This document shows, one piece after another, positions 1-64,000 of a stretch of 64,000 nt of DNA. A model generated the notes under the pieces. The model did no database searches. It was given only the letters and a program-made list of their open reading frames with translations, and was not told the origin of the DNA. Each line of letters opens with the position of its first letter. Within the stretch, counting starts at the first letter, position 1. This DNA comes from Pseudonocardia lacus (GTDB lineage: Bacteria; Actinomycetota; Actinomycetes; Mycobacteriales; Pseudonocardiaceae): contig NZ_JAHDTH010000017.1 in NCBI RefSeq assembly GCF_018531445.1, forward strand, positions 1-64,000, in the 5' to 3' direction. The translations under genes and the position numbers were made by a program.

Positions 1-2
1 GT

Positions 3-398
3 GCGGTCTCGGTGCTGGCCCCGCGCGTCCGCGTCGACCGCGACCGGCTGGCCGGCGCCTGGGCCGACGCCGCCGTGCTCGACCGGCGGCTGGTCACGCC
101 GTTCGGGTCGGTCGGCGGGCGGGAGGCGGCCGTCGCCTACTCCCTCGAACTGCTCGCGCACGCCTGGGACCTGGCCACCGCCGTCGGGCGGGTCGACGAG
201 CTCGACGCGGCGCCCGCCGCCGCGCTGGTGCCGGCCGCCGAGGAGTTCGTCCCGGCCCGGCCGCGCGGCGGGAGCGTCCCGTACGGCCCGGTGGTGCCCG
301 TCGCCACCGACGCCGACCCGTACGAGCGCCTCGCCGGCTGGCTCGGCCGCGACCCGGCGTGGGCGCCGTGGGCGTCCTCCGGCCGGCCCGCCCGCTGA
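3..398 (+). CDS. TIGR03086-like metal-binding protein, 5'-truncated by window edge
   Basis: The frame is open to the left edge, so only the C-terminal ~131 residues are present; an internal GTG at 12 is probably not the true start. The stretch SLELLAHAWDLATAVGR matches the C-terminal core of TIGR03086/mycothiol-dependent maleylpyruvate-isomerase-like proteins (DinB-type fold), where the His-x-Trp-Asp-Leu motif belongs to the metal site. The ending YERLAGWLGRDP is also typical of that family. The substrate cannot be told. The WYL regulator follows 40 bases downstream on the same strand and may be co-transcribed. Confidence 0.65.
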   Translation, partial: AVSVLAPRVRVDRDRLAGAWADAAVLDRRLVTPFGSVGGREAAVAYSLELLAHAWDLATAVGRVDELDAAPAAALVPAAEEFVPARPRGGSVPYGPVVPVATDADPYERLAGWLGRDPAWAPWASSGRPAR

Positions 399-438
399 CC
401 GGCCGCTCCCCCGACGACACGACTGGCAGGCTGCCCCG

Positions 439-1398
439 ATGCGCTCGCAACGACTGCTGTCGCTGCTGCTGATCCTGCAGACCCGGGCCCGGACCACGGC
501 CCCGGAGCTGGCCCGCGAGCTGGAGATCTCCGTCCGCACCGTCTACCGCGACGTGGCGGCGCTGTCCGCGGCCGGCGTCCCGGTGTACACCGAGCAGGGC
601 CACAACGGCGGCATCCGGCTGCTGCCCGGCTACCGCACCGACATCACCGGGCTCACCGCCGCCGAGTCGCGCGCGCTGGTCGCGCTGACCGGCCGCGCGA
701 TCCCCGACGACCTCGGCCTGGGCACGGCGCTGAGCAGCGCCGTGCACAAGCTGATCGCGGCGGTGCCGGCCTCGCACCGCGCCGACGCGCAGCGCGCCCG
801 CCAGCGGGTGCTCGTCGACCACACCGGCTGGTACCGCTCCGCCCCGCCGACGCCGCTGCTCGGCACCGTCCAGGACGCGGTGTGGGGCGACCGGCGGCTG
901 CGCGTCGGCTACCGGCACGGCGACGGCCGCGCCGCCGAGTACGTGCTGGACCCGTACGGCCTGGTCGTCAAGGCGGGTGTCTGGTACCTGGTCGCCGCGC
1001 ACCGGGGGGTCGCGCGGCTGTACCGGGTCGACCGTGTCGGCGCGGCGGCCGCGCTGGACGAGCCGGCCGTGCGCCCCGACGACCTCGACCTGGCCACCGT
1101 CTGGACGGCGCTGCGCGACCGGTTCGAGGCCCAGGACACGGTGCGCGTGCGGCTGCGGGTGGCGCCGGACGCCGTCGACCTGGTGGTGCGGATGACCGAC
1201 GGCCGCCGGCTGGGTGACGCGGTGGTGGCGGCGGGCACGGACGACCGGCCCGGCGTGGAGGTGGCCTTCCCCTCGGCCGAGCTGGCCCGGATCACGCTGC
1301 TCGGGCTGGGCAGCGCGGTCGAGATCGTCGAGCCGGTCGAGCTGCGGGCGGAGGTGCTCGACGCCGCCCGCGACCTGGTGGCGGCCTACGGGGGCTGA
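439..1398 (+). CDS. HTH/WYL-domain transcriptional regulator (YafY type)
   Basis: A 319-residue protein starting at ATG 439. Residues ~3-60 form a DeoR-like winged HTH (TAPELARELEISVRTVYRDV). The middle and C-terminal parts form a WYL domain; the signature appears as VWYLVAAH near residues 181-188, after YVLDPYGLVVKAG. WYL proteins bind small ligands or nucleic acids and usually act as repressors or activators of nearby genes. The upstream metal-binding enzyme on the same strand is a possible target. The open frame extends further upstream to base 1 but that part is low-complexity and overlaps the previous gene, so ATG 439 was preferred. Confidence 0.85.
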   Translation: MRSQRLLSLLLILQTRARTTAPELARELEISVRTVYRDVAALSAAGVPVYTEQGHNGGIRLLPGYRTDITGLTAAESRALVALTGRAIPDDLGLGTALSSAVHKLIAAVPASHRADAQRARQRVLVDHTGWYRSAPPTPLLGTVQDAVWGDRRLRVGYRHGDGRAAEYVLDPYGLVVKAGVWYLVAAHRGVARLYRVDRVGAAAALDEPAVRPDDLDLATVWTALRDRFEAQDTVRVRLRVAPDAVDLVVRMTDGRRLGDAVVAAGTDDRPGVEVAFPSAELARITLLGLGSAVEIVEPVELRAEVLDAARDLVAAYGG

Positions 1399-1435
1399 CC
1401 CGCGACGGGTCGACGGCGTCGAGCACGCCGGACGG

Positions 1436-2113
1436 TCAGGAGGGCAGGCCGTCCAGGACCGCGCGGGTGCCGGACAGGCCCAGCCGGGTGGCGCCGGCGC
1501 GGATCATCGCCACCGCGGCGTCGGCCGTGCGGATGCCGCCGCTGGCCTTGACCCCGAGGCGCCCGCCGACGGTCTCGGCCATGAGCCGCACGGCGTGCTC
1601 GGTGGCCCCGCCGCTGGGGTGGAACCCGGTGGAGGTCTTCACGAAGTCGGCGCCGGCCTGTTCGGCCGCCCGGCAGCTGCCGACGATCTCCTCGTCGGTC
1701 AGCGCCGCGCTCTCGATGATGACCTTGAGCAGCGCGGGGGCCGGCACGGCGGCCCGCACGGCGGCGATCTGGGCGGTCACCGCCGCCCACTCGCCCGCCT
1801 TGACCAGCGCCAGGTCGACGACCATGTCGACCTCGTCGGCGCCGTGCTCGACCGAGGACGCCGCCTCGGCCGCCTTGACCGCGTCGTGGTGGGCGCCGGA
1901 GGGGAAGCCGCAGACGGTGGCCACCTTGACCGCGGGCGCCAGCACGCCCGGCGGGATCGGCAGCCGCGACGGCGACACGCACACCGAGAAGGCGCCGAGG
2001 TCGGCGGCCTCCGCGCAGAGGGCGGCGACATCGGCCGCGGTGGCCTCGGGCTTGAGCAGGGTGTGGTCGACGAGGCGGGCGACGGTCTCCCGGGTGATCG
2101 AGCTCGCGGTCAC
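1436..2113 (-). CDS. deoC: Deoxyribose-phosphate aldolase
   Basis: A class I aldolase of 225 residues that cleaves 2-deoxyribose-5-phosphate to glyceraldehyde-3-phosphate and acetaldehyde in cytosolic deoxynucleoside catabolism. The Schiff-base lysine lies in VKTSTGF (Lys159), and the second catalytic lysine in GVKASGGIR (Lys189). The N-terminal [11 protein letters not shown] and EVDMVVD segments are also family hallmarks. Length matches the family and the ATG start has a purine-rich AGGAGGC upstream. It converges on the WYL gene and is followed upstream by an unrelated small membrane protein. Confidence 0.95.
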
Positions 2114-2159
2114 GGAACGGCCTCCTGTCGGTGGGCGGACACCGTGTGCCTACACGCGA

Positions 2160-2192
2160 ACACCGGGCCGCGCCATCGGCGCGACCCGGTGT
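2160..2192 (-). terminator. Hairpin downstream of the GlsB-type gene
   Basis: Arms at 2160-2174 and 2178-2192 pair over 15 bases with a three-base loop. The single mismatch becomes a G-U wobble only in minus-strand RNA, which fits a terminator for the minus-strand gene ending at 2211. No T-run follows, as is common in actinobacteria. Confidence 0.6.
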
Positions 2193-2210
2193 CCGGTCGG
2201 GAACGGGCGG

Positions 2211-2486
2211 TCAGCGGGTGACGCCGCGGCGGCCGTAGATCCCGGCGACGACCGCGACCCCGATCGCGGCCACCACGATCTGCAGGATCAGCTCGATCCA
2301 GTCGATGCCCGATGTCTGCGCGACGCCGAACAGCCGGGCCAGCGCGGTCCCGATGAAGGCGGCGACGATGCCGATGACGATGGTCAGCCAGATCGGGATG
2401 TTCTGCTTGCCCGGTACGACCAACCGGCCGATGGCCCCGATGATGGCCCCGATGACGATGGCGGTGATGATGCCCGTGATGCTCAT
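2211..2486 (-). CDS. GlsB/YeaQ/YmgE-family stress-associated membrane protein
   Basis: A 91-residue, three-helix membrane protein beginning MSITGIITAIVIGAIIGAIGR. The Gly-rich first helix, the RLVVPGKQNIPIW loop and the third helix ending AGIYGRRG match the transglycosylase-associated/GlsB family. Family members respond to stress, but the biochemical role is not established. The longer upstream open frame begins with non-conserved basic sequence; ATG 2486 is preceded by AGGGAG at good spacing, so it was chosen. Confidence 0.85.
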   Translation of the reverse strand: MSITGIITAIVIGAIIGAIGRLVVPGKQNIPIWLTIVIGIVAAFIGTALARLFGVAQTSGIDWIELILQIVVAAIGVAVVAGIYGRRGVTR

Positions 2487-2630
2487 GCGGACTCCCTGAG
2501 GTCGCGGGCGGCACCCCGCGCCGCCCGTCCGGAACCGGGATAGCACCCGACGACCCGCCGCGCACGTGCCGAACGGCCCGGACACCCGAACGGTCACCCG
2601 GACGCCCCGGCCCGTTCGCTCGATCGGGGC

Positions 2631-3383
2631 TCAGGCCTCCAGGACGTAACCCTCGCCGCGGACCGTGCGGATGCGCTCCGGGCCGATCTTGCGCCGCAGG
2701 TAGGAGATGTAGACCTGGACGAGGTTGGCCGAGGCGGGCTCGGACCAGACCTCGCGGGCGAGGCGGTCGGGGGCGACCACGTCGCCCGGCGCCGCCAGCA
2801 GGGCCATCAGCAGGGCGTACTCGGTCGGCGACAGCGACACCGACTGCCCGTCGACGGTGACCTCGCCGAACTCGGTGTCGACGGCGAGCTCGCCCTGGCG
2901 CAGCACGGTGCTCTCGATGACCGGCCCGAGGCGCAGCCGCAGCCGGATGCGGGCGGCCAGTTCGTCGACGGCGAAGGGGCGCAGGAGGTAGTCGTCGCGG
3001 TCGCCGCGCAGCTGGACCAGCAGCCCGGCCCGGCGCTCGCGCGGGGTGATGGCGATGACCGTCACGTTGGGGGCCTCGGACTGCACCGCGGCGATGACGC
3101 CGGCCTGGTCGGGGCCGGGCAGCTCGACGTCGAGGACGAGCAGCGCGGGCTCGCGGGCGCGCACGACGTCGAGCACGCCGATGCCGTCGGCCACGGGGCT
3201 GACGTTGACGCCGTCGGCCCGGAGGCTGCGCAGCACGGAGGCCGACGCGGCCGTCGGGGGCAGCGCCAGCACTACTTGGTCGTTCGGGGGCACGAACACA
3301 CGCGACGGCCCCAGCGCCGTCGAGTACGGGGACGCACCCCCCGGGGGAGCAGCGGGGAGCATCGCGGCGATTGTGGCGTACAT
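2631..3383 (-). CDS. OmpR-family response regulator with atypical receiver
   Basis: About 250 residues. An N-terminal receiver-like domain (~30-145) is followed by an OmpR-type winged helix (~155-250; SPTEYALLMALLAAP, VYISYLRRKIG, TVRGEGYVLEA). The phospho-acceptor Asp is kept (LLVLDVELPG, Asp85), but the acidic pair after strand 1 is absent and the usual Lys of the KPF motif is Arg (YLLRPF). Phosphorylation may therefore be weak or unnecessary. No histidine kinase is adjacent, so it is an orphan regulator. ATG 3383 was chosen; ATG 3362 and 3398 are in frame. It is divergent from the GH16 gene, a plausible target. Confidence 0.85.
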   Translation of the reverse strand: MYATIAAMLPAAPPGGASPYSTALGPSRVFVPPNDQVVLALPPTAASASVLRSLRADGVNVSPVADGIGVLDVVRAREPALLVLDVELPGPDQAGVIAAVQSEAPNVTVIAITPRERRAGLLVQLRGDRDDYLLRPFAVDELAARIRLRLRLGPVIESTVLRQGELAVDTEFGEVTVDGQSVSLSPTEYALLMALLAAPGDVVAPDRLAREVWSEPASANLVQVYISYLRRKIGPERIRTVRGEGYVLEA

Positions 3384-3458
3384 CGGGCGCGATAACAATC
3401 GCCTAACGGGAGCGTGTCCACTCCTTCCGGTGTCCGCCGTACGAGTGGGACCGCTCGT

Positions 3459-3500
3459 CGCGAGCTGAGAGTTTTGCTACGCCGATCGGGCTAGCTCGCG
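3459..3500. promoter_or_regulatory. 8-bp inverted repeat in divergent intergenic region
   Basis: CGCGAGCT at 3459-3466 and its perfect complement AGCTCGCG at 3493-3500 are separated by 26 bases, between the regulator gene and the GH16 gene. The second arm is followed by GGGGTTTTGG. It could be a regulator site or leader structure; no known riboswitch was recognised. Confidence 0.3.
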
Positions 3501-3581
3501 GGGTTTTGGTCCGGTTTGCCTGCGATCTGGCGCGTCCGAGCGACCTGTGGGCGCGTCCGCGCAACCTCGACTCTCAGGTTC

Positions 3582-3601
3582 GGTGATCACCTGCGGTCAC
3601 C
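3582..3601 (+). promoter_or_regulatory. Candidate OmpR-type operator upstream of GH16 gene
   Basis: The perfect palindrome GGTGATCACC (3582-3591) overlaps a direct repeat ATCACC/GTCACC whose units start 10 bases apart. OmpR-family regulators bind direct repeats with about one helical turn of spacing, and such a regulator is encoded divergently next door. A TATGGT (3607-3612) lies eight bases before the GH16 ATG. Inference only. Confidence 0.3.
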
Positions 3602-3620
3602 CTCCCTATGGTTCCTCCCC

Positions 3621-5255
3621 ATGCGCCGGAATCACTCCGATGCGGGTGGTCGCACGGAGTCATCGACCGAGCTGATCGCACGAATCACCGCAGAGCGGCA
3701 GGGCCGCACGTCCAGGTCGGGCGGTCGGCACAGCGTCGACCCCTCAGGCACCTCCGCCACCAACCGGTCGTCCGAGCGGACCGCGCAGCACAAGGTCGAG
3801 CGGCCCTCGCGGCACGCTCCCGAGACGCCTGCCGAGCGCACCTCGCGGCACAAGGTCGAGCGGCGCTCCCGCCGCGCTCCCGAGCAGCCTGCCGAGCGCA
3901 CCTCCCGCCACCAGGTGACCGGGGGCGGCAGCGCGACCGCTGCCATCCCGGCCGCGGTCCCCGCCGCCCCGGTCGTGACCCCCCGGACGCCGCAGTACCC
4001 GACCGCCGACACCGCGGCCATCGCGCGTGTCACGCCCGCCCCGGTCGACGACGCCACCGCGGTCCGCCGCCTCCCCGAGCGCCCGGCGGACAACGAGGCC
4101 ACCGCCGTGCGCGGCATGCCCGTCGCCGCCGAGCCGGACGGCACGTCCGTCATCGGCACGTCCCTCATCGGCGCGGTCGACCGCGGTGAGGTCACCGAGG
4201 AGATCTCCCCGCACCCGATCGGCGTGGAGGCCGACGGGTCCGACGAGGACGCCGAGATCGAGCAGGACGCCCCCGAGCCCGTCGAGGCCGCGGTCGACGA
4301 CGCCGACGAGCTCGGCCCCCGCCGCAAGCGCCGCCAGGCCAAGTCGATGGGCCGCAGGCTGGCCCCGCTGGCCGTCGGCGCCGCGGTGATGCTGGTGGCC
4401 ACGTCGGTGGCCACCTTCATCCAGCCCGCGGACCAGGACCAGGTCGCCGCGCCCGACCTGAGCAGCCAGTTCGTCAACGCCCCCGCCGACGACCCGCCCG
4501 TGGTCGCGGACGTCCCGCCGCCGGTCGTCCCGCAGCTGCCCGCGCCCGAGGTCCCGGCGGTGGCACCGGTCGAGGAGGCCGCGCCCGAGCCGGCGCCCGA
4601 GCCCGCCAAGCCGGCCCGCAACGAGGGCACCACGGCCGCCAACAAGTTCGGCTGGAAGCTGGTCGAGCGCGACGAGTTCGACAACGGCCTCGGCCCGGGC
4701 TGGGCCAACGCCTACGACGGCGAGGGCCACAACGGCAACGGCCGCCGGGTCCCGGAGAAGGTCACCGTCGAGGACGGCAACCTGGTGATCCGCGGCGACG
4801 AGGACGGCGACACCGGCGGCATCGCCTGGGACGACGGCCAGGAGTACGGCAGGTGGGAGCTGCGCGCCCGGTTCCCGAAGGGCGACAAGCAGTACCACCC
4901 GGTGCTGCTGCTGTGGCCGAGCGCCGAGAACTGGCCGGTCGGCGGGGAGGTCGACTTCGCCGAGACCAACAGCGACGCCGACGACGTGATGTTCTTCCTG
5001 CACTACGGCAAGGACAACAACCAGGTCTTCGACCGCAAGCAGATCGACATCACGCAGTGGCACAACTACGCGGTCGAGTGGGTCGACGGCCGGATCACCG
5101 GCTACATCGACGGCGAGAAGTGGTTCGAGAGCACCGACGACGACCAGATGCCGCCCGGCGACATGCACCTGACCGTCCAGCTGGACTACTTCCCCGACGA
5201 CGGCGACCCGGAGCCCACCGAGATGTACGTCGACTTCGTCCGGATCTACGAGTAG
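3621..5255 (+). CDS. Membrane-anchored glycoside hydrolase family 16 protein
   Basis: A 544-residue protein. Residues 1-~245 are hydrophilic and disordered, with a tandem 20-residue repeat (units from residue 52, ERTxxHKVER type). One membrane segment lies at ~248-270 (LAPLAVGAAVMLVATSVATF), followed by a Pro/Glu/Ala linker to ~340 and a GH16 beta-jelly-roll domain at ~343-544. The catalytic ExDxxE motif is visible as EVDFAE (Glu443, Asp445, Glu448). This predicts a type II membrane protein with an external glucanase-type domain and a long cytoplasmic tail; there is no cleavable signal peptide. The glycan substrate is not inferable. ATG 3621 was preferred over upstream in-frame starts. Confidence 0.85.
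   Translation: MRRNHSDAGGRTESSTELIARITAERQGRTSRSGGRHSVDPSGTSATNRSSERTAQHKVERPSRHAPETPAERTSRHKVERRSRRAPEQPAERTSRHQVTGGGSATAAIPAAVPAAPVVTPRTPQYPTADTAAIARVTPAPVDDATAVRRLPERPADNEATAVRGMPVAAEPDGTSVIGTSLIGAVDRGEVTEEISPHPIGVEADGSDEDAEIEQDAPEPVEAAVDDADELGPRRKRRQAKSMGRRLAPLAVGAAVMLVATSVATFIQPADQDQVAAPDLSSQFVNAPADDPPVVADVPPPVVPQLPAPEVPAVAPVEEAAPEPAPEPAKPARNEGTTAANKFGWKLVERDEFDNGLGPGWANAYDGEGHNGNGRRVPEKVTVEDGNLVIRGDEDGDTGGIAWDDGQEYGRWELRARFPKGDKQYHPVLLLWPSAENWPVGGEVDFAETNSDADDVMFFLHYGKDNNQVFDRKQIDITQWHNYAVEWVDGRITGYIDGEKWFESTDDDQMPPGDMHLTVQLDYFPDDGDPEPTEMYVDFVRIYE
3774..3917 (+). repeat. 60-bp coding tandem repeat in GH16 N-terminus
   Basis: Two full 60-base units (3774-3833, 3834-3893) and a partial third encode 20-residue repeats rich in Arg, His, Lys and Glu. 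They lie in the cytoplasmic disordered part of the protein. Confidence 0.8.
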
Positions 5256-5282
5256 CGGCGCAGTACCACTCCCACACCACCA

Positions 5283-5317
5283 CCGTCCCGCCCGGCGCTC
5301 CCCACCGGGCGGGACGG
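5283..5317 (+). terminator. 13-bp hairpin after GH16 gene
   Basis: Perfect 13-base arms at 5283-5295 and 5305-5317 with a nine-base loop, 28 bases after the GH16 stop codon. Confidence 0.7.
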
Positions 5318-5335
5318 CCCGTTTCCGGGGGCTGG

Positions 5336-5341
5336 CAGGAT
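5336..5341 (+). promoter_or_regulatory. Candidate -10 (CAGGAT), leaderless start
   Basis: CAGGAT ends seven bases before GTG 5349, the spacing expected if transcription starts at the start codon. Confidence 0.4.
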
Positions 5342-5348
5342 CGGGGCC

Positions 5349-6101
5349 GTGCGGATCGACGAGCACATCGACGAGCTGGAGCGCCAGGGCGTGGCGCTGG
5401 CCGACGCGGCCGCGGCCGCCGGGCTCGACGCACCCGTGCCGACGTGCCCGGGCTGGACCATCCGCCACCTGCTGACCCACACCGGCGGCGTGCACGCCTG
5501 GGCGGCGTCGTTCGTGCGGGCCGAGCCCGACGCCGAGCCCGACGCCGAGCCCGACACCGCCGAGGAGGACCTGCTCCAGCCGGACGGCGACCCGGTCGCC
5601 TGGTACCGGGAGCGCAACGCCGACCTGGTCACCGCGCTGCGGGCGGCGGCGCCCGACGGGCCCACCGGGGCCTTCCTGGTGGCCCCGTCGCCGCTGGCGT
5701 TCTGGGCGCGCCGGCAGGCCCACGAGGCCGCCGTGCACCGCACCGACGCCGACGTCGCGGCGGGCGCCCCCGACCCGGCCGCCGCGCACCCGACGGCGTT
5801 CGCCGCGGACGGGATCGACGAGCTGCTGGTGGCGTTCATGGGCCGGCGCGGCCGGTTGCGCAGCGACGTCCCCTACCGGCTGGGCGTGGCCCCGGACGAC
5901 GTGCCCGAGCGCTGGACGGTCGAGGTCGGCCCGGACGGTGCGGCACCCCGGCGCGGCGACGGCCCGGCCGACGCCGTGCTGCGGGGCCCGGCCGCCCGGC
6001 TCTACCTGTTCCTGTGGAACCGGCTCCCGACCGTCCCGGTCGACGGGGACGCCGCCGTGGCCGCGCGCTGGGCCGAGGGCGCCCACGTCACCTGGAGCTG
6101 A
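5349..6101 (+). CDS. Maleylpyruvate isomerase-family, mycothiol-dependent-type enzyme
   Basis: A 250-residue protein with the DinB-like fold of mycothiol-dependent maleylpyruvate isomerases. TCPGWTIRHLLTHTGGVHAW near residues 32-51 and the HEAAVH segment in the middle supply the conserved His/Glu metal ligands. The C-terminal part (DAVLRGPAARLYLFLWNRLP) is an SCP2-like MDMPI C-terminal domain. Such enzymes use mycothiol, the actinobacterial thiol, but the substrate here is unknown. A short EPDAEPDAEPD repeat near residue 60 comes from three copies of a 12-base unit. Its 3' end overlaps the stop of the convergent tetR gene. Confidence 0.85.
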   Translation: MRIDEHIDELERQGVALADAAAAAGLDAPVPTCPGWTIRHLLTHTGGVHAWAASFVRAEPDAEPDAEPDTAEEDLLQPDGDPVAWYRERNADLVTALRAAAPDGPTGAFLVAPSPLAFWARRQAHEAAVHRTDADVAAGAPDPAAAHPTAFAADGIDELLVAFMGRRGRLRSDVPYRLGVAPDDVPERWTVEVGPDGAAPRRGDGPADAVLRGPAARLYLFLWNRLPTVPVDGDAAVAARWAEGAHVTWS

Positions 6102-6672
6102 CCGACTCCGGCAGCAGGCCGTCGACCAGCCGGTCGACCACGTCGTCGGTGGGCGTGTCCGCGTCGATCGACGTGGTCAGCCGGTCGAGGAGCAGCCCGT
6201 CGATCGCGTAGTGGAACAGCGCGACCTCGGCCGCGCCGCCGGGCAGGCCGGCGGCCCGGTTGAACTCCACGTCGGCGGCGAACCCGGTGCGCAGCCACTC
6301 CCCCACGACCTCGCGCAGCTCGGGGCGGCGGGCGGACTCCAGGCGCAGCTCGAACAGGGCCAGCGTGACGTCCCGCTCGGCGGTGAGCCGGACGACGATG
6401 TCGCGGATGTAGTCGGCGAACAGCTCCCGCGACGGCGCGCGGGCGGCCAGCCCGGCGTGCACGTCCGGGTCGGGGGCGAGGCGCTCGCCTATCCGCGCGA
6501 ACAGGCCGGTGACCAGGGCCTGGCGGCTGCGGAAGTAGTTGGAGGCGGTGCCGGCGGGCACGCCGGCCTCGACGTCGACCGCGCGGTGGGTGAGCCCGCG
6601 CGCGCCGTCCCTGGCCAGCACGGCCAGCCCGGCGTCGGCGAGCTGCTTGCGGCGTTCGTCGTTGCGGACCAC
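6088..6672 (-). CDS. TetR-family transcriptional regulator
   Basis: A 194-residue regulator. Residues 1-~55 form the TetR HTH (LARDGARGLTHRAVDVEAGVPAGTASNYFRSRQALV); the rest is an all-helical ligand-binding domain. GTG 6672 was chosen because the HTH begins right after it and because TACCCT lies seven bases upstream, suggesting a leaderless message. The divergent DHFR-like reductase and the two copies of a 22-bp site between them indicate an autoregulated repressor that also controls the reductase. Confidence 0.88.
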   Translation of the reverse strand: MVRNDERRKQLADAGLAVLARDGARGLTHRAVDVEAGVPAGTASNYFRSRQALVTGLFARIGERLAPDPDVHAGLAARAPSRELFADYIRDIVVRLTAERDVTLALFELRLESARRPELREVVGEWLRTGFAADVEFNRAAGLPGGAAEVALFHYAIDGLLLDRLTTSIDADTPTDDVVDRLVDGLLPESVSSR

Positions 6673-6679
6673 GGCGCCG

Positions 6680-6685
6680 AGGGTA
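6680..6685 (-). promoter_or_regulatory. -10 element (TACCCT) of tetR gene
   Basis: Minus-strand TACCCT ends seven bases before GTG 6672. The first operator copy (6691-6712) lies directly upstream, where bound repressor would block it. Confidence 0.5.
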
Positions 6686-6690
6686 GCGCA

Positions 6691-6712
6691 AACCACTATG
6701 CCTGTTGTAGTT
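6691..6712 (+). promoter_or_regulatory. TetR operator copy 1
   Basis: A 22-bp imperfect palindrome with ends AACCAC and GTAGTT around ATGCCTGT. It matches the reverse complement of the site at 6720-6741 at 18 of 22 positions. The pair lies between divergent tetR and reductase genes. Confidence 0.6.
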
Positions 6713-6719
6713 TCCTCGC

Positions 6720-6741
6720 AACCACTACAGGCATCGTGATT
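6720..6741 (-). promoter_or_regulatory. TetR operator copy 2
   Basis: Inverted copy of the site at 6691-6712; centres are 29 bases apart. It abuts the GGAG ribosome-binding sequence of the reductase gene, so binding would cover that gene's promoter start. Confidence 0.6.
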
Positions 6742-6750
6742 GGAGATCCC

Positions 6751-7320
6751 GTGCGAGAGCTCACCTACTTCGTCGCCGTCAGCCTCGACGGCTACATCGC
6801 CGCCCCCGACGACACCTTCGACGCGTTCCCCGTGCAGGGCGACCACATCGACTGGATCTTCCGCGAGTGGGTCGACACGGTGCCGACCCCCGGCCTGGAG
6901 ATGGTCGGGCTCAAGGCCGACAACAGCCGGTTCGACACCGCGCTGATGGGCTGGAAGACCTACGCGGCCGGCCTGCCCCACGGCGTGGAGAGCCCCTACC
7001 AGCACCTGCGTCAGTACGTGTTCTCGCGGCAGGCCCGCGACGTCCCCGACGACATCGTGCTGACCGACCGCGACCCGGTGCGGCTCGTGCGCGAGCTGAA
7101 GGCCGAACCGGGCGGCGGCATCTGGCTCACCGGAGGGGGCCAGCTGGCCAGCCAGCTGGTCGACGAGATCGACCGGTTCGTGTTCAAGGTCAACCCGCTG
7201 CTGCTCGGATCGGGCATCCCGCTGTTCGCCGACCGTCCCTACGACCCGCGCACCCTCACCCAGGTGGCGAGTCGGCCGTTCGAGTCGGGGGTGGTGGTGA
7301 ACGAGTACGTGCGCGGCTAG
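6751..7320 (+). CDS. Dihydrofolate reductase-family (RibD C-terminal-like) oxidoreductase
   Basis: A 189-residue protein beginning VRELTYFVAVSLDGYIAAPD, the usual N-terminus of the RibD C-terminal/DHFR-like family of NAD(P)H-dependent reductases. ALMGWKTYAAG and GGIWLTGGGQLASQLVDEIDRF are the other conserved blocks (the second is the nucleotide-binding loop). It is not the housekeeping folA. The substrate is unknown; the TetR neighbour suggests induction by a xenobiotic. GTG 6751 has GGAG five bases upstream. The gene ends tail-to-tail with the M3 peptidase, the two stop codons sharing CTAG. Confidence 0.85.
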   Translation: MRELTYFVAVSLDGYIAAPDDTFDAFPVQGDHIDWIFREWVDTVPTPGLEMVGLKADNSRFDTALMGWKTYAAGLPHGVESPYQHLRQYVFSRQARDVPDDIVLTDRDPVRLVRELKAEPGGGIWLTGGGQLASQLVDEIDRFVFKVNPLLLGSGIPLFADRPYDPRTLTQVASRPFESGVVVNEYVRG

Positions 7321-9338
7321 ACCTTCCCGAACCGGCGGGCCAGCAGCGGGCCGATCTCCGGGTCGCGGCCGCGGAACCCGCGGTAGGCCTGCATCGGGTC
7401 CACCGACCCGCCCACCGCCAGCAGCCCCCGGCGGAATCGCTCACCGGTGGCCCGGTCGAGCCCGCCGTTGTCGGCGAACCACTCCACGGTGTCGGCGTCG
7501 AGCACCTCGCTCCAGATGTAGGAGTAGTAGGCCGCGCTGTACCCGCCGCCGAAGACGTGGTTGAAGTAGGTCGTGCGGTAGCGCGGCGGGGCGCTGGGCA
7601 CCGCCAGCCCGACGGCCTCGATCGCGGCCGCCTCGAACGCCAGCACGTCGTCGGGCACCTCGTCGGGCGCGAGCCGGTGCCACGCCTGGTCGAGCAGGGT
7701 GGCGGCCAGGTACTCGGTGGTGGCGAAGCCCTCGCCGTAGGCCCGCGATTCGGCCAGCCGGGCCACCAGCGCCGGGTCGAGCGGCTCGTCGGTGGCGTGG
7801 TGGCGGGCGTAGCCGGGCAGGATCTCCGGGTGGTCCAGCCACATCTCGTTGACCTGCGACGGGTACTCCACGAAGTCGCGGGGCACGCTCGTGCCGGAGA
7901 ACGTCGGGAAGCGCACGTCGGAGAACAGCCCGTGCAGCGCGTGGCCGAACTCGTGGAACGCCGTGCGCACGTTGTCCAGGGTGAGCAGCGTCGGCTCGCC
8001 GTCGGCCGGCTTGGCGATGTTCAGCGTGTTCAGCACCACCGGCCGCGTGCCCAGCAGGTGCGACTGCGACACGAAGGAGTTCATCCACGCCCCGCCGCGC
8101 TTGGAGTCGCGGGCGTAGGGGTCGAACACGAACAGCCCCAGCTGCCCCGCCTCGTCGTGCACGTCGAAGACGCGCACGTCGGGGTGGTACAGCGGCAGGT
8201 CGGTGCGCTCGGCGAAGCGCAGCCCGTAGAGCAGCCCGGCGGCCCGGAAGACGCCGTCGCGCAGCACCCGGTCGAGCTCGAAGTACGGGCGCAGCGCCTC
8301 GCCGTCGAGGTCGAAGCGCTCCCGGCGCACGCGCTCGGCGTAGAAGGCGCGGTCCCACGGCTCGATCGGGTGGCCCGCGGCGGCGGCCAGCTCCTCGGCC
8401 TCGGTGGCGGCGTTGGCCGCGGCCACCGGGGCGAGCCGGTCGAGCATCGCGTCCATCGCCTCGACCGTGCCGGCGGTGGCCGGCTCCACCGACCACGACG
8501 CGTGGTGCGGGTGGCCCAGCAGGCGGGCCCGCTCGGCCCGGAGCGCGACCATGCGCCGCACGATGGCGGTGGTGTCGTTCGCGTCGCCGCGGGCACCGCG
8601 CGTGACCGACGCCGTGTGCACCCGCTCGCGCAACGCCCGGTTCGCCAGCGACGCCAGTACGGGCTGGCCGGTCGGCAGCACCATCGTGATCAGGTAGCCG
8701 TCCAGCCCGCGGGCCTTCGCGGCCGTCGCCGCGGCCGAGATCGCGTCCGCGGACAGGCCGTCGAGCTCGGCGACGTCGGTGACGTGCACGGCGGCGTCGT
8801 TCGCCCCGGCCAGCAGCTTGCTCCCGAACTCCGTCGACAACGCCGACAGCTCGGCGTTCAGCTCCCGCAGCCGCGCCTGCTCGGCGGGGCCGAGGCGGGC
8901 ACCCGCGCGCACGGCGTCGCGGTGGTAGCGCTCCAGGAGGCGGAGGGACTCCGGGTCGAGGCCGAGCTCGTCGCGGGCGGTGAACAGGGCCTCGATCCGG
9001 GCGAACAGCGCCGGGTCGAGGGTGATGGCGTCGCGGTGCGCGGCCAGGCACGGTGCCATCTGGGCCTCGATCGCCCGGATGCCCTCGGTGCTGCATGAGG
9101 CGACCAGCGTGAAGAACACCGCCGAGACGCGCTGCAGCGTCCGACCCGACCGCTCCAGCGCCACGATCGTGTTCTCGAAGGTCGCCGCCGCGGGGTCGGC
9201 GGTGACCGCCTCGACCTCGGCGCGCTGCTCGGCCATCCCGGCCTCGAACGCCGGCGCGAAGTGCTCCTCGCGGATCGCGGCGAAGTCGGGGTAACCGAAC
9301 GGCAGCGGGCTGGGGACGAGGAACGGGTTCGTGCTCAC
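7317..9338 (-). CDS. M3-family zinc metallopeptidase (oligopeptidase A / Dcp type)
   Basis: A 673-residue cytosolic peptidase that degrades short peptides. The zinc motif is HEFGH (residues 462-466) in FHEFGHALHGLFS, followed by the third-ligand region EYPSQVNEMW. The N-terminus STNPFLVPSPLPFGYPDF is typical of actinobacterial M3 enzymes. GTG 9338 was preferred to ATG 9350 because the family starts there and because TATGCT ends seven bases upstream, fitting a leaderless mRNA. No signal peptide is seen. Confidence 0.93.
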   Translation of the reverse strand: MSTNPFLVPSPLPFGYPDFAAIREEHFAPAFEAGMAEQRAEVEAVTADPAAATFENTIVALERSGRTLQRVSAVFFTLVASCSTEGIRAIEAQMAPCLAAHRDAITLDPALFARIEALFTARDELGLDPESLRLLERYHRDAVRAGARLGPAEQARLRELNAELSALSTEFGSKLLAGANDAAVHVTDVAELDGLSADAISAAATAAKARGLDGYLITMVLPTGQPVLASLANRALRERVHTASVTRGARGDANDTTAIVRRMVALRAERARLLGHPHHASWSVEPATAGTVEAMDAMLDRLAPVAAANAATEAEELAAAAGHPIEPWDRAFYAERVRRERFDLDGEALRPYFELDRVLRDGVFRAAGLLYGLRFAERTDLPLYHPDVRVFDVHDEAGQLGLFVFDPYARDSKRGGAWMNSFVSQSHLLGTRPVVLNTLNIAKPADGEPTLLTLDNVRTAFHEFGHALHGLFSDVRFPTFSGTSVPRDFVEYPSQVNEMWLDHPEILPGYARHHATDEPLDPALVARLAESRAYGEGFATTEYLAATLLDQAWHRLAPDEVPDDVLAFEAAAIEAVGLAVPSAPPRYRTTYFNHVFGGGYSAAYYSYIWSEVLDADTVEWFADNGGLDRATGERFRRGLLAVGGSVDPMQAYRGFRGRDPEIGPLLARRFGKV

Positions 9339-9345
9339 CCGCCCG

Positions 9346-9351
9346 AGCATA
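9346..9351 (-). promoter_or_regulatory. -10 element (TATGCT) of M3 peptidase gene
   Basis: TATGCT on the minus strand, seven bases before GTG 9338; supports that start. Confidence 0.45.
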
Positions 9352-9399
9352 TGTCGCGGACCTTGACCTGCACCCGGGTCGAGGTCGAAGACTGGCCGC

Positions 9400-10191
9400 A
9401 TGACCACCGACGGTTCCATCGACCCGGACGCCTACCTGGCCCGGATCGGGGCCGACCGCCCGCGCGGCACCACCCTCGCCGACCTGGCCGCCCTGCACGC
9501 CGCGCACCCGCGGGCCGTCCCGTTCGAGGACTACGACATCCACCTCGGCGTGCCGCTCTCGCTCGACACCGACCGGCTCTTCGACAAGGTCGTCACCCGC
9601 GGCCGGGGCGGGTTCTGCTACGAGCTCAACGGGCTGTTCGCCGTCCTGCTGCGCGAGCTGGGCTTCGACGTCACGCTGTGCTCGGCGTTCGACGTCGGCC
9701 CGGACGGCGGGCACGGCCCCGACTTCGAACACCTGCGGCTGCTCGTGCGCACCGACGACGGACCGTACCTGGCCGACGTCGGCAACGGGGCCTCGTGGAC
9801 CGCGCCGGTGCCGCTGGAGCCCGGCACGCACGGCGACACCCAGGTCCACCGCGACGGCGAGCTGTGGTGGGCGTTCCGGCGCACCCACCAGGGGCACTGG
9901 GAGCGCGAGTGGGCCTGGACGCTGCGCCCGCGCGAGCTGGCCGAGTTCCTGCCCCGCTGCCGCTACCAGGAGAACGACCCGCACTCGCACTTCGTGAACC
10001 GCCGACTCGCCGCGCTGGCCACCGAGCACGGCCGCATCTCCGTGGTCAACGGCGTGCTCAAGGAGACCGAGGGCGACCGGCAGACCGAACGCACCCTCGA
10101 CCCCGACGAGGAACGCGCCGTGCTCGTCGACCGCTTCGGCATCGACCTGGGCGGCCGGGAGTGGAAGACCGGCCCCCCGCTCACCCCATGA
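9400..10191 (+). CDS. nat: Arylamine N-acetyltransferase
   Basis: A 263-residue enzyme that transfers acetyl from acetyl-CoA to arylamines and hydrazines through a Cys-His-Asp triad. The triad is visible as RGGFCYELN (Cys73), FEHLRLLV (His111) and YLADVGNG (Asp126). The N-terminal VPFEDYDIHLG also fits. In mycobacteria NAT acts on isoniazid and sits in a sterol catabolism cluster, but no sterol genes are present here. Its last 11 bases overlap the 3' end of the convergent GMC oxidoreductase. Confidence 0.93.
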   Translation: MTTDGSIDPDAYLARIGADRPRGTTLADLAALHAAHPRAVPFEDYDIHLGVPLSLDTDRLFDKVVTRGRGGFCYELNGLFAVLLRELGFDVTLCSAFDVGPDGGHGPDFEHLRLLVRTDDGPYLADVGNGASWTAPVPLEPGTHGDTQVHRDGELWWAFRRTHQGHWEREWAWTLRPRELAEFLPRCRYQENDPHSHFVNRRLAALATEHGRISVVNGVLKETEGDRQTERTLDPDEERAVLVDRFGIDLGGREWKTGPPLTP

Positions 10192-11683
10192 GCCGCGCCG
10201 CGCGCTCCCCGATCGCGACGGCCGTGGCGGCGGTGCCGCGGCGCGGGACGGCCGGCAGCACCGAGGTGTCGGCCACCCGCAGCCCCTCGTGCCCCATGAC
10301 CCGCAGCTGGGGGTCGACGACCCGGCCCATCGCCGCGCTGCCGCTCAGGTGCACGGCCGTCGTCAGGTTCGCGGCGATCCAGCCGTCCAACGCGCGGTCG
10401 GTGCCCAGCACGTCGCCACCGGGCGCGACCCGCGCGCCCGACCCGGCCCGCAGCAGATCGGCCGCGGTGCGGATGACGTGGCGCAGCCGGCGGCGGTCGT
10501 GCTCGGTGCGCAGGTAGCCGTAGCGGATCAGCGGGCGCTCGCGCGGGTCGGGCGAGACCAGCGCGATGGAGCCGCGACTGTCCGGGACCTGCAGCGCGCA
10601 CATCAGGTGCAGCGGGCCGCCCGGCACGAACGGGCGCACGAACAGCAGCACCTCGCCGTCGCCCGCCGGATCGGCGCCGCAGTCGAGGTCGAGGCCGGCC
10701 TGGCTGCCCGGCGCGTGCGGGTGCGCGGGCGGGTCGGTGTCGGCGAACGGCACGTACACCGCCGGGTGGTCGGACCAGTCGCGGCCGACCGGGAGGTCGA
10801 GCCGGACCCGGACGCCCGCGGCCCGCAGCTCGTCGGCCGGACCGATGCCCGACAGCATCAGCAGCTGCGCCGACCCGACGGCACCCGCGCACAGCACGAC
10901 CTCACCGGCCTCGACGGTGCTGCCGTCGACCAGTTCGACGCCGCGGGCGCGGTCGCCGTCGAACAGGATCTGGGCGACCGACGCGTTCCCCCGCACCGTC
11001 ACGCCCGGTGCGGCGCGCAGGTAGGCGGTGGCCGGGTCGGCCCGCACGCCGTCGACGGCGTTGCACGGGATCAGCCCGACCCCCGGCGGCGCGCCCGCGT
11101 TCTTGTCGGGTTCGGGCGGGAACCCCAGCGCCGCGGCCGCCCGCAGGAACCGCTCGGTCGCCGGGTGCAGCAGGTCCCCGCCGGCCCGCCGCACCGGCAC
11201 CGGCCCCGCGCTCCCGTGCCCCCACCGTCCCGGTTCAGGAAAGCCACGATGCTGCCCTGTGGGTACAGCAACGTGGCTTTCCTGAACTCCGGGCGGGGCG
11301 GGGACGGCGTGGTCCAGGTCGGTTTCGGCGCGGTGGTAGGCGGCGACGAGGTCGGGCCAGGACCATCCGGGTTGGGCCCAGTCGCGGGTGTCGGCGGGGG
11401 TCGCCCAGACCCAGTTGGCGCCGTTGATCGCGCCGGAGCCGCCCAGGCCGCGGCCCCGCGGCACCACGGCGGGCGAGCCGGGGCGCAGCTCGGCGGCGTA
11501 GGCCCAGTTCCGGGGGTGGGTGGGCGAGGTCGCGGCCAGCGAGCCGGCGTCGCGGACGTCGGGTGGCACGTCCGCGGGGCCGGCCTCGAGCAGCAGCACC
11601 CGCCCGGGCAGGCGCCCGGCCAGGGCGCACCCGGCCGAGCCCCCGCCGATGACGAGGGTGTCGTAGCCGCCGCGGTGGTCCAC
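10181..11683 (-). CDS. GMC-family FAD oxidoreductase with in-frame repeat insertion
   Basis: A 500-residue flavoprotein of the glucose-methanol-choline family. It has the N-terminal dinucleotide fold (TLVIGGGSAGCALAGRL, LLLEAGP), GRGLGGSGAINGANW, and the C-terminal catalytic region HLSGSAAMGRVVDPQLRV and VADTSVLP. It oxidises an alcohol; the substrate is unknown and a MftG-like role is possible but unproven. Residues ~133-150 are encoded by a copy of repeat family 1, inserted without breaking the frame between DHAVPAPPG and GHGSAGPVPVRR. GTG 11683 start; divergent from the M18 aminopeptidase by 20 bases. Confidence 0.88.
   Translation of the reverse strand: MDHRGGYDTLVIGGGSAGCALAGRLPGRVLLLEAGPADVPPDVRDAGSLAATSPTHPRNWAYAAELRPGSPAVVPRGRGLGGSGAINGANWVWATPADTRDWAQPGWSWPDLVAAYHRAETDLDHAVPAPPGVQESHVAVPTGQHRGFPEPGRWGHGSAGPVPVRRAGGDLLHPATERFLRAAAALGFPPEPDKNAGAPPGVGLIPCNAVDGVRADPATAYLRAAPGVTVRGNASVAQILFDGDRARGVELVDGSTVEAGEVVLCAGAVGSAQLLMLSGIGPADELRAAGVRVRLDLPVGRDWSDHPAVYVPFADTDPPAHPHAPGSQAGLDLDCGADPAGDGEVLLFVRPFVPGGPLHLMCALQVPDSRGSIALVSPDPRERPLIRYGYLRTEHDRRRLRHVIRTAADLLRAGSGARVAPGGDVLGTDRALDGWIAANLTTAVHLSGSAAMGRVVDPQLRVMGHEGLRVADTSVLPAVPRRGTAATAVAIGERAARLMG
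11234..11286. repeat. Palindromic repeat family 1, copy inside GMC gene
   Basis: Arms at 11234-11254 and 11266-11286 (20 of 21 pairs) with an 11-base loop; core TTCAGGAAAGCCACG. The same element is intergenic at 33012 and 47025. Here it is translated within the GMC oxidoreductase. Confidence 0.9.
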
Positions 11684-11703
11684 GTGGGGGAGGATTGCAG
11701 CCG

Positions 11704-12963
11704 ATGGACGATCTCGCGCAGGACCTGGCCGACTTCATCGTCGACTCGCCCACCCCGTACCACGCCGTCGCCGAGGCGGTCCGCAGGCTGGCCGCGGCGG
11801 GCTTCACCGAACAGGCGGAGTCGGCGCCGTGGTCGACGGAACCGGGCGGGCGCTTCCTGGTCCGCGACGGCACGTTCGCGGCCTGGTACGTGCCGGAGTC
11901 GGCGGGGCCGGGCAGCCCGCTGCGGATCATGGCGGCGCACACCGACTCGCCGACCCTGCGCATCAAGCCGAACCCGGACGTCGGCGTGGCCGGCTGGCGG
12001 CAGGTGGCCGTCGAGGTCTACGGCGGCGCGCTGTGGAACTCCTGGCTCGACCGCGACCTCGGCGTCGCGGGCCGGTTGGCGCTCTACGACGGCAGCATCG
12101 CGCTGGTCGACGTGGCCCGGCCGCTGCTGCGGGTGCCGCAGTTGGCGATCCACCTCGACCGGCAGGTCAACCAGGGCCTGAAGCTGGACGCGCAGCAGCA
12201 CCTGCTGCCGATCTGGGGCCTGGGCGCGCCGGTCGAGGGCGAGCTGGTCGAGTTCCTGGCCGCGGAGGCGGGCGTCGCCGCGGCGGAGGTCGCCGCGCAC
12301 GACCTCGTCGTGTACGACCTCACCCCGCCGGCCCGGCTGGGCGAGCGGTTCGAGCTGCTGGCCGCGCCCCGGCTGGACAACCTGTCGTCGGTGCACGCCG
12401 GGCTGCACGCGCTGCTGGCCGCGGCCGAGCACGCGACCGACGTGATCCCGGTGCTGGTCGGCTTCGATCACGAGGAGATCGGCAGCGGCTCGGCGACCGG
12501 CGCCTCCGGTCCGCTGCTGGAGAACGTGCTGACCGCGCTGGCCGGCGGCCACGACGCCCGCGCGGCCGCGTTCGCCCGCTCGCGCTGCCTGTCGGTGGAC
12601 GTGACGCACGCCGCCCATCCGAACTACCTGCACCTGCACGAGCCGACGCACCGCACGCTGCCCAACGACGGCCCGGCGCTGAAGGTCAACGCGAACCAGC
12701 GCTACGCCACGGACGCGCCCGGCGCCGCGGCCTGGCACCGGGCCTGCCGCGACGCCGGCGTCCCGACGCAGGTGTTCGTGGGGCGCAACACGGTGCCCTG
12801 CGGTTCGACGGTCGGCCCGCTGCTGGCCACCCGGTTGGGCATCCGCACCGTCGACGTCGGGATCCCGGTGCTGAGCATGCACTCGGCCCGCGAGCTGTGC
12901 GGCGTCGACGACCCGGCGCACCTGGCCGCCGCGGCCACCGCGTTCCTCACCGACCCGATCTGA
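11704..12963 (+). CDS. apeB: M18-family aspartyl aminopeptidase
   Basis: A 419-residue cytosolic metallo-aminopeptidase that removes N-terminal acidic residues. Metal-binding and catalytic segments are visible: MAAHTDSPTLRIKP, LDNLSSVHAG, GFDHEEIGSGSATGA and IPVLSMHSARELCG near the C-terminus. Length and residue pattern match the M18 family. ATG 11704 was preferred over the in-frame TTG 11695, because GGAGG ends ten bases before the ATG. No partner genes suggest a specific pathway. Confidence 0.93.
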   Translation: MDDLAQDLADFIVDSPTPYHAVAEAVRRLAAAGFTEQAESAPWSTEPGGRFLVRDGTFAAWYVPESAGPGSPLRIMAAHTDSPTLRIKPNPDVGVAGWRQVAVEVYGGALWNSWLDRDLGVAGRLALYDGSIALVDVARPLLRVPQLAIHLDRQVNQGLKLDAQQHLLPIWGLGAPVEGELVEFLAAEAGVAAAEVAAHDLVVYDLTPPARLGERFELLAAPRLDNLSSVHAGLHALLAAAEHATDVIPVLVGFDHEEIGSGSATGASGPLLENVLTALAGGHDARAAAFARSRCLSVDVTHAAHPNYLHLHEPTHRTLPNDGPALKVNANQRYATDAPGAAAWHRACRDAGVPTQVFVGRNTVPCGSTVGPLLATRLGIRTVDVGIPVLSMHSARELCGVDDPAHLAAAATAFLTDPI

Positions 12964-13034
12964 TCGGGCAGGTCGATCACGGCTCGATCACGGCGCGCCC
13001 GGCGCTGCGGGTTTTCGGAACGGCCCGATTCACC

Positions 13035-13040
13035 TACCGT
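13035..13040 (+). promoter_or_regulatory. -10 element (TACCGT) of small GGPLDG gene
   Basis: TACCGT ends seven bases before GTG 13048, fitting a leaderless message and deciding between GTG 13039 and GTG 13048. Confidence 0.45.
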
Positions 13041-13047
13041 GGTCGGC

Positions 13048-13311
13048 GTGCCCCCGGATCGCGCGCACGCCGAGCCGCCCGACAGGCGAGTCACGGTCAC
13101 CGACGACGAGGTGTGGCGTCCGGGCCGGCGCGACGTCTACTGGTTCGTCGGCGGTCCGCTCGACGGTCGCGTGCAGACCCGTCCCGCGGCCGAGCCCGTG
13201 CCGTCCTGCATCCGGTACGTGCACCTGCACGAGGGCCCCAAGATCGTGCACTACTACGACCTGACCGAGGTCGCCGGGCACGGCGGGGAGTACCGGCTGC
13301 GCGCGAGCTGA
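13048..13311 (+). CDS. Small GGPLDG-motif protein of unknown function
   Basis: An 87-residue protein with the motif YWFVGGPLDGR, then a segment ending IRYVHLHEGPKIVHYYDL. Small proteins with a GGPLDG motif are common in actinobacteria and their phages, but I know of no assigned function. It has no signal peptide or membrane segment. The MpaB-like gene follows 65 bases downstream on the same strand, so they may be co-transcribed. Confidence 0.6.
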   Translation: MPPDRAHAEPPDRRVTVTDDEVWRPGRRDVYWFVGGPLDGRVQTRPAAEPVPSCIRYVHLHEGPKIVHYYDLTEVAGHGGEYRLRAS

Positions 13312-13376
13312 GGCGCTCGGCTCGCGCGTCCGGCCGAACGGTGTTGTCCTGGAGGCGACGTCGTCGGAGGTGGCCG

Positions 13377-14219
13377 GTGGAGGACAACGGGCTGTTCGGG
13401 CCGGACTCGGTCACCTGGCGGGTGCACCTGGAGCCGCTGATGTGGGTCGGCGGGCTGCGGGCGCTGCTGCTGCAGTCGCTGCACCCGCGGGTGATGCGCG
13501 GCACCTACCAGAACTCGGCGCTGTTCGACCCGGCCAAGGGCTGGGCGCGGTTCCAGCGCACGGTGGAGTTCGTCAGCATCCGCACGTTCGGCACCACCGC
13601 CGAGGTCGAGGACGCGGCGGCGCGGGTGCGCAGGCTGCACGGCTCGCTGCGCGGGCACGACCCGGACACCGGCCGCTCGTTCCGGCTGGACGAGCCGGAG
13701 TACCTGCGCTGGGTGCACAGCACCGAGGTCGACTCCTACGCGCAGGTGGCGCTGCGCGCCGGCATCCTCGACGGCGCGGGCGCCGACCGCTACCTCGCGG
13801 AGAGCGTGCGGGCGGCGCGGGTGATCGGCCTGGACGACGCGCCCACCTCGCGCGCGGAGATGGCCGCCTACCTGCAGCGGATGCGCCCGCGGCTGGCGCT
13901 CACCGACGAGGCGCGGATGGCGGTCGGCAACCTGTTCGCGCCGAAGGGGCACGCACCCGCCCTGATCAAGCTGGCCATCCCGACGGTGGCGCTGGTCTCG
14001 CTCGCGACGCTGCCGCGCTGGGGCCGGCGGATGTACGGGCTACCCGGCCTGCCCACGACCGACCTGGCCGCGACGGCGACGCTGCGCGCGCTCCGCACCG
14101 CCACCGACGTCCTGCCCGACGTCCCGGCGCCGCCGGGGATCGAGCGCGCCCGGCGGTTGGTGCGGTCGGTGGACGATGTATCAGAGCCGCGGTCCGTCGC
14201 TCGTATTGTTGGCGGCTAG
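13377..14219 (+). CDS. MpaB-type oxygenase (DUF2236)
   Basis: A 280-residue protein of the DUF2236/MpaB family, haem-containing oxygenases named for the rubber oxygenase and found widely in actinobacteria. Typical blocks are SVTWRVHLEPLMWVGGLRALLLQSLHPRVM near the N-terminus, LRWVHSTEVDSYAQVA in the middle, and a hydrophobic C-terminal part. The histidines in LHPRV and WVHST are the likely haem-region residues. GTG 13377 was chosen because GGAGG ends six bases upstream. The substrate is unknown. Confidence 0.85.
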   Translation: MEDNGLFGPDSVTWRVHLEPLMWVGGLRALLLQSLHPRVMRGTYQNSALFDPAKGWARFQRTVEFVSIRTFGTTAEVEDAAARVRRLHGSLRGHDPDTGRSFRLDEPEYLRWVHSTEVDSYAQVALRAGILDGAGADRYLAESVRAARVIGLDDAPTSRAEMAAYLQRMRPRLALTDEARMAVGNLFAPKGHAPALIKLAIPTVALVSLATLPRWGRRMYGLPGLPTTDLAATATLRALRTATDVLPDVPAPPGIERARRLVRSVDDVSEPRSVARIVGG

Positions 14220-14240
14220 CGAGCCCGGGGGCCTCGCTAC

Positions 14241-14272
14241 CCGCCGCCCGGCATGTCACCGCCGGGCAGCGG
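14241..14272. terminator. Hairpin between convergent MpaB and MFS genes
   Basis: Arms at 14241-14252 and 14261-14272 pair at 11 of 12 positions with an eight-base loop. The hairpin overlaps the MFS gene's last codons and lies 22 bases after the MpaB stop, so it could serve both. Confidence 0.5.
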
Positions 14273-15416
14273 AGCCGGGCCCGGGCGTGGGGGCGCCCGG
14301 CCGGCTCCGCAGCAGCCGCGGCAGGGCGGCCGCGACCAGCAGGCCCAGCGCGGCGAGCGCGGGCACCTCGCCGACCACCCAGGCCGCGTAGATCGCGAAC
14401 GAGACGACGTCGGTGCCCAGCCCGGCCACCGACGTCACGGTGGCCCGCGAGTGGCTGGCGATCCGGTCCTGCAGGCGGGCGTCGCAGACCACGACGACCG
14501 CCCGGTAGATGCCGTAGAACGCGGCGGTGGCGGCCACCCCGACGACCGGCTGCGCGAGCAGCCCGGCCGCGCCGAACAGCAGCATCGCCACCGCGAGCAG
14601 CGCCCCGAGCGCGCCGGCGCCGAGCCGGTTGACCAGCCCGGCCGCACTCGCGCCGAGCACCCCGGCCAGCACGATCGGCAGGTCGACGACCGGCACCCAG
14701 GCCACCGGCACCCCCCAGGAGGCCAGGGCGAGCGGGAAGTACTCCTCGACGGAGTCGAAGGCGGCCACGGCCATCACCGCCACCAGCACGGCGCGCGCGC
14801 CGTCGCGGGCCGCGGCCTCGGAGAGGCCCACCTTGAGGGTGGCCAGGTAGCCGAGTTCCTCGCCCTCGTCGTCGTCCTCGTCGGTGCGCGGTGCCTCGGG
14901 GATGCGGCTCGCGAGCAGCGCGGCGAGCAGCGCCACGCCGACGCTCACCCACCCGGCCAGCTGGTAGCCGCCGAGGGAGAACAGCGCCGTGCCCGCCGCG
15001 GCCGCCGGCAGCTGGGACGTCAGCTCGGCCGCGCTGACCCGGCCGTTGACGGCGGCGTAGTGCTCCCGCGCGCCCGCGGCCACCAGGCCGTCGTAGAGGA
15101 GGGCCTCCTGCGCGCCGGACACCAGTGAGGAGCCGATCCCCCAGAGCACGAAACCGGCCGCGAACCCGGCGAACTCGGGCAGCAGCACCCAGGCCGCGAA
15201 CCCGACGGCGCGGATGATGTCGCCCGCGACGAGACAGCCGCGGCGGGAGAACCGGTCGGCGACGACGCCCGAGGGCACCTCGACGAGCACCCCGACCGCC
15301 GACCAGATCGCGAACAGCAGCGAGATCTGCAGGTCGGACAACCCGCTGTCGACGAACAGCAGCGCGTACAGCGGGTAGATCGGGACGGAATCGGCCAGCA
15401 CCGCCCACCCGAGCAT
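14256..15416 (-). CDS. MFS transporter
   Basis: A 386-residue protein with about twelve membrane segments. The loop between helices 2 and 3 has the MFS signature (GVVADRFSRRGCLVAGD), and a charged acidic loop (DEDDDEGEE) separates the two halves. The first helix begins right after ATG 15416, which is consistent with a near-complete start, although a slightly longer N-terminus cannot be excluded. The substrate is unknown; no regulator is adjacent. Confidence 0.85.
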   Translation of the reverse strand: MLGWAVLADSVPIYPLYALLFVDSGLSDLQISLLFAIWSAVGVLVEVPSGVVADRFSRRGCLVAGDIIRAVGFAAWVLLPEFAGFAAGFVLWGIGSSLVSGAQEALLYDGLVAAGAREHYAAVNGRVSAAELTSQLPAAAAGTALFSLGGYQLAGWVSVGVALLAALLASRIPEAPRTDEDDDEGEELGYLATLKVGLSEAAARDGARAVLVAVMAVAAFDSVEEYFPLALASWGVPVAWVPVVDLPIVLAGVLGASAAGLVNRLGAGALGALLAVAMLLFGAAGLLAQPVVGVAATAAFYGIYRAVVVVCDARLQDRIASHSRATVTSVAGLGTDVVSFAIYAAWVVGEVPALAALGLLVAAALPRLLRSRPGAPTPGPGSAARR

Positions 15417-15613
15417 GCGTCGGGCCAGCGGCCGGGCCGGGGGCGGTAGGGAACGTCAACCAGGCATGCGCCGGACCCTAATTGACCGTCGCCGCAGCGC
15501 AAACGGATTTACCGCGGACATCGCGGCGAGAACAGGCCAACTGTTGGTCACTCACGGACGGGCACCGGACGCTGGCAGGCCGTGACCCGTAGTCTCCGCA
15601 CATGGCGGTCCAC

Positions 15614-15627
15614 CCCCTCGTGAGGGG
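15614..15627. promoter_or_regulatory. Short perfect hairpin CCCCTCGTGAGGGG
   Basis: A 6+2+6 palindrome in the gap upstream of the haemoglobin gene. It could be a regulator site or transcript hairpin; no assignment made. Confidence 0.25.
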
Positions 15628-15696
15628 AACGTCGTCCGGCCGCGCCGATCGGACGACCACGGCGACACCACCCGGCCCGCGGGTCGGGATCCCGCG

Positions 15697-16092
15697 GTGA
15701 GCGAGGACGCGATGAGCGCCTTCGACTCGGTCGGCGGCGCCCCGGCGGTGCGCGCCGCTGTCGACGAGCTGTACGTGCGGCTGCGCGACGACCCGGTCCT
15801 GTCCGAGTACTTCGTCGACCTCGACATGGCCCGGCTCAAGGCGCACCAGCGCGCGTTCATCGCCGCGGCCATCGGCGGTCCCGAGGTCTACAGCGGCAGC
15901 GACATGGCCGCCGCGCACCGCGGCCTGGGGATCACCGACCAGGACTTCGACGCCGTGACCCGGCACCTGGTCGACACCCTGGCCGGGCTGGGCGCGCCGA
16001 CCTCGGTGCTGGCCCGGATCGGCGGGCGGCTGGCCGCGCTGCGCCCCGACGTCGTCACCGCGCCCACGCCGCCGACGGCGCTCGGGGCCTGA
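15697..16092 (+). CDS. Group 1 truncated haemoglobin
   Basis: A ~131-residue globin of the truncated type (TrHbN-like): FDSVGGAPAVRAAVDELYVRLRDDP, then LKAHQRAFIAAAIGGPEVYSG, then the proximal-His region AAAHRGLGITDQDFDAV. Tyr in ELYVRL fits the B10 position that stabilises bound O2. Such globins detoxify nitric oxide or bind O2. GTG 15697 and ATG 15712 are both possible starts; the domain begins after either. It is convergent with the CxxC flavoprotein, with two bases between stops. Confidence 0.9.
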   Translation: MSEDAMSAFDSVGGAPAVRAAVDELYVRLRDDPVLSEYFVDLDMARLKAHQRAFIAAAIGGPEVYSGSDMAAAHRGLGITDQDFDAVTRHLVDTLAGLGAPTSVLARIGGRLAALRPDVVTAPTPPTALGA

Positions 16093-16094
16093 GC

Positions 16095-17072
16095 TCAGAC
16101 GCGGGCGGCGCTCCGCTCGCGGTGCGCGGCCACGGCCGACCGGGTCTCCTCGGCGACCAGGTCGGCGTTGATCACCGAACCGGCCCGCATCCCGGCCGCC
16201 GCGCTCGCCACGACCTGCGCCATCGGGTCGGTGACGTTGCCGGCGACGTAGACGCCGGGCACCGCGGTGGCGCCGGTCGGGTCGGCCTCGACCCGGCTGC
16301 CGATGGAGTGCTCGCCGAACAGCAGGTCGGTGGTGGCCAGGCCGAGCGACTCGGCGACCCCGCCGCGCGCGACGAACCGCGGCTGCACGGCCAGCGCCTC
16401 GACTGCGACGACCTCCCCGGAGCCGAGCCGCACGCCGGTCAGCCGGTCGTCGACCACCTCCAGGCCGGCGACCTCGCCCTCGACCACCCGGACGCCGCGG
16501 GCCGCCAGCTCCTCGGCCTGGTCGTCGGCGAGCGGGGGCTGCTGGTGCAGGAACACGGTGACGTCCTCGCTCAGCTGGCGCATCAGCGACGTCTGGTGCA
16601 CGGCCATCGGCCCGCAGGCGAGCACGCCGATGGCCCGGTCGCGCACCTCCCAGCCGTGGCAGTACGGGCAGTGCAGGACGTCGCGGCCCCACCGCTGCGC
16701 CAGCCCCGGCACGTCGGGGAGTTCGTCGGTCAGGCCGGTCGTGACGAGCAGCCGGCGCGCGTCGACCTGGTCGCCGCCGTCGAGCGCGACCCGGAAGCCG
16801 CCGTCGGGCAGCGCCTCGGCGGCGTCGACCCGGGCCTGCCGCAGGGCGCCGCCGTAGGACGCCAGCTCGGCCCGGCCGATGGCCAGCAGCTCGCCGGGCG
16901 GGGTGCCTTCCCGGCCGAGGTAGTTGTGCACGCCGTCGGCGGGGGCGTTGCGCGGGGTGCCGTCGTCGACCACCAGGACCGATCTGCGCGAGCGGGCCAG
17001 CGCCACCGCCCCGGCCAGCCCGGCCGGCCCGCCACCGATCACCACCACGTCGTACCGCTGTGTCGTCGTCAT
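16095..17072 (-). CDS. Thioredoxin-reductase-like FAD oxidoreductase with CxxC
   Basis: A 325-residue flavoprotein. It has an N-terminal FAD dinucleotide fold (YDVVVIGGGPAGLAGAVALAR), the redox-active pair in HCPYCHGWE at ~residues 140-148, a second nucleotide fold (IGVLACGPMAVHQTSL), and the C-terminal FAD motif GVYVAGNVTDPMAQVV. The layout is that of low-Mr thioredoxin reductases and mycothione/disulfide-type oxidoreductases of actinobacteria. No thioredoxin is adjacent. ATG 17072 begins just before the FAD fold. Confidence 0.88.
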   Translation of the reverse strand: MTTTQRYDVVVIGGGPAGLAGAVALARSRRSVLVVDDGTPRNAPADGVHNYLGREGTPPGELLAIGRAELASYGGALRQARVDAAEALPDGGFRVALDGGDQVDARRLLVTTGLTDELPDVPGLAQRWGRDVLHCPYCHGWEVRDRAIGVLACGPMAVHQTSLMRQLSEDVTVFLHQQPPLADDQAEELAARGVRVVEGEVAGLEVVDDRLTGVRLGSGEVVAVEALAVQPRFVARGGVAESLGLATTDLLFGEHSIGSRVEADPTGATAVPGVYVAGNVTDPMAQVVASAAAGMRAGSVINADLVAEETRSAVAAHRERSAARV

Positions 17073-17139
17073 GCCACGACAGTGCGCCCACACGTCGCGC
17101 GTTGACAAGTTCCGTTGCCGCTCTGGCAAACCGTCATCC

Positions 17140-17203
17140 CGTCGAGAACGACGTTGCTGTCGTGTGGACCGGTCCACAATCGCGACAACTTCGTTCTCGA
17201 CGG
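17140..17203. repeat. Palindromic repeat family 2, copy 1 (diverged)
   Basis: CGTCGAGAACGA at the left and TCGTTCTCGACGG at the right frame a degenerate stem centred on GGACCGGTCC. It ends at the stop codon of the VOC gene, consistent with a minus-strand 3'-end element. Confidence 0.8.
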
Positions 17204-17602
17204 TCAGGCGGCGTTGCGCTCGGCCTCCGAGCGCAGGATGCAGAACTCGTTGCCCTCCGGATCGGCCAGCACGACCCAGCCGCCGTCCGGTCGACGGCGG
17301 TCGTCGACGACGGTGGCGCCCAGCTCCAGCAGCCGGGCCAGCTCCTCGTCGCGGGTGCCCTCGACCGGGACGAGGTCGAGGTGCACCCGGTTCTTGACCT
17401 GCTTGGCGTCGGGGACCTCGATGAACAGGATCCGCTGGCCGCGGTCCGCCGAGAAGATCATGCACTCCTCGTGGCCGGGCAGGTTCGGGTCGTCGGGGTC
17501 CTCGGTGAAGCCGAGCACCCGGCCCCAGAACACGGACTGCGAGTAGGAGTCGCGGGCGTCGAAGGACGTGTGCGAGATGCGGGCGGTCACGGGCCGGATC
17601 AT
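17204..17602 (-). CDS. VOC-superfamily (glyoxalase/bleomycin-resistance fold) protein
   Basis: A 132-residue single-domain VOC protein: ISHTSFDARDSYSQSVFWGRVLGF, then RILFIEVPDAKQVKNRVHLDLVP with the metal-type His-x-Asp, and the C-terminal VVLADPEGNEFCIL with the usual Asp-Pro-Glu-Gly-Asn-Glu. Members are isomerases, dioxygenases or antibiotic-sequestering proteins; none can be chosen here. ATG 17602 was preferred over upstream in-frame starts because the fold begins right after it. Confidence 0.88.
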   Translation of the reverse strand: MIRPVTARISHTSFDARDSYSQSVFWGRVLGFTEDPDDPNLPGHEECMIFSADRGQRILFIEVPDAKQVKNRVHLDLVPVEGTRDEELARLLELGATVVDDRRRPDGGWVVLADPEGNEFCILRSEAERNAA

Positions 17603-17706
17603 CGACCGCGCGACGTGACCGGCGCCACGCAATTGGACGTCGGGGACGGCCCGGCCGCTCCGACCTCCCCGTGAGGCGCCCGGGGTGGACGCCAGGAGAG
17701 GACCCG

Positions 17707-18078
17707 ATGAGCGACTCCCCCAACAAGCGGCTCGTGCAGACCTACCTCGACGGCTTCCGCGCCAACGACCACGAGAAGATCCTGTCCTGCCTCACCGAGG
17801 ACATCGGGTGGACGGTCTTCGGGCACTTCCACCTCACCGGCAAGCGGGCCTACGACGAGGCCATCGAGGGGCCGGGGTGGGTCGGCCCGCCGACGCTGGA
17901 GGTCGTGCGGATGGTCGAGGAGGGCGACACCGTGATGGCCGAGCTGCGCGGGTCGGCGCCGCAGGCGTCCGGCGAGCCGGTGCGGATGTCGATGGCGGAG
18001 GTCTTCGTGATCCGCGACGGCCGGATCGCCGAGCGCCGCGCCTGGGTCGTCCCGCTCACCGAGGACGAGCACCGCTGA
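17707..18078 (+). CDS. SnoaL-like/NTF2-fold protein
   Basis: A 123-residue protein of the ketosteroid-isomerase-like NTF2 fold. N-terminal LVQTYLDGFRANDHEKILSCL is the typical first helix; the end EVFVIRDGRIAERRAWVVPL is the typical last strands. Members are isomerases, cyclases or ligand-binding proteins. ATG 17707 follows GGAGAG. The 3' end overlaps the 3' end of the convergent MFS gene by 23 bases. Confidence 0.85.
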   Translation: MSDSPNKRLVQTYLDGFRANDHEKILSCLTEDIGWTVFGHFHLTGKRAYDEAIEGPGWVGPPTLEVVRMVEEGDTVMAELRGSAPQASGEPVRMSMAEVFVIRDGRIAERRAWVVPLTEDEHR

Positions 18079-19258
18079 TCCCGGCGTCCTCGTCGCCGAT
18101 CCGGTGGACGGCCACTGCCTGCAGCGCGGCCGCCGCCAGCAGCACGCCGACGGCGGCCCCGAAGCCGCCGGTCAGGTCGATGAGCGCGCCCATCAGCAGC
18201 GGCCCGACACCGGCGACGGTGTAGCCGACGCCCATCGCCACCCCGCTGACCGCGGCGCTGGCCGCGCCGTCCGGCGTCCGCCACGCGATGACGGCCAGGC
18301 CCAGCGGGAAGCCGGCGCCGGCGCCCAACCCGATCAGCACGACCCACGGCCACGGCCCGACGACCGGTGGTTCCGGGAGCAGCAGCACGCCGAGGGTCCC
18401 GACGGTGGTCGTGGCGAGGGTGGCGCCGGCCCAGAACCGCCAGCGCCTGCGCCGCTCGGCCAGCGCGGGCACGGCCAGCGCCGAGGGGATGTGGGCGATG
18501 CTCCACACGGCCACCAGCAGCCCGGCCGCCGCCGGCGACCAGCCCCGGCTCTCGTAGTACGGCGACAGCCAGGTCAGCCAGCCGTAGACCAGCAGCGACG
18601 AGCCGGCGAGGTAGGCGGCGGCGAGCCGGGCGAACGGGTCGCGCCACGGGAGCCGGGTGCGCGCCGCGCGCTCTCCCGGGCCGGCGCGGCGGGCGACGGG
18701 CATCCAGGCCGCCACGGCCAGCAGGGCCGGCACCGCCCAGACCGCGAGCGAGAACGACCAGCCGCCCGACCACACGGCCACCGGCACGGCCGCGGCGCCT
18801 GCGGCCGTCGAACCGACCATCATGGCCACGACGTAGCCGCCGGTCACCGCGCCGGCCCGGGCCGCGAGGCGCTGCTTGACCACCCCGGCCAGCAGCACGC
18901 CCGCGACGCCGATGCCGAACCCGACCAGCAGGCTGCCGGCGACCAGGGCGGGCAGCCGCGGCACGCCGCGCACCAGGCTGCCGGCCGCGACCAGGGCGAC
19001 GGCGCCGGCCAGCGCCCGTTCCCGGCCGACGCGGTCGCCGACGGCGGCGCCGGCCAGCGAGCCCGCCGCCATCATGAGCACGGACCCGGTCTGCGCCAGG
19101 CCGGCCGTGGCCGAACTGACCCCCAGGTCGGCGCGGGCGGTCTCCAGCAGGGGCGGGTAGCCGGCCAGCGCCGCGCGCAGGTTCAGGGCGAGCGCCAGCA
19201 GGCCGAGCAGGACCGTGAGCGGGCGCAGTGGCCGGTCCGTCCGCTGTGCGGTGGTCAT
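18056..19258 (-). CDS. CynX/NimT-type MFS exporter
   Basis: A 400-residue, twelve-helix MFS protein. LRPLTVLLGLLALALNLRAALAGYPPLLE and GLAQTGSVLMMAAGSLAGAAVGDRVGRERAL are typical of the CynX/NimT branch (cyanate and nitroimidazole transport). ATG 19258 is preceded by GGGGGAAG. The divergent CGNR regulator and the inverted repeat between them suggest local control. The substrate is not inferable. Confidence 0.87.
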   Translation of the reverse strand: MTTAQRTDRPLRPLTVLLGLLALALNLRAALAGYPPLLETARADLGVSSATAGLAQTGSVLMMAAGSLAGAAVGDRVGRERALAGAVALVAAGSLVRGVPRLPALVAGSLLVGFGIGVAGVLLAGVVKQRLAARAGAVTGGYVVAMMVGSTAAGAAAVPVAVWSGGWSFSLAVWAVPALLAVAAWMPVARRAGPGERAARTRLPWRDPFARLAAAYLAGSSLLVYGWLTWLSPYYESRGWSPAAAGLLVAVWSIAHIPSALAVPALAERRRRWRFWAGATLATTTVGTLGVLLLPEPPVVGPWPWVVLIGLGAGAGFPLGLAVIAWRTPDGAASAAVSGVAMGVGYTVAGVGPLLMGALIDLTGGFGAAVGVLLAAAALQAVAVHRIGDEDAGISGARPR

Positions 19259-19277
19259 GGCGGTGGACTTCCCCCGC

Positions 19278-19311
19278 CTGAAAGGCTTAAACTGAGCTGC
19301 AAGCCTTACAG
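19278..19311. promoter_or_regulatory. Inverted repeat between MFS gene and CGNR regulator
   Basis: CTGAAAGGCTT (19278-19288) and AAGCCTTACAG (19301-19311) are inverted copies with 10 of 11 matches and a 12-base spacer. The site lies between divergent genes, one of which encodes a putative DNA-binding CGNR protein. Confidence 0.5.
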
Positions 19312-19324
19312 ATCGGAGTCGATC

Positions 19325-19891
19325 GTGCTGGTCCGACTCGACGACCACGCCTCCGGGGCGCGCGTCGCCACCGATCTGGTCAACACCGCGCCCGAGGTGA
19401 TGGTCAGCACCGGCGACCTGATCGCCGACCCCGACGCGCTCGCGCGCTTCCTCGCCGCGCACGACCTGGCACCGCCCACCCCGCCGACCGACCGCGACGT
19501 CACCGCTGTGCAGGCGCTCCGGACGGTGCTGCGCTCCCTCGTGGACGACCCCGCGACCGTCGCCGACGGCGCGAACGAGCTGGTCGCGCGCTGCGGCACC
19601 GGACCCGCCCTGGTCCGGCACGACGGACGCTGGCAGTGGTCGGCGCGCAGCCGCCCGGGCGCCGGGATCGCCGACGAGCTGGCCCTGCTGACCGGAACCG
19701 GCATGCTCGGCGTGCTGCGCACCCTCGGACCCGACCGGTTCCGTCGGTGCGCCGCCCCGACCTGCGCCGGGGCGTTCGTCGACACCAGCCGGGCCGGGCG
19801 CCGCCGCTACTGCGAGCCCGACGTCTGCGGCAACCGCGTCAACGTGGCCAACCACCGCGCCCGCCGGCGCGCCGGCGGGGACGCCGTTTGA
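19325..19891 (+). CDS. CGNR zinc-finger (ABATE-domain) protein
   Basis: A 188-residue protein. The N-terminal ABATE-type stress-sensing domain (DLVNTAPEVM) leads to a C-terminal CGNR zinc finger: CAAPTCAGAFVDTSRAGRRR, then YCEPDVCGNRVNVANHRARRR. Four Cys ligands and the CGNR motif are all present. These proteins are thought to regulate stress-responsive promoters. It is divergent from the MFS exporter and probably binds the inverted repeat between them. GTG 19325 was chosen because GGAG lies upstream. Confidence 0.88.
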   Translation: MLVRLDDHASGARVATDLVNTAPEVMVSTGDLIADPDALARFLAAHDLAPPTPPTDRDVTAVQALRTVLRSLVDDPATVADGANELVARCGTGPALVRHDGRWQWSARSRPGAGIADELALLTGTGMLGVLRTLGPDRFRRCAAPTCAGAFVDTSRAGRRRYCEPDVCGNRVNVANHRARRRAGGDAV

Positions 19892-19924
19892 CCGGAGCGC
19901 CGCGCAGCACCCAGAGTTGTCCCC

Positions 19925-21019
19925 GTGCAGCGGGCCCTCGCGGCGCTGACCGCCGGCGCCTACCTCACGATCGTGGTGGGCTGCCTGGGCGATCCCGAAC
20001 GCGTCCCGGCGATCGCCTACGGCGCCGTCTTCGCCGCGATCAGCCTGCTGCTGTTCGACCGCGTGCAGCGGCGCGGGCACATCGCATGGTCGCTGGCCTA
20101 CGTCGCGGTCCAGCTCCCGCTGGCGTTCGTGACGTTCACCTACGACGCGGGCGTCGGGTCGACGCTGCTGCTGGTGCTGCTGGTCAGCCAGTGCGTCGTG
20201 CTGCGGCTGCCCGTCCCGGTCACCGCGGTGGTCATCGCCACGACCCCGTTCGTGCACCTCGGCATGCCGGTGCACACCCTGCCGCGCGAAGGGCTGGGCA
20301 CGCTGATGTCGGTGCTGTTCGGCGCGGTCATCACCGAGTTGCTGCTGCGCGAGCAGCAGACCCGCCGCGAGCTGGCGCAGACGCACGAGCGGCTGCGCGA
20401 CTACGCCGCCCAGGCCGAGCGGCTGGCCACCGCCCAGGAGCGCAACCGGGTGGCCCGCGACATCCACGACGGCCTCGGGCACTCGCTGACCGTGGTCCAG
20501 ATGCAGGTCAAGGCGGCCCGCGCGGTGCTGCCCACCGACCCGGGCAAGGCCGACGACGTGCTGGCCAAGGCCCAGGAGCAGGCCGAGACCGCGCTCGCCG
20601 ACGTGCGCCGCTCGGTCAGCGCCCTGCGCGAGCCCCGCAGCACGCCGCCGCTGCCCGAGGCGCTGCGGGCGCTGGCCGAGGAGACCGCCGCGGCCGGCGT
20701 CCCCACCGGGCTCACGGTCTCCGGGGACGAACGCCCCCTGCCCGACGAGGCCCGCGAGGCCCTCTACCGGGCCGCCCAGGAGGGGCTGACGAACGTCCGG
20801 AAGCATTCCCGGGCGACCCGCGCCGGGCTCGTCCTGGAGTTCGCCGACGACGTCGTGCGGGTCGAGGTCCACGACGACGGCGTCGGCGCGGCGACGGGCC
20901 CGGTCGAGGGCTTCGGGCTGGTCGGGCTGCGGGAGCGGGCGGCGCAGCTGGGCGGGCGCCTCACCCTGGACGCCGCGCCCGACGAGGGCTGCACGCTGAC
21001 GATGGAGGTGCCCGGGTGA
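19925..21019 (+). CDS. NarL-type sensor histidine kinase
   Basis: A 364-residue kinase with about five membrane segments in residues 1-~145 and no large external sensor loop. A HisKA_3 dimerisation domain follows (NRVARDIHDGLGHSL, phospho-acceptor His181), then an HATPase domain with N-box QEGLTNVRKHSRA and G-boxes VHDDGVGA and GFGLVGLRERA. The intramembrane-type sensor resembles LiaS/DesK-like kinases that detect envelope stress. GTG 19925; its stop overlaps the start of the response regulator (GTGA), giving translational coupling. Confidence 0.93.
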   Translation: MQRALAALTAGAYLTIVVGCLGDPERVPAIAYGAVFAAISLLLFDRVQRRGHIAWSLAYVAVQLPLAFVTFTYDAGVGSTLLLVLLVSQCVVLRLPVPVTAVVIATTPFVHLGMPVHTLPREGLGTLMSVLFGAVITELLLREQQTRRELAQTHERLRDYAAQAERLATAQERNRVARDIHDGLGHSLTVVQMQVKAARAVLPTDPGKADDVLAKAQEQAETALADVRRSVSALREPRSTPPLPEALRALAEETAAAGVPTGLTVSGDERPLPDEAREALYRAAQEGLTNVRKHSRATRAGLVLEFADDVVRVEVHDDGVGAATGPVEGFGLVGLRERAAQLGGRLTLDAAPDEGCTLTMEVPG

Positions 21020-21675
21020 CCCGGCCCGTGCGGGTGCTGCTGGTCGACGACCAGGCGCTGTTCCGCGAGGCGCTGGCCACGCTGCTCGCCGCCGGCGGGC
21101 AGATCGAGGTGGTCGGCGAGGCGGGCGACGGCGACGAAGCGCTGCGCCGGGCCGCCGAGCTCGCCCCCGACGTCGTGCTGATGGACCTGCGCATGCCGGT
21201 GCTCGACGGCGTCGGCGCCACCCGGCGGCTGCGCGTCGAGCAGCCCGACGTGCGGGTGATCGCGCTGACCACCTTCGACGACGACGAGGACGTCTTCGCC
21301 GCGCTGCGCGCCGGGGCGGTCGGCTACCTGCTCAAGGACGTGTCGTCGGCGCGGCTGGTCGAGGCCGTGCTGGCCGCGGCGCGCGGCGAGTCGGTGCTGC
21401 AGCCGTCGGTCGCGGCGAAGGTGGTGGCCCGCTTCGCCCAGCTGCCCGATCCCGAGCCGGTCCCGCGCCCGCAGCCGCTGGTCGTGCCGCTGTCGGAGCG
21501 GGAGCTGGAGGTGCTGCGGCTGCTGGCCGACGGGCGCAGCAACCGGGAGATCGCCGGGGAGCTGTTCCTCGCCGAGGGCACGGTGAAGAACCACGTGACC
21601 AACGTGCTGTCCAAGCTCGGCGCCCGCGACCGCACCCAGGCCGCCCTGCGCGCCCGCGCCCTCGACCTGCTCTGA
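21016..21675 (+). CDS. NarL/LuxR-family response regulator
   Basis: A 219-residue regulator. The receiver domain (1-~125) has the acidic pair in LLVDDQ, the phospho-Asp57 in VVLMDLRMP and Lys in YLLKDV. A LuxR-type HTH (~150-215) contains LSERELEVLRLLADGRSNREIAGELFLAEGTVKNHV. GTG 21016 overlaps the kinase stop by four bases, so it is the cognate partner. Targets are unknown; the membrane-protein genes downstream on the same strand are candidates. Confidence 0.95.
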   Translation: MTRPVRVLLVDDQALFREALATLLAAGGQIEVVGEAGDGDEALRRAAELAPDVVLMDLRMPVLDGVGATRRLRVEQPDVRVIALTTFDDDEDVFAALRAGAVGYLLKDVSSARLVEAVLAAARGESVLQPSVAAKVVARFAQLPDPEPVPRPQPLVVPLSERELEVLRLLADGRSNREIAGELFLAEGTVKNHVTNVLSKLGARDRTQAALRARALDLL

Positions 21676-21787
21676 GCGCGGCGGTCACGCCACGAGGTGA
21701 CCGGGGGCCATGACCTCCGGCACATGGCCGGAGCGCCCTCGCCGACGACCCTTCGGTGGACGACGCACCCACCGGAGGGCAGCCCCC

Positions 21788-22189
21788 ATGACACTCGCCG
21801 ACACCGCCGCACACGCGACCCGCCCCACCCACCGCAAGCTCCTGCGCTTCGTCGGGCACTACGTCGAGATGGTCGCCGCGATGATCATCGGGATGGTGCT
21901 GCTCGCGCCGCTGTGGCCGGCCGACTGGGTGGCCCGCGAGGACGTGCACGCCGTCGTGATGGCCACGAACATGACCGTCGCGATGGCGGCGTGGATGGCG
22001 GTGCGCCGGCACCGGTGGGCGCCGATCGTGGAGATGTGCGCGGTCATGTACCTGCCGTTCCTGGCCCTGCTGGTGCCCTACTACCTGGGCGGCCTGTCCG
22101 GGGCGGCGCTCATGGTCGCCGGGCACGTGGTCATGTTCCCGCTGATGCTGGTGGCCATGCTGTGGCGCCGGTCCGAGTACTGGCACTGA
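21788..22189 (+). CDS. Four-helix membrane protein of unknown function
   Basis: A 133-residue protein with four predicted membrane segments (~24-45, ~55-75, ~80-100, ~105-127). His- and Met-containing helices (VGHYVEMVAAMIIGMV, CAVMYLPFL, AGHVVMFPLMLVAMLW) could bind a metal or haem, but nothing proves it. I do not recognise the family with certainty. It lies downstream of the two-component pair, and the PfpI-like gene starts three bases after its stop, so these two are almost surely one operon. Confidence 0.75.
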   Translation: MTLADTAAHATRPTHRKLLRFVGHYVEMVAAMIIGMVLLAPLWPADWVAREDVHAVVMATNMTVAMAAWMAVRRHRWAPIVEMCAVMYLPFLALLVPYYLGGLSGAALMVAGHVVMFPLMLVAMLWRRSEYWH

Positions 22190-22192
22190 GCC

Positions 22193-23563
22193 GTGCGGAC
22201 CACCCTGCGCCGCACCGCCCGCGTCCTGGCCGTGGTGCTCGCCGCCCTGCTGCTCCCCGCCCTGGGGGCGGCGGTGGCGGTGCCCGCGGCGTTCGCCGCC
22301 CCGTACGAGCCGGGGCCCGACCGCCCCGTCCCGGCCGCCGCGCCCATCGCCCACGACCCCGCCAAGCCGACCGCCGTCGTCGTCGTGGGCGAGCGCGGGG
22401 CGATCGTCTCCGACGTGCTGGCCCCCTACGAGGTCCTCGCCTCGACCGGCCGCTTCAACGTCTACACGGTCGCCCCGCGGCGGGCGCCGGTGCCGCTGAC
22501 CGGCGGCCTCGACCTCGTCCCCGACCTCACCTTCGACGAGCTGGCCGCGCGCCTCGGCGGGGCGGCCGACCTGGTGGTCGTGCCCGCCCTGCCCGACGTC
22601 GGCGAGCCGAGCACGGCGCCGGTCACCGACTGGCTGCGCACCCAGGACGCCGACGGCGCGATGCTGCTGGGCGTCTGCAACGGCTCCGGCGTGCTCGCCT
22701 CGGCCGGCCTGCTCGACGGCCGCCCGGCCACCGCGCACTGGCTGCGCTTCCCCCGCTACGAGTCCGCCTACCCGGACGTCGACTGGGTGCGCGGGCAGCG
22801 GTTCGTCGACGACGGCGACGTCGTCACCACGGCCGGCATCCTCGCCAGCATCGACGGCACCCTGCACGTGGTCGAGCGGCTGCTCGGCCCCGCCGCCGCG
22901 GACGACGCGGCGACCGCCGTCGGGTGGCGCCACTTCCGGGCGGACCCGCCGGTGACCACCCAGGTCGCCTTCCCCGACCCGGCGGCGATCGTCAACGCCG
23001 GGTGGCGCTGGCTCCCGCCGACGATCGGCGTCGCGCTGGTCGAGGGCACCGGCGAGATCGAGCTGGCCGCGGCGTTCGACCCCTACGGCGGCCAGTCGCT
23101 GGCCACCCGCACGCTCGCGGTCAGCGCCGACGGCGCCCCGGTGCGTTCCCGCCACGGCCTGCTGTTCCTGCCCCGCGACGACGTGGCCGGCGCCGCCGCC
23201 GACCTGGACCGACTGATCGTCCCCGGAGCCGCCGCGGCCGCGGCCCGGCCGATCGCGCCGACCGCCGGCGCCCCGGAGCCGGAGTACCCGCACTCGGCGC
23301 CGGGCTTCCCGTTCGACGCCGCGATCATCGACCTCGCCCGCACCACCGACGTCGCCACGGCGCGGTGGACGGCGAAGGTCCTCGAACTCCCGACCGGCGG
23401 GCTGGAGCTGGAGGGGCCCGCGTGGCCGTGGGGGGTGACCGCCGTGCCCCTCCTGCTCGCCCTGGTCGGGGTGGGCGGCGCCGTCGGGGTGATGAGCATC
23501 CTCCGGCGGCGCCGCGCCGCGGCCGAGCACGGGGTGCGACCCTCCCCCGGTGGACCTCCATGA
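22193..23563 (+). CDS. Secreted, membrane-anchored DJ-1/PfpI-like protein
   Basis: A 456-residue protein. Residues 1-~36 form a signal peptide (AVVLAALLLPALGAAVAVPAAFA), and a membrane helix lies near the C-terminus (~417-440) before an RRRR stop-transfer. Residues ~55-230 form a class I glutamine-amidotransferase/DJ-1 domain with the nucleophile elbow LLGVCNGSG (Cys162). The second half repeats elements of the same fold without a Cys. DJ-1 domains at the N-terminus of AraC regulators act as sensors, but here the domain is exported. Function unknown; in operon with the preceding membrane protein. Confidence 0.8.
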   Translation: MRTTLRRTARVLAVVLAALLLPALGAAVAVPAAFAAPYEPGPDRPVPAAAPIAHDPAKPTAVVVVGERGAIVSDVLAPYEVLASTGRFNVYTVAPRRAPVPLTGGLDLVPDLTFDELAARLGGAADLVVVPALPDVGEPSTAPVTDWLRTQDADGAMLLGVCNGSGVLASAGLLDGRPATAHWLRFPRYESAYPDVDWVRGQRFVDDGDVVTTAGILASIDGTLHVVERLLGPAAADDAATAVGWRHFRADPPVTTQVAFPDPAAIVNAGWRWLPPTIGVALVEGTGEIELAAAFDPYGGQSLATRTLAVSADGAPVRSRHGLLFLPRDDVAGAAADLDRLIVPGAAAAAARPIAPTAGAPEPEYPHSAPGFPFDAAIIDLARTTDVATARWTAKVLELPTGGLELEGPAWPWGVTAVPLLLALVGVGGAVGVMSILRRRRAAAEHGVRPSPGGPP

Positions 23564-23852
23564 GCTCACGGCGCGCGTGGAGGCGGTCTCCGCCCGCTAC
23601 GCCGAGCGCTTCGGGATCGACCGCAGCGGCGACTGGCACCTGCTCAAGCTGCACGAGGAGGTCGGGGAGCTCACCCAGGCGCACCTCATGCGGGAGGGGC
23701 AGGCGCGGACGAAGGGCCTGACCGGCGCCGAGCTCGACGCCCGGTTCGCCGCCGAGGTCGCCGACGTCCTGTGCCACGCGCTGCTCATCGCCCACCACCA
23801 CGGCATCGACGTCCAGCGCGCAGTGCGGGAGAAGTGGCTCAACCGGGGGTGA
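23550..23852 (+). CDS. MazG-like nucleoside triphosphate pyrophosphatase
   Basis: A 100-residue all-helical protein with the MazG metal-binding pattern: LHEEVGELTQA (ExxE) and, ~35 residues on, FAAEVADVLCHAL (ExxD). Such enzymes hydrolyse NTPs to NMP and PPi for house-cleaning. The length fits the single-domain MazG-like group. GTG 23550 overlaps the end of the PfpI-like gene by 14 bases, suggesting coupling; its 3' end overlaps the convergent GNAT gene. Confidence 0.85.
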   Translation: MDLHELTARVEAVSARYAERFGIDRSGDWHLLKLHEEVGELTQAHLMREGQARTKGLTGAELDARFAAEVADVLCHALLIAHHHGIDVQRAVREKWLNRG

Positions 23853-24411
23853 CCGCGCCCGCCCACTCCTCGGCGAGCACCGCGAAGACGAGCTGGTCCA
23901 CCCACTCGCCCTTCGCCCACACGCTGCGCACGAAGTGCGCCTCCCGCCGCATCCCCAGGCGCGCGGCCAGCCGGGCCGATGCCTCGTTGCGGCTGTCGAG
24001 GCGGGCGAACACCCGGTGCAGCCCGAGCTGGTGGAACGCCAGGTCCAGCAGCGCCGAGCACGCCTCGCGCGCGTAGCCCCGCCCGCCGACGTCGGGGTGG
24101 AAGACGTAGCCGATCTCCCCGGTGGCGTCCTCGCGGCTGCGGAAGAACAGCACGACGTCGCCGACGAGCCGACCCGAGTCGCGCACCCGCACGCCCAGGG
24201 TCAACGACTGGCCTTCGTCCGTGATCCACGGACGACCGAGGTCGGCGTCGATGCGAGCCCGCAGCACGTCGCGGGTCATCGGCTCGAAGGGCAGGAAGCG
24301 GCACACGTCCGCGCGACCGCGGTAGGTCAGCAGCTCGTCGATGTCGGTGTGCGCGAGCGGGCGCAGCTCGAGGCGCGCGGTCTCGACCGGGTAGGTGGGT
24401 TTCAGGTGCAC
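23839..24411 (-). CDS. GNAT-family N-acetyltransferase (RimJ-like)
   Basis: A 190-residue acetyltransferase: TARLELRPLAHTDIDELLTYR at the N-terminus and the acetyl-CoA site EIGYVFHPDVGGRGYAREACSALLD with the R/Q-x-x-G-x-G/A pattern. The C-terminal NEASARLAARLGMRREAHF matches the RimJ/RimL branch that acetylates protein N-termini or antibiotics. GTG 24411 was chosen since the domain begins directly after it. Confidence 0.88.
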   Translation of the reverse strand: MHLKPTYPVETARLELRPLAHTDIDELLTYRGRADVCRFLPFEPMTRDVLRARIDADLGRPWITDEGQSLTLGVRVRDSGRLVGDVVLFFRSREDATGEIGYVFHPDVGGRGYAREACSALLDLAFHQLGLHRVFARLDSRNEASARLAARLGMRREAHFVRSVWAKGEWVDQLVFAVLAEEWAGAVTPG

Positions 24412-24429
24412 GGCCCCACCCTGCCCCGT

Positions 24430-24501
24430 GTCTTCGCAGGGGCGGTGTGGTCGGCGCAGAGTGCACAGCACCTGCGAGGACTACAGGGACCCTGCGAAGA
24501 C
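24430..24501. repeat. 12-bp inverted repeat with 48-base spacer
   Basis: GTCTTCGCAGGG (24430-24441) and its exact complement (24490-24501) lie in the gap upstream of the minus-strand GNAT gene. They could form a cruciform or pair of regulator sites. No other copy was found in the window. Confidence 0.5.
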
Positions 24502-24563
24502 GGCGTCGACCCCGCCGCGCCGGGCCGGCGAGCGACGACCGGTGAACGGTCGTGGCCACCGCA

Positions 24564-25004
24564 CTACGTCCCGGCCTTCGTGTAATCGCGGGTGAGCCAG
24601 TGCTCGGGACGGATGCGGATCGCGCACATGCGATCGGTGGCGTCCCGGGTGGCCGCGATGTAGCCCTCGGCGCCCTCGTCGCCCAGGTAGCGGCGAGCGA
24701 GCTCGCGGCGCTGCTCGACGGAGACGGCGTCCTCGACCGCGGTGACCGGACCCTCGACGGAGGCGTACCGGTAAGGCATCCCCTGCGTCTGCACGCAGAC
24801 GGTGACCCGGCCCGCCTCGCGGACCAACCGCACCTTGCGGCTGTCGCGGTCGGTCACCAGCACGATCTCGCCGCCGGGCCGGTAGTCGTACCAGAGCGGG
24901 ACGGCCAGGGGACCCCGACCGCCGTCGTCGGCCACGGTCACGACCGCGACGTGCACTTCGGCGAGGAAGGCCTCGCGCTCGGCGGGCGTCATCGCCAGGG
25001 ACAT
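24564..25004 (-). CDS. PPOX-class flavin/F420-dependent oxidoreductase
   Basis: A 146-residue split-barrel protein of the pyridoxamine-5'-phosphate oxidase superfamily. VHVAVVTVADDGGRGPLAVPLWYDYRPGG and IVLVTDRDSRKVRLVREAGRVTV match the F420/FMN-binding actinobacterial groups, as does YRYASVEGPVTAVE. The cofactor (F420, FMN or haem) cannot be decided by eye. The start ATG 25004 has an alternative four codons in. Sixteen bases separate it from the DUF4926 gene upstream. Confidence 0.85.
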   Translation of the reverse strand: MSLAMTPAEREAFLAEVHVAVVTVADDGGRGPLAVPLWYDYRPGGEIVLVTDRDSRKVRLVREAGRVTVCVQTQGMPYRYASVEGPVTAVEDAVSVEQRRELARRYLGDEGAEGYIAATRDATDRMCAIRIRPEHWLTRDYTKAGT

Positions 25005-25020
25005 GGCCGCAGGCTAGCGC

Positions 25021-25215
25021 CTACTGGGGTGCCGGCTCGACCTCGTCGGGCTGCGCGGCGAACAGCGCCGGCGCGACGCCGTCGTCGTCCGAGAACTCGA
25101 TTTCGAAGGCCCCGTCGTCGTAGATCTCGACCACGCAGCCGATGTCGCCGCGCCGGGCGCCGTCGGTGGCATAACGGTCGGTCGTGAGCCGCACCGTGTC
25201 GAGCAGGCGAATCAT
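25021..25215 (-). CDS. DUF4926 small protein
   Basis: A 64-residue protein with the DUF4926 pattern: LLDTVRL at the start, RRGDIGCVVEIYDDGAFEIEF in the middle and an acidic tail. DUF4926 proteins are small beta-barrel-like proteins, often near toxin-antitoxin or plasmid genes; their role is not known. Here it lies just upstream of the PPOX gene on the same strand and may be co-transcribed with it. Confidence 0.75.
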   Translation of the reverse strand: MIRLLDTVRLTTDRYATDGARRGDIGCVVEIYDDGAFEIEFSDDDGVAPALFAAQPDEVEPAPQ

Positions 25216-25244
25216 CGGATGACCCCCGAGATCGGTGTGGAGGC

Positions 25245-25490
25245 TTACAGCGCCGAGTCGTCTCTACCTTCGACCACCACAGCCCCTGACGGGATCTCCC
25301 GCTGCAACACGAACGCGTCCAGGGCCAGGCTGCGGACCCGACACGGCCACGGCACACGCTCGTCAGCCGTGCAGGACTCGCAGTACAGGCCGCCGGCCTC
25401 CCGAACCGGGATGTGGGTCTCCAGCATCCGCCGAGGCAGGTCCCCACACTCGGACAGCACGATCACCGCGTCCGCCCACCTGACCGTCAC
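25245..25490 (-). CDS. Small Cys-containing protein, second of a coupled pair
   Basis: An 81-residue protein beginning VTVRWADAVIVLSECGDLP. A CESC...C arrangement (LYCESCTADERVPWPC) could bind zinc, followed by ALDAFVLQREIPSG. GTG 25490 overlaps the stop of the preceding 52-residue gene by four bases (GTGA), which decides the start. I do not recognise a characterised family. The pair is divergent from the excisionase-like HTH gene. Confidence 0.65.
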   Translation of the reverse strand: MTVRWADAVIVLSECGDLPRRMLETHIPVREAGGLYCESCTADERVPWPCRVRSLALDAFVLQREIPSGAVVVEGRDDSAL

Positions 25491-25645
25491 TGCTCCGCCT
25501 TCGGCCTGGCCGTCACCGACGCCGCGAGGAACGGGTTGCACTTCGGGTCGTTCGTCTCGGCGTGCAGCCACTCCCCCTTGCCCGCGTGCCACCAGATCCG
25601 CTTGGTGCATCGGCACGTCCTGACTGTGCGGTGCTGGACCTCCAC
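25487..25645 (-). CDS. 52-residue Cys-containing protein, first of a coupled pair
   Basis: A small frame from GTG 25645 preceded by a strong GGGAGG. The protein has C-x-C (TCRCTKRIWWHAGKGEW) and a further Cys (NDPKCNPF), is rich in Trp and basic residues, and ends KAEQ. The four-base overlap with the next gene and the good ribosome-binding site make it a real gene despite its size. Three Cys and two His suggest a small metal-binding knuckle. Function unknown. Confidence 0.65.
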   Translation of the reverse strand: MEVQHRTVRTCRCTKRIWWHAGKGEWLHAETNDPKCNPFLAASVTARPKAEQ

Positions 25646-25759
25646 GCTGCCCTCCCAAATCGGACATCTACGCAGACTCCGCAGACAACGAGAGACTAGC
25701 AGTTCACGCGGTTAGGTACGTAGGGCGCGAACAACACCCCTGAGCGCAGGACCAGCACT

Positions 25760-25765
25760 TACGTT
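25760..25765 (+). promoter_or_regulatory. -10 element (TACGTT) of excisionase-like gene
   Basis: TACGTT ends six bases before ATG 25772 and no ribosome-binding sequence is seen, fitting a leaderless message. Confidence 0.45.
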
Positions 25766-25771
25766 GATCAG

Positions 25772-25960
25772 ATGGAGCGCTACCTGACCACGGGCGAGCT
25801 GTCCCGTCGGCTGGGTGTGGCGCCTCGGACCATCCAGGACTGGCGTCGGCGGAAGTGGGTCACGCCTGCGTTCGTCACCGCTGGCGGTCAGGCCCGCTGG
25901 ATCGAAGAGGACGTCCGGGAGCAGCTCCGGAAGCGGGAAGAGGACCGGCAGGGCGACTAG
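25772..25960 (+). CDS. Excisionase/MerR-like helix-turn-helix protein
   Basis: A 62-residue protein made of one winged-helix DNA-binding domain: YLTTGELSRRLGVAPRTIQDWRRRKWVTPA, then a basic, charged C-terminus. It resembles excisionase-family and BldC-like small regulators. No integrase or attachment site is present nearby, so a role in excision is not supported; local regulation of the divergent Cys-protein pair is equally plausible. Confidence 0.75.
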   Translation: MERYLTTGELSRRLGVAPRTIQDWRRRKWVTPAFVTAGGQARWIEEDVREQLRKREEDRQGD

Positions 25961-26159
25961 CTATCGGTAATCGGCCTTGCCTACATAGCTTGACCTGGGG
26001 TTTTCGCCCACGAAACGGCTCTGCTTACATCTGGACTGCGCCGGGTGACACCCCATCCCACTGGCCGATTGACTCGGCCGCAGCCATTCGCCAGGTTGTT
26101 GTCAGGAAAGTTGTCCCGCAAACGCTGCGTCCGTCCCGACAGCCCCGGTAGGTGCCCGC

Positions 26160-26519
26160 ATGGTGGCATTGCTGAGCGTCGGAGAGTCGAGTGTCCTCGC
26201 CGAAGCCGCGGCAGGGGACGTGGCTCCCGGCCTGAAACCACTGGCCCTCGCGCTGGGCGTGATCGGCGCCCTGGTCCTCGTCCTGGCCGTCATCGTCGGT
26301 GACCAGTCCGCGGACAAAGATCGATCCTCGTGGTGGTGGGCGGCTCTCGGGTTGCTCATCATCGTGCTGGGGTTCGCGCTCGGTGGAGGCTTCACCGGGC
26401 TGACGATCGGCAACGTGCTCTACCTGGCGGGCTACCTCGGAGGTTTTGCCCTGCTGATGGCCATCATGGCGGTGGTCGGGGCCGCCGGGCCTCCGCCGCC
26501 CCGCAGGCGCCGCCGTTGA
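26160..26519 (+). CDS. Small membrane protein of unknown function
   Basis: A 119-residue protein with three or four membrane segments (~27-47, ~58-78, ~85-108) and a C-terminal PPPPRRRRR tail, which would lie in the cytoplasm. There is a soluble SADKDRSSWWW loop. No family recognised. ATG 26160 is the first start of the open frame. The 199 bases before it (25961-26159) contain no visible gene. Confidence 0.6.
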   Translation: MVALLSVGESSVLAEAAAGDVAPGLKPLALALGVIGALVLVLAVIVGDQSADKDRSSWWWAALGLLIIVLGFALGGGFTGLTIGNVLYLAGYLGGFALLMAIMAVVGAAGPPPPRRRRR

Positions 26520-26640
26520 CCGGTGCCCACGCGCACCCTGCCACTGGATCGTCGGCCCACTGAGACCCGAACCGAGACCCGGCCGGCAACCCCGATGTGC
26601 CGACTACCAGCCGATCGCTGGATAACTGCTGGTCAGCGAG

Positions 26641-26725
26641 CGGAAGCGGAGGGATTCGAACCCCCGGACCCTTTCGGGACTCTCGCTTTCAAGGCGAGTG
26701 CATTCGGCCGCTCTGCCACGCTTCC
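26641..26725 (-). tRNA. tRNA-Ser(TGA)
   Basis: An 85-base class II tRNA on the minus strand. The acceptor stem GGAAGCG pairs with CGCTTCC, the discriminator is G, and CCA is not encoded. The anticodon loop CTTGAAA gives anticodon TGA (26689-26691). A long variable arm (AGTCCCGAAAGGGTC) and T-loop TTCGAAT confirm tRNA-Ser. It reads codons UCN, mainly UCA. Confidence 0.97.
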
Positions 26726-26797
26726 GCCGTGCACCGTACCTCTCCGCCTCCCGGTGGGGTACGGACCATCCGGCGGGCGGCGCCTACTCGCCGTGGG

Positions 26798-27214
26798 TCA
26801 GGAGGCGTCGTCCGGCTGCTCGGGCAGTCGCTCCAGGACCTGCCCGACGAGCTGGGTCAACGAGCGCATCTGGCTGTCGAGCGAATCGAACCGCGCCGTG
26901 TGCTCGGAGTGCTTGGCGGAGTGTTCGGCCAGGATGGCGGAGTGTTCGGCCAAGACCGCGGAGTGTTCGCCCAGGACCGCGGAGTGTTCGGCCAAGACCG
27001 CGGTGTGTCCGGCCAGGACCGCTGAGTGTTCGCCCAGGATGGCCGTGTGTCCGCCCAGGATGGCCGTGTGTTCGGCCTGGGTGGCCTTGATGTCGCGGAT
27101 GTCCGTGCGGATCCCCTTGACGTCGTCGTCCAGCCGCAGCGCCAGCCAGCGCGTCTCGGCATGGTCGACGGCGAGCTTGCGCAGCCTGCTGTTGACCTCG
27201 TCCTCGTCGGGCAC
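26798..27214 (-). CDS. Heptad-repeat coiled-coil protein
   Basis: A 138-residue protein with no recognised enzymatic domain. Residues 47-102 are eight tandem heptads of the type (A/G)EH(S/T)A(V/I)L, flanked by heptad-like helices (VKGIRTDIRDIKATQ before; HTARFDSLDSQMRSLTQLVGQVLERL after). The predicted structure is one long amphipathic helix forming a coiled coil. GTG 27214 start. The repeated His at fixed heptad position is unusual. It could be a scaffold or a signalling-stalk-like element; no partner is apparent. Confidence 0.7.
   Translation of the reverse strand: MPDEDEVNSRLRKLAVDHAETRWLALRLDDDVKGIRTDIRDIKATQAEHTAILGGHTAILGEHSAVLAGHTAVLAEHSAVLGEHSAVLAEHSAILAEHSAKHSEHTARFDSLDSQMRSLTQLVGQVLERLPEQPDDAS
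26909..27076 (-). repeat. Eight tandem 21-bp units
   Basis: Eight consecutive 21-base units encode the seven-residue repeat of the coiled-coil protein. The units differ at few positions, indicating recent expansion or gene conversion; copy number may vary between strains. Confidence 0.85.
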
Positions 27215-27423
27215 GCACCCATGCTCCCAGTCGGCACCGACACGTGGGGCTCGTTCGGGGAACTCGCCGCGGCATCCGCCGATCCGCCCACGTTAGGTGG
27301 CGGTACGGCGTCGGCGCGGCATGGAAACCACCCCGGCAGGGAAAGGTGAACTCGTCGTGACCGTGGCGGAGCGGGCCGACCGGGGTCCGGTGTGGTGGGA
27401 TCTCGCCGAGCGAGGGAGGCAGC

Positions 27424-28362
27424 ATGCGGTTCGACGAGGGCGCTGACCTGAACACGTCGAGCATCGACGACCTGCGGGGCAGCGGGGGCGGGGGCGTCGG
27501 TGGTCGGGTCGCGCTCGGCGGCGGTGGCCTCGGCATCGTCGGGCTGATCATCTACTTCGTGATCGCGCAGCTCGGCGGAGGCGGCGGCGGGTTCAGCGTG
27601 CCCGGCGGCATCCCCGGGCTGGGCGGGCTCGAACAGGGCCAGCAGGCCGACACCTCCGCGGTGGCCTCGGCGTGCCGCACCGGCGAGCAGGCCAACACCC
27701 AGCTCGACTGCGAGGTCGTGGCCGTGGTCAACTCGCTGGACGGCTACTGGACCGACGCGTTCGCCGCCTCGGGCCAGACCTACACCCCGCCGCGCACCAA
27801 CTTCTTCAGCGGCAGCGTCAACACCGGCGGCTGCGGCGGCGCCACCTCCGACGTCGGGCCGTTCTACTGCCCCGCCGACGCCGAGGTCTACATCGACCTC
27901 ACCTTCTTCCAGGAGCTGGAGACCCGCTTCGGCGCCCAGGGCGGCCCGTTCGCGCGGGCGTACGTGATCGCCCACGAGTACGGCCACCACATCCAGAACC
28001 TGCTCGGCACCTCCTCCCGCGTGCAGGGCGGCGAGAGCGGCCCGACCTCCGGCTCGGTGCGCCTGGAGCTGCAGGCCGACTGCTACGCCGGCGTCTGGGC
28101 CAACCACGCCACGTCGGTGCCCACGCGAACGGGCCGGCCGCTGATCACCGACGTCACCCAGGAGGACGTCGCCGCGGCCATCGACACCGCGGAGCGCATC
28201 GGCGACGACTACATCCAGAGCAACCTCGGCGGCGGCCGGGTCGACGAGAGCCAGTTCACCCACGGCAGCTCCGCGCAGCGGGAGAAGTGGTACTCCACCG
28301 GCTACGAGACCGGCGACCCGGCGCGGTGCGACACCTTCGCCCGCGGGGTCGACCTGGGCTGA
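27424..28362 (+). CDS. YpfJ/KPN_02809-family neutral zinc metallopeptidase
   Basis: A 312-residue protein. A Gly-rich cytoplasmic N-terminus is followed by one membrane helix (~35-52), a Gly-rich linker and an external metallopeptidase-like domain. The zinc motif is HEYGH (184-188) in YVIAHEYGHHIQNLLG, and ELQADCYAGVWA supplies the third ligand. Paired Cys residues could form disulfides. The family's physiological substrates are unknown. ATG 27424 is preceded by GGGAGG. Tail-to-tail with a GNAT gene. Confidence 0.93.
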   Translation: MRFDEGADLNTSSIDDLRGSGGGGVGGRVALGGGGLGIVGLIIYFVIAQLGGGGGGFSVPGGIPGLGGLEQGQQADTSAVASACRTGEQANTQLDCEVVAVVNSLDGYWTDAFAASGQTYTPPRTNFFSGSVNTGGCGGATSDVGPFYCPADAEVYIDLTFFQELETRFGAQGGPFARAYVIAHEYGHHIQNLLGTSSRVQGGESGPTSGSVRLELQADCYAGVWANHATSVPTRTGRPLITDVTQEDVAAAIDTAERIGDDYIQSNLGGGRVDESQFTHGSSAQREKWYSTGYETGDPARCDTFARGVDLG

Positions 28363-28375
28363 GCGGGCCTCAGCC
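28357..28375. terminator. Short hairpin across convergent stops
   Basis: GGCTGAG and CTCAGCC (7-bp arms, five-base loop) span the stop codons of the metallopeptidase and GNAT genes; it could act on both strands. Confidence 0.4.
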
Positions 28376-29014
28376 TGCGCCGAGCAGGCCGCGGCAGGCC
28401 TCGAGGCCCTCGACCCGCAGCGTCCAGTCGGGCCGGACGAACCCGTCGGGCTCCAGCCGCAGCAGGACCTCGGTCGCCGCCGCGTCGCGGCGCACGTGCC
28501 GCTTCACGCCGTCGCGCCGGTAGCCCAGCTTCTCCGAGACCCTCAGCGACGCGGTGTTGTCGGTGAACGCGCCGGACGTCGCCTCGGTGGCCCCGAGGTG
28601 GTCGAAGGCGAACTGGAGCACCGCGGCGCGCATCTCGGTGCCGATGCCGTCGCGCTGGTGGGCGCGGCCGATCCAGGAGCCGGTGTCGACGGTGCGCAGG
28701 ACGGCGAAGTCGCGCCCGGTGAGGCCCTGCACACCGATCACCCGGCCCTTGTGCCGGACCAGGAAGTTCAGCGTCCATGCCGCCGGGTCGAGCCGCGCCC
28801 GCTCGCCCCAGAAGTGCTGCAGCATGCCGCGGCCCAGGTAGCGCCGGTCGGCGTCGGTCCAGGCGACCAGGAACGGCATGGTCGCCGGGTCGTGCACCCC
28901 CGCGTACGCGACCCCGACGAGCTCGCGCAGGCCCTCGTCGTCGTCGGGGCGCAGCTCCAGCCGCGGGGTGCGCAGCACCAGGTCGCGCAGGGGCCATGGT
29001 TCCGGGTGGTCCAT
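28370..29014 (-). CDS. GNAT-family N-acetyltransferase
   Basis: A 214-residue GNAT protein with the RimJ/L-like layout: LVLRTPRLELRPDDDEGLREL, then the CoA-binding SWIGRAHQRDGIGTEMRAAVLQFAF (RxxGxG/A type) and NTASLRVSEKLGYRRDG. The target is unknown. ATG 29014 was preferred over ATG 29053 because the domain begins soon after it. A strong palindrome lies between it and the flotillin gene upstream. Confidence 0.87.
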   Translation of the reverse strand: MDHPEPWPLRDLVLRTPRLELRPDDDEGLRELVGVAYAGVHDPATMPFLVAWTDADRRYLGRGMLQHFWGERARLDPAAWTLNFLVRHKGRVIGVQGLTGRDFAVLRTVDTGSWIGRAHQRDGIGTEMRAAVLQFAFDHLGATEATSGAFTDNTASLRVSEKLGYRRDGVKRHVRRDAAATEVLLRLEPDGFVRPDWTLRVEGLEACRGLLGAG

Positions 29015-29070
29015 GCCCCGGCAGCCTGCCGCAACCCCGACCGCCACGGCCACCGGGATTGCGCCCGGAT

Positions 29071-29114
29071 CCGGGGTTCGGGGGAGCCACGATGCCGGCT
29101 CTCCCGAACCCCGG
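29071..29114 (-). repeat. 18-bp-stem palindrome, family 1-like variant / terminator
   Basis: Arms 29071-29088 and 29097-29114 match at 17 of 18 positions with an eight-base loop ACGATGCC. The GTTC and AGCCACGATGC stretches resemble repeat family 1. It lies eight bases after the flotillin stop and probably terminates that operon. Confidence 0.75.
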
Positions 29115-29121
29115 GCCGGGG

Positions 29122-30588
29122 TCAGTCGACGGTGCTCTCCACGGGGCCGCCGTTGGACACCGACCTGGCCGGCTTCGCGTCGACCGGGGCGGCCGCGGTC
29201 GCCCCGAGCTTGCCGAGCAGCCCGGCGAGGTCGACGCCGGTCAGGTCGCTGCCCAACTGGAGGCCCTGGGCGACGTTGCTGGCCACGGACCTGGTGAGCG
29301 AGCTGGCGCCGTCGGTGGAGATGACGGTCATCTTGTCGATCTCGCTGAGCGGCCGGCTGGCCGCCTCGACCACCTTCGGCAGCACCTGCACCAGCAGGTC
29401 CAGCACGGCGGCCTCGCCGTAGCGGGCGAACGCCTCGGCCTTGAGCCTGCGGGCCTCGGCGTCGGCCTGGCCGCGGGCCAGCATCGCGGCGGCCTCGGCC
29501 ACGCCCTCGCGCTCGACGGCGTCGGCGATGCTGGTGCGGCGCCGCTGCTCGCCCTCGCCCAGCAGCCGGTCCTGCTCCGACTTCGCCTGCGCGGCGGCGA
29601 TGGTGGCCTGGCGCTGGGCGTCGGCGGCGAAGACGGCGGCGTTGCGGGCCGCCTCGGCCTCCTGCTCGACCTTGTACCGGGCGGCGTCGGCCGGCTTGCG
29701 GACCTCGGTGGTGAGCTGGCGCTCCTTCAGCTCGGCGTTGCGCTCGGCCACCTTCTGCTGCTCGGAGAGGATGGCCTGGTCGCGCTCGGCCTGGGCGAGC
29801 GGGCCGGCCGCGGCCGAGCGGGCCTTGGCCGCGTCGATCTCGGCCTGGATGGAGGCCTGCTTGAGCGAGAGGTTCCGGTTGGCCTCGGCGATGGCCTCCT
29901 CGGCGAGCAGCCGCTCCTTCTCACCGGCCTGGCGGGCCTTCGCCTCGGCGATCATGGCGTCCTTGACCACCCGGGCGGCCTCGGCCCGGCCCAGGTCGTG
30001 CAGGTAGCTGCCGTCGGCACTGATGTCCTGGAGCTGGAACGTGTCCAGCACCAGGCCCTGGTTGGTCATCGAGTGCTCGGCCTCCTCGGCGACGGCCGAG
30101 GCGAACGCGGCGCGGTCGCGGATGATCTCCTCGACGGTGAGCCGACCGACGATCGAGCGCAGCGCCCCGGCGAGCACCTCGCGGGTGAAGCCCTCGATCT
30201 CCTTCTGCTGGTGCAGGAAGCGCTGCGCGGCGGCGCGGATGGCCTCGGCCGTCCCGCCGATCTTGACGATCGCCACGCCGTGCAGGTTGGTGCGGATGCC
30301 CTGCTTGCTGACCGCGCCCTGGATCTCGACGTGGATGCGCCGGCTGGACAGGTCGAGCACCTGCAGCTTCTGCACCACCGGCAACACGAACACCGAGGCG
30401 CCCATGACGACCTTCTGACCGGACAGGTCCGTCGACGTCGTGCCGTCGGCACCCTTCGTGGAGCGGCCCTTGCGACCGGTGACGATGAAGGCCTCGTTCG
30501 AACGGGCCACCTTGATCCGCGACAGCACGAACATCACCAGCAGGAAGACCAGCAGCACTGCGCCACCGACCGGGACGAACAGTTCCAT
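29122..30588 (-). CDS. Flotillin-like SPFH-domain membrane protein
   Basis: A 488-residue protein. An N-terminal hydrophobic segment (~7-24) is followed by an SPFH/Band 7 domain (~25-200) and a long Ala/Glu-rich coiled coil (~200-400). The C-terminal region (VLDLLVQVLPKVVEAASRPLSEIDKMTVIS) is typical of flotillins. Flotillins organise membrane microdomains and fluidity. The upstream NfeD-like gene on the same strand, 42 bases away, is the usual genetic partner. Confidence 0.92.
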   Translation of the reverse strand: MELFVPVGGAVLLVFLLVMFVLSRIKVARSNEAFIVTGRKGRSTKGADGTTSTDLSGQKVVMGASVFVLPVVQKLQVLDLSSRRIHVEIQGAVSKQGIRTNLHGVAIVKIGGTAEAIRAAAQRFLHQQKEIEGFTREVLAGALRSIVGRLTVEEIIRDRAAFASAVAEEAEHSMTNQGLVLDTFQLQDISADGSYLHDLGRAEAARVVKDAMIAEAKARQAGEKERLLAEEAIAEANRNLSLKQASIQAEIDAAKARSAAAGPLAQAERDQAILSEQQKVAERNAELKERQLTTEVRKPADAARYKVEQEAEAARNAAVFAADAQRQATIAAAQAKSEQDRLLGEGEQRRRTSIADAVEREGVAEAAAMLARGQADAEARRLKAEAFARYGEAAVLDLLVQVLPKVVEAASRPLSEIDKMTVISTDGASSLTRSVASNVAQGLQLGSDLTGVDLAGLLGKLGATAAAPVDAKPARSVSNGGPVESTVD

Positions 30589-30630
30589 GTCGTTTCCCCC
30601 TTCGACGTGGACGGATTCGGGCTCAGCCGG

Positions 30631-31179
30631 TCACGGGTGCGATCCGGTGACCGGGAAATGCGCGCCCGGCGCGTCGATGACGACGACGCTGGTGTCGCTC
30701 GGCGCCTCGATGACGAGGACCGGCGTGCCGATGGCCATCGGCGCGTCCGCGCGGGCGTTGAGCTTGAGGCGGTGGCCGCCGAGGTGCACCCGCACCTCGC
30801 CGTACCCGCCGGCCGGGATCGGGCTGATCACGACGCCGTTGGTGCCGATCAGGTCGGAGCGCTGCGGGGTGTCGTCGGTGGCCATGTCGCGGGCGGCGCG
30901 GGCCAACCGGGCGATCAGGAACGTCGCCGGGAGCGCGGCCACCAGCCCGACACCGCCCGACACCGCCAGCGCGCCCGGGCTGTCCGCTCCGATCAGGACG
31001 CTGGTGACCGCGGCGCCGAACCCGAACACGCCGATGAAACCGGCGACCGCTTCCGTGGAGACGGTGGCGTCGAACTCGGCGCTGACGATTCCGCCGAGCT
31101 GGCCGCCGAGCAGACCGAGGGCGAGAATGACGACGCCGATCGCACCGATGACGAGGAAGACGACCGTCCCCGTCATCAT
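30631..31179 (-). CDS. NfeD-like membrane protein, flotillin partner
   Basis: A 182-residue protein with two or three N-terminal membrane segments (VVFLVIGAIGVVILALGLLGG; a second pair at ~40-100) and a C-terminal OB-fold-like domain (LIGTNGVVISPIPAGGYGEVRVHLGG...LVIEAPSDTSVVV). NfeD-type OB-fold proteins are typically co-transcribed with flotillins. ATG 31179 or 31176; AGGGGGG lies upstream. Homology to NfeD is by pattern and context, not by a decisive motif. Confidence 0.75.
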   Translation of the reverse strand: MMTGTVVFLVIGAIGVVILALGLLGGQLGGIVSAEFDATVSTEAVAGFIGVFGFGAAVTSVLIGADSPGALAVSGGVGLVAALPATFLIARLARAARDMATDDTPQRSDLIGTNGVVISPIPAGGYGEVRVHLGGHRLKLNARADAPMAIGTPVLVIEAPSDTSVVVIDAPGAHFPVTGSHP

Positions 31180-31306
31180 GACGGACCACCCCCCTGGAGA
31201 TCCTGGCACCGACCCTATCAGTAGCGCCCTCCGCTTCAGCCCGCCTTTAGCGCGTTTCAGCATTTCACCGCCCGCGGCGATCGCGGCGGGCGGACCCGGC
31301 GGCGAC

Positions 31307-31312
31307 TAGCGT
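31307..31312 (+). promoter_or_regulatory. -10 element (TAGCGT) of quinone oxidoreductase gene
   Basis: TAGCGT ends six bases before ATG 31319; no ribosome-binding sequence is present, so the mRNA may be leaderless. Confidence 0.5.
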
Positions 31313-31318
31313 CGGGGC

Positions 31319-32302
31319 ATGCATGCGATCACTGCGCGGGAACCGGGCGGACCCGAGGTCCTGGAGTGGACGGAGGTGCCCGACCCGGAGCCCGGGCCGG
31401 GCGAGGTGCTCGTCGACGTGGCGGCCAGCGCGGTCAACCGCGCCGACCTGCTGCAGCGCCAGGGCAACTACCCGCCGCCGCCCGGGACGTCGTCGACGAT
31501 CGGCCTGGAGTGCTCCGGGCGGATCGAGGCGCTCGGCGAGGGCGTCACCGGCTGGACCGTCGGCCAGGAGGTGTGCGCGCTGCTCGCCGGCGGCGGCTAC
31601 GCGGAGAAGGCCGTGGTGCCGGCCGGGCAGCTGCTGCCCGTCCCCGACGGGGTCGACGTCGTCACCGCCGGGAGCCTGCCCGAGGTGGCGTGCACGGTCT
31701 GGTCGAACGTGGTGCGCCAGGCCCGCCTCGCCGCGGGCGAGACGTTCCTCGTACACGGCGGCACCAGCGGCATCGGCACGCACGCCATCCAGGTCGCGAA
31801 GGCCCTCGGGGCCAGGGTCGCCGCGACGGCCGGCAACCCCGAGCGGATGCAGCGCTGCCGCGACCTGGGCGCCGACATCGTCATCGACTACCACGACGAC
31901 GTCACCGCCCGGCTGAAGGAGGAGACCGACGGCCGGGGCGCCGACGTCATCCTCGACAACATGGGCGCCAAGGCCCTGGCCGCCAACGTCGACGCGCTGG
32001 CCCCGGACGGCCGGCTGATGGTCATCGGGATGCAGGGCGGCGCGAAGGCCGAGCTGAACCTGGGGGCCCTGCTGGCCAAGCGGGCCAGCGTCACCGCGAT
32101 GGGCCTGCGCGGGCGTCCCCTGGACGGGCCGAACGGCAAGGCCGCGGTCGTCGCCGGCACCCGCGAGCAGGTCTGGCCGCTGATCGCCGACGGGCTCGTG
32201 CGACCGGTGGTGCACGCCAGCGTGCCGCTTGCCGAGGCCGGCAAGGCCCACGCCATGCTCGACGCCGGCGGCGTCGTGGGCAAACTTCTGCTGGTCAGGT
32301 AA
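31319..32302 (+). CDS. NAD(P)H-quinone oxidoreductase, PIG3 type
   Basis: A 327-residue zinc-independent MDR-family reductase. The N-terminus MHAITAREPGGPEVLEW, SAVNRADLLQRQGNYPPPPG and the nucleotide motif VHGGTSGIGTHAIQVAKALGA are characteristic of the PIG3/Qor subfamily. Zinc-ligand cysteines of alcohol dehydrogenases are absent. It reduces quinones with NADPH. In mycobacteria a homologue lies next to the proteasome activator gene, the same arrangement as here. Confidence 0.93.
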   Translation: MHAITAREPGGPEVLEWTEVPDPEPGPGEVLVDVAASAVNRADLLQRQGNYPPPPGTSSTIGLECSGRIEALGEGVTGWTVGQEVCALLAGGGYAEKAVVPAGQLLPVPDGVDVVTAGSLPEVACTVWSNVVRQARLAAGETFLVHGGTSGIGTHAIQVAKALGARVAATAGNPERMQRCRDLGADIVIDYHDDVTARLKEETDGRGADVILDNMGAKALAANVDALAPDGRLMVIGMQGGAKAELNLGALLAKRASVTAMGLRGRPLDGPNGKAAVVAGTREQVWPLIADGLVRPVVHASVPLAEAGKAHAMLDAGGVVGKLLLVR

Positions 32303-32414
32303 CCGCGACCCGGTCCGGCCGATCCCGCTACGGTGGACGGCCAGACGCGGGTCGAGTCCGAGATCGCGACGGAGCACCGCTGTACGGGCGGGCCGATCGG
32401 GGAACGTGGAGAGC

Positions 32415-32981
32415 ATGGGACCGGAACAGAGCACCGCAGGTGGCCCGGCCGACAACGGCGAGCAGCAGCACCAGGTGCTGGTGGTCGGGCCGGACGGGCG
32501 GCCGGTGGGCATGGCCCAGGTGCCGCAGTCGGGCGAGGACAACGACGGCGAGGAGGGCGTCGGGACGATGGTCGAGCAACCCGCCAAGGTCATGCGGATC
32601 GGCACGATGATCAAGCAGCTGCTGGAGGAGGTCCGGGCGGCCCCGCTCGACGAGGCCTCCCGCGCGCGACTCAAGGAGATCCACGAGAACTCCATCAAGG
32701 AGCTCGAGGACGGCCTGGCCCCCGAGCTGCGCGAGGAGCTGGAGCGGCTCAGCCTGCCGTTCACCAACGACACCATCCCCTCCGACGCCGAGCTGCGGAT
32801 CGCCCAGGCCCAACTGGTCGGCTGGCTGGAGGGCCTGTTCCACGGCATCCAGACCGCGCTGTTCGCCCAGCAGATGGCGGCGCGGGCGCAGCTGGAGCAG
32901 ATGCGGCGCGGGCTGCCGCCGGGGGCGACGCCGCAGCCGGGCCCGGAGATCCCCGGCCGCGGCACCGGCCAGTACCTCTAG
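32415..32981 (+). CDS. bpa: Bacterial proteasome activator
   Basis: A 188-residue, mostly helical protein matching the ATP-independent ring activator of the actinobacterial 20S proteasome (Rv3780 family). The central four-helix region holds VMRIGTMIKQLLEEVRAAPLDEASRARLKEIHENSI and QLVGWLEGLFHGIQTALFAQQMAARAQLEQM. The C-terminus ends in GQYL, the motif that docks into the proteasome alpha-ring and opens its gate. It helps degrade unfolded proteins without Pup tagging. ATG 32415; in Mycobacterium it also lies next to the galactan export genes, as here. Confidence 0.95.
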   Translation: MGPEQSTAGGPADNGEQQHQVLVVGPDGRPVGMAQVPQSGEDNDGEEGVGTMVEQPAKVMRIGTMIKQLLEEVRAAPLDEASRARLKEIHENSIKELEDGLAPELREELERLSLPFTNDTIPSDAELRIAQAQLVGWLEGLFHGIQTALFAQQMAARAQLEQMRRGLPPGATPQPGPEIPGRGTGQYL

Positions 32982-33011
32982 CCGCCGCCGGCCCGACTCG
33001 CGCGGTCACCC

Positions 33012-33070
33012 GAGTTCAGGAAAGCCACGATGCTGCCCGCAGAGGGCAGCATCGTGGCTTTCCTGAACTC
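33012..33070. repeat. Palindromic repeat family 1, intergenic perfect copy
   Basis: Perfect 27-base arms (33012-33038, 33044-33070) with loop GCAGA. It lies between the convergent bpa and nucleotidase genes, 31 bases after the bpa stop. Confidence 0.95.
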
Positions 33071-33081
33071 CGGGCGCGGGG

Positions 33082-34890
33082 TCAGCCGGCGGCGGTGATG
33101 CGGCCGGAGCCGGCTTCCGGGTAGGCGGCGGCGGTGATGGCGCCGGCGAGGTCGTCGGCGATGTAGGCGGCCAGTGCCTGCTGGTAGCTCACCCCGACCG
33201 AGGTGAAGGGCAGGCCGCGGAACGGGTAGACGTCGCCGCCGCGGGCGGAGAAGTCGTTGGTGGCGACGGAGACGCCCGGGCCCTCGACGACCGCGCCCGC
33301 GGTGACGATCGGGGTGCCGTCGTCCAGGACGACCTCGGTCACCCGGGTGCCGGGGGTGGTCACCGTGCCGTCCTCGGCGGTCACCTGGGCGGCGCCGGCC
33401 GGGTCGTAGGTGAACCGGAACCCGGCGACCTGGGCGAACCGGCCGTCGGCCACCGGGATCTGCGAGACGGCGTTCTCCAGCAGCTCCTTGAACTGCGCGC
33501 GCGGCACGTCCGGCACCACGGCCACGAAGTTGGCGAACGGCGCGACGGAGAAGGTGTCGAGCTCGGTGACCGGGCCCGCCGGGATCAGCGAGTTGTTCCG
33601 GATTCCGCCGCCGTTCTGCAGCGCCACCTGGGGCGGGGTGACGCCGAACTCCTCGGCGCCGTCCTGGCCTGCGTCGAGGAGCGCGTCGGCGAGGAGGTTG
33701 CCGAGGTTGGTCTCCTGGGTGCGCACGCCCGGCTCGCGGCGGCCCTCCAGTGCGACCTCGCTCTGCGCGAGGACGGTGGCGGCCAGGTCGGCGTTGAACG
33801 CGGTGACGGGGTCGACGACGTCGGCCTGCACGGCCGGGTCGGGGGCGACGGCGTCGGCCTCGACGCCGGAGACGCGCACCGGGCCGGAGCCCGGGTCGAC
33901 GGCGGTCACGGCGCCGTCGCCGTCGAAGGTGACGGTGAGCCGGCCGATGTACTTGTAGTCGCCCGCGGTGGTCACCACCGGGACGGTGCGCCCGGTCGAA
34001 TCGGCCACCTGGATCGGGTAGCCGAACGGCTGGCCGGTGGTCGGGTCGACCGACACGGCGTCGCCGGGGACCAGCGGGTTGCCCGGGTTGGCCAGCAGCT
34101 CGTCGCCGCCGCCGGCGATGGCCACGTCGACGTCGCGCAGCTGCGCGATGAGCTGGCGGTCCTCGCCGACGCTCTGCAGGTGCGAGATCAGCACGACCTT
34201 GTCGACGCCGTCGGCGGTGAGCTCGTCGACGGCCTTCTGCACGGAGCCGAGCACGTCCTGCCCGACGACGACGTCACGCGGGCTGGAGATCGAGGCGAGC
34301 GCCGGGGTGGTGGCCCCGACGATGCCGATGCGCTGCCCGGCCTCCTCGACGACGGTGCTGGGCGCGATGCGGCCCTCCTCGGCCAGCTCCGCGAGCCGCG
34401 GCTCGGCCGACACGTCGAGGTTGCTGGACAGGAACGGCACGCCGGAGTCGAAGCCGGAGATGAAGTCGGCCAGGGTGTCGGGGCCGAAGTCGAACTCGTG
34501 GTTGCCGATGGCCAGCGCGTCGTAGCCGACGGCGTCCAGGCCGATCGAGTCGTAGAAGGGCACGCCCTTGGCCTGGCTGGCCGCGAACTGGGGGCCGGCC
34601 AGGTAGTTGTCGCCGGAGGACAGGGTGACCACACCGCTGTTCGGGGCGGCGGTGGCGGCGGCCTGCAGCGACCTGGCCAGCGCGACGAACCGGGCGATGC
34701 CGCCGAAGTTCGGGTCGGCCGGCGCGCCGAGCAGCTGCGACTCGCCGTCGTTGTTGTGCAGGATCGTCAGGGTGAAGGGCTCGTCCGGGACGGCTGCCGC
34801 CGCCGGTGAGGCCGCCAGCACCGCTGTCACACTCATGGTGACCGCGGTCACGGCACCCAGCGCACCGCGGCGCACGGAGGGATGAGGCAC
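33082..34890 (-). CDS. Secreted UshA-type 5'-nucleotidase / metallophosphoesterase
   Basis: A 602-residue exported enzyme. A signal peptide (~1-34, ending AAAAV) precedes a calcineurin-like metallophosphoesterase domain with LTILHNND, SSGDNYLAGP and AIGNHEFDFGP, then SHLQSV. A 5'-nucleotidase C-terminal domain follows (ALQNGGGIRNN, substrate-binding FSARGGDVYPF). It releases phosphate from nucleotides outside the cell. ATG 34890. It is divergent from the galactan-export permease gene by 144 bases. Confidence 0.92.
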   Translation of the reverse strand: MPHPSVRRGALGAVTAVTMSVTAVLAASPAAAAVPDEPFTLTILHNNDGESQLLGAPADPNFGGIARFVALARSLQAAATAAPNSGVVTLSSGDNYLAGPQFAASQAKGVPFYDSIGLDAVGYDALAIGNHEFDFGPDTLADFISGFDSGVPFLSSNLDVSAEPRLAELAEEGRIAPSTVVEEAGQRIGIVGATTPALASISSPRDVVVGQDVLGSVQKAVDELTADGVDKVVLISHLQSVGEDRQLIAQLRDVDVAIAGGGDELLANPGNPLVPGDAVSVDPTTGQPFGYPIQVADSTGRTVPVVTTAGDYKYIGRLTVTFDGDGAVTAVDPGSGPVRVSGVEADAVAPDPAVQADVVDPVTAFNADLAATVLAQSEVALEGRREPGVRTQETNLGNLLADALLDAGQDGAEEFGVTPPQVALQNGGGIRNNSLIPAGPVTELDTFSVAPFANFVAVVPDVPRAQFKELLENAVSQIPVADGRFAQVAGFRFTYDPAGAAQVTAEDGTVTTPGTRVTEVVLDDGTPIVTAGAVVEGPGVSVATNDFSARGGDVYPFRGLPFTSVGVSYQQALAAYIADDLAGAITAAAYPEAGSGRITAAG

Positions 34891-35022
34891 GTCGATGGTC
34901 TCCTCACGAAGCGTGTCGGGGTCAGCAGTATCCCGAGACCGGCGCGCATCGGCCCGACGCAGCGTCGAACCGCCGCCGAACGGTCACCCAACACCGCCCA
35001 CGGGGGCGTCGGATCGCGCAGG

Positions 35023-35028
35023 TACCCT
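35023..35028 (+). promoter_or_regulatory. -10 element (TACCCT) of galactan export operon
   Basis: TACCCT ends six bases before GTG 35035, supporting that start and a leaderless operon message. Confidence 0.5.
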
Positions 35029-35034
35029 CGCCGG

Positions 35035-35910
35035 GTGGCGCAGACGATGACCGCCGGTGACGACCGGGCGCAGGACTCGACGTCCGAGCGCACGGCCCTC
35101 GTCGAGGCGGCCGGTCCGCGCAGCTGGCGGCGTGCCTTCAACGACCTCGGGCAGGGTTGGAAGCAGCGCCCGCTGTGGGGCTACCTCGGTTGGCAGGACA
35201 TCAAGCAGCGCTACCGGCGCTCGGTGCTGGGCCCGCTGTGGATCAGCATCAGCATGGGCGTCATCGCCACCGCGATGGGCATCCTCTACGGCGCCCTGTT
35301 CGGCGAGGACATCGCGACCTTCCTGCCCTACGTGGCCACCGGCCTGCTGATCTGGAACTTCGTCAACGGCTGCATCCTCGAGGGCAGCGAGGTCTTCATC
35401 GCCAACGAGGGACTCATCCGGTTCCTGCCGGCGCCGCTGAGCCTGCACGTCTACCGGCTGGTCTGGCGGCAGACGCTGTTCTTCCTGCACAACCTGGTCG
35501 TCTGGGCGATCCTGATGATCGTCTTCCCGCAGTCGCTGAGCTGGACGGTGCTGCTGGCGATCCCGGCGTTCGCGGTGCTGGTGCTCAACGGCGCCTGGAT
35601 CGCGGTGCTGGCCGGGATCATCGCCACCCGGTTCCGCGACATCCCGCCGATCATCGCCAGCATCACCCAGCTGCTGTTCTTCATGACCCCGATCGTCTGG
35701 TCCTACGAGCGGTTCCGGTCGAACCCGCTCGCGGCCTACATCGAGCTCAACCCGGTGCTGCACTACGTGGAGATCATCCGCCAGCCGCTGCTCGGGCTGC
35801 CGATCGCCTGGCACCACTGGTACGTCGTCGGTGCCATCACCGTCGTGGGCTGCGCGACAGCCCTGGTCTGCATGCGCAACTACCGCTCCCGCGTCGCGTA
35901 CTGGGTCTGA
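35035..35910 (+). CDS. Galactan ABC exporter, permease (Wzm-type)
   Basis: A 291-residue ABC-2 type permease with six membrane segments. The amphipathic N-terminal helix LGWQDIKQRYRRSVLGPLWISIS and ELNPVLHYVEIIRQPLLG are hallmarks of Wzm/RfbA polysaccharide exporters. It corresponds to Rv3783, which with Rv3781 exports lipid-linked galactan across the plasma membrane for arabinogalactan synthesis. GTG 35035 was chosen over ATG 35047 from the -10 spacing. It heads the three-gene operon permease-ATPase-glfT1. Confidence 0.92.
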   Translation: MAQTMTAGDDRAQDSTSERTALVEAAGPRSWRRAFNDLGQGWKQRPLWGYLGWQDIKQRYRRSVLGPLWISISMGVIATAMGILYGALFGEDIATFLPYVATGLLIWNFVNGCILEGSEVFIANEGLIRFLPAPLSLHVYRLVWRQTLFFLHNLVVWAILMIVFPQSLSWTVLLAIPAFAVLVLNGAWIAVLAGIIATRFRDIPPIIASITQLLFFMTPIVWSYERFRSNPLAAYIELNPVLHYVEIIRQPLLGLPIAWHHWYVVGAITVVGCATALVCMRNYRSRVAYWV

Positions 35911-35928
35911 GGACGGCTGAGGACGACC

Positions 35929-36693
35929 ATGGTCAGCATCGACATCGAAGGCGCCGACGTCGACTTCCCCGTCTTCGACGCCAAGACCCGCTCCCTGAAG
36001 AAGGCCGTGCTCGGCCGGGCCGGCGGGGCGATCGGCACCGACTCGAAGGTCCCGGTCATCGAGGCCCTGCGCGACATCACCATCTCGCTGCGCAAGGGCG
36101 AGCGGGTGGCGCTGGTCGGCCACAACGGCGCCGGCAAGTCCACGCTGCTGCGGCTGATGTCGGGCATCTACGAGCCCATCCGCGGCCGGGCCCGGGTCGT
36201 CGGCAAGGTCGCCCCCGTGTTCGACCTGGCCGTCGGCATGGACCCGGAGATCTCCGGGCTGGAGAACATCCTCATCCGCGGGCTGTTCCTGGGCATGACC
36301 CGCAAGCAGATGGAAGCCAAGGTCGACGACATCGCCGCGTTCACCGAGCTGGGCGACTACCTGTCGATGCCGCTGCGCACCTACTCGACGGGCATGCGCG
36401 TCCGGCTCGCCCTCGGCGTGGTGACCAGCATCGACCCGGAGATCCTGCTGCTCGACGAGGGAATCGGAGCCGTCGACGCGGAGTTCCTGGCCAAGGCCCG
36501 CAACCGGCTGCACGAACTGGTCGAGCGCTCCGGCATCCTGGTCTTCGCCTCGCACTCCGACGAGTTCCTGGCCGACCTGTGCGACACCGCGATCTGGATG
36601 GACCGCGGCACCATCCGCGAGCACGGGCCGCTTCGCGACGTGCTGGCCCACTACAAGGGGAGAGACGTGCTGGCCGAGATCGACGCCCGGTGA
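35929..36693 (+). CDS. Galactan ABC exporter, ATPase (Wzt-type)
   Basis: A 254-residue ATPase. Walker A is GHNGAGKST, the signature YSTGMRVRLALG (YSTGM form typical of polysaccharide exporters), Walker B ILLLDEGIG, and the switch His lies in ASHSDE. It lacks a long C-terminal glycan-binding domain, like Rv3781. It powers export of galactan with the permease encoded 18 bases upstream. Its stop overlaps the glfT1 start (GTGA). Confidence 0.94.
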   Translation: MVSIDIEGADVDFPVFDAKTRSLKKAVLGRAGGAIGTDSKVPVIEALRDITISLRKGERVALVGHNGAGKSTLLRLMSGIYEPIRGRARVVGKVAPVFDLAVGMDPEISGLENILIRGLFLGMTRKQMEAKVDDIAAFTELGDYLSMPLRTYSTGMRVRLALGVVTSIDPEILLLDEGIGAVDAEFLAKARNRLHELVERSGILVFASHSDEFLADLCDTAIWMDRGTIREHGPLRDVLAHYKGRDVLAEIDAR

Positions 36694-37622
36694 ACGAGTC
36701 GAGGGCACCGTTGCCCCCCGGTTCGGTCGTGGCCGTCGTCGTCACCCGGTACCGCTCCGACGTCCTGGTCGACTCGCTGGCCGCGCTGGCCAAGCAGACC
36801 CACCCCATCGCGCACCTGATCGTCGTGGACAACGGTCCCGACCAGCCCGCGCGCGAGGTCGTCGACTCCTGCGGGCTGCCGACCACCTGGATCCCGTCGT
36901 GGAACAACCTCGGCGGCGCCGGCGGGTTCGCACTGGGCATCCTGCACGCGCTGGCGATGGGCGCCGACTGGATCTGGCTCGGCGACGACGACGGCCACGC
37001 CGCCGACGACAGCGTCCTGGCCACGCTGGTCGACGTCGCCGAGCGGCGCGAGCTGGCCGCCGTGTCGCCCATCGTGGCCGACAAGGACGAGCCCGACCGG
37101 CTCGCCTTCCCGGTGCGCCGCGGGCTCACCTGGCACCGCTCCCGGGCGGCGCTGCGCGCCGACACCGAGCACGGCGCCGACGACGTCCTGCTACCCCAGA
37201 TCGCCGCGCTGTTCAACGGGGCGCTGTTCCGGGCCAGCACCTTCGACGTCGTCGGCGTGCCCGACCTGCGGCTGTTCGTCCGTGGCGACGAGGTGGAGAT
37301 GCACCGGCGGCTGGTGCGCTCGGGGCTGGCGTTCGGCACCGCGCTGCAGGCCGCCTACCTGCACCCGACGGGCAACGAGGACGACAAGCCGATGCTGCGC
37401 GGGCGGCTGCACGCCCGCGACCCCGACGACCCGGTCAAGCGGTACTACACCTACCGCAACCGCGGCTACCTGATCTCGCAGGCGGGGATGCGCAAGGTGG
37501 GACTGCTGGAGTACCCGCGGTTCGCCTGGTACTTCCTGATCACCAAGCGCAGCCCGCGGCAGTTCGCGCAGTGGCTGCGGCTGCTGCGCCAGGGCAAGGC
37601 CGAGCGCTTCCACCGCGCCTGA
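36690..37622 (+). CDS. glfT1: Galactofuranosyltransferase GlfT1
   Basis: A 310-residue GT2-family enzyme: VVVTRYRSDVLVDSLAALAKQTHPIAHLIVVDNG, NNLGGAGGFALGILHALAMGADWIWLGDDDG with the catalytic Asp cluster, and LFVRGDEVEMHRRLVRSGL. It corresponds to Rv3782, which adds the first galactofuranose residues to the decaprenyl-linked linker unit. Its start overlaps the ATPase stop by four bases, so initiation and export are translationally coupled. A family 2 palindrome follows three bases after the stop. Confidence 0.93.
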   Translation: MNESRAPLPPGSVVAVVVTRYRSDVLVDSLAALAKQTHPIAHLIVVDNGPDQPAREVVDSCGLPTTWIPSWNNLGGAGGFALGILHALAMGADWIWLGDDDGHAADDSVLATLVDVAERRELAAVSPIVADKDEPDRLAFPVRRGLTWHRSRAALRADTEHGADDVLLPQIAALFNGALFRASTFDVVGVPDLRLFVRGDEVEMHRRLVRSGLAFGTALQAAYLHPTGNEDDKPMLRGRLHARDPDDPVKRYYTYRNRGYLISQAGMRKVGLLEYPRFAWYFLITKRSPRQFAQWLRLLRQGKAERFHRA

Positions 37623-37624
37623 CC

Positions 37625-37689
37625 CCGTCGAGAACGAAGTTGTGGTGATCGACAAGCCCTGTTGATCACGACAACTTCGTTCTCGACGG
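37625..37689. repeat. Palindromic repeat family 2, copy 2
   Basis: 26-base arms at 37625-37650 and 37664-37689 with one mismatch and a 13-base loop. It lies between convergent glfT1 and the osmoprotectant-binding gene and may terminate both. Confidence 0.95.
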
Positions 37690-37697
37690 AACGCGGG

Positions 37698-38693
37698 TCA
37701 GCCGGTGAAGCCGTTCTCGGAGAGCCACTGCTCGGCGACCTCGTCGGGCAGCTCGCCCTCGACGTCGACGCGCTCGTTGAGCCCGCGCATCACCTCGGAG
37801 GTCAGCTTGGCCGCGATCGGGTTGAACACCTCGGCCAGCTTCGGGTTCGCGTCGAGCACCTCCTGGCGCACGGTCATCGCCAGGTTGTAGTCGACGAAGG
37901 TGCTCTTGTCGTCCTCCAGCACCACCAGGTCGTTCGCCGAGACCGCGCCGTCGGTCACGGTGACCTCGCCGAACGTGCACGCCTCGGCCTTCGCGGTCTC
38001 CGGCGGGATCAGCGAGAGCTCCAGCTCGGCGACGCCGTCGGGCGCGACCGTGAAGCCGTAGGTCCGCGCGACGCCGGGCAGGCCGTCGTCGCGGGTGATG
38101 AACTCCGCGGCCGCGCAGATCTTGCCCTGCGCCGGGTTGGAGTTGATCAGCTCGGCCATCTGGGACATCGTGGTGATGCCCAGCTCGTCGCTCTTGGCCT
38201 TGCTGATCGCCAGCGCGTAGGCGTTGTTCAGCGGGGCCGCGTCGAGCCAGGCGATGCCGTTGGCCGCGTCGGCCTGCTTGACCGCGTCGTAGAGCTCCTT
38301 CTCGTCGCGCGGGGCGTCGGCCACCTCCTTCTGCTGGTGGGTCGACCAGCCGGTGCCCGTGTACTCCCAGTACATGTCGAGCTGGCCCGACGTCAGCGCG
38401 GTGCGCACGTTGGTGGAGCCGGTGATGGTGGCCAGCGCCGCCGGGTCGGCGCCCGCCGCCTCCAGCGCCTGGACGGCGATCTCGCCCAGGATGATCTGCT
38501 CGGTGAACTCCTTGGAGCCGACGGTGAAGCTCGCGCCGTCCAGGCCCACCGCGGCCAGCGAGCCCTCGCCCCCGCCGCCGACCTGACCACCGCTGCCGCC
38601 GCCACCGCACGCGGTGACGACCAGCGCCGCCGCGGCCAGGACGGCAGCGGCCCGGCCCGTTCTCGTTCTGCTGGGCCTCGTTCTCGGATGCAT
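37698..38693 (-). CDS. Osmoprotectant ABC transporter, substrate-binding lipoprotein
   Basis: A 331-residue lipoprotein. The signal ends in lipobox VVTAC followed by a Gly-rich linker; the OpuAC/ProX-type domain starts at FTVGSKEFTEQIILGEIAVQALEAAG and has ALTSGQLDMYWEYTGTGWSTH. It captures betaine-like compatible solutes outside the membrane. It is the last gene of the four-gene OpuB-type operon, 20 bases after the second permease. ATG 38693 immediately precedes the basic signal n-region. Confidence 0.93.
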   Translation of the reverse strand: MHPRTRPSRTRTGRAAAVLAAAALVVTACGGGGSGGQVGGGGEGSLAAVGLDGASFTVGSKEFTEQIILGEIAVQALEAAGADPAALATITGSTNVRTALTSGQLDMYWEYTGTGWSTHQQKEVADAPRDEKELYDAVKQADAANGIAWLDAAPLNNAYALAISKAKSDELGITTMSQMAELINSNPAQGKICAAAEFITRDDGLPGVARTYGFTVAPDGVAELELSLIPPETAKAEACTFGEVTVTDGAVSANDLVVLEDDKSTFVDYNLAMTVRQEVLDANPKLAEVFNPIAAKLTSEVMRGLNERVDVEGELPDEVAEQWLSENGFTG

Positions 38694-38713
38694 CGCAACT
38701 CCCCTCGTCGGTG

Positions 38714-39478
38714 CTACAGCCCCTTCGGCCGGAGCACCTCCTCGGCGACGCGGCCGAGGTAGTCGATGAGCAGCGCCAGCACGGCGGTGAGCACGCTGCC
38801 GACGATCGTCACGAGCTGCCGGTTCTGCACCAGGCCGGTGATGATGATCCCGCCGAAGCCGCCCGCGTCGACGAGCGCGGCGAGCGTCGCGGTGCCGACG
38901 TTGACCACCAGCGCGGTGCGCAGCCCGGTGAGGATCACCGGAACGGCCAGCGGCAGCTCGATGCGGCGCAGCACCTGGGCCTTGCTCATGCCCATGCCGC
39001 GACCGGCCTCGATGACGGCCTCGTCGACCTGCTGCAGCCCGATCATGGTGTTGCGCAGCACCGGAAGCGCCGAGTACGCGACCAGCGCCACCACCGCGGG
39101 CCAGAAGCCGATCCCCCAGCCGATCGCCAGCAGGACCAGCACCCCGATCGAGGGCACGGCCTGCCCGATGTTGAACACCGCGACCGCGGCCGGGGTGATC
39201 CGGCGCAGCGCCGGGCGGGTCAGCGCTATGCCCACCGGGACCGCGATGACCAGCACGAACAGCGTCGAGACGAGCGTGAGCCCGATGTGCTCGCCGGCCG
39301 CCTGCACGATGAACGGCAGGTTGACCCTGCGCTCCTCGATGCTGTCGAGCTCGGTGGAGGCGACGTAGGCCCACAGCCCGAGCAGCACCGCGGCCAGCAC
39401 GGCCGGGGTGACGAGCCAACCGCGCAGCGAACGGCGCGTCGGCAGGCCGACGTCGAGCTGCTCGATCGCGATCGTCAT
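38714..39478 (-). CDS. Osmoprotectant ABC transporter, permease 2
   Basis: A 254-residue permease with about six membrane segments. The inner-membrane binding-protein-dependent motif is present as AVIEAGRGMGMSKAQVLRRIELPLAVPVILTGLRTA (EAA loop). It pairs with the permease encoded at 40659-41303. ATG 39478 overlaps the ATPase stop by four bases. Confidence 0.93.
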   Translation of the reverse strand: MTIAIEQLDVGLPTRRSLRGWLVTPAVLAAVLLGLWAYVASTELDSIEERRVNLPFIVQAAGEHIGLTLVSTLFVLVIAVPVGIALTRPALRRITPAAVAVFNIGQAVPSIGVLVLLAIGWGIGFWPAVVALVAYSALPVLRNTMIGLQQVDEAVIEAGRGMGMSKAQVLRRIELPLAVPVILTGLRTALVVNVGTATLAALVDAGGFGGIIITGLVQNRQLVTIVGSVLTAVLALLIDYLGRVAEEVLRPKGL

Positions 39479-40662
39479 CGCGTCGGCTCCACCGGGTCCG
39501 CCTCCGCGAGGGCCTGCCCGCGCAGCCGCTGCCGCTCGGCGGTCTGCATCCCGCGGATGGCCTCGTTGATCGTGTCGATCTCCACGACGCCGGCGTAGCG
39601 GTTGTCGTCGTCGACCACGACGGCGGTGCTGTACCGGGCCGTGAGCATCTCGTTCAGGGTGTCGCTGAGCGTGGCGCCCGGGCGGACGGTGGCCAGCGGG
39701 AGGCCGTCGCCCGCCGTGACCGGTCCGGTGGCGGCGCGCAGGTGGTCGCCGGTGAGCCAGCCCCGCGGCACGCCCTGCCGGTCGAGCAGCAGCAGCGACC
39801 CCTTGTCCGACTCGGCCAGCAGGCGGCGGGCATCGGCGAGCTCGGTGCCGTCGGCGACGGTGGGCCAGTCGCCCAGCTCGATGTCGCGCACGCGGCTCAG
39901 GCTCAGCCGCTTGAGCGAGGCGCCGCGGCCGATGAAGTCGGCGACGAACTCGTCGGCCGGGTCGACCAGGATCCGCTCCGGCGTGTCGAACTGGGCGATC
40001 CGCGAGCCCTCCCGCAGGATCGCGATCCGGTCGCCCATCTTGATCGCCTCGTCGATGTCGTGGGTGACGAACACGATGGTCTTCTTGATCTCGGCCTGCA
40101 GCCGGAGGAACTCGTTCTGCAGGCGGTCGCGGGTGATCGGGTCGATGGCGCCGAACGGCTCGTCCATCAGCATCACGTCGGGGTCGGCGCTCATCGCCCT
40201 GGCCACGCCGATCCGCTGTCGCTGCCCGCCGGAGAGCTGCTTGGGGTAGCGGTCGCGGTAGTCGGCGGGGTCCATGCCGACCAGGCCGATGAGCTCGTCG
40301 ACCCGGGCGTCGACGCGCTTGCGGTCCCAGCCGAGCAGCTTGGGCACGGTGGCGATGTTCTGCGCGATCGTCTGGTGCGGGAACAGCCCGATCTGCTGGA
40401 TGACGTAGCCCATGCGCCTGCGCAGCTTGTCGGGGTCGACGCGGGTGACGTCCTCGTCGTCGAGGAAGATCCGCCCGGAGGTCGGCTCGATCAGCCGGTT
40501 GATCATCTTCATGGTGGTCGTCTTGCCGCAGCCCGACGGCCCCACGAAGATCACGATCTCGCCCTCCGGGATCTGCATGGAGAGCTCCTCGACGGCGGGC
40601 CTGCTCTGCCCGGGGAACCGCTTCGTGAGCGCGTCGAGCCGGATCTTGGTCGGACCTGTCAT
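39475..40662 (-). CDS. Osmoprotectant ABC transporter, ATPase with CBS domains
   Basis: A 395-residue ATPase of the OpuA/ProV group. Walker A GPSGCGKTTT, Q-loop IQQIGLFPH, signature LSGGQRQRIGVARA, Walker B VMLMDEPFGAID. Residues ~265-385 hold two CBS domains, which in OpuA sense ionic strength or c-di-AMP. It drives uptake of betaine-like solutes. Its ATG overlaps the first permease's stop (ATGA), and its own stop overlaps the second permease's start. Confidence 0.94.
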   Translation of the reverse strand: MTGPTKIRLDALTKRFPGQSRPAVEELSMQIPEGEIVIFVGPSGCGKTTTMKMINRLIEPTSGRIFLDDEDVTRVDPDKLRRRMGYVIQQIGLFPHQTIAQNIATVPKLLGWDRKRVDARVDELIGLVGMDPADYRDRYPKQLSGGQRQRIGVARAMSADPDVMLMDEPFGAIDPITRDRLQNEFLRLQAEIKKTIVFVTHDIDEAIKMGDRIAILREGSRIAQFDTPERILVDPADEFVADFIGRGASLKRLSLSRVRDIELGDWPTVADGTELADARRLLAESDKGSLLLLDRQGVPRGWLTGDHLRAATGPVTAGDGLPLATVRPGATLSDTLNEMLTARYSTAVVVDDDNRYAGVVEIDTINEAIRGMQTAERQRLRGQALAEADPVEPTR

Positions 40663-41303
40663 CGGATGCCCTTCGCCGTGGTCAGCCGGTTGAGCAGGAC
40701 GAACAGCAGGTCGAACAGGATCGCCAGGACGATCACCCCGAGCGTGCCGCCGAGCACCAGGTTCAGCGCGTTCGGGCTGCTGATCCGCGACAGCCCGGCG
40801 AAGATGTCGTTGCCCAGCCCGGGGCCCAGGATGTAGGCGCCGATCGCCACGATGCCCAGCGCGAGCAGGGTGGAGACGCGCATCCCGGTGAGGATCACCG
40901 GCCAGGCCAGCGGGAGCTCGATGCGGAACAGCCGCTGCAGCCGGCTCATCCCCATGCCCTGGGCCGACTCGACGACCGCCGGGTCGACGCCGCGCAGGCC
41001 GACGATCGTGTTGGCCACGATGGGCAGCAGCGAGTACATGACCAGCGCGGTGACCACCGGTGTGGTGCCCAGCCCGAGCCAGCTGATGAACAGCCCGAAC
41101 AGCGCCAGCGACGGGATGGTCAGGAAGACCGAGCAGGTGGCGATGACCAATTGGCGCAGCCGCGGGCGGTCGTAGGTGAGCAGCCCCAGCCCGACCCCGA
41201 TGACGGTGGCGATGACCACCGCGAGCGCCGTGACCAGCGCGTGCTCCACGCCCAGTTCGAGCAGGTTGTCCCAACGGCTACCCAGGTAGTCGACGAAGTC
41301 CAC
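40659..41303 (-). CDS. Osmoprotectant ABC transporter, permease 1
   Basis: A 214-residue permease with five or six membrane segments and the EAA motif VVESAQGMGMSRLQRLFRIELPLAWPVILTGMRV. It is the first gene of the operon; GTG 41303 is the only plausible start near the first helix. The operon separates the galactan export genes from gtrA/dprE, unlike in Mycobacterium. Confidence 0.92.
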   Translation of the reverse strand: MDFVDYLGSRWDNLLELGVEHALVTALAVVIATVIGVGLGLLTYDRPRLRQLVIATCSVFLTIPSLALFGLFISWLGLGTTPVVTALVMYSLLPIVANTIVGLRGVDPAVVESAQGMGMSRLQRLFRIELPLAWPVILTGMRVSTLLALGIVAIGAYILGPGLGNDIFAGLSRISSPNALNLVLGGTLGVIVLAILFDLLFVLLNRLTTAKGIR

Positions 41304-41440
41304 GCGCCCCCGACACCCCCTGATCGACTGCGATTGGGCAGGAGGGTGGCACGCTGCGCGACGTCCAGCAAGAACTGGCGAGCCACGATCGGGGGTACCG
41401 GGGCGGCCGAGCAGCCGCCGTCGCGCCGCCGGTGAGCGCG

Positions 41441-41457
41441 CTGACCTGGCCGGTCAG
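41441..41457 (-). terminator. Small hairpin overlapping the gtrA stop
   Basis: CTGACC (41441-41446) and GGTCAG (41452-41457) form a six-base stem over the gtrA stop codon. Confidence 0.3.
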
Positions 41458-41870
41458 TCGCGGAAGACCACCGTGCGCAGCATCACGAAGTTGATCGCGG
41501 TGGCGGTGCCCTGGGCGATCACCCAGGCGAGGCTGATCTTGAGGTCGACCTCCGGCAGCACGGCGAGCATGACGGCGTTCACCCCGATGTTGATCGCGAA
41601 GGTGGTGCCGTAGAGCAGCAGGAAGCCGGCGAACCGGGCCCGGCCGCCGCCGCTCGCCGAGAACGTGAACCGGCGGTTGAGCAGGTAGGCCGTTGTGGTG
41701 CCGAGGATGAAGCTGATCGCCTTGGCGGCGTGCACCCAGGTTCCCAGCGACAGCAGCAGGTGGTAGGCGCCGAAGTCGACCAGCGCCGAGAACGCGCCGA
41801 TCGCGACGAAACGGCTCAGCTGCGCCACCAGGCCCATCCGGGCGGGCGCCTCCGGCTCGGTCGCGGTCAC
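41454..41870 (-). CDS. gtrA: GtrA-family membrane protein (Rv3789-like)
   Basis: A 138-residue protein with four membrane helices of the GtrA family: QLSRFVAIGAFSALVDFGAYHLLL, AAKAISFILGTTTAYLLNRRFTF, RFAGFLLLYGTTFAINIGVNAVML and SLAWVIAQGTATAINFVMLRTVVF. Rv3789, next to dprE1 in mycobacteria, was proposed to flip decaprenyl-phospho-arabinose or recruit AftA. GTG 41870 lies seven bases after TACCCT; GTG 41876 is the alternative. Confidence 0.88.
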   Translation of the reverse strand: MTATEPEAPARMGLVAQLSRFVAIGAFSALVDFGAYHLLLSLGTWVHAAKAISFILGTTTAYLLNRRFTFSASGGGRARFAGFLLLYGTTFAINIGVNAVMLAVLPEVDLKISLAWVIAQGTATAINFVMLRTVVFRD

Positions 41871-41877
41871 GCGCACG

Positions 41878-41883
41878 AGGGTA
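41878..41883 (-). promoter_or_regulatory. -10 element (TACCCT) of gtrA
   Basis: Minus-strand TACCCT ends seven bases before GTG 41870; used to choose that start. Confidence 0.45.
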
Positions 41884-41931
41884 TCGGCGGGAGGGCGACG
41901 GGAGCGGCCGGGGTGGGGCACGATCGGGCCG

Positions 41932-43608
41932 GTGACCACCCCCACCGATCAACCCGGCGTGCGCACCCTCGCCGACGAGTACGTCAGCCGCCTCGCCGAT
42001 CTGGACACCTCCGTCGCGACCGCGCTGGGCACCCATCCCGGCGACGACCGCGTCCCCGACCTCTCCCCGGCCGGCCACGAGGCGTTCGCCGCGCTCGCCC
42101 GCGACATCCTCGACCGGCTGCCGTCCGCGACCGTCGCCGACGACGACGACCGCCGCTGCGCCCGGCTCCTGCGCGAGCGGCTGGAGGCGGAGCTGGCGCT
42201 CGACGGGGCCGGGGAGCCCCTGCGCTCGGTGCGCAACATCGGCGGCCCGCACCAGCAGGTCCGGCAGCTGTTCGTGCTGATGCCGAAGACCACCGTCGAG
42301 GACTGGGCTGCGGTGGCCCGCCGGCTGGCCCGGGTGCCGCAGGCGTTCGCCGGCTACGCGCAGTCGCTTGCCGAGGGGTCGCGGCGCGGGCTGCACGCCG
42401 CGCCGCGCCAGGTGCGGACCGCGGTCGAGCAGCTGGACGAGTGGGCGGCGAGCGCCTGGTTCCCGACCTTCGCCGCCGAGGCGCCCACCGACGTCCCGGA
42501 CTCGCTCCGCTCGGAGCTGGCCGACGCCGCGGCCACCGCCCAGGCGTCGGTGGCGGAGCTGCGGGAGTACCTGGCCACGACGTACCTCCCGGCCGCCGAG
42601 GGCACGCCGGACGCCGTCGGCGCCGAGCGCTACCGGTTGGGCGCCCGCTACAGCACCGGCGCGGACCTCGACCTCGACGAGGCCTACGCCTGGGCGTGGG
42701 ACGAGCACCGGCGCATCGACGCCGAGATGCGCCGCGAGGTCGACGCCGTGCTGCCCGGGGCCGACCCCGCCGCGGCGATGCGCCACCTCGACGAGAACGG
42801 TCCGGCGATCGAGGGCGTCGCGGAGGTGCGGGCCTGGCTGCAGGAGATGATGGACACCGCCATCGCCGACCTGGACGGCACCCACTTCGACATCCCGGAG
42901 CCGGTGCGCGTGGTCGAGGCGATGATCGCGCCGACGGGCAGCGCCGCCGCCCCGTACTACACGCGCCCGGCGCTGGGCTTCACCCGCCCGGGCCGGACCT
43001 GGCTGCCCACCCTCGGCGAGACCCGGTTCCCGCTCTGGATGCTCGTCAGCACCTGGTACCACGAGGGCGTCCCGGGCCACCACCTGCAGCTGGCCCAGTG
43101 GACCCACCTCGCCGACCAGCTCTCGACGTTCCAGACGTCGATCGGGTCCACCTCGGGCAACGTCGAGGGCTGGGCGCTCTACGCCGAGCGGCTGATGGAC
43201 GAGCTGGGCTACCTGACGGTGCCCGGCGCCCGGATCGGCTACCTCGACGCCCAGCAGATGCGCGCGGTGCGCGTCGTCATCGACATCGGCATGCACCTGG
43301 GGCTGAAGGTGCCGGCCGACTCGCCGCTGCACGCCGGCGAGACCTGGACCCCGCAGATCGCCCGCGAGTTCTTCGGCGCGTACAGCGGCCGGCCCCCGGC
43401 GTTCCTGGACAGCGAGATCGTGCGCTACCTGGGCTGGCCGGGGCAGGCGATCAGCTACAAGCTCGGGGAGCGGGCCTGGCTGGCCGGGCGCGACGCGGCG
43501 CGCGCCGCCCGCGGCGCCGACTTCGACCTCAAGGCCTGGCACGCGGCCGCGCTGTCGCTGGGCAGCCTCGGCCTCGACGACCTCACCGACGAGCTGGCGA
43601 AGCTCTGA
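41932..43608 (+). CDS. DUF885-family putative zinc peptidase
   Basis: A 558-residue protein of the DUF885 family, which has a metallopeptidase-like fold. The candidate zinc motif is HEGVPGHH from residue 377 (TWYHEGVPGHHLQLAQ), followed by NVEGWALYAERLMDELG. A helical N-terminal region contains VRNIGGPHQQVRQLFVLMP. There is no signal peptide, so it is cytoplasmic. The substrate is not known. GTG 41932; a weak CACGAT lies seven bases upstream. It is divergent from gtrA. Confidence 0.87.
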   Translation: MTTPTDQPGVRTLADEYVSRLADLDTSVATALGTHPGDDRVPDLSPAGHEAFAALARDILDRLPSATVADDDDRRCARLLRERLEAELALDGAGEPLRSVRNIGGPHQQVRQLFVLMPKTTVEDWAAVARRLARVPQAFAGYAQSLAEGSRRGLHAAPRQVRTAVEQLDEWAASAWFPTFAAEAPTDVPDSLRSELADAAATAQASVAELREYLATTYLPAAEGTPDAVGAERYRLGARYSTGADLDLDEAYAWAWDEHRRIDAEMRREVDAVLPGADPAAAMRHLDENGPAIEGVAEVRAWLQEMMDTAIADLDGTHFDIPEPVRVVEAMIAPTGSAAAPYYTRPALGFTRPGRTWLPTLGETRFPLWMLVSTWYHEGVPGHHLQLAQWTHLADQLSTFQTSIGSTSGNVEGWALYAERLMDELGYLTVPGARIGYLDAQQMRAVRVVIDIGMHLGLKVPADSPLHAGETWTPQIAREFFGAYSGRPPAFLDSEIVRYLGWPGQAISYKLGERAWLAGRDAARAARGADFDLKAWHAAALSLGSLGLDDLTDELAKL

Positions 43609-43617
43609 GCGAGCGCC

Positions 43618-43646
43618 CCGGTGGGGCGGCTCAGCCGCCCCACCGG
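43618..43646. terminator. 14-bp hairpin between convergent DUF885 and DUF1707 genes
   Basis: Perfect arms 43618-43631 and 43633-43646; the inner pairs would open to give a loop. It overlaps the last codons of the DUF1707 gene and follows the DUF885 stop by ten bases, so it can serve both. Confidence 0.65.
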
Positions 43647-44233
43647 AACCGCTTGCGCACGGTGACCGAGCCCATCGCGGCCCGGCCGGTGACGATGAAG
43701 TGCGGGGCGCCCGCCCTCGGGGTGGAGGGCAGCTTGCTCTTCACCGACCCCATCGTCGCGACGACGCCGTCGACGTTGGCGGTGGCCTCGTCGGGCACGA
43801 TCAGCTTGGCCGACCCCGCGCCCAGCTCCAGCTCGACCTCGACGACCGGGTGCGGGTTGTCGGCCTCGACGAAGTCGAGCACCACCGACCCCATCCCGGT
43901 CTGCACCCGCAGCTTCGGCGGCACCGACCAGGCCCCGGTGCGCTTGATCGTGGACATGCCCGCCCGCAGCACCACCGGCTCGGCGTTCGCCGCCGGCACC
44001 GGCACGGCGGTGGGCCGGGCCGCGATCTGCCCGCCGGGCAGGTCGATCAGCGGCGGGACGAGGTCGGCCTCGTACTTCGCCGCGTACACCGCGGAGAGCC
44101 GGTCCTCCAACTCCTGGACGGTGATCCGGCCCTCGGCCAGCGCCTGGTGCAGCCGCTCCGCGGCGCGCTCGCGGTCGGCGTCGGAGATCCGGATGCCGGG
44201 TGGACGCGCCGGGTCCGGGGGCTGCACTGTCAC
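43631..44233 (-). CDS. DUF1707/LiaF-like cell-envelope protein
   Basis: A 200-residue protein. The N-terminal DUF1707 SHOCT-like domain reads IRISDADRERAAERLHQALAEGRITVQELEDRL. The C-terminal ~100 residues are beta-rich, with repeated GSxxLxV motifs (AGSAKLIVP, MGSVKSKLP, MGSVTVRKRFRW) like the LiaF/DUF2154 domain. There is no membrane segment. Such proteins are linked to envelope-stress signalling. GTG 44233 is seven bases after TATTGT. Confidence 0.82.
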   Translation of the reverse strand: MTVQPPDPARPPGIRISDADRERAAERLHQALAEGRITVQELEDRLSAVYAAKYEADLVPPLIDLPGGQIAARPTAVPVPAANAEPVVLRAGMSTIKRTGAWSVPPKLRVQTGMGSVVLDFVEADNPHPVVEVELELGAGSAKLIVPDEATANVDGVVATMGSVKSKLPSTPRAGAPHFIVTGRAAMGSVTVRKRFRWGG

Positions 44234-44240
44234 CCGGTCG

Positions 44241-44246
44241 ACAATA
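44241..44246 (-). promoter_or_regulatory. -10 element (TATTGT) of DUF1707 gene
   Basis: TATTGT ends seven bases before GTG 44233; leaderless arrangement. Confidence 0.45.
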
Positions 44247-44282
44247 GTGCCGAGCGCGGTCCGTGCCCGGCCGGTCCGCAAA

Positions 44283-44347
44283 CCGTCGAGAACGAACTTG
44301 TCGTGATCAACAGGGCTTGTCGATCACGACAAGTTCGTTCTCGACGG
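44283..44347. repeat. Palindromic repeat family 2, copy 3 (inverted)
   Basis: Perfect 26-base arms (44283-44308, 44322-44347) and a 13-base loop that is the exact reverse complement of the loop in copy 2. It lies seven bases after the stop of the L11-like gene. Confidence 0.95.
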
Positions 44348-44354
44348 GGGTGCG

Positions 44355-44777
44355 TCAGCCCTGGACGCGGACGCCCATGGAGCGGGCGGTGCCGGCGACG
44401 ATGCGGACGGCCTTGTCGAGGTCGTCGGTGTTCAGGTCCGGGAGCTTGCGCTCGGCGACCGCGCGCAGCTGCGCGGACGTGAGCGTGCCGGCGGTGTCGT
44501 GGCCCGGGCGCGCCGATCCCGCCGCCCCGAGGGCGCGCCGGATCAGGAACGACGTCGGCGGCGTGCGCAGCTGCAGGGCGAACGAGCGGTCGTCGAACAC
44601 GGTGACCCGGACGGGCACCACGTCGCCGCGCTGCGCGGCCGTCAGCTCGTCGTAGCGGCGCTTGATCTCGACCAGGTTGACGCCGGTCTGGCCGAGCATC
44701 TTCCCGAGCTCCGCCACGGCCGCCGCACCGGCCGTGAGCTGCAGCGTGACCTGGTGGATCGATCTCTTCGGTGGCAT
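44355..44777 (-). CDS. Diverged ribosomal protein L11 paralogue
   Basis: A 140-residue protein of the uL11 family: [55 protein letters not shown], then [25 protein letters not shown]. It is an isolated gene, not in the secE-nusG-rplK-rplA context expected for housekeeping L11. The N-terminal helix that in normal L11 carries PxPPVGP is here [16 protein letters not shown], with one residue missing and no proline. Those prolines contact 23S rRNA and thiopeptide antibiotics. ATG 44777 starts with the family N-terminus MPPK. It is divergent from dprE1. Confidence 0.88.
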
Positions 44778-44835
44778 GCCCCCGACCCTCGGGGTGGCAC
44801 CGGGTGGAGGGTCCAGGGCATTTCCCGGCCGCGAG

Positions 44836-44841
44836 TAGCCT
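44836..44841 (+). promoter_or_regulatory. -10 element (TAGCCT) of dprE1
   Basis: TAGCCT ends seven bases before GTG 44849; no ribosome-binding sequence, so probably leaderless. Confidence 0.5.
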
Positions 44842-44848
44842 CGGCGAC

Positions 44849-46207
44849 GTGCCAGAGACGACGAGCCTGCGCGGCTGGGGTCGCACCGCGCCCACCGTGG
44901 CCACCGTGCGCCGGCCGCGCACCGTCGAGGACGTGGCACGCGCGATCGCCGGGGTCGGGCCGCGCGGGGTGATCGCCCGCGGTCTCGGCCGCTCCTACGG
45001 CGACCCCGCGCAGAACGCCGGCGGGCTCGTCCTGGACATGACCGAGCTGGCCGCCGTGCACTCGATCGACCCCGACACCGGGTTGGCCGACGTCGACGCC
45101 GGGGTCAGCCTGGACACCCTGATGCGCGCCGCGCTGCCGCACGGGCTGTGGGTACCGGTGCTGCCCGGCACCCGGCAGGTCACCATCGGCGGCGCCATCG
45201 GCGCCGACGTGCACGGCAAGAACCACCACACCAAGGGCAGCTTCGGCAACCACGTCCGGTCCATGCTGCTGGTCACCGCCGACGGCGCGGTCCGCGAGCT
45301 CACCCCCGACGGCCCCGAGTCCGAGCTGTTCTGGGCCACCGTCGGCGGCATGGGCCTGACCGGTGTCGTCGTGCGGGCCACGGTACAGCTGCACCGCACC
45401 GAATCGGCGTACTTCGTGGTCGACACCGACCGCACCGCCGACCTCGACGAGCTGATGGGGCTGCTCACCGACGGCTCCGACGACACCTACGGCTACTCGG
45501 CGGCCTGGTTCGACACCACGACCACCGGGGCGGCGCTGGGCCGGGCCGTGCTGACCCGCGGCTCGCTGGCCACTGTCGACCAACTGCCGGCCAAGCACCG
45601 CGGCGAACCGCTGAAGTTCGACGCCCCGCAGCTGCTGACCGTCCCGGACGTGTTCCCGAACGGGCTGGCCAACCGCTACACGCTGCGCGCGTTCAGCGAG
45701 CTCTGGTACCGCAAGGCGCCCAAGCGCCAACGCGGCGCCGTGCAGAACATCTCGACCTTCTACCAGGTGCTCGACCTGTTCGGCGACTGGAACCGGCTCT
45801 ACGGCTCGCGCGGGTTCCTGCAGTACCAGTTCGTGGTGCCCTTCGGCGAGGAGCCGACGTTCCGCCGGGTCGTGGAGAGGATCGCGCACTCGCCGCACGC
45901 CTCCGGGCTCAACGTGCTCAAGCGGTTCGGCGAGGGCAACGCGGCGCCGCTGTCGTTCCCGATGCCCGGCTGGACCATCACCGTCGACTTCCCGGTGGTC
46001 CGCGGCCTCGACCGGTTCTGCGCCGAGCTCGACGAGCTGGTGCTGGGCGCAGGCGGCCGGCTCTACCTGGCCAAGGAGTCCCGCACCGACGCGGAGACCT
46101 TCCGCCGCGGCTACCCCCGGTTCGACGAGTGGCGCAAGATCCGCGACGCCGTCGACCCGAACCGCGTGTTCACCTCGGACATGTCGCGGCGCCTCGAGCT
46201 GGCCTGA
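44849..46207 (+). CDS. dprE1: Decaprenylphosphoryl-beta-D-ribose 2'-oxidase
   Basis: A 452-residue FAD enzyme that, with DprE2, epimerises decaprenyl-phospho-ribose to decaprenyl-phospho-arabinose, the only arabinan donor. The FAD domain shows [17 protein letters not shown] and [22 protein letters not shown]. The C-terminal part has [19 protein letters not shown] and YLAKESRT with Lys409, equal to the catalytic Lys418 of the M. tuberculosis enzyme. The residue equal to Cys387, the benzothiazinone target, is Thr378. dprE2 follows 37 bases downstream. Confidence 0.96.
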
Positions 46208-46244
46208 GCGCCGGCCCCACCCCCCACGAGCGGAGCACTCCACG

Positions 46245-47000
46245 ATGATCGACGCCCTGGGCAACCCGCAGAGCATCCTGCTGCTGGGCGGCACCTCCGA
46301 GATCGGCCTGGCGGTCGTCGAGGCCTTCTCCACCGATCGCCCCGTTCGGGTGGTGCTGGCCGGCCGCCCGTCCGAGCGCCTCGACGCCGCGAAGGCGCGG
46401 CTGGAGGAGCGCGGCTGCGCGGTGGAGACCGTCGAGTTCGACGCCACCGCCCCCGACACCCACGGCGATGTCCTGCGCAAGGCGTGGGCCGGCGGCGACA
46501 TCGACATCGCGGTCGTCGCGTTCGGCCTGCTCGGCGACAACGAGAAGGCCTGGACCGACTCGGCGACCGCGGTCGAGCTGGCCCAGGTCAACTACACCGC
46601 GGCGGTGTCGGTCGGGGTGGAGCTGGGCGAGCGGATGAAGGAGCAGGGCTACGGCTCGATCGTGGCGCTGTCGTCGGTGGCCGGCGAGCGCGCCCGCCGC
46701 TCCAACTTCGTCTACGGCTCCACCAAGGCCGGGCTGGACGCGTTCTACACCGGGCTGACCGAGGCACTGCGCCCGCACGGCGTGGTCGTGACGATCGTGC
46801 GGCCCGGGTTCGTGCACACGAAGATGACCGAGGGCCACAAGCCGGCCCCGCTGTCCACGACCCCCGAGGCCGTGGCGCAGGTCGTGGTGGACGCGGTGCG
46901 CAACCGCAAGGAGCTGGTGTGGGCGCCGGCGCCGCTGCGGCTGGTGATGACCGTGCTGCGGCACATCCCCCGCCCGGTCTTCCGCCGCCTGCCCATCTGA
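46245..47000 (+). CDS. dprE2: Decaprenylphosphoryl-2-keto-pentose 2-reductase
   Basis: A 251-residue short-chain dehydrogenase. It has the NAD(P) motif LLLGGTSEIGLAVV, catalytic YGSTK (Tyr-x-x-x-Lys) with Ser in ALSSVAGE, and RPGFVHTKMTEG. It reduces the 2-keto intermediate made by DprE1 to decaprenyl-phospho-arabinose. Gene order dprE1-dprE2 is the standard one. A family 1 palindrome follows 24 bases after the stop, probably ending the transcript. Confidence 0.95.
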   Translation: MIDALGNPQSILLLGGTSEIGLAVVEAFSTDRPVRVVLAGRPSERLDAAKARLEERGCAVETVEFDATAPDTHGDVLRKAWAGGDIDIAVVAFGLLGDNEKAWTDSATAVELAQVNYTAAVSVGVELGERMKEQGYGSIVALSSVAGERARRSNFVYGSTKAGLDAFYTGLTEALRPHGVVVTIVRPGFVHTKMTEGHKPAPLSTTPEAVAQVVVDAVRNRKELVWAPAPLRLVMTVLRHIPRPVFRRLPI

Positions 47001-47024
47001 CCCCCGCGCCGCGCCGTCCGGCTG

Positions 47025-47079
47025 GTTCAGGAAAGCCACGATGCTGCCCGCAGAGGGCAGCATCGTGGCTTTCCTGAAC
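47025..47079. repeat. Palindromic repeat family 1, second intergenic copy
   Basis: Perfect 25-base arms (47025-47049, 47055-47079) and loop GCAGA, identical in stem and loop to the copy at 33012. It lies between convergent dprE2 and the acyltransferase gene. Confidence 0.95.
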
Positions 47080-47104
47080 TACGGGGCGCGCGGGGAGGGG
47101 GAGG

Positions 47105-48544
47105 TCAGGCGCCGGTTTGGAGGCGGGTGGGGCGGGGGTAGCCGTCGAGGGCGGTGGGGCGCTGGTTGCTCGCCGCGATCAGCGCGCTGACCAGGGTCGC
47201 GCGCCGGTCGGGGCCGGCGGCGTGCCGCGGGGCCGCCGAGGTCAGCAGGTCGCGCTCGACGACCTCGCGGCCGGACGCGTGCCGGCCGACCGTGTCGGCG
47301 GAGGGGCGCTCGGCGGTCGGGACCTCGATGGGTGCCAGGGTGGGCTGCGTGCGCTCGCGGTTGCCGCCCGCGGGGGGCGCGGCCGGCAGCATCGCCCGCA
47401 TCCGCCGTCGGGCGGGCTCCTCGACCAGCCGGAACGCCAGCGCCGCCACCGGGACCGTGGCCAGCACGACCGCGACGCCGACGACGTGCGCGAGGACCGT
47501 GTCGGGGGCGAGCCAGCCGAAGCGGCGAAGGGCCAGCCAGTACAGCTCCAGCATCGGGATGTGCACCAGGTACAGCGCGTAGGACAGGTGCCCGCCGTGC
47601 ACGGCCCAGCGCGTCGACAGCACCATGGCCGGCCCCCGGTCCGCCACCGCCACGGCCGCGACGAGCAGCGGGAACAGCGCGACGACCGCGCCGCCGCGGC
47701 CGGGGGCGATCCGGTCGCCGAGCAGCAGCCCGCCGGCGAGCACCACCGGCAGGGCGACGGCCAGCGCGGACGCGGTGCGGCGGGCGCCTTCGGTGGAGCG
47801 GAGCCTGCGCACGGTCAGGTAGGTCAGTACCCCGGCGCCGAAGCCGCAGAGGATCCGGGTCAGCCAGCTGAACGGGTAGTACGGGGTGCCCAGCAGCAGG
47901 TAGGCGCCGGCCAGCGGGGACATCACCAGCAGCGTGGCCGCGGCGAGCACCGGAAGGGGCAGGTTGCGCATCCGGAAGAAGCCCAGCGCGGCGACCGGGA
48001 ACAGCAGGTACGCCAGCCACTCGGCGCTGATCGACCAGGTCGAGCCGACCCAGGAGGCGCCGTCGAGGTACGGGCTGGTCCACATCTGGGCCATGAACAG
48101 CTGCTCGACCCACTCGCCGAGGTCGACCTGGGGCTGCACGGCCTGGAACGCGATGTCGGGGTCCTGGCCGATGACCAGCCGGGCGACCAGCCAGATGCCG
48201 AACACGTGGAAGACCAGGGCGTAGAGCGGCCACATGCGGCTGGCCCTGGCCCACACGAACCGGACGGTCGCCCCGGCGCGCAGCCGCGGGCCGAGCTTGT
48301 CCAGGTAGGTGTAGGCGATCACGAACCCGCTCAGCACGAAGAACAGGTCGACGCCGAGCGCGCCCGCGGTGATCAGCGGGCCGAGCACCGAGACGACCTC
48401 GGCGACGCCGGGCAGCGGGGTGAAGTGGAAGTGGAACAGCACCACCCAGGCGGCCGCGACGATGCGCAGCCCGGTCAGCCCGCGCAGCTCGCCGCGCGCG
48501 TTCCCTGCCGTCGTGGTTCCGGTGCCCTGACCAGCTGCTCTCAC
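47105..48544 (-). CDS. OafA/YrhL-type membrane acyltransferase
   Basis: A 479-residue protein of the acyltransferase 3 family with about ten membrane segments: GLTGLRIVAAAWVVLFHFHF (catalytic-type His), GVDLFFVLSGFVIAYTYL, and WSISAEWLAYLLFPV. The C-terminal ~90 residues are hydrophilic and have no known domain. These enzymes O-acylate extracellular glycans or lipids. The neighbourhood suggests an arabinogalactan or related glycan substrate, but that is inference. GTG 48544 start. Confidence 0.9.
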   Translation of the reverse strand: MRAAGQGTGTTTAGNARGELRGLTGLRIVAAAWVVLFHFHFTPLPGVAEVVSVLGPLITAGALGVDLFFVLSGFVIAYTYLDKLGPRLRAGATVRFVWARASRMWPLYALVFHVFGIWLVARLVIGQDPDIAFQAVQPQVDLGEWVEQLFMAQMWTSPYLDGASWVGSTWSISAEWLAYLLFPVAALGFFRMRNLPLPVLAAATLLVMSPLAGAYLLLGTPYYPFSWLTRILCGFGAGVLTYLTVRRLRSTEGARRTASALAVALPVVLAGGLLLGDRIAPGRGGAVVALFPLLVAAVAVADRGPAMVLSTRWAVHGGHLSYALYLVHIPMLELYWLALRRFGWLAPDTVLAHVVGVAVVLATVPVAALAFRLVEEPARRRMRAMLPAAPPAGGNRERTQPTLAPIEVPTAERPSADTVGRHASGREVVERDLLTSAAPRHAAGPDRRATLVSALIAASNQRPTALDGYPRPTRLQTGA

Positions 48545-48663
48545 GAACGGCGCAACGAGTCAGGGCTGTTCGGCGGTGCGATTGCTGGGCCGAACGTACC
48601 GGGATGCCACACCTGCTCACTGCTGGTCGATCGGGCTCACCCGATCGAACCGGTGGGCCGGAC

Positions 48664-48691
48664 CGGTCCGTCGCCCGTCGGCGACGGACCG
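48664..48691 (-). terminator. 12-bp hairpin after the nitroreductase gene
   Basis: Perfect arms 48664-48675 and 48680-48691 with a four-base loop, 15 bases after the nitroreductase stop. A second palindrome (arms 48628-48635 and 48640-48647) lies just beyond. Confidence 0.65.
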
Positions 48692-48706
48692 CTACGGCAG
48701 GTCGGC

Positions 48707-49360
48707 CTACCAGCCGTCGACGTGCAGGACGTTCTCCAGCGGTTCGCGCGGGGCGGGCTTGAACGTCTCCCCGGTGAAGTACGCGGTGGGCAGCAGGACG
48801 CCCTGGCGCACCTTCGGCGGGATGCCGAGCAGCTCGGAGATCTCCTTCTCGTAGTTCAGGTGCAGGGTGGTCCAGGCGCTGCCCAGCCCGCGGGCCCTGG
48901 CGGCCAGCTGGAAGCTCCACGCGGCCGGCAGCAGCGAGCCCCACAGCCCCGCCTGGTTGCCGGCCGGCAGGTCCTCCCCCGCGGTGATGCAGGCGATGAC
49001 GTGCACGGGGACCTCACCCATGCGGTCGGCGAGGTAGGACGCCGAGTCGCTGACCCTGGCCTGCACGACCTGGCGCTCCTCGCTCAGCGCCGAGGTGCGG
49101 GCCGCGGATGCCGGGGAGTTGCGGTAGGCGTAGAACGAGCGCCGGTAGTACTCGCCGATCTGCGCGCGCTTCTCCGCGTCGGTGACGACGACCCAGTGCC
49201 AGCCCTGCGCGTTGCTGCCCGTGGGCGCCTGCAGCGAGACCTCGATCGACTCCTTGACCAGCTCCAGCGGGACGGGCCGGTCGAAGTCGAGGCGCTTGCG
49301 CACCGATCGGGTGGTGGTGAGCAGCTCGTCGGGGGCGAGCGGCAGGACGGTGTCGGTCAT
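48707..49360 (-). CDS. Nitroreductase-family FMN oxidoreductase
   Basis: A 217-residue protein of the nitroreductase fold: TTTRSVRKRLDFDRPVPLELVKESIEVSLQAPTGSNAQGWHWVVV (FMN phosphate-binding RSVRKR) and GSLLPAAWSFQLAARARGLGSAWTT. Such enzymes reduce nitroaromatics or quinones using NAD(P)H. The GGGGG directly before ATG 49360 is the ribosome-binding site. The physiological substrate is unknown, and no link to the cell-wall genes is evident. Confidence 0.9.
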   Translation of the reverse strand: MTDTVLPLAPDELLTTTRSVRKRLDFDRPVPLELVKESIEVSLQAPTGSNAQGWHWVVVTDAEKRAQIGEYYRRSFYAYRNSPASAARTSALSEERQVVQARVSDSASYLADRMGEVPVHVIACITAGEDLPAGNQAGLWGSLLPAAWSFQLAARARGLGSAWTTLHLNYEKEISELLGIPPKVRQGVLLPTAYFTGETFKPAPREPLENVLHVDGW

Positions 49361-49404
49361 CCCCCGAACCTCTCACGCGGTGGATCGGGAAACCAGGGTG
49401 TCGA

Positions 49405-50253
49405 TCAGGACACCAGCGCCGCGGCGAGCCGCGCCGCGGCACCCGCGTCCGCCTGCGGCAGGAACAGCGAGGGTTCCACCAGCTCCAGCTCCAGGACGCG
49501 GTGCCGGCCGTCGTCGTCGCGGACGAGGTCGACGCGGGCGTAGGCGGGCGTGCCGAAGCGGGCGGCGACCACGTCGACGGCCGCCCGCGCGGCGGCGACC
49601 TGGGCCGCGTCGGCCTCGTGCGCGAACAGCTCCTCGGCGACGTACAGGTCGCCGACCTCGCCCGCGGGCGCCAGCGTGATCCGCTTGTTCGCGGCGTGGC
49701 TGAACCGGCCCCCGAAGAACAGCAGCCCCCACTCCCCCTCCGCCTCGACGGAGGCCACCTTCGGCTGGACGAGCACCGACCCGCCGCGGGCGCGCAGCCG
49801 CTCGACGTGGTCGAGGGCCAGGTCGTGCTCGACGGCCCGGTAGGCGCCCACGTCCCGGCTCCCGGCCCCGACCGCCGGCTTGACCACCACGTCGTCGGCG
49901 GCGAGCGCGACGGGCCCGCCCGGCTCGACGAACGTCGTGGGGATCACCGGCACGCCGGCGTCGGCGAGCTCGGCCAGGTAGTGCTTGTCGAGGTTCCAGC
50001 GCACGACGGCGGCGGGGTTGCGCACCTCGGTCACCGCCTCGACGCGGTCGAGCCAGCCGAGGAACTCGTCGAGGCGCTGCGGGTAGTCCCACGTGGAGCG
50101 CAGCACGACGCGGTCGAAGGACTCCCACCGGACGTCGGGGTCGTCCCAGTCGACGACCTCGACGCGCACCCCGGTGCCGGCCAGCGCCAACGGCTCGTCC
50201 TCGTCGGTGCCGCGAGCGGCGGCGGTGGTCACCCAGGCCAGTGAACCGATCAC
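49405..50253 (-). CDS. ATP-grasp domain protein
   Basis: A 282-residue ATP-grasp-fold protein (RimK/prokaryotic glutathione-synthetase-like). N-terminal domain: VVLRSTWDYPQRLDEFLGWLDRV and NKHYLAEL-like NLDKHYLAEL. ATP-binding loop: DDVVVKPAVGAGSRDVG. Metal-site residues lie in RVLELELVEPSLFLP. It ligates an amino or carboxyl group with ATP; substrates are not inferable. GTG 50253 is seven bases after TAGCGT; the longer upstream frame is non-conserved. Confidence 0.88.
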   Translation of the reverse strand: MIGSLAWVTTAAARGTDEDEPLALAGTGVRVEVVDWDDPDVRWESFDRVVLRSTWDYPQRLDEFLGWLDRVEAVTEVRNPAAVVRWNLDKHYLAELADAGVPVIPTTFVEPGGPVALAADDVVVKPAVGAGSRDVGAYRAVEHDLALDHVERLRARGGSVLVQPKVASVEAEGEWGLLFFGGRFSHAANKRITLAPAGEVGDLYVAEELFAHEADAAQVAAARAAVDVVAARFGTPAYARVDLVRDDDGRHRVLELELVEPSLFLPQADAGAAARLAAALVS

Positions 50254-50260
50254 GTGGGGG

Positions 50261-50266
50261 ACGCTA
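50261..50266 (-). promoter_or_regulatory. -10 element (TAGCGT) of ATP-grasp gene
   Basis: TAGCGT ends seven bases before GTG 50253; leaderless arrangement. Confidence 0.45.
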
Positions 50267-50311
50267 CGGGTAAGGGCCCCCGGTCCGGGCTGAGGCTTCG
50301 CGCAGCCCGCG

Positions 50312-51973
50312 CTACTCCGCCGCGGCGCAGGTGGCGGCGACGGTGGGCTCGCGGTCGTAGCGGTAGGAGGTGCGCTCCCATGCACCGGTGAGGTTCCGCC
50401 AGAACCGCTCGGCGGTCAGCGGGGCGCGCACGGAGTCGAGCACCTCGACGGTGGCGGGGCAGGCCAGCGCGGCGCGGGCCGCGGCCAGCTGCTCGGCCGG
50501 CGCGAAGCCGCCGTCGTCGACGACCCCGGCCTCGGCCACGTACCAGGCCGGTGGGAGGTCCTTGTCGTGGCCGATGCGCCCGTCGGGCAGGCCGGTGGCG
50601 TGCGCGGCCACCGGGTTGACCAGGCCGACGCCGTCGAGGACGCGGACGTCGAGGGGGGCCAGCTCGCCGGCCACGCCCAGGTTGAGCCAGGCGATGGTGT
50701 CGCGGGCGCCGGCCGGCTCGGGCAGCAGGCGCCACTCCAGCTCGCCGTCGGGCCGGGGCGCGGCCAGCGCGAGCGAGGGCCGGTCGGTGGCCGCCAGCGC
50801 GGCCACCCCCTCGGGGACCATCGGGTGGGTGACGTAGTCGCCGGTGGCGACCGGGTACGGCACGCCGAGCAGCCGCACGTAGTACAGGCGCTCGTTGGCG
50901 ATCAAGCCGGGGCCCAGGTCCTCGTAGCCGGGTCGCAGGCCGAGCACGCAGACCACCGCCCAGGTCCCGACCACGGCGACCGGCAGCACGGTGCGCCAGA
51001 TCAGCGGCACCACGAGCACCGGCAGGACCAGCGAGAACAGCGCGGGCAGCAGCATCCGCCCGTGCATGAAGTCGCCGCCGACGCGGGTCACGTAGAGCGC
51101 CAGCAGCAGGCCGGCCAGCACCGGGGCGACGGCCACCGCGGCCGTGGCCACCCGCAGCCGGGGGTCGCCGGTGGGCCGGCGGGCGACCAGCAGCACCGCG
51201 CCGACCAGCAGCGCGGCCAGCGGCACCCACAGCGCGTAGGTGCCGGCGAGGTCGTCGAGGTAGATCAGGCCCTGCCCCCACCGCGGGTCACCGGCCTCCT
51301 TGGCCAGCGCGGTGGAGGGCACCAGCAGCCCGTAGTAGCCGGCCCGGAAGACCTCGTAGGCCAGCGGGACGACGGCCGCGGCGGCGGCCAGCCCGACCAG
51401 CCGCGGCACTCCCCCGCGCCGCTCCAGCAGCACCAGCACCGCCGCCGCGAGCAGCCCGAACAGCGCCAGGTCGGGGCGGACGAGCGGGGCCAGCCCGAGC
51501 ACGACGGCGGCCGGCCACGCCCGGCCGGTGGGCCCGCCACCGTCCTCGACGGCCCGGCGCAGCGCCTCCAGCCTGCGCACCAGCAGCCACCAGGTCAGCC
51601 CGAGCCAGCCCACGATCAGCCCGGTCTCCAGGCCGGACGTGCCGAAGTCCCAGAACGGCGGCAGCGCCACCACGACCATCGCGCCCAGCGGCACGATCCG
51701 GCGGCGGCCACCGGCCAGCCGGCGGGCGCCGTCCATGCCCATACCCAGCCCCAGCACCGACAGCAGCAGGCCGAGCACCACCGCCGCCCAGTTCAGCGAC
51801 ACGCCGGGCACCAGGCCGGGCAGCGCGAGCAGGCCGGTCCACAGGGTGGAGGTGTTGGCCTCGACGCGCTCGCCCGCGTTGTAGACCGGGCCGTCGCCGG
51901 CGAGCAGGTTGCGCACCGTGCGCAGCACGATCAGCCCGTCGTCGCTGACCCAGCGCCGGTTCCAGACCAGCAC
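50312..51973 (-). CDS. aftB: AftB-type terminal arabinofuranosyltransferase, N-terminus uncertain
   Basis: A GT-C membrane glycosyltransferase closely resembling AftB (Rv3805c), which adds the terminal beta-1,2 arabinofuranose of arabinan. The external-loop motif is RRWVSDDGLIVLRTVRNLLAG; YYGLLVPSTALAKEAGD, RVGGDFMHGRMLLPALF and VGLVNPVAAHATGLPDGRIGHDK also fit. About nine membrane segments precede the external C-terminal domain. The canonical frame starts at GTG 51973 but that cuts the first helix. The frame continues 47 codons upstream to a TAG (52117-52115), which itself is codon 3 after ATG 52123. ATG 52123 overlaps the methyltransferase stop (TGATG). Confidence 0.87.
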   Translation of the reverse strand: MLVWNRRWVSDDGLIVLRTVRNLLAGDGPVYNAGERVEANTSTLWTGLLALPGLVPGVSLNWAAVVLGLLLSVLGLGMGMDGARRLAGGRRRIVPLGAMVVVALPPFWDFGTSGLETGLIVGWLGLTWWLLVRRLEALRRAVEDGGGPTGRAWPAAVVLGLAPLVRPDLALFGLLAAAVLVLLERRGGVPRLVGLAAAAAVVPLAYEVFRAGYYGLLVPSTALAKEAGDPRWGQGLIYLDDLAGTYALWVPLAALLVGAVLLVARRPTGDPRLRVATAAVAVAPVLAGLLLALYVTRVGGDFMHGRMLLPALFSLVLPVLVVPLIWRTVLPVAVVGTWAVVCVLGLRPGYEDLGPGLIANERLYYVRLLGVPYPVATGDYVTHPMVPEGVAALAATDRPSLALAAPRPDGELEWRLLPEPAGARDTIAWLNLGVAGELAPLDVRVLDGVGLVNPVAAHATGLPDGRIGHDKDLPPAWYVAEAGVVDDGGFAPAEQLAAARAALACPATVEVLDSVRAPLTAERFWRNLTGAWERTSYRYDREPTVAATCAAAE

Positions 51974-52114
51974 CGCGAACCCGGCCAGCGTGATGCCGAT
52001 GACGAACCGGTCCCACGGCGAGCGCGGGATCGGCAGCCGGGTGGCGCGTTCCCCGTCGACCGGCGGCGCGGAGCCGGGGGGTGCCGAGTCGGTGGCGGAG
52101 CTGATGGCGGACCC

Positions 52115-52123
52115 CTAGCGCAT
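52115..52123 (-). other. ATG-CGC-TAG: in-frame stop at codon 3 of aftB
   Basis: On the minus strand, the methyltransferase stop TGA (52125-52123) overlaps an ATG that is in frame with aftB, but the third codon is TAG. No ATG, GTG or TTG occurs between this TAG and GTG 51973. Confidence 0.85.
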
Positions 52124-52863
52124 CAGGTCGGACCGGGGTCGACGCGCTCGATCACGAAGACCGACGACTCGCCCGAGCCGGGGCGCAGGAACAGCCGCCC
52201 GGCCAGGAACTGGGTCAGCGAGGGCACCGCGTGCACGAGGGCGTCGAGCAGCTTCGGGAGCTTGCCGTAGGGCACGTTCCACAGCCCGTCGCTGCCCTCG
52301 CGCAGCACCCGGAAGCCGCGGGCCTGGATGAAGGCCTTCCACTCGGCGTGCGGCTTGAGGTTGATGTGCGTGGGGTCCTGGTAGCCGGTCCACCCCGGCC
52401 CGGCCAGGCCGCGCGCCTTGCCGGCCGGGTCGGGCATGACGACCAGCGCCTTGCCGCCCGGCACCAGGATGCGCCGCCAGCAGGCCAGCACCTCGGTGGC
52501 GGTGTCGTCGTCGAGGTGCTCGAGGACGTGGATGGCGGTCAGGCCGCGGAAGACGCCGGTGGGGATGTCGTCGAGCTCGGTGTGCACCGGCGAGCCCGGG
52601 GCGGTCTCGCGCGAGAGCCCGGCCGAGTACGGCGAGATCTCGAACCCGGACGCCGATCCGTGCATCGCCAGCCTGCGCAGCAGGTGCCCGGTGCCGCAGC
52701 CGAAGTCCAGGTACGGCCCGGCGCCGATGTAGCGCCGGACCATCCGCACGTACCAGCGCAGCGCGGGCCGGTCGCCGGCCTGCCCGTTGCCGTCGTAGTA
52801 GGACTCGTCGTAGTGGTCGGGCTCGCCCTGGGCGGCCTCGAACTCGAACTCCGACGTCGTCAT
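52123..52863 (-). CDS. Class I SAM-dependent methyltransferase
   Basis: A 246-residue methyltransferase. Motif I is YLDFGCGTGHLLRRLA; GFEISPYSAG gives the SAM ribose site; ALTAIHVLEHLDDD-like LTAIHVLEHLDDD marks motif IV, and ILVPGGKALVVMPDP motif VI. It resembles enzymes that modify sugars or glycolipids in polysaccharide clusters. ATG 52863 overlaps the glycosyltransferase stop (ATGA) and its own stop overlaps the presumed aftB ATG, so it is in the middle of a coupled operon. Confidence 0.9.
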   Translation of the reverse strand: MTTSEFEFEAAQGEPDHYDESYYDGNGQAGDRPALRWYVRMVRRYIGAGPYLDFGCGTGHLLRRLAMHGSASGFEISPYSAGLSRETAPGSPVHTELDDIPTGVFRGLTAIHVLEHLDDDTATEVLACWRRILVPGGKALVVMPDPAGKARGLAGPGWTGYQDPTHINLKPHAEWKAFIQARGFRVLREGSDGLWNVPYGKLPKLLDALVHAVPSLTQFLAGRLFLRPGSGESSVFVIERVDPGPT

Positions 52864-54002
52864 CGGCGCGCCTTTCGCTGGTGGGCCGCCTTGTCCAGCA
52901 GGACCTCGTAGGCGTCCAGCACGGTGGACACCGAGAACGCCTGGTGCGCCGCCTTGCGGCCGGCCTCGCGGTCGGGCGGGTTGGTCTGCAGGCCCTGCAG
53001 GGCCCGGGTGATGGCCGCCGGGTCGGCCGGCGGGACGACGGTGCCGAAGCCCGTCTGCGCGACGGGCTGGCGCACGCCGGGGATGTCGCTGGACAGCACC
53101 GGGACCCCGGCCAGCATCGCCACGGCCTGCACGATGCCGAACGCCTCGAACGCGTTGACCGAGGGCAGCGTGAACACGTCGAGGGAGGCGTAGAAGTCGC
53201 CGATGCGCTCCTCGGGCACGAAGCCCATCAGCCGGATGCGCGGGTCGTCGCCGATGGCCGCGCGCACCTGGTCGACGACGCTGCCGCCGGCGACGTGGGT
53301 GAAGTCGCCGCCGATGAGCAGCCGGGCGTCGTCGTCGGGCAGCGCACGGAAACCGCGGACCAGGTACTCCAGGCCCTTCTCGCGCACGATCCGGCCGAGG
53401 AACCCGACGTGCAGGCCGTCGGTCTCGCGGTAGGACGGCGCACCGGGCGGCGGCGGCGGGCAGGGCGGCGCGACGACCGCCATCGCCGGCTCGATGGCCG
53501 TCCACATGCGGCTGTTGCGGGCGTAGTCCTCGCTGGTGACGGCGACGATCGCGGAGTTGCGCATGGCGTAGCGGTTGGACGCGTCGACGACCGTCCGCTG
53601 GGCCACGTTGATCAGGCCCGGCGGCAGGGTGACGTCGCAGTGGTAGGTCGACACGATCGGCGTCGGCATCCCGGCGGCGATCGCGCCGGCCTCCAGCATC
53701 GGCAGCTGCAGCGCGCCGACCTTCGCCCGGGCCATCGTGGTGCGGGCCAGCCGGACGAACTGCGGGCTGATCACCCCGCGGCCGAGCCGGGCGATCACCG
53801 GCGCGCGCAGCACGCGCACCCCGTTGATCTCCTCGCGGCGGGGCAGCGAGGAGTCGAAGCGGTTGGTCACGACCGTGACCCGGCGTCCACGCGCGGCCAT
53901 GCCCTCGGCGAGGTCGCGGGCCATGTTCGTCAGCCCGGACACGTACGGGGCGTAGTACGTCAGCGCGATGACGAGGTCGTCGCGGGCGGGGTCAGGCGAC
54001 AC
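52860..54002 (-). CDS. GT4-family glycosyltransferase
   Basis: A 380-residue GT-B enzyme. N-terminal domain: LVIALTYYAPYVSGLTNMARDLAEGMAARGRRVTVVTNR. Nucleotide-sugar domain: VGFLGRIVREKGLEYLVRGF and the E-x7-E motif EAFGIVQAVAMLAGVPVLSS. It acts on the cytoplasmic face of the membrane with a nucleotide-sugar or lipid-linked acceptor. Start and stop overlap its neighbours, the flippase (11 bases) and a methyltransferase (4 bases). Confidence 0.91.
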   Translation of the reverse strand: MSPDPARDDLVIALTYYAPYVSGLTNMARDLAEGMAARGRRVTVVTNRFDSSLPRREEINGVRVLRAPVIARLGRGVISPQFVRLARTTMARAKVGALQLPMLEAGAIAAGMPTPIVSTYHCDVTLPPGLINVAQRTVVDASNRYAMRNSAIVAVTSEDYARNSRMWTAIEPAMAVVAPPCPPPPPGAPSYRETDGLHVGFLGRIVREKGLEYLVRGFRALPDDDARLLIGGDFTHVAGGSVVDQVRAAIGDDPRIRLMGFVPEERIGDFYASLDVFTLPSVNAFEAFGIVQAVAMLAGVPVLSSDIPGVRQPVAQTGFGTVVPPADPAAITRALQGLQTNPPDREAGRKAAHQAFSVSTVLDAYEVLLDKAAHQRKARR

Positions 54003-55290
54003 TCTGCAACACTCGCTCCCGTCGTTCGCTGAGCACCAGCGCGGTTCCGACCACCCAGCCGGTCACCGAGCCCAGCAGGAAGGCCAGTTCGGCGCGCAGC
54101 AGCAGGTCCGGCACGACGGCCAGCACCACGGCCGCGACGACCAGCCCGGACAACCAGCTCCAGGCCACCAGGCGGTGGCGCACCGAGGCGACCAGCACCT
54201 GGGTGACCAGGACCAGCACGATATAGGCCGCGACCCCGAGCGCCAGCAGGGCCACGTGCATGCCGCCGAGCACGTACTCGGGGCCGAAGATGAGCCCGAC
54301 GAGCCACGGGCCGGCCAGCCAGCCGACGCCCACGGCCGCCGCGCCGAGCACGACCAGGCTCAGCGCCAGCAGCCGCATCATCCGCACCAGCTTGGCCCGG
54401 TCGCCGCCGTGCAGGGCGGCGGTGAGCATCGGCAGCAGCGCGCTCTGCAGCGGCACCACCAGGAACAGCGGGATGCGGCTGAGCGTGAACGCGGCCAGCA
54501 GCTGACCGGCCGCGGTCGCCTCGGCGGGGGTCTCGGCGAGCACCGGCGCGATCACCGGGATGCCGTTGAGCAGCAGCTGCGCGCACACCGAGCCGAGCAG
54601 CAGCGGGGCGACCGCGGACCACACGGCGCGCGGGGTCTGCCAGCCGGCGGCCGGGTCGGGCTCGGTGGTGGCGCGGGTGCGCCTGCGCAGCAGCGAGACC
54701 AGCTGCGGCGCGTGCGAGAGCGCGATGGCCGCCGTCAGCGTCCAGGCGAACCCGGAGCTGCCCGGGTCGGCGATCAGCGAGGCCACCAGCGTGGCCAGCC
54801 CGACCCGCAGGACGGCGTCGACGAACATGATGAACGCGTGCCGGCCCATCCGGTCCATGCCGATGAGCGCGCCGCGGACCACGAACTGGCCGGCCGAGAC
54901 CAGGCACAGCACGCCGAACGCGACGACCACGATCGCGTGCCCGCCGAACGTGGCCTGCAGCAGCGGCCAGGCCATCGCCACCAGCGCCAGCTGCCCGACG
55001 GCCATCGTCGCCGCGGTGAACAGGGTCGCCTTCAGCACACCGAGCGGGCGGCCCGGCGTCTGCAGCATCCGGGCCGTCTCCTGCTCGATGGACAGGAACA
55101 TGCCGAACCCGGCGACCTGGGCCAACGACCAGAAGGCGCCGAAGTAGGCGTACTCGGCGGCCGGCAGGTTCCGCGCGACGATGGCCAGGTAGACGTTGAC
55201 CAGCAGCCCGGAGGCCACGATCCCGATGCCGACCAGCCCGAGCGAGCGGGTGTGCGAGCCGGAGGTGCTAGCCAGGACTCTGACCTCCAT
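53992..55290 (-). CDS. Wzx/MOP-superfamily polysaccharide flippase
   Basis: A 432-residue protein with 12-14 membrane segments of the MATE/MOP type: RSLGLVGIGIVASGLLVNVYLAIVARNLPAAEYAYFGAFWSLAQVAGF, then IEQETARMLQTP and LIFGPEYVLGG near helix 11. It resembles lipid-linked oligosaccharide flippases that move glycans from the inner to the outer leaflet. ATG 55290 was chosen; a CATAAT -10 (55329-55334) would give a ~30-base leader. The 3' end overlaps the GT4 gene, and the operon continues to aftB. Confidence 0.87.
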   Translation of the reverse strand: MEVRVLASTSGSHTRSLGLVGIGIVASGLLVNVYLAIVARNLPAAEYAYFGAFWSLAQVAGFGMFLSIEQETARMLQTPGRPLGVLKATLFTAATMAVGQLALVAMAWPLLQATFGGHAIVVVAFGVLCLVSAGQFVVRGALIGMDRMGRHAFIMFVDAVLRVGLATLVASLIADPGSSGFAWTLTAAIALSHAPQLVSLLRRRTRATTEPDPAAGWQTPRAVWSAVAPLLLGSVCAQLLLNGIPVIAPVLAETPAEATAAGQLLAAFTLSRIPLFLVVPLQSALLPMLTAALHGGDRAKLVRMMRLLALSLVVLGAAAVGVGWLAGPWLVGLIFGPEYVLGGMHVALLALGVAAYIVLVLVTQVLVASVRHRLVAWSWLSGLVVAAVVLAVVPDLLLRAELAFLLGSVTGWVVGTALVLSERRERVLQSVA

Positions 55291-55328
55291 CAGGAGCGGC
55301 AGCAGTGAGACCGCCGGGGGACCCACCG

Positions 55329-55334
55329 ATTATG
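55329..55334 (-). promoter_or_regulatory. -10 element (CATAAT) of flippase-GT4-methyltransferase-aftB operon
   Basis: Minus-strand CATAAT is the closest match to TATAAT in this region and lies ~40 bases before ATG 55290, too near GTG 55326 to serve that start. Confidence 0.4.
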
Positions 55335-55341
55335 CAGCGGG

Positions 55342-55397
55342 GGGACGCACCGATCGGGTACCACCCCGGTGCGTCCCACCGGTCGAGTACCCGGTGG
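55342..55397 (-). terminator. Two adjacent hairpins downstream of the 55407 methyltransferase
   Basis: Arms 55342-55352/55367-55377 form a perfect 11-base stem, and arms 55376-55382/55391-55397 a 7-base stem. They lie directly after the methyltransferase stop at 55407, upstream of the flippase promoter. Confidence 0.55.
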
Positions 55398-55406
55398 GCC
55401 ATCGGA

Positions 55407-56123
55407 CTACTTCTCCGCGCGGACGACGTAGAGGTGGCTGCGCCACCTCGGGCCGGCGCTGCGGTCCTCCTCGACGGAGACGGTGACGCCACCCGCCTCG
55501 GCGATGAGCCGGGTGACGGCGGCGGTCGGGGTGCCGTGCATCTCCATGCCGGCGCGCAGCCGGTCCAGCACCGGGGCGGGCAGCGCCTTCATGGCCCCGC
55601 CGACCAGGCCGATCGGTTCGGCCGGCAGCTGGAACACGACCAGCCCGCCGGGCGCGGCCGCGCGCAGGAAGTGCCGGATGTAGCCGTGCGACAGCTCGGT
55701 CGGCATGTGCTGGAGCACGCGGCAGCAGTAGACGAGGTCGATGCTGTCGTCGGCGACCGAGGCCAGCTCGGTGCCCTCGTCGTGGACGAACTCGCAGCGC
55801 TCGTCGTCGACGATCTCGCGGGCCTTGGCCAGCATCGTCGGGGAGACGTCGACGCCGATGACCCGGGCGAACCCGGCCGCGGCCAGCCCGGCCGACAGCC
55901 GGCCGGGGCCGCAGCCGAAGTCCAGCGCCGTGCCCATCTTGGGGGTGAGCCCGCGGCGGTCGAGCAGGGAGAGCATCGCGTCGATCTCGCGGCGGCCGGT
56001 GCGCAGGAAGTCGGCCGGGTCCCAGCGCCCGCCGCGGCCCGCGTCGGTCAGTGCGGCCCACATCGGATCGGTGTCGCCGAGCTGGGTCCACCGCCGAGCG
56101 ACGCCGATCATCGAGTTGCTCAC
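55407..56123 (-). CDS. Class I SAM-dependent methyltransferase
   Basis: A 238-residue methyltransferase. Motif I is ALDFGCGPGRLSAGLAAAGF, then VIGVDVSPTMLAKARE and SIDLVYCCRVLQHMPTE. It differs from the other methyltransferase of this region and is most similar to small-molecule or glycolipid methyltransferases. GTG 56123 is seven bases after TAGAGT. Two hairpins separate it from the flippase operon, so it may be a separate transcript. Confidence 0.9.
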   Translation of the reverse strand: MSNSMIGVARRWTQLGDTDPMWAALTDAGRGGRWDPADFLRTGRREIDAMLSLLDRRGLTPKMGTALDFGCGPGRLSAGLAAAGFARVIGVDVSPTMLAKAREIVDDERCEFVHDEGTELASVADDSIDLVYCCRVLQHMPTELSHGYIRHFLRAAAPGGLVVFQLPAEPIGLVGGAMKALPAPVLDRLRAGMEMHGTPTAAVTRLIAEAGGVTVSVEEDRSAGPRWRSHLYVVRAEK

Positions 56124-56130
56124 GGGTCGC

Positions 56131-56136
56131 ACTCTA
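56131..56136 (-). promoter_or_regulatory. -10 element (TAGAGT) of methyltransferase gene
   Basis: TAGAGT ends seven bases before GTG 56123, supporting that start and a leaderless mRNA. Confidence 0.5.
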
Positions 56137-56226
56137 AGGGGCGCGGTGCCACCTGCTCGGAGCAGCCTCCGCGGTCGCGCTCCGCGACGGCTGGTCCGCG
56201 GCGGTCGACCGGGCCAGGCTGGGGCG

Positions 56227-57491
56227 GTGACGGGTGAGCTGCTGGGGCGGTTGGCGAGCGGGGCGGTGACGGCGGTCGCGGCGGCCGGCGGGGCGCTGGC
56301 CGAGGTGCGGCGCGTGCACGCCACGACCGGCGCCGTGGCGGCGTTCGACGACGACCGGGCGCTCGCCGATGCCGCCCGGCTCGACCGCGAGTTCGAGCGC
56401 GGCGGACCGGTCGGGCCGCTGCACGGGCTGCCGGTGACGGTCAAGGACTGGATCGACGTCGAGGGCTTCCCGTGCGCGGGCGTGGGCGACGCGCGCGACC
56501 GCCGCCCCACCCGGGACGCCACGGCGGTGGCCCGGCTGCGCGCGGCCGGCGCGGTGGTGCTGGCCAAGACCCGGCCGTGGGGCGGTGTGCGCCACCCCCT
56601 CGACCCCGACCGCACGGTGGGCGGGTCGAGCAGCGGGGAGGCCGCGCTGGTCGCGGCGGGGGCGTCCCCGCTCGGGCTGGGCAGCGACTCCGGGGGCAGC
56701 ATCCGGCTGCCCGCCGCGTGGGCGGGCGCCTGCGGGCTCAAGCCGACGGCGGGCCGGGTGCCGGGCACCGGGCACTTCCCGCGCGTCGGGCCGCTCAGCG
56801 ACGGCCGCACCCAGATCGGGCCGCTGGCCGCCGACGTCGCCACCCTGGAACGGGCGCTGCGGGTCATCGCCGGACCGGACGGGCACGACGCCGGTGTGCC
56901 ACCCGTGCCGTTGGTCGGCTCCGATCGGGTGGACGTCACCGCCCTGCGGGTCGCGGTGCTGCACGGCTCGGGCGACCGGCGGCCGTCGCCCGCCGTGGTC
57001 GCCGCCGTCGACCGCGCGGCCGACGCGCTGGTGGCGGCCGGGGCGACGCGGGTCGAGTGGCCCTACGACTGGCTCGCCGACGCCTGGGAGATCACCCAGG
57101 GCTACTGGGCGCGCGCGACCGGGCGGCCCGACCTGACCGGCGCCGACGTCGCCGCGCAGCTGTGGGACTGGGACCGCTTCCGCACCCGCTGCCTGCGCGC
57201 GGGCGCCGAGGTCGACGTCCTCGTCACGCCCACGGTGCCGCGCACCGCCCCCGCCACGACGAGTTCGACGGCGATCGGACCGCGTACCTGCACACGCTGC
57301 CGGCGAGCCTGTCCGGCGCGCCGGCCGTCAGCCTGCCCGCGGGCGCGGACGCCGACGGGCTGCCGCTGGCGGTCCAGCTCGTCGGTCGGCCGTGGGAGGA
57401 CCACGTGGTGCTGGCGGCGGCCGCGGCGGTCGAACGGGACGTGCTCCCGGTGATCACCGGGGGCACGTCGCCGGGCACGCGGATCGGCTGA
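56227..57491 (+). pseudogene. Amidase-signature enzyme, frameshifted
   Basis: The first ~340 codons from GTG 56227 encode an amidase-signature enzyme: PLHGLPVTVKDWIDVEGF with the catalytic Lys, and GGSSSGEAALVAAGASPLGLGSDSGGSIRLPAAWAG with the two catalytic Ser. Around the C-run at 57248-57252 the homology shifts to another frame, which continues RHDEFDGDRTAYLHTLPASLSGAPAVSLPAG to a natural end at 57491. One extra C in the run would restore the frame. This is a recent pseudogene or a base-call error; all catalytic residues lie before the shift. Confidence 0.85.
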
Positions 57492-57505
57492 CACCATCCT
57501 GGACC

Positions 57506-60500
57506 GTGACTGACGTGTCCGACGCCGTCCGCGACGACGTCGAGCGGGAGCCCGAGCGGGAAACGGACCCGCCCGAGACCGCCGACCCCGCACCGGAGAG
57601 CGTGGCGCCCCGACAGCGGGGCCTGGCGCTGCTGGCCGCGTTCTCCGGGCTGGTCGCGCTCGTGTGCGGCGCGCTGCTGCCGTTCGCGCCGGTCATGGTC
57701 AACGAGCCGACGGTGACCTGGCCCCGCGACCCGGCCCAGCCGGAGTCGACGCTGCTGCAGCTGGCCTCCTACCGGCCGCTGAGCATGGACATCCGGTTCA
57801 GCTGCGAGGTGGCCGCGCTGGCCCAGGCCCGCGGCGGCGTCGTGGTGTCCACCGCCGCGCCGGACTCCCCGGTGGCCGGCACGATCGGGCTCATCGTCAA
57901 CGCCCGCGACGGGCGGCTGACCGTCGGCGCGCTCGACGAGCTGCTGCTCGACGTGCCGATCGAGCCGGGGCCGTGCGAGTACCGGATCGTCGGGCACAGC
58001 AAGGGGCTGCCCAGCTTCCAGGAGACCGAGATGCCGGCGCTGGCCGAGGACCCGGCCTTCGTCCGGCCCGCCGGTCTCGCCGGCCAGGACAACGCCCGGC
58101 TGGTGATCACCCGTGACGGCACCGAGCTGGTGGACCGCAGCACCGACCAGCTGCCCGACGTCGACGTGCTCGCCACGTCGCTGACGTCCGTGCCGCCGGG
58201 TGGGCTCTCGGTCTCGCTGAAGGTCGACGACGAGTTCTCCAGCACCGCGACCCCGACGAAGACGTTGCTGATCGGCGGGCTGCTCGGCGCGTTGGCGATC
58301 ACCGCCGTGCTGCTCGTGCTGCTCGACCGGCGCACGGCGCGCGTGCCGGGCCGGTGGCGCCCGGGCTGGCCGCGGCTGGTCGACCTCGTGGTGCCGGCCG
58401 TGCTGGCGCTGTGGGCGGTGATCGCGCCGGCCACCGACGACGACGGCTACTACGCCGCGATGGCCCGCAACTCGGCGCTGACCGGCGACGTCGGCAACTA
58501 CTACCAGCTCTACGACCAGAGCTTCACCCCGTTCACCTGGTTCTACCAGGCGCTGGGCCTGTGGCAGCAGCTCGTCGGCGACGCCCCGGTCATGCAGCGC
58601 ATCCCGGCGCTGGTGTTCGGGATCCTGACCTGGTTCGCGCTGCGCCGGGTCGTGGTCGCGGCCATGCACGAGTGGGCCCCGGACGCCCGGTGGACCCGCG
58701 TGCTGGCGCACGCGCTGCTCGCGGTCGTCTACCTGGCCTGGTGGGTGCCCCAGGACATGGGCGTGCGGCCGGAGACGGTCGTCGCGCTGACCGGGGCGCT
58801 CACCCTGCTGGCCGTGCTGGCCGCCAGCCGCCGGCGCAGGCTCGGCCTGGCCTGGGTGGCGTTCCTGCTGGCCGGCGTCGGGTTCACCGCCCACCCCACC
58901 GGCTTCACGCTGTTCGCGCCGCTGCTGGCCGGGCTGCCGCTGCTGTGGCCGGTCATCCGCGTCGAGGGCGACCGGATCGCCACGGTCCTGCGCGCCTTCG
59001 CGGTGGCCTCCGGCGGGTTCATCGCCCTGTTCACCGCGTTCGCCGACGGCGCGCTGCGCGACTTCCTGCGCGGGCAGGCGATCTTCCTGTCGATCCAGCA
59101 GCAGGACGACTGGACCAGCGAGATCTTCCGCTACTACTTCCTGCTCACCGACAACCCGATGGGCAACTACGCCAAGCGCTCCGTCGTGCTGGTGTGCCTG
59201 GTGGCGCTGGTGTGGTTCGCCGTGCTGGCCGCCGGGGCCCGGCTGCGCGGGATCGCCGTGCCGACGCCGCTCTGGTACGCGGGCGCCAGCACCGCGATCG
59301 CGTTCGGCGCGCTGTGGCTCACCCCGTCCAAGTGGAGCCACCACTTCGGCTCGCTGGCCGGCGTCGGCCCGGCGTTCCTGGCGCTGTTCCTGGTCACCGC
59401 CGTGCCGCTGACCCGCCGGATACTGGGCGACACGCGCCCACCGGTCGGGGTGCTGGCCGCCGCGGCGGCCTCGTTCCTGGTGGCGATCACGCTGGCCTGG
59501 CAGGGCCCCAACAAGTGGCCCTACGCCTGGCTCGACGGCCTGCACCGCCCCGAGCTCTCGCCCGCCGTGCAGGACCTCGAGCTGGGCAGCCCGCTGCTGT
59601 GGCTGGTGGTGTTCGCCGCCGTCGCGATCGTCGTGCCCCTGCTCAACCGGCGCGCGGAGGAGACCTTCCGGATCGGCGCGCTGCGCGCCGTCCCGGTCGT
59701 GGTGGTGCTGTCGCTGCTCGGGACCACCGCCTACACCGTCGGGATCTTCGCCGAGTCCGCCGTGAGCGGCGAGCCGCGCGACTCGATCTGGGTGCAGAGC
59801 TGGGCCGACCCCACCGGCGGCAACTGCGGGGCGGCCGGCGCGGTGCGCGTCTACGACCCCACCGACGCCGTCCCGCTGACCGAGGCCTCCCCCGCGCCCG
59901 CACCGACCACCCCGCAGAGCCCGACGACGACCGCGGCCGCCACCCCGACCGCCCCGACCGGCGGGCGCACCCCGGTCGTGCCCGCGGTGCCGGCCCCCAC
60001 CCCGGAGAACCCGGCCTACGTCGAGTACTTCCTCTCCGACAGCGGCTACTACATCGGCAACCGCCCGCAGGGCACCGGGGCCGCCCGGGTCTGGGGCAGC
60101 CTGCTGGGCCGCGACGGGCTCGCCTTCGAGCGCAACACCGGCCGGATGAGCACCGGCTGGTACCAGCTGCCCGACGGCCTCGACGACGACTCCGCGGTCA
60201 CCGTGCTCGCCGCCGGGACCCTGGAGGACGGCAACACCCTCACCGCCGTCTACGCCGCCGCCGACGGCACCCCCGTCGAGGCCACCGACGAGCAGGAGGG
60301 CCTGCTCACCGACAGCGCCCGCGACCCGTCCTGGCGGACCTTCGCGCTGGAGCCGCCACCCGGCGCCGCCCTCGTCCGGCTGGAGGCGGTCGACGCCACC
60401 GGCGGGTTGCACGGCTGGCTCGCGTTCAGCGCGCCCGCGCTGTCCACGGCGACGGTGCTGGCCGACTACGTCCCCGCCGGGGCGCCGGTCGCGCTGGGCT

Positions 60501-60832
60501 GGCCGCAGGCGTTCAACTACCCCTGCCTGCGCCAGCCGCACATGGTCAACGGCGTCACCGAGTCGCCCGAGTACGCGGTGCTCTGGGGCAACTCGGCGCT
60601 GGGCGGCTTCGGCGACGGCGTGTGGCGCCCGACGCGCGGCGGGGCGTTCGCGCAGGTGCCGCGGACCCAGTCGGTGCAGCAGCTGGCGGTGGCGCCGGGG
60701 ACCGACCCGCGCATCCAGGTCTACGCGTTCTCCACCCCGCTGGCGCCGCGGGCCTACGCGCTCACGCACACCGCCCGGGAGACCCCGGGTGGGTCGGCCG
60801 CCATCCCGGAGTTCGTCCCCGGCGGCCCCTGA
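57506..60832 (+). CDS. Emb-type arabinosyltransferase (first copy)
   Basis: A 1108-residue GT-C arabinosyltransferase of the EmbA/B/C family, using decaprenyl-phospho-arabinose to build arabinan outside the membrane. An N-terminal external domain (~65-230) precedes about 13-14 membrane segments. The catalytic loop is ATDDDGYYAAMARN with Met319 at the position of EmbB Met306. A Pro/Thr-rich linker (~790-835) leads to the C-terminal carbohydrate-binding domain. Which Emb paralogue it equals (A, B or C) is not decidable by eye. GTG 57506 lies 14 bases after the amidase. Confidence 0.93.
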   Translation: MTDVSDAVRDDVEREPERETDPPETADPAPESVAPRQRGLALLAAFSGLVALVCGALLPFAPVMVNEPTVTWPRDPAQPESTLLQLASYRPLSMDIRFSCEVAALAQARGGVVVSTAAPDSPVAGTIGLIVNARDGRLTVGALDELLLDVPIEPGPCEYRIVGHSKGLPSFQETEMPALAEDPAFVRPAGLAGQDNARLVITRDGTELVDRSTDQLPDVDVLATSLTSVPPGGLSVSLKVDDEFSSTATPTKTLLIGGLLGALAITAVLLVLLDRRTARVPGRWRPGWPRLVDLVVPAVLALWAVIAPATDDDGYYAAMARNSALTGDVGNYYQLYDQSFTPFTWFYQALGLWQQLVGDAPVMQRIPALVFGILTWFALRRVVVAAMHEWAPDARWTRVLAHALLAVVYLAWWVPQDMGVRPETVVALTGALTLLAVLAASRRRRLGLAWVAFLLAGVGFTAHPTGFTLFAPLLAGLPLLWPVIRVEGDRIATVLRAFAVASGGFIALFTAFADGALRDFLRGQAIFLSIQQQDDWTSEIFRYYFLLTDNPMGNYAKRSVVLVCLVALVWFAVLAAGARLRGIAVPTPLWYAGASTAIAFGALWLTPSKWSHHFGSLAGVGPAFLALFLVTAVPLTRRILGDTRPPVGVLAAAAASFLVAITLAWQGPNKWPYAWLDGLHRPELSPAVQDLELGSPLLWLVVFAAVAIVVPLLNRRAEETFRIGALRAVPVVVVLSLLGTTAYTVGIFAESAVSGEPRDSIWVQSWADPTGGNCGAAGAVRVYDPTDAVPLTEASPAPAPTTPQSPTTTAAATPTAPTGGRTPVVPAVPAPTPENPAYVEYFLSDSGYYIGNRPQGTGAARVWGSLLGRDGLAFERNTGRMSTGWYQLPDGLDDDSAVTVLAAGTLEDGNTLTAVYAAADGTPVEATDEQEGLLTDSARDPSWRTFALEPPPGAALVRLEAVDATGGLHGWLAFSAPALSTATVLADYVPAGAPVALGWPQAFNYPCLRQPHMVNGVTESPEYAVLWGNSALGGFGDGVWRPTRGGAFAQVPRTQSVQQLAVAPGTDPRIQVYAFSTPLAPRAYALTHTARETPGGSAAIPEFVPGGP

Positions 60833-60838
60833 CCCGCG

Positions 60839-60939
60839 CGCCCCGCCCCGGCAGCCCCGTCGAGAACGAGGTTGTCGTGATCATTTGGGCGGTTCGATCA
60901 CGACAAGTTCGTTCTCGACGGGGTTGCCGGGGCGGGGCG
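60839..60939. repeat. Palindromic repeat family 2, copy 4, with extended stem
   Basis: Core arms 60855-60882 and 60896-60923 (two mismatches, 13-base loop) are extended by G+C-rich outer arms 60839-60854 and 60924-60939 (15 of 16 pairs), a 44-base stem in total. It starts six bases after the first emb stop and ends 14 bases before the -10 of the second emb gene. Confidence 0.93.
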
Positions 60940-60953
60940 GGACCGGGCCCGCC

Positions 60954-60959
60954 TAGGGT
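60954..60959 (+). promoter_or_regulatory. -10 element (TAGGGT) of second emb gene
   Basis: TAGGGT ends six bases before GTG 60966; suggests a separate, leaderless transcript beyond the palindrome. Confidence 0.5.
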
Positions 60960-60965
60960 GGCGCG

Positions 60966-63900
60966 GTGCTCTCGCCCGCCCGCCCGGCGACCCGTTCCGA
61001 GCCGGACGACCGGTCCGACCCGCCGGCCGGGGCCCCCGCCTCCGGTCGGGGCCGGCGGTGGGTGCTCGTACTCGGGCTGATCGCCGCACTGGCCTCGGTG
61101 GCGTTCCCGCTGGCCCCGGTGCAGCAGCCCGAGGTCTCCTACGCGTGGTCGGCCGACGACGGGCCGGCGGCGATCCCGCTGATGCCGTACCAGCCGGTCG
61201 GGCTGGCCGTCGACACGAACTGCTCCGCGGTGCGGGAGGCCGGCGACGGCGTGCTGCTCTCGACGGTGCCGCTCAACCCCGACCCGACCGCCGAACCCCT
61301 GCACGGGCTGCGCCTGACCGGCACGGCCCCGGTGCCGGGACCCGGGCCGGGACGCCCGACCGAGGGCGGCGGGCTGCGGGTCAGCAGCGCGGGCGTCGAC
61401 CTCGGCGAGGTGGCCCTGCCGGCCGGGGAGTGCGCGCTGAGGGTCGTCTCCGACCCCACCCGCACGGCCGTACTGGTCGACGACGCGCCCGTGCTGACCC
61501 GCGACGGCGACGTCCGCCCCGACGTGGCGGGCGCCTTCAGCGAGCTGCCCGACGGCGTCGACCTGCGGCTCACCGCCGACACCCGGTTCCAGACCACGAT
61601 CTCCCCGGTCAAGGCGGCGCTGGCGGTCGTGGCGGTGCTGGCGCTGCTGGGGATGCTGGTCGCGGTGCGCGCCACCGACCGGGCCGCGACGGCCCGCGTG
61701 CGCCTGCTGCCCCGGCGCTGGTGGCTGCCGCGGCCCACCGACGTGGTCGTCACCGCCGTGCTGGGCGTGTGGTGGGTGGTCGGCGCGATCACCGTGGACG
61801 ACGGCTACATCGCCGGGATCGTGCGCGGGCGCGGCGACAACGGCTTCGTCGGCAACGTCTACCGCTGGCTCAACGCCCCCGAGGCGCCGTTCAGCTGGTT
61901 CTACGACCTCTACGCCGGCTGGTCGACGATCTCGCCGTCGACGGCGTGGATGCGACTGCCGTCGGTGCTGCTCGGGCTGCTGTGCTGGGCGCTGCTGTCG
62001 CGGCTGGTGCTGCCGCGGCTGGGCCGGTTCGCCACCCGGGGCTGGATGCGGTGGGTCGCCGCGCTGGGGCTGCTGACCTGGTGGGTGCCGCTGAACGTCG
62101 GCCTGCGCCCGGAGCCCTGGGTGGCCGTCGGGGCGCTGGTGGCGTTCCTGGCGGTCGAGCGGGCGGTCGCGACGCGCGCGCTGCTGCCGCTGGCCCTCGG
62201 GCTGGTCGTCGCCGGTGCGACCACCGCCGTCACGCCCGGCGGGCTGATGGCGTTCGTCCCGTTCCTGGTCGCGGCGGCGCCGGTGCTGAGGGTGCTGCGC
62301 GCCCGCGCCGCCGACCTGCGGCTGTGGCCGTTGCTGGCGCTGCTGGTGGCCGCGCCCGCCTCGGCGGTGCTGCTGATGGTGTCCGACCAGAGCCTGGCCG
62401 GGATGCTGGAGGCCACCCGGGTCCGCACGGTCATCGGCGGCGGCCTGGAGTGGTACGAGGAGTACGAGCGGTACTCCACGCTGCTGGAGCCGGCCTCGTT
62501 CCAGGGCTCGATCGGGCGCCGGGCGGCCGTGCTGGTGACGCTGCTGGCGGCGGTCGGCGTGCTGTGGTCGCTGCGGCGCGCCGGCACGGGCATCGCGACC
62601 GGCCCGGCCCGCCGGCTGGCCGCCGGGTTCCTGGCGATGCTCGCCGTGATGACGCTCAGCCCGACGAAGTGGACCCAGCACTTCGGCGACGTCGCCGGGT
62701 ACGGCGCCGCGGTGCTGGTGCTCGGGGCGGCGGCCTGGTCGGCGCGGGTCGTCCGGCCGCGGCCGGCCGCGCTGGCCGGCGGGCTCGCCGCGGCGACCGC
62801 CGTGTGCTCGCTCGTGCTGGCCGGCTACAACCTCTGGCCGTTCGCCGGCGACTGGTTCACCCCGACCTTCTCCACCCTGCCCCCGCAGGTCGGCGGCACC
62901 CCGCTGGCGACGATCGTCGCCGTGCTCGGCGGCCTGCTGGTCGCGGTGCTGCTGGCCCGCACCGCGTGGCGGCGCTCCGCCCCGGCCGGTGGCGGCCCCG
63001 ACCCTGCCGTCGGGCGGTGGGTCCCCGGGCCCGTGCCGATCGTCGCGCTGGTCCTCGTCGGCGTGCTCGCGCTGCAGGTCGGCAGCTTCGCCCGGATCGC
63101 CGCCGGCCACCGCGACAGCTACACCCTCGCCTCCGACGCGCTGGCCACCGTGCGCGGCGAGCCGTGCGGCCTGCAGCGGCTGCTGTCGGTGGAGACCGAC
63201 CCGGCGGCCGGGCTGCTGCCCACCGAGGACGGGGCCGTCCCGGCGCCGCGGACGCTGCCGGTGGACGTCGGCGGCGCGCTCATGCCGGGGATCGCGGTGG
63301 CCGGGCGCACCGCGTCGGCCTGGTTCACCCTCGACCCGCAGCAGCGCGACGGGCGGCTGCCCGTCGTCGTCACGACGTCGGGCACGACGCGCCCCGGCGA
63401 CGCGCTGTCCCTGGAGTTCCGCACCGGCGACACCGTCGAGCGGCGCGGTGTCGCCACCGAGGGCGCCGAGCCCAGCGACCACCGCGAGCTCGCCCCGGCC
63501 GGGGCCGACGCCGTCCGGCTGGTCGTCGACGCGCCCACCGCGGGCCCGCGCAGCCCGGCGGTCGTGTCGCTGCCCCGGGTCCCCCGGCTCACCCCGATGT
63601 CCGAGCTGATCCCGGCCTCCGAGGCCGCCGTCCTGGACTGGCCGGTGGCCTTCCTGTTCCCGTGCGTGCGCCCGGCCGCGCTGCCCGACGGCACCGCGCA
63701 GGTGCCGGGGTGGCGGATCGGTCCCCCGGCGGCCGACCCGGCGGCCGGGATCACCTACTCCCCCGGCTTCGGCGGCCCGTTCGCGGCGCCGCGGCTGCTG
63801 GTGACCGAGCAGCGGATGCCCACCTACCTGACCGGAGCGCCGCTGCGCGACGCCGTGCAGGTGTACCGGTGGACGCCGAGCGAGCGACTGGCGACACCGC

Positions 63901-63983
63901 GGCCGACCGTCGTCGAGCGGACGGTGAGCGGCTGGCACCGCGATGGCCACGCCCGGGTGCCGGGCCTCGACCCGGTGGGCTGA
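60966..63983 (+). CDS. Emb-type arabinosyltransferase (second copy)
   Basis: A 1005-residue EmbA/B/C-family enzyme, shorter than the first copy. The first helix (~33-50) is followed by an external domain (~50-215), about 13 further membrane segments and a C-terminal carbohydrate-binding domain (~720-1005). The catalytic loop is TVDDGYIAGIVRGRGDNGFVGNVYRW. Ile285 occupies the position of EmbB Met306, a hotspot for ethambutol resistance. MRLPSVLLGLLCWALLSRLVLPRL matches the family. GTG 60966 start; ends 17 bases before the window edge, so a following gene is cut off. Confidence 0.93.
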   Translation: MLSPARPATRSEPDDRSDPPAGAPASGRGRRWVLVLGLIAALASVAFPLAPVQQPEVSYAWSADDGPAAIPLMPYQPVGLAVDTNCSAVREAGDGVLLSTVPLNPDPTAEPLHGLRLTGTAPVPGPGPGRPTEGGGLRVSSAGVDLGEVALPAGECALRVVSDPTRTAVLVDDAPVLTRDGDVRPDVAGAFSELPDGVDLRLTADTRFQTTISPVKAALAVVAVLALLGMLVAVRATDRAATARVRLLPRRWWLPRPTDVVVTAVLGVWWVVGAITVDDGYIAGIVRGRGDNGFVGNVYRWLNAPEAPFSWFYDLYAGWSTISPSTAWMRLPSVLLGLLCWALLSRLVLPRLGRFATRGWMRWVAALGLLTWWVPLNVGLRPEPWVAVGALVAFLAVERAVATRALLPLALGLVVAGATTAVTPGGLMAFVPFLVAAAPVLRVLRARAADLRLWPLLALLVAAPASAVLLMVSDQSLAGMLEATRVRTVIGGGLEWYEEYERYSTLLEPASFQGSIGRRAAVLVTLLAAVGVLWSLRRAGTGIATGPARRLAAGFLAMLAVMTLSPTKWTQHFGDVAGYGAAVLVLGAAAWSARVVRPRPAALAGGLAAATAVCSLVLAGYNLWPFAGDWFTPTFSTLPPQVGGTPLATIVAVLGGLLVAVLLARTAWRRSAPAGGGPDPAVGRWVPGPVPIVALVLVGVLALQVGSFARIAAGHRDSYTLASDALATVRGEPCGLQRLLSVETDPAAGLLPTEDGAVPAPRTLPVDVGGALMPGIAVAGRTASAWFTLDPQQRDGRLPVVVTTSGTTRPGDALSLEFRTGDTVERRGVATEGAEPSDHRELAPAGADAVRLVVDAPTAGPRSPAVVSLPRVPRLTPMSELIPASEAAVLDWPVAFLFPCVRPAALPDGTAQVPGWRIGPPAADPAAGITYSPGFGGPFAAPRLLVTEQRMPTYLTGAPLRDAVQVYRWTPSERLATPRPTVVERTVSGWHRDGHARVPGLDPVG

Positions 63984-64000
63984 CCGAACGTCCCGCATGG

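Follow-up and report, generated by a model that had tools for sequence, protein, structure and literature searches.

An orphan ribosomal protein L11 with a rebuilt proline helix in Pseudonocardia lacus belongs to a clade whose members are the only L11 found in some related genomes

Ribosomal protein L11 is among the best studied ribosomal proteins, because both the thiopeptide antibiotics and the stringent response work through its N-terminal helix. Thiopeptides sit between the proline helix of L11 and A1067/A1095, and mutations in the helix lead to resistance, e.g., P22S, P23L and G25V in Bacillus megaterium (PMC9769715), although thiostrepton binding is not abolished by L11 mutations according to a review (PMC3917276). 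The N-terminus of L11 is also required for the activation of RelA and touches the A/R tRNA (PMC4974054). A natural variant of L11, TclQ, carries a Pro-to-Thr change (PMC12724294), and L11 proteins of this type are reported to replace the ribosomal L11 and to give immunity (PMC6804068, PMC9927498), which for micrococcin is strong (MIC above 100 ug/ml; PMC9927498). For TclQ and TclT of B. cereus ATCC 14579, a role in immunity is described as untested (PMC10704990). All these statements follow the sections of the cited papers that were accessible to us. In the TclQ of plasmid pBac115, which is encoded inside a thiopeptide cluster, we found that PAPPVG is kept and that only Pro26 is changed, to Thr. 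Immunity to thiopeptides through a substitute L11 is already known, TclQ being the example.

The window analysed here, i.e., the whole stretch of 64,000 nucleotides from Pseudonocardia lacus, encodes a second L11, hereafter the orphan (Table 1). Its translation runs from MPPKRSIHQ to RSMGVRVQG, with the stop present, and matches both L11 domains of Pfam (PF00298, 79.1 bits for a cut-off of 21.4; PF03946, 51.2 bits for a cut-off of 32.9). It scores 126.3 bits with the NCBIfam equivalog L11_bact (TIGR01632), below the cut-off of 141.85. On the evidence of 16 relatives and of the within-genus dN/dS, the reading frame is not a chance one. The first-pass annotation had proposed to look for a normal rplK elsewhere in the genome; there is one, at G000:C102, within secE-nusG-rplK-rplA. 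The orphan is identical to this protein at 35 of the 70 aligned residues of the N-terminal half and at 33 of the 70 of the C-terminal half. The divergence is thus equal in the two domains, and the change reaches beyond the drug pocket.

The helix itself has been rebuilt. The corresponding region of the genome's own normal L11 is AGAATPAPPVGPALGQ, and the aligned stretch of the orphan, in which the PAPPVGPALG segment is replaced, is one residue shorter, has no proline and places a Lys at the site of Pro26 (numbering of the prolines as in the accessible part of PMC9769715). The uL11-like protein with a shortened, proline-less helix that the first-pass annotation had described is therefore borne out by the reading frame, which is complete, and by the alignment. 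The alignment gives Lys at the Pro26 site in all 42 distinct orphans, whereas in the 135 normal L11s that could be parsed (out of 136 other sequences) it is Pro 117 times, Thr 17 times and Ser once. The stretch before this site counts 6 residues in 42 of 42 orphans and 7 (133 sequences) or 8 (2 sequences) in the normal L11s. Of the 42 distinct members of the clade, 20 retain a single proline at the front of the stretch; the other 22, the window's copy among them, have none. As a side observation, the Thr present naturally in 17 of the 135 parsed normal L11s is the change reported for TclQ.

Table 1. Features of the orphan L11 locus, in positions of the window.
Feature	Position	Strand	Basis
Orphan uL11 paralogue, 140 aa + stop	44355..44777	(-)	ORF translation, Pfam domains, supported clade, dN/dS
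Rebuilt proline helix, codons 18-29 of the orphan	44691..44726	(-)	Alignment
Lys26 at the Pro26 site of the orphan	44700-44702	(-)	Alignment
71-nt gap shared with divergent dprE1	44778..44848	.	Coordinates; dprE1 start taken as 44849
Inverted repeat, two 30-nt arms, just past the orphan stop	44283..44347	.	Arm complementarity, RNA fold
Copies of GTCGAGAACGAACTTGTCGTGATC	37627-37687, 44285-44345, 60859-60919, 17178-17201		Pattern search of the window

A tree of 136 L11 sequences unites the distinct orphans, one per genome, in a single clade (support 100/99), and the clade persists when the helix residues are removed (SH-aLRT 99). Most of them (38) come from the window's family; two other families of the order supply 3 and Paractinoplanes rishiriensis 1, and the 16 related orphans compared with the window's copy are 56-85% identical to it. 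The five orphans from the window's genus group together (100/94), and four of them have the same neighbours. Their pairwise dN/dS ranges from 0.23 to 0.39; for the normal L11, compared in four of the five genomes, it is 0.14 to 0.24. The one L11 in the tree from a named Pseudonocardia (L119) branches among the sequences of the window's genus, in keeping with the probable placement of the window in Pseudonocardia. The distribution within the genus is patchy: 56 genomes were examined, six had two L11 matches and five the orphan. At the level of the family, about 84 of the 346 genomes have two PF03946 matches (hand count), and among the 27 of these whose second copy was read there were 26 orphans and one fragment of a normal L11 (G572). 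Three of the 346 lacked a PF03946 match (G024, G351, G553). A search of 298 genomes of the order, with at most 13 candidates scored in each, gave 17 orphan genomes, counting that of the window, of which 3 belong to other families. In a phylum-wide search, which scored at most 10 first-look candidates per genome and which diverged orphans may therefore escape, a threshold of E 1e-47 retained 16 of the 396 genomes; the window's own was the sole orphan and the other 15 were of the operon type by sequence. Among the matches listed in a scan of contigs from named organisms, 79 of 80 loci encode a normal L11 and only L087, from P. rishiriensis, an orphan. A search of viral contigs returned no relatives of the orphan, and in plasmid (78) and phage (19) records every match among those listed (60 of the 78 and 10 of the 19) was below 60% identity. 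One record labelled as a plasmid, L281 (NZ_AP028965, Bacillus subtilis), bears a secE-nusG-rplK-rplA-rpoB ribosomal region.

Members of the orphan clade can be a cell's only L11. In 12 of the 346 family genomes, the genome search gave a single weak PF03946 match, which belongs to the orphan clade, and no other L11. These are all the genomes sampled in five genera (3 in g23, 3 in g98, 2 in g28, 2 in g96 and 1 in g36) and 1 of 16 in g18. Every candidate was scored in G135, G186, G243 and G317, with one PF03946 match each, and in G340, G342, G355, G359, G364, G366, G380 and G382, with one profile match each. Near-complete assemblies in a single contig stand behind three of these genera (G135, G243 and all three g98 genomes). 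The rplK gene has gone from its operon: in all 12 genomes and in P. rishiriensis, where the loss is established at the rplA locus only, nusG is followed by rplA without rplK between them, and the gap separating the two genes is 80-190 nt in these 13 loci vs 534-852 nt in 12 comparison loci that have an L11. Given these sole-L11 genomes, the loss of rplK from the operon and the single clade, it is very likely, as judged from genome content, that the orphan serves as a functional alternative L11. The specialised stalk-base component put forward by the first-pass annotation is strongly supported by the same observations, although the window's genome itself keeps rplK.

The absence of rplK arose more than once on a tree of NusG and RplA (94 rows), where the 13 losses require 6 changes, at least 4 of them forced by supported branches. 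Holding all 13 genomes as one group on this tree is rejected by the AU test (p 1e-93); holding the 12 family genomes as one group is weakly rejected (p 0.028). The L11s of the 13 genomes lacking rplK nevertheless form one clade (SH-aLRT 94; 92/76 for 12 of them in the tree of 136 L11s), and one orphan lineage thus covers several losses. This could reflect either horizontal spread or an old paralogy followed by later sorting.

The same data bear on whether the orphan is degenerating after duplication or works somewhere other than on the ribosome. Its patchy presence in the genus and its faster evolution relative to rplK would fit such a fate, but the dN/dS values denote purifying selection, 42 of 42 members are intact with Lys26 fixed, and genomes exist in which no other L11 is found. 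We regard this fate as very unlikely, though less firmly so for the copy in the window, whose genome also has a normal L11.

The surroundings of the orphan vary between genomes. In the window, its neighbours are dprE1 (NCBIfam NF053785, 741.2 bits for a cut-off of 500), on the divergent side, dprE2 next after it (NF053786, 408.8 bits for a cut-off of 250), and genes for DUF1707, DUF885, an acyltransferase and a nitroreductase. The position beside cell-wall genes given by the first-pass annotation is thus confirmed by NCBIfam, but a meaning for this neighbourhood is not: it looks incidental, since orphans occupy many different places. The gap between the orphan and dprE1 must hold the putative promoter of the orphan. 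The inverted repeat past its stop, which precedes the next gene on the same strand (DUF1707), has arms that are 97% complementary and an RNA fold of -63.9 kcal/mol (z -10.5); it is probably a transcription stop that isolates the orphan in its own transcript, intrinsic termination being presumptive because a clear U run is absent after it. The 24-nt arm GTCGAGAACGAACTTGTCGTGATC is found 7 times in the window when up to 3 mismatches are allowed, against an expectation of 0, and on three occasions the copies pair as the two arms of a hairpin. Its strict pattern is absent from 271 of the 274 loci examined, and the remaining 3 all contain the window's site; it has the appearance of a repeated hairpin, or terminator, peculiar to one lineage. 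Rfam gave nothing above the gathering score at positions 43000-46500.

Elsewhere, and with associations counted without comparison to chance, the orphan lies beside a carbonic-anhydrase-like gene, often with glyA, in several genera of the family (identities by reading), and adjoins ClpP-like genes in P. rishiriensis and G380. A DUF3418 helicase gene adjoins it in G317 and G328, with an arabinosyltransferase gene also beside it in G317, and arabinosyltransferase homologues lie within about 10 kb of it in two genomes of the window's genus. A small cysteine-rich gene directly 3' of the orphan in three genomes of two families (L032:7436-7843, L075:8632-9036, L076:7334-7759) is a possible partner; its version in L075 weakly matches ABATE, a stress regulator. 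In the three g98 genomes the orphan adjoins the gene of release factor RF3 (Pfam RF3_C in L267; tblastn 92-94% in L268 and L269), and in P. rishiriensis BipA is encoded two genes away.

These last settings would suit an alternative ribosomal L11 selected for the function of the stalk base, i.e., for the handling of EF-G, EF-Tu or RF3, or for a weakened RelA stringent response, as a natural relC-like variant. The role of the L11 N-terminus in RelA activation, with its contact to the A/R tRNA (PMC4974054, accessible part), argues for this, and the spread of the change over both domains, i.e., over the whole protein, leaves room for it. The RF3 and BipA settings amount, however, to three congeneric genomes plus one other, free of controls, and other orphan loci are without them; the change in the helix, moreover, falls on residues of the drug site. 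We consider this alternative unlikely, if the most serious of those weighed.

A comparable change of the helix is found in some L11s of the operon type. In genera g78 and g94, L11 reads NPASVGQALG (L188-L190, L192) and lies between nusG and rplA in the four genomes for which both sequence and locus were read; in five further g78 genomes, the L11 score is lowered alike or the protein is a fragment. L206, from another family of the phylum, reads NPAKVGQTLG. As in the orphan, the stretch before the Pro26 site is one residue shorter (6 residues) and the site is changed, to Gln in 5 of 5 instead of Lys. Unlike the orphan, the proteins of g78 and g94 remain in the nusG-rplA operon, keep IMEFCKAYN and are 63-69% identical to the normal L11. 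The orphan clade is thus not alone in the shortening and the loss of Pro26, a pattern that agrees with selection on that spot. The tree is compatible with a shared origin of the remodelled L11s and the orphan, and with independent origins too.

In 23S rRNA, positions 1067, 1095 and 1097 follow the E. coli numbering. The GTPase-centre sequence was visible in 25 genomes; 16 of 20 assemblies, among them those of the remodelled genera g78/g94 and several drafts, gave no 23S match and are outside this set. A1095 is kept in 25 of 25 and A1067 in 24 of 25, the exception being G317 (L226/L246), which has G at 1067, A at 1097 and a proline-free protein as its only L11. Of the 10 sole-L11 genomes in this set, 1 is thus changed at 1067; of the 15 others, none. 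The thiopeptide tolerance raised by the first-pass annotation is plausible: the positions of P22S, P23L and G25V are changed in the orphan (PMC9769715, accessible part), and one rplK-less genome has A1067G. Against it, a review reports that thiostrepton binding survives mutations of L11 (PMC3917276, accessible part), the counts of thiopeptide precursors given below are not significant, and 9 of the 10 sole-L11 genomes keep A1067. The patchiness of the orphan in its own genus and its divergence over the whole protein also weigh against the reading favoured below.

A narrower version of this idea is that the orphan is a self-immunity gene of thiopeptide producers, like TclQ. Thiopeptide precursors (TIGR03892) are matched in 3 of 13 sole-L11 genomes, but also in 2 of 15 genomes with a normal L11 only, in 0 of 4 with a remodelled L11 and in 0 of 14 with both L11s, among them the window's own; the differences are not significant (Fisher p 0.13 and 0.64), and the orphan neighbours that were tested include no recognisable thiopeptide gene. 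With precursor genes not clearly enriched and absent from the window's genome, self-immunity is unsupported, and we hold it to be the least probable of the explanations considered. The window's orphan has neither the thiopeptide cluster nor the Pro-to-Thr change in an otherwise kept helix that mark the TclQ type. The analogy with TclQ made in the first-pass annotation thus stands for the kind of protein, an L11 substitute, and is looser than suggested in other respects.

A stalk base insensitive to thiopeptides would best explain the helix of the orphan. We think it rather probable, from sequence comparisons, that the orphan is a working alternative uL11 whose rebuilt helix makes ribosomes bind thiopeptides poorly while the function of the GTPase centre is kept. 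The C-terminal domain would still bind the 1051-1108 region of 23S rRNA, and the N-terminal proline helix, which closes the thiopeptide pocket, would have been rebuilt by the loss of the prolines, the removal of a residue and the placement of Lys at Pro26. Ribosomes bearing the orphan would then still handle the factors, but their drug pocket would no longer be closed. In the window's genome, the orphan may exchange with the coexisting normal L11 under some conditions; it takes the place of rplK in six genera of the family or more, and also in P. rishiriensis. We infer that the orphan is incorporated into the 50S subunit, that it confers drug insensitivity and that it is regulated; what is observed directly is the sequence of the orphan, its clade, the disappearance of rplK and the lack of another L11 in 12 family genomes. 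The fuller history is more tentative, and we give it somewhat less than even weight: a proline-free uL11 lineage may have repeatedly ousted rplK, yielding thiopeptide-blind ribosomes, probably by horizontal spread and with A1067 changed once, and the window would represent the stage with both L11s, maybe swapped. The orphan is real, functional by the logic of the genomes, and partly explained.

Our search of the open-access literature, subscription papers being outside its scope, turned up no description of an L11 without the prolines, or of the absence of rplK from these bacteria. Nor did it reveal an old orphan clade of the proline-free kind that has displaced rplK in several genera; such a clade is new relative to that literature. 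Natural genomes living on an L11 without the proline helix offer a ready test of proline-dependent functions. Orphan genomes that lack rplK would widen surveys of thiopeptide resistance past 23S rRNA methylation, and annotation that requires rplK as a marker would miscount the genera without it.

Compared with known systems, the orphan shares with the normal actinobacterial uL11 (rplK) both L11 domains along the full length, but is 47-49% identical to it, lies outside the nusG operon, has a rebuilt helix and falls under the L11_bact cut-off. Laboratory relC and thiopeptide-resistant mutants are hit in the same helix (P22S, P23L, G25V; PMC9769715, accessible part), but they are single changes of rplK obtained under selection, whereas the orphan is an old paralogue. 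TclQ and TclT of the micrococcin and thiocillin clusters are, like the orphan, second uL11s altered in the helix that contacts thiopeptides. The orphan is 39% identical to the TclQ of pBac115 and differs from it in having lost the prolines and one residue and in having Lys; unlike TclQ, it is encoded outside a thiopeptide cluster, and its clade has displaced rplK.
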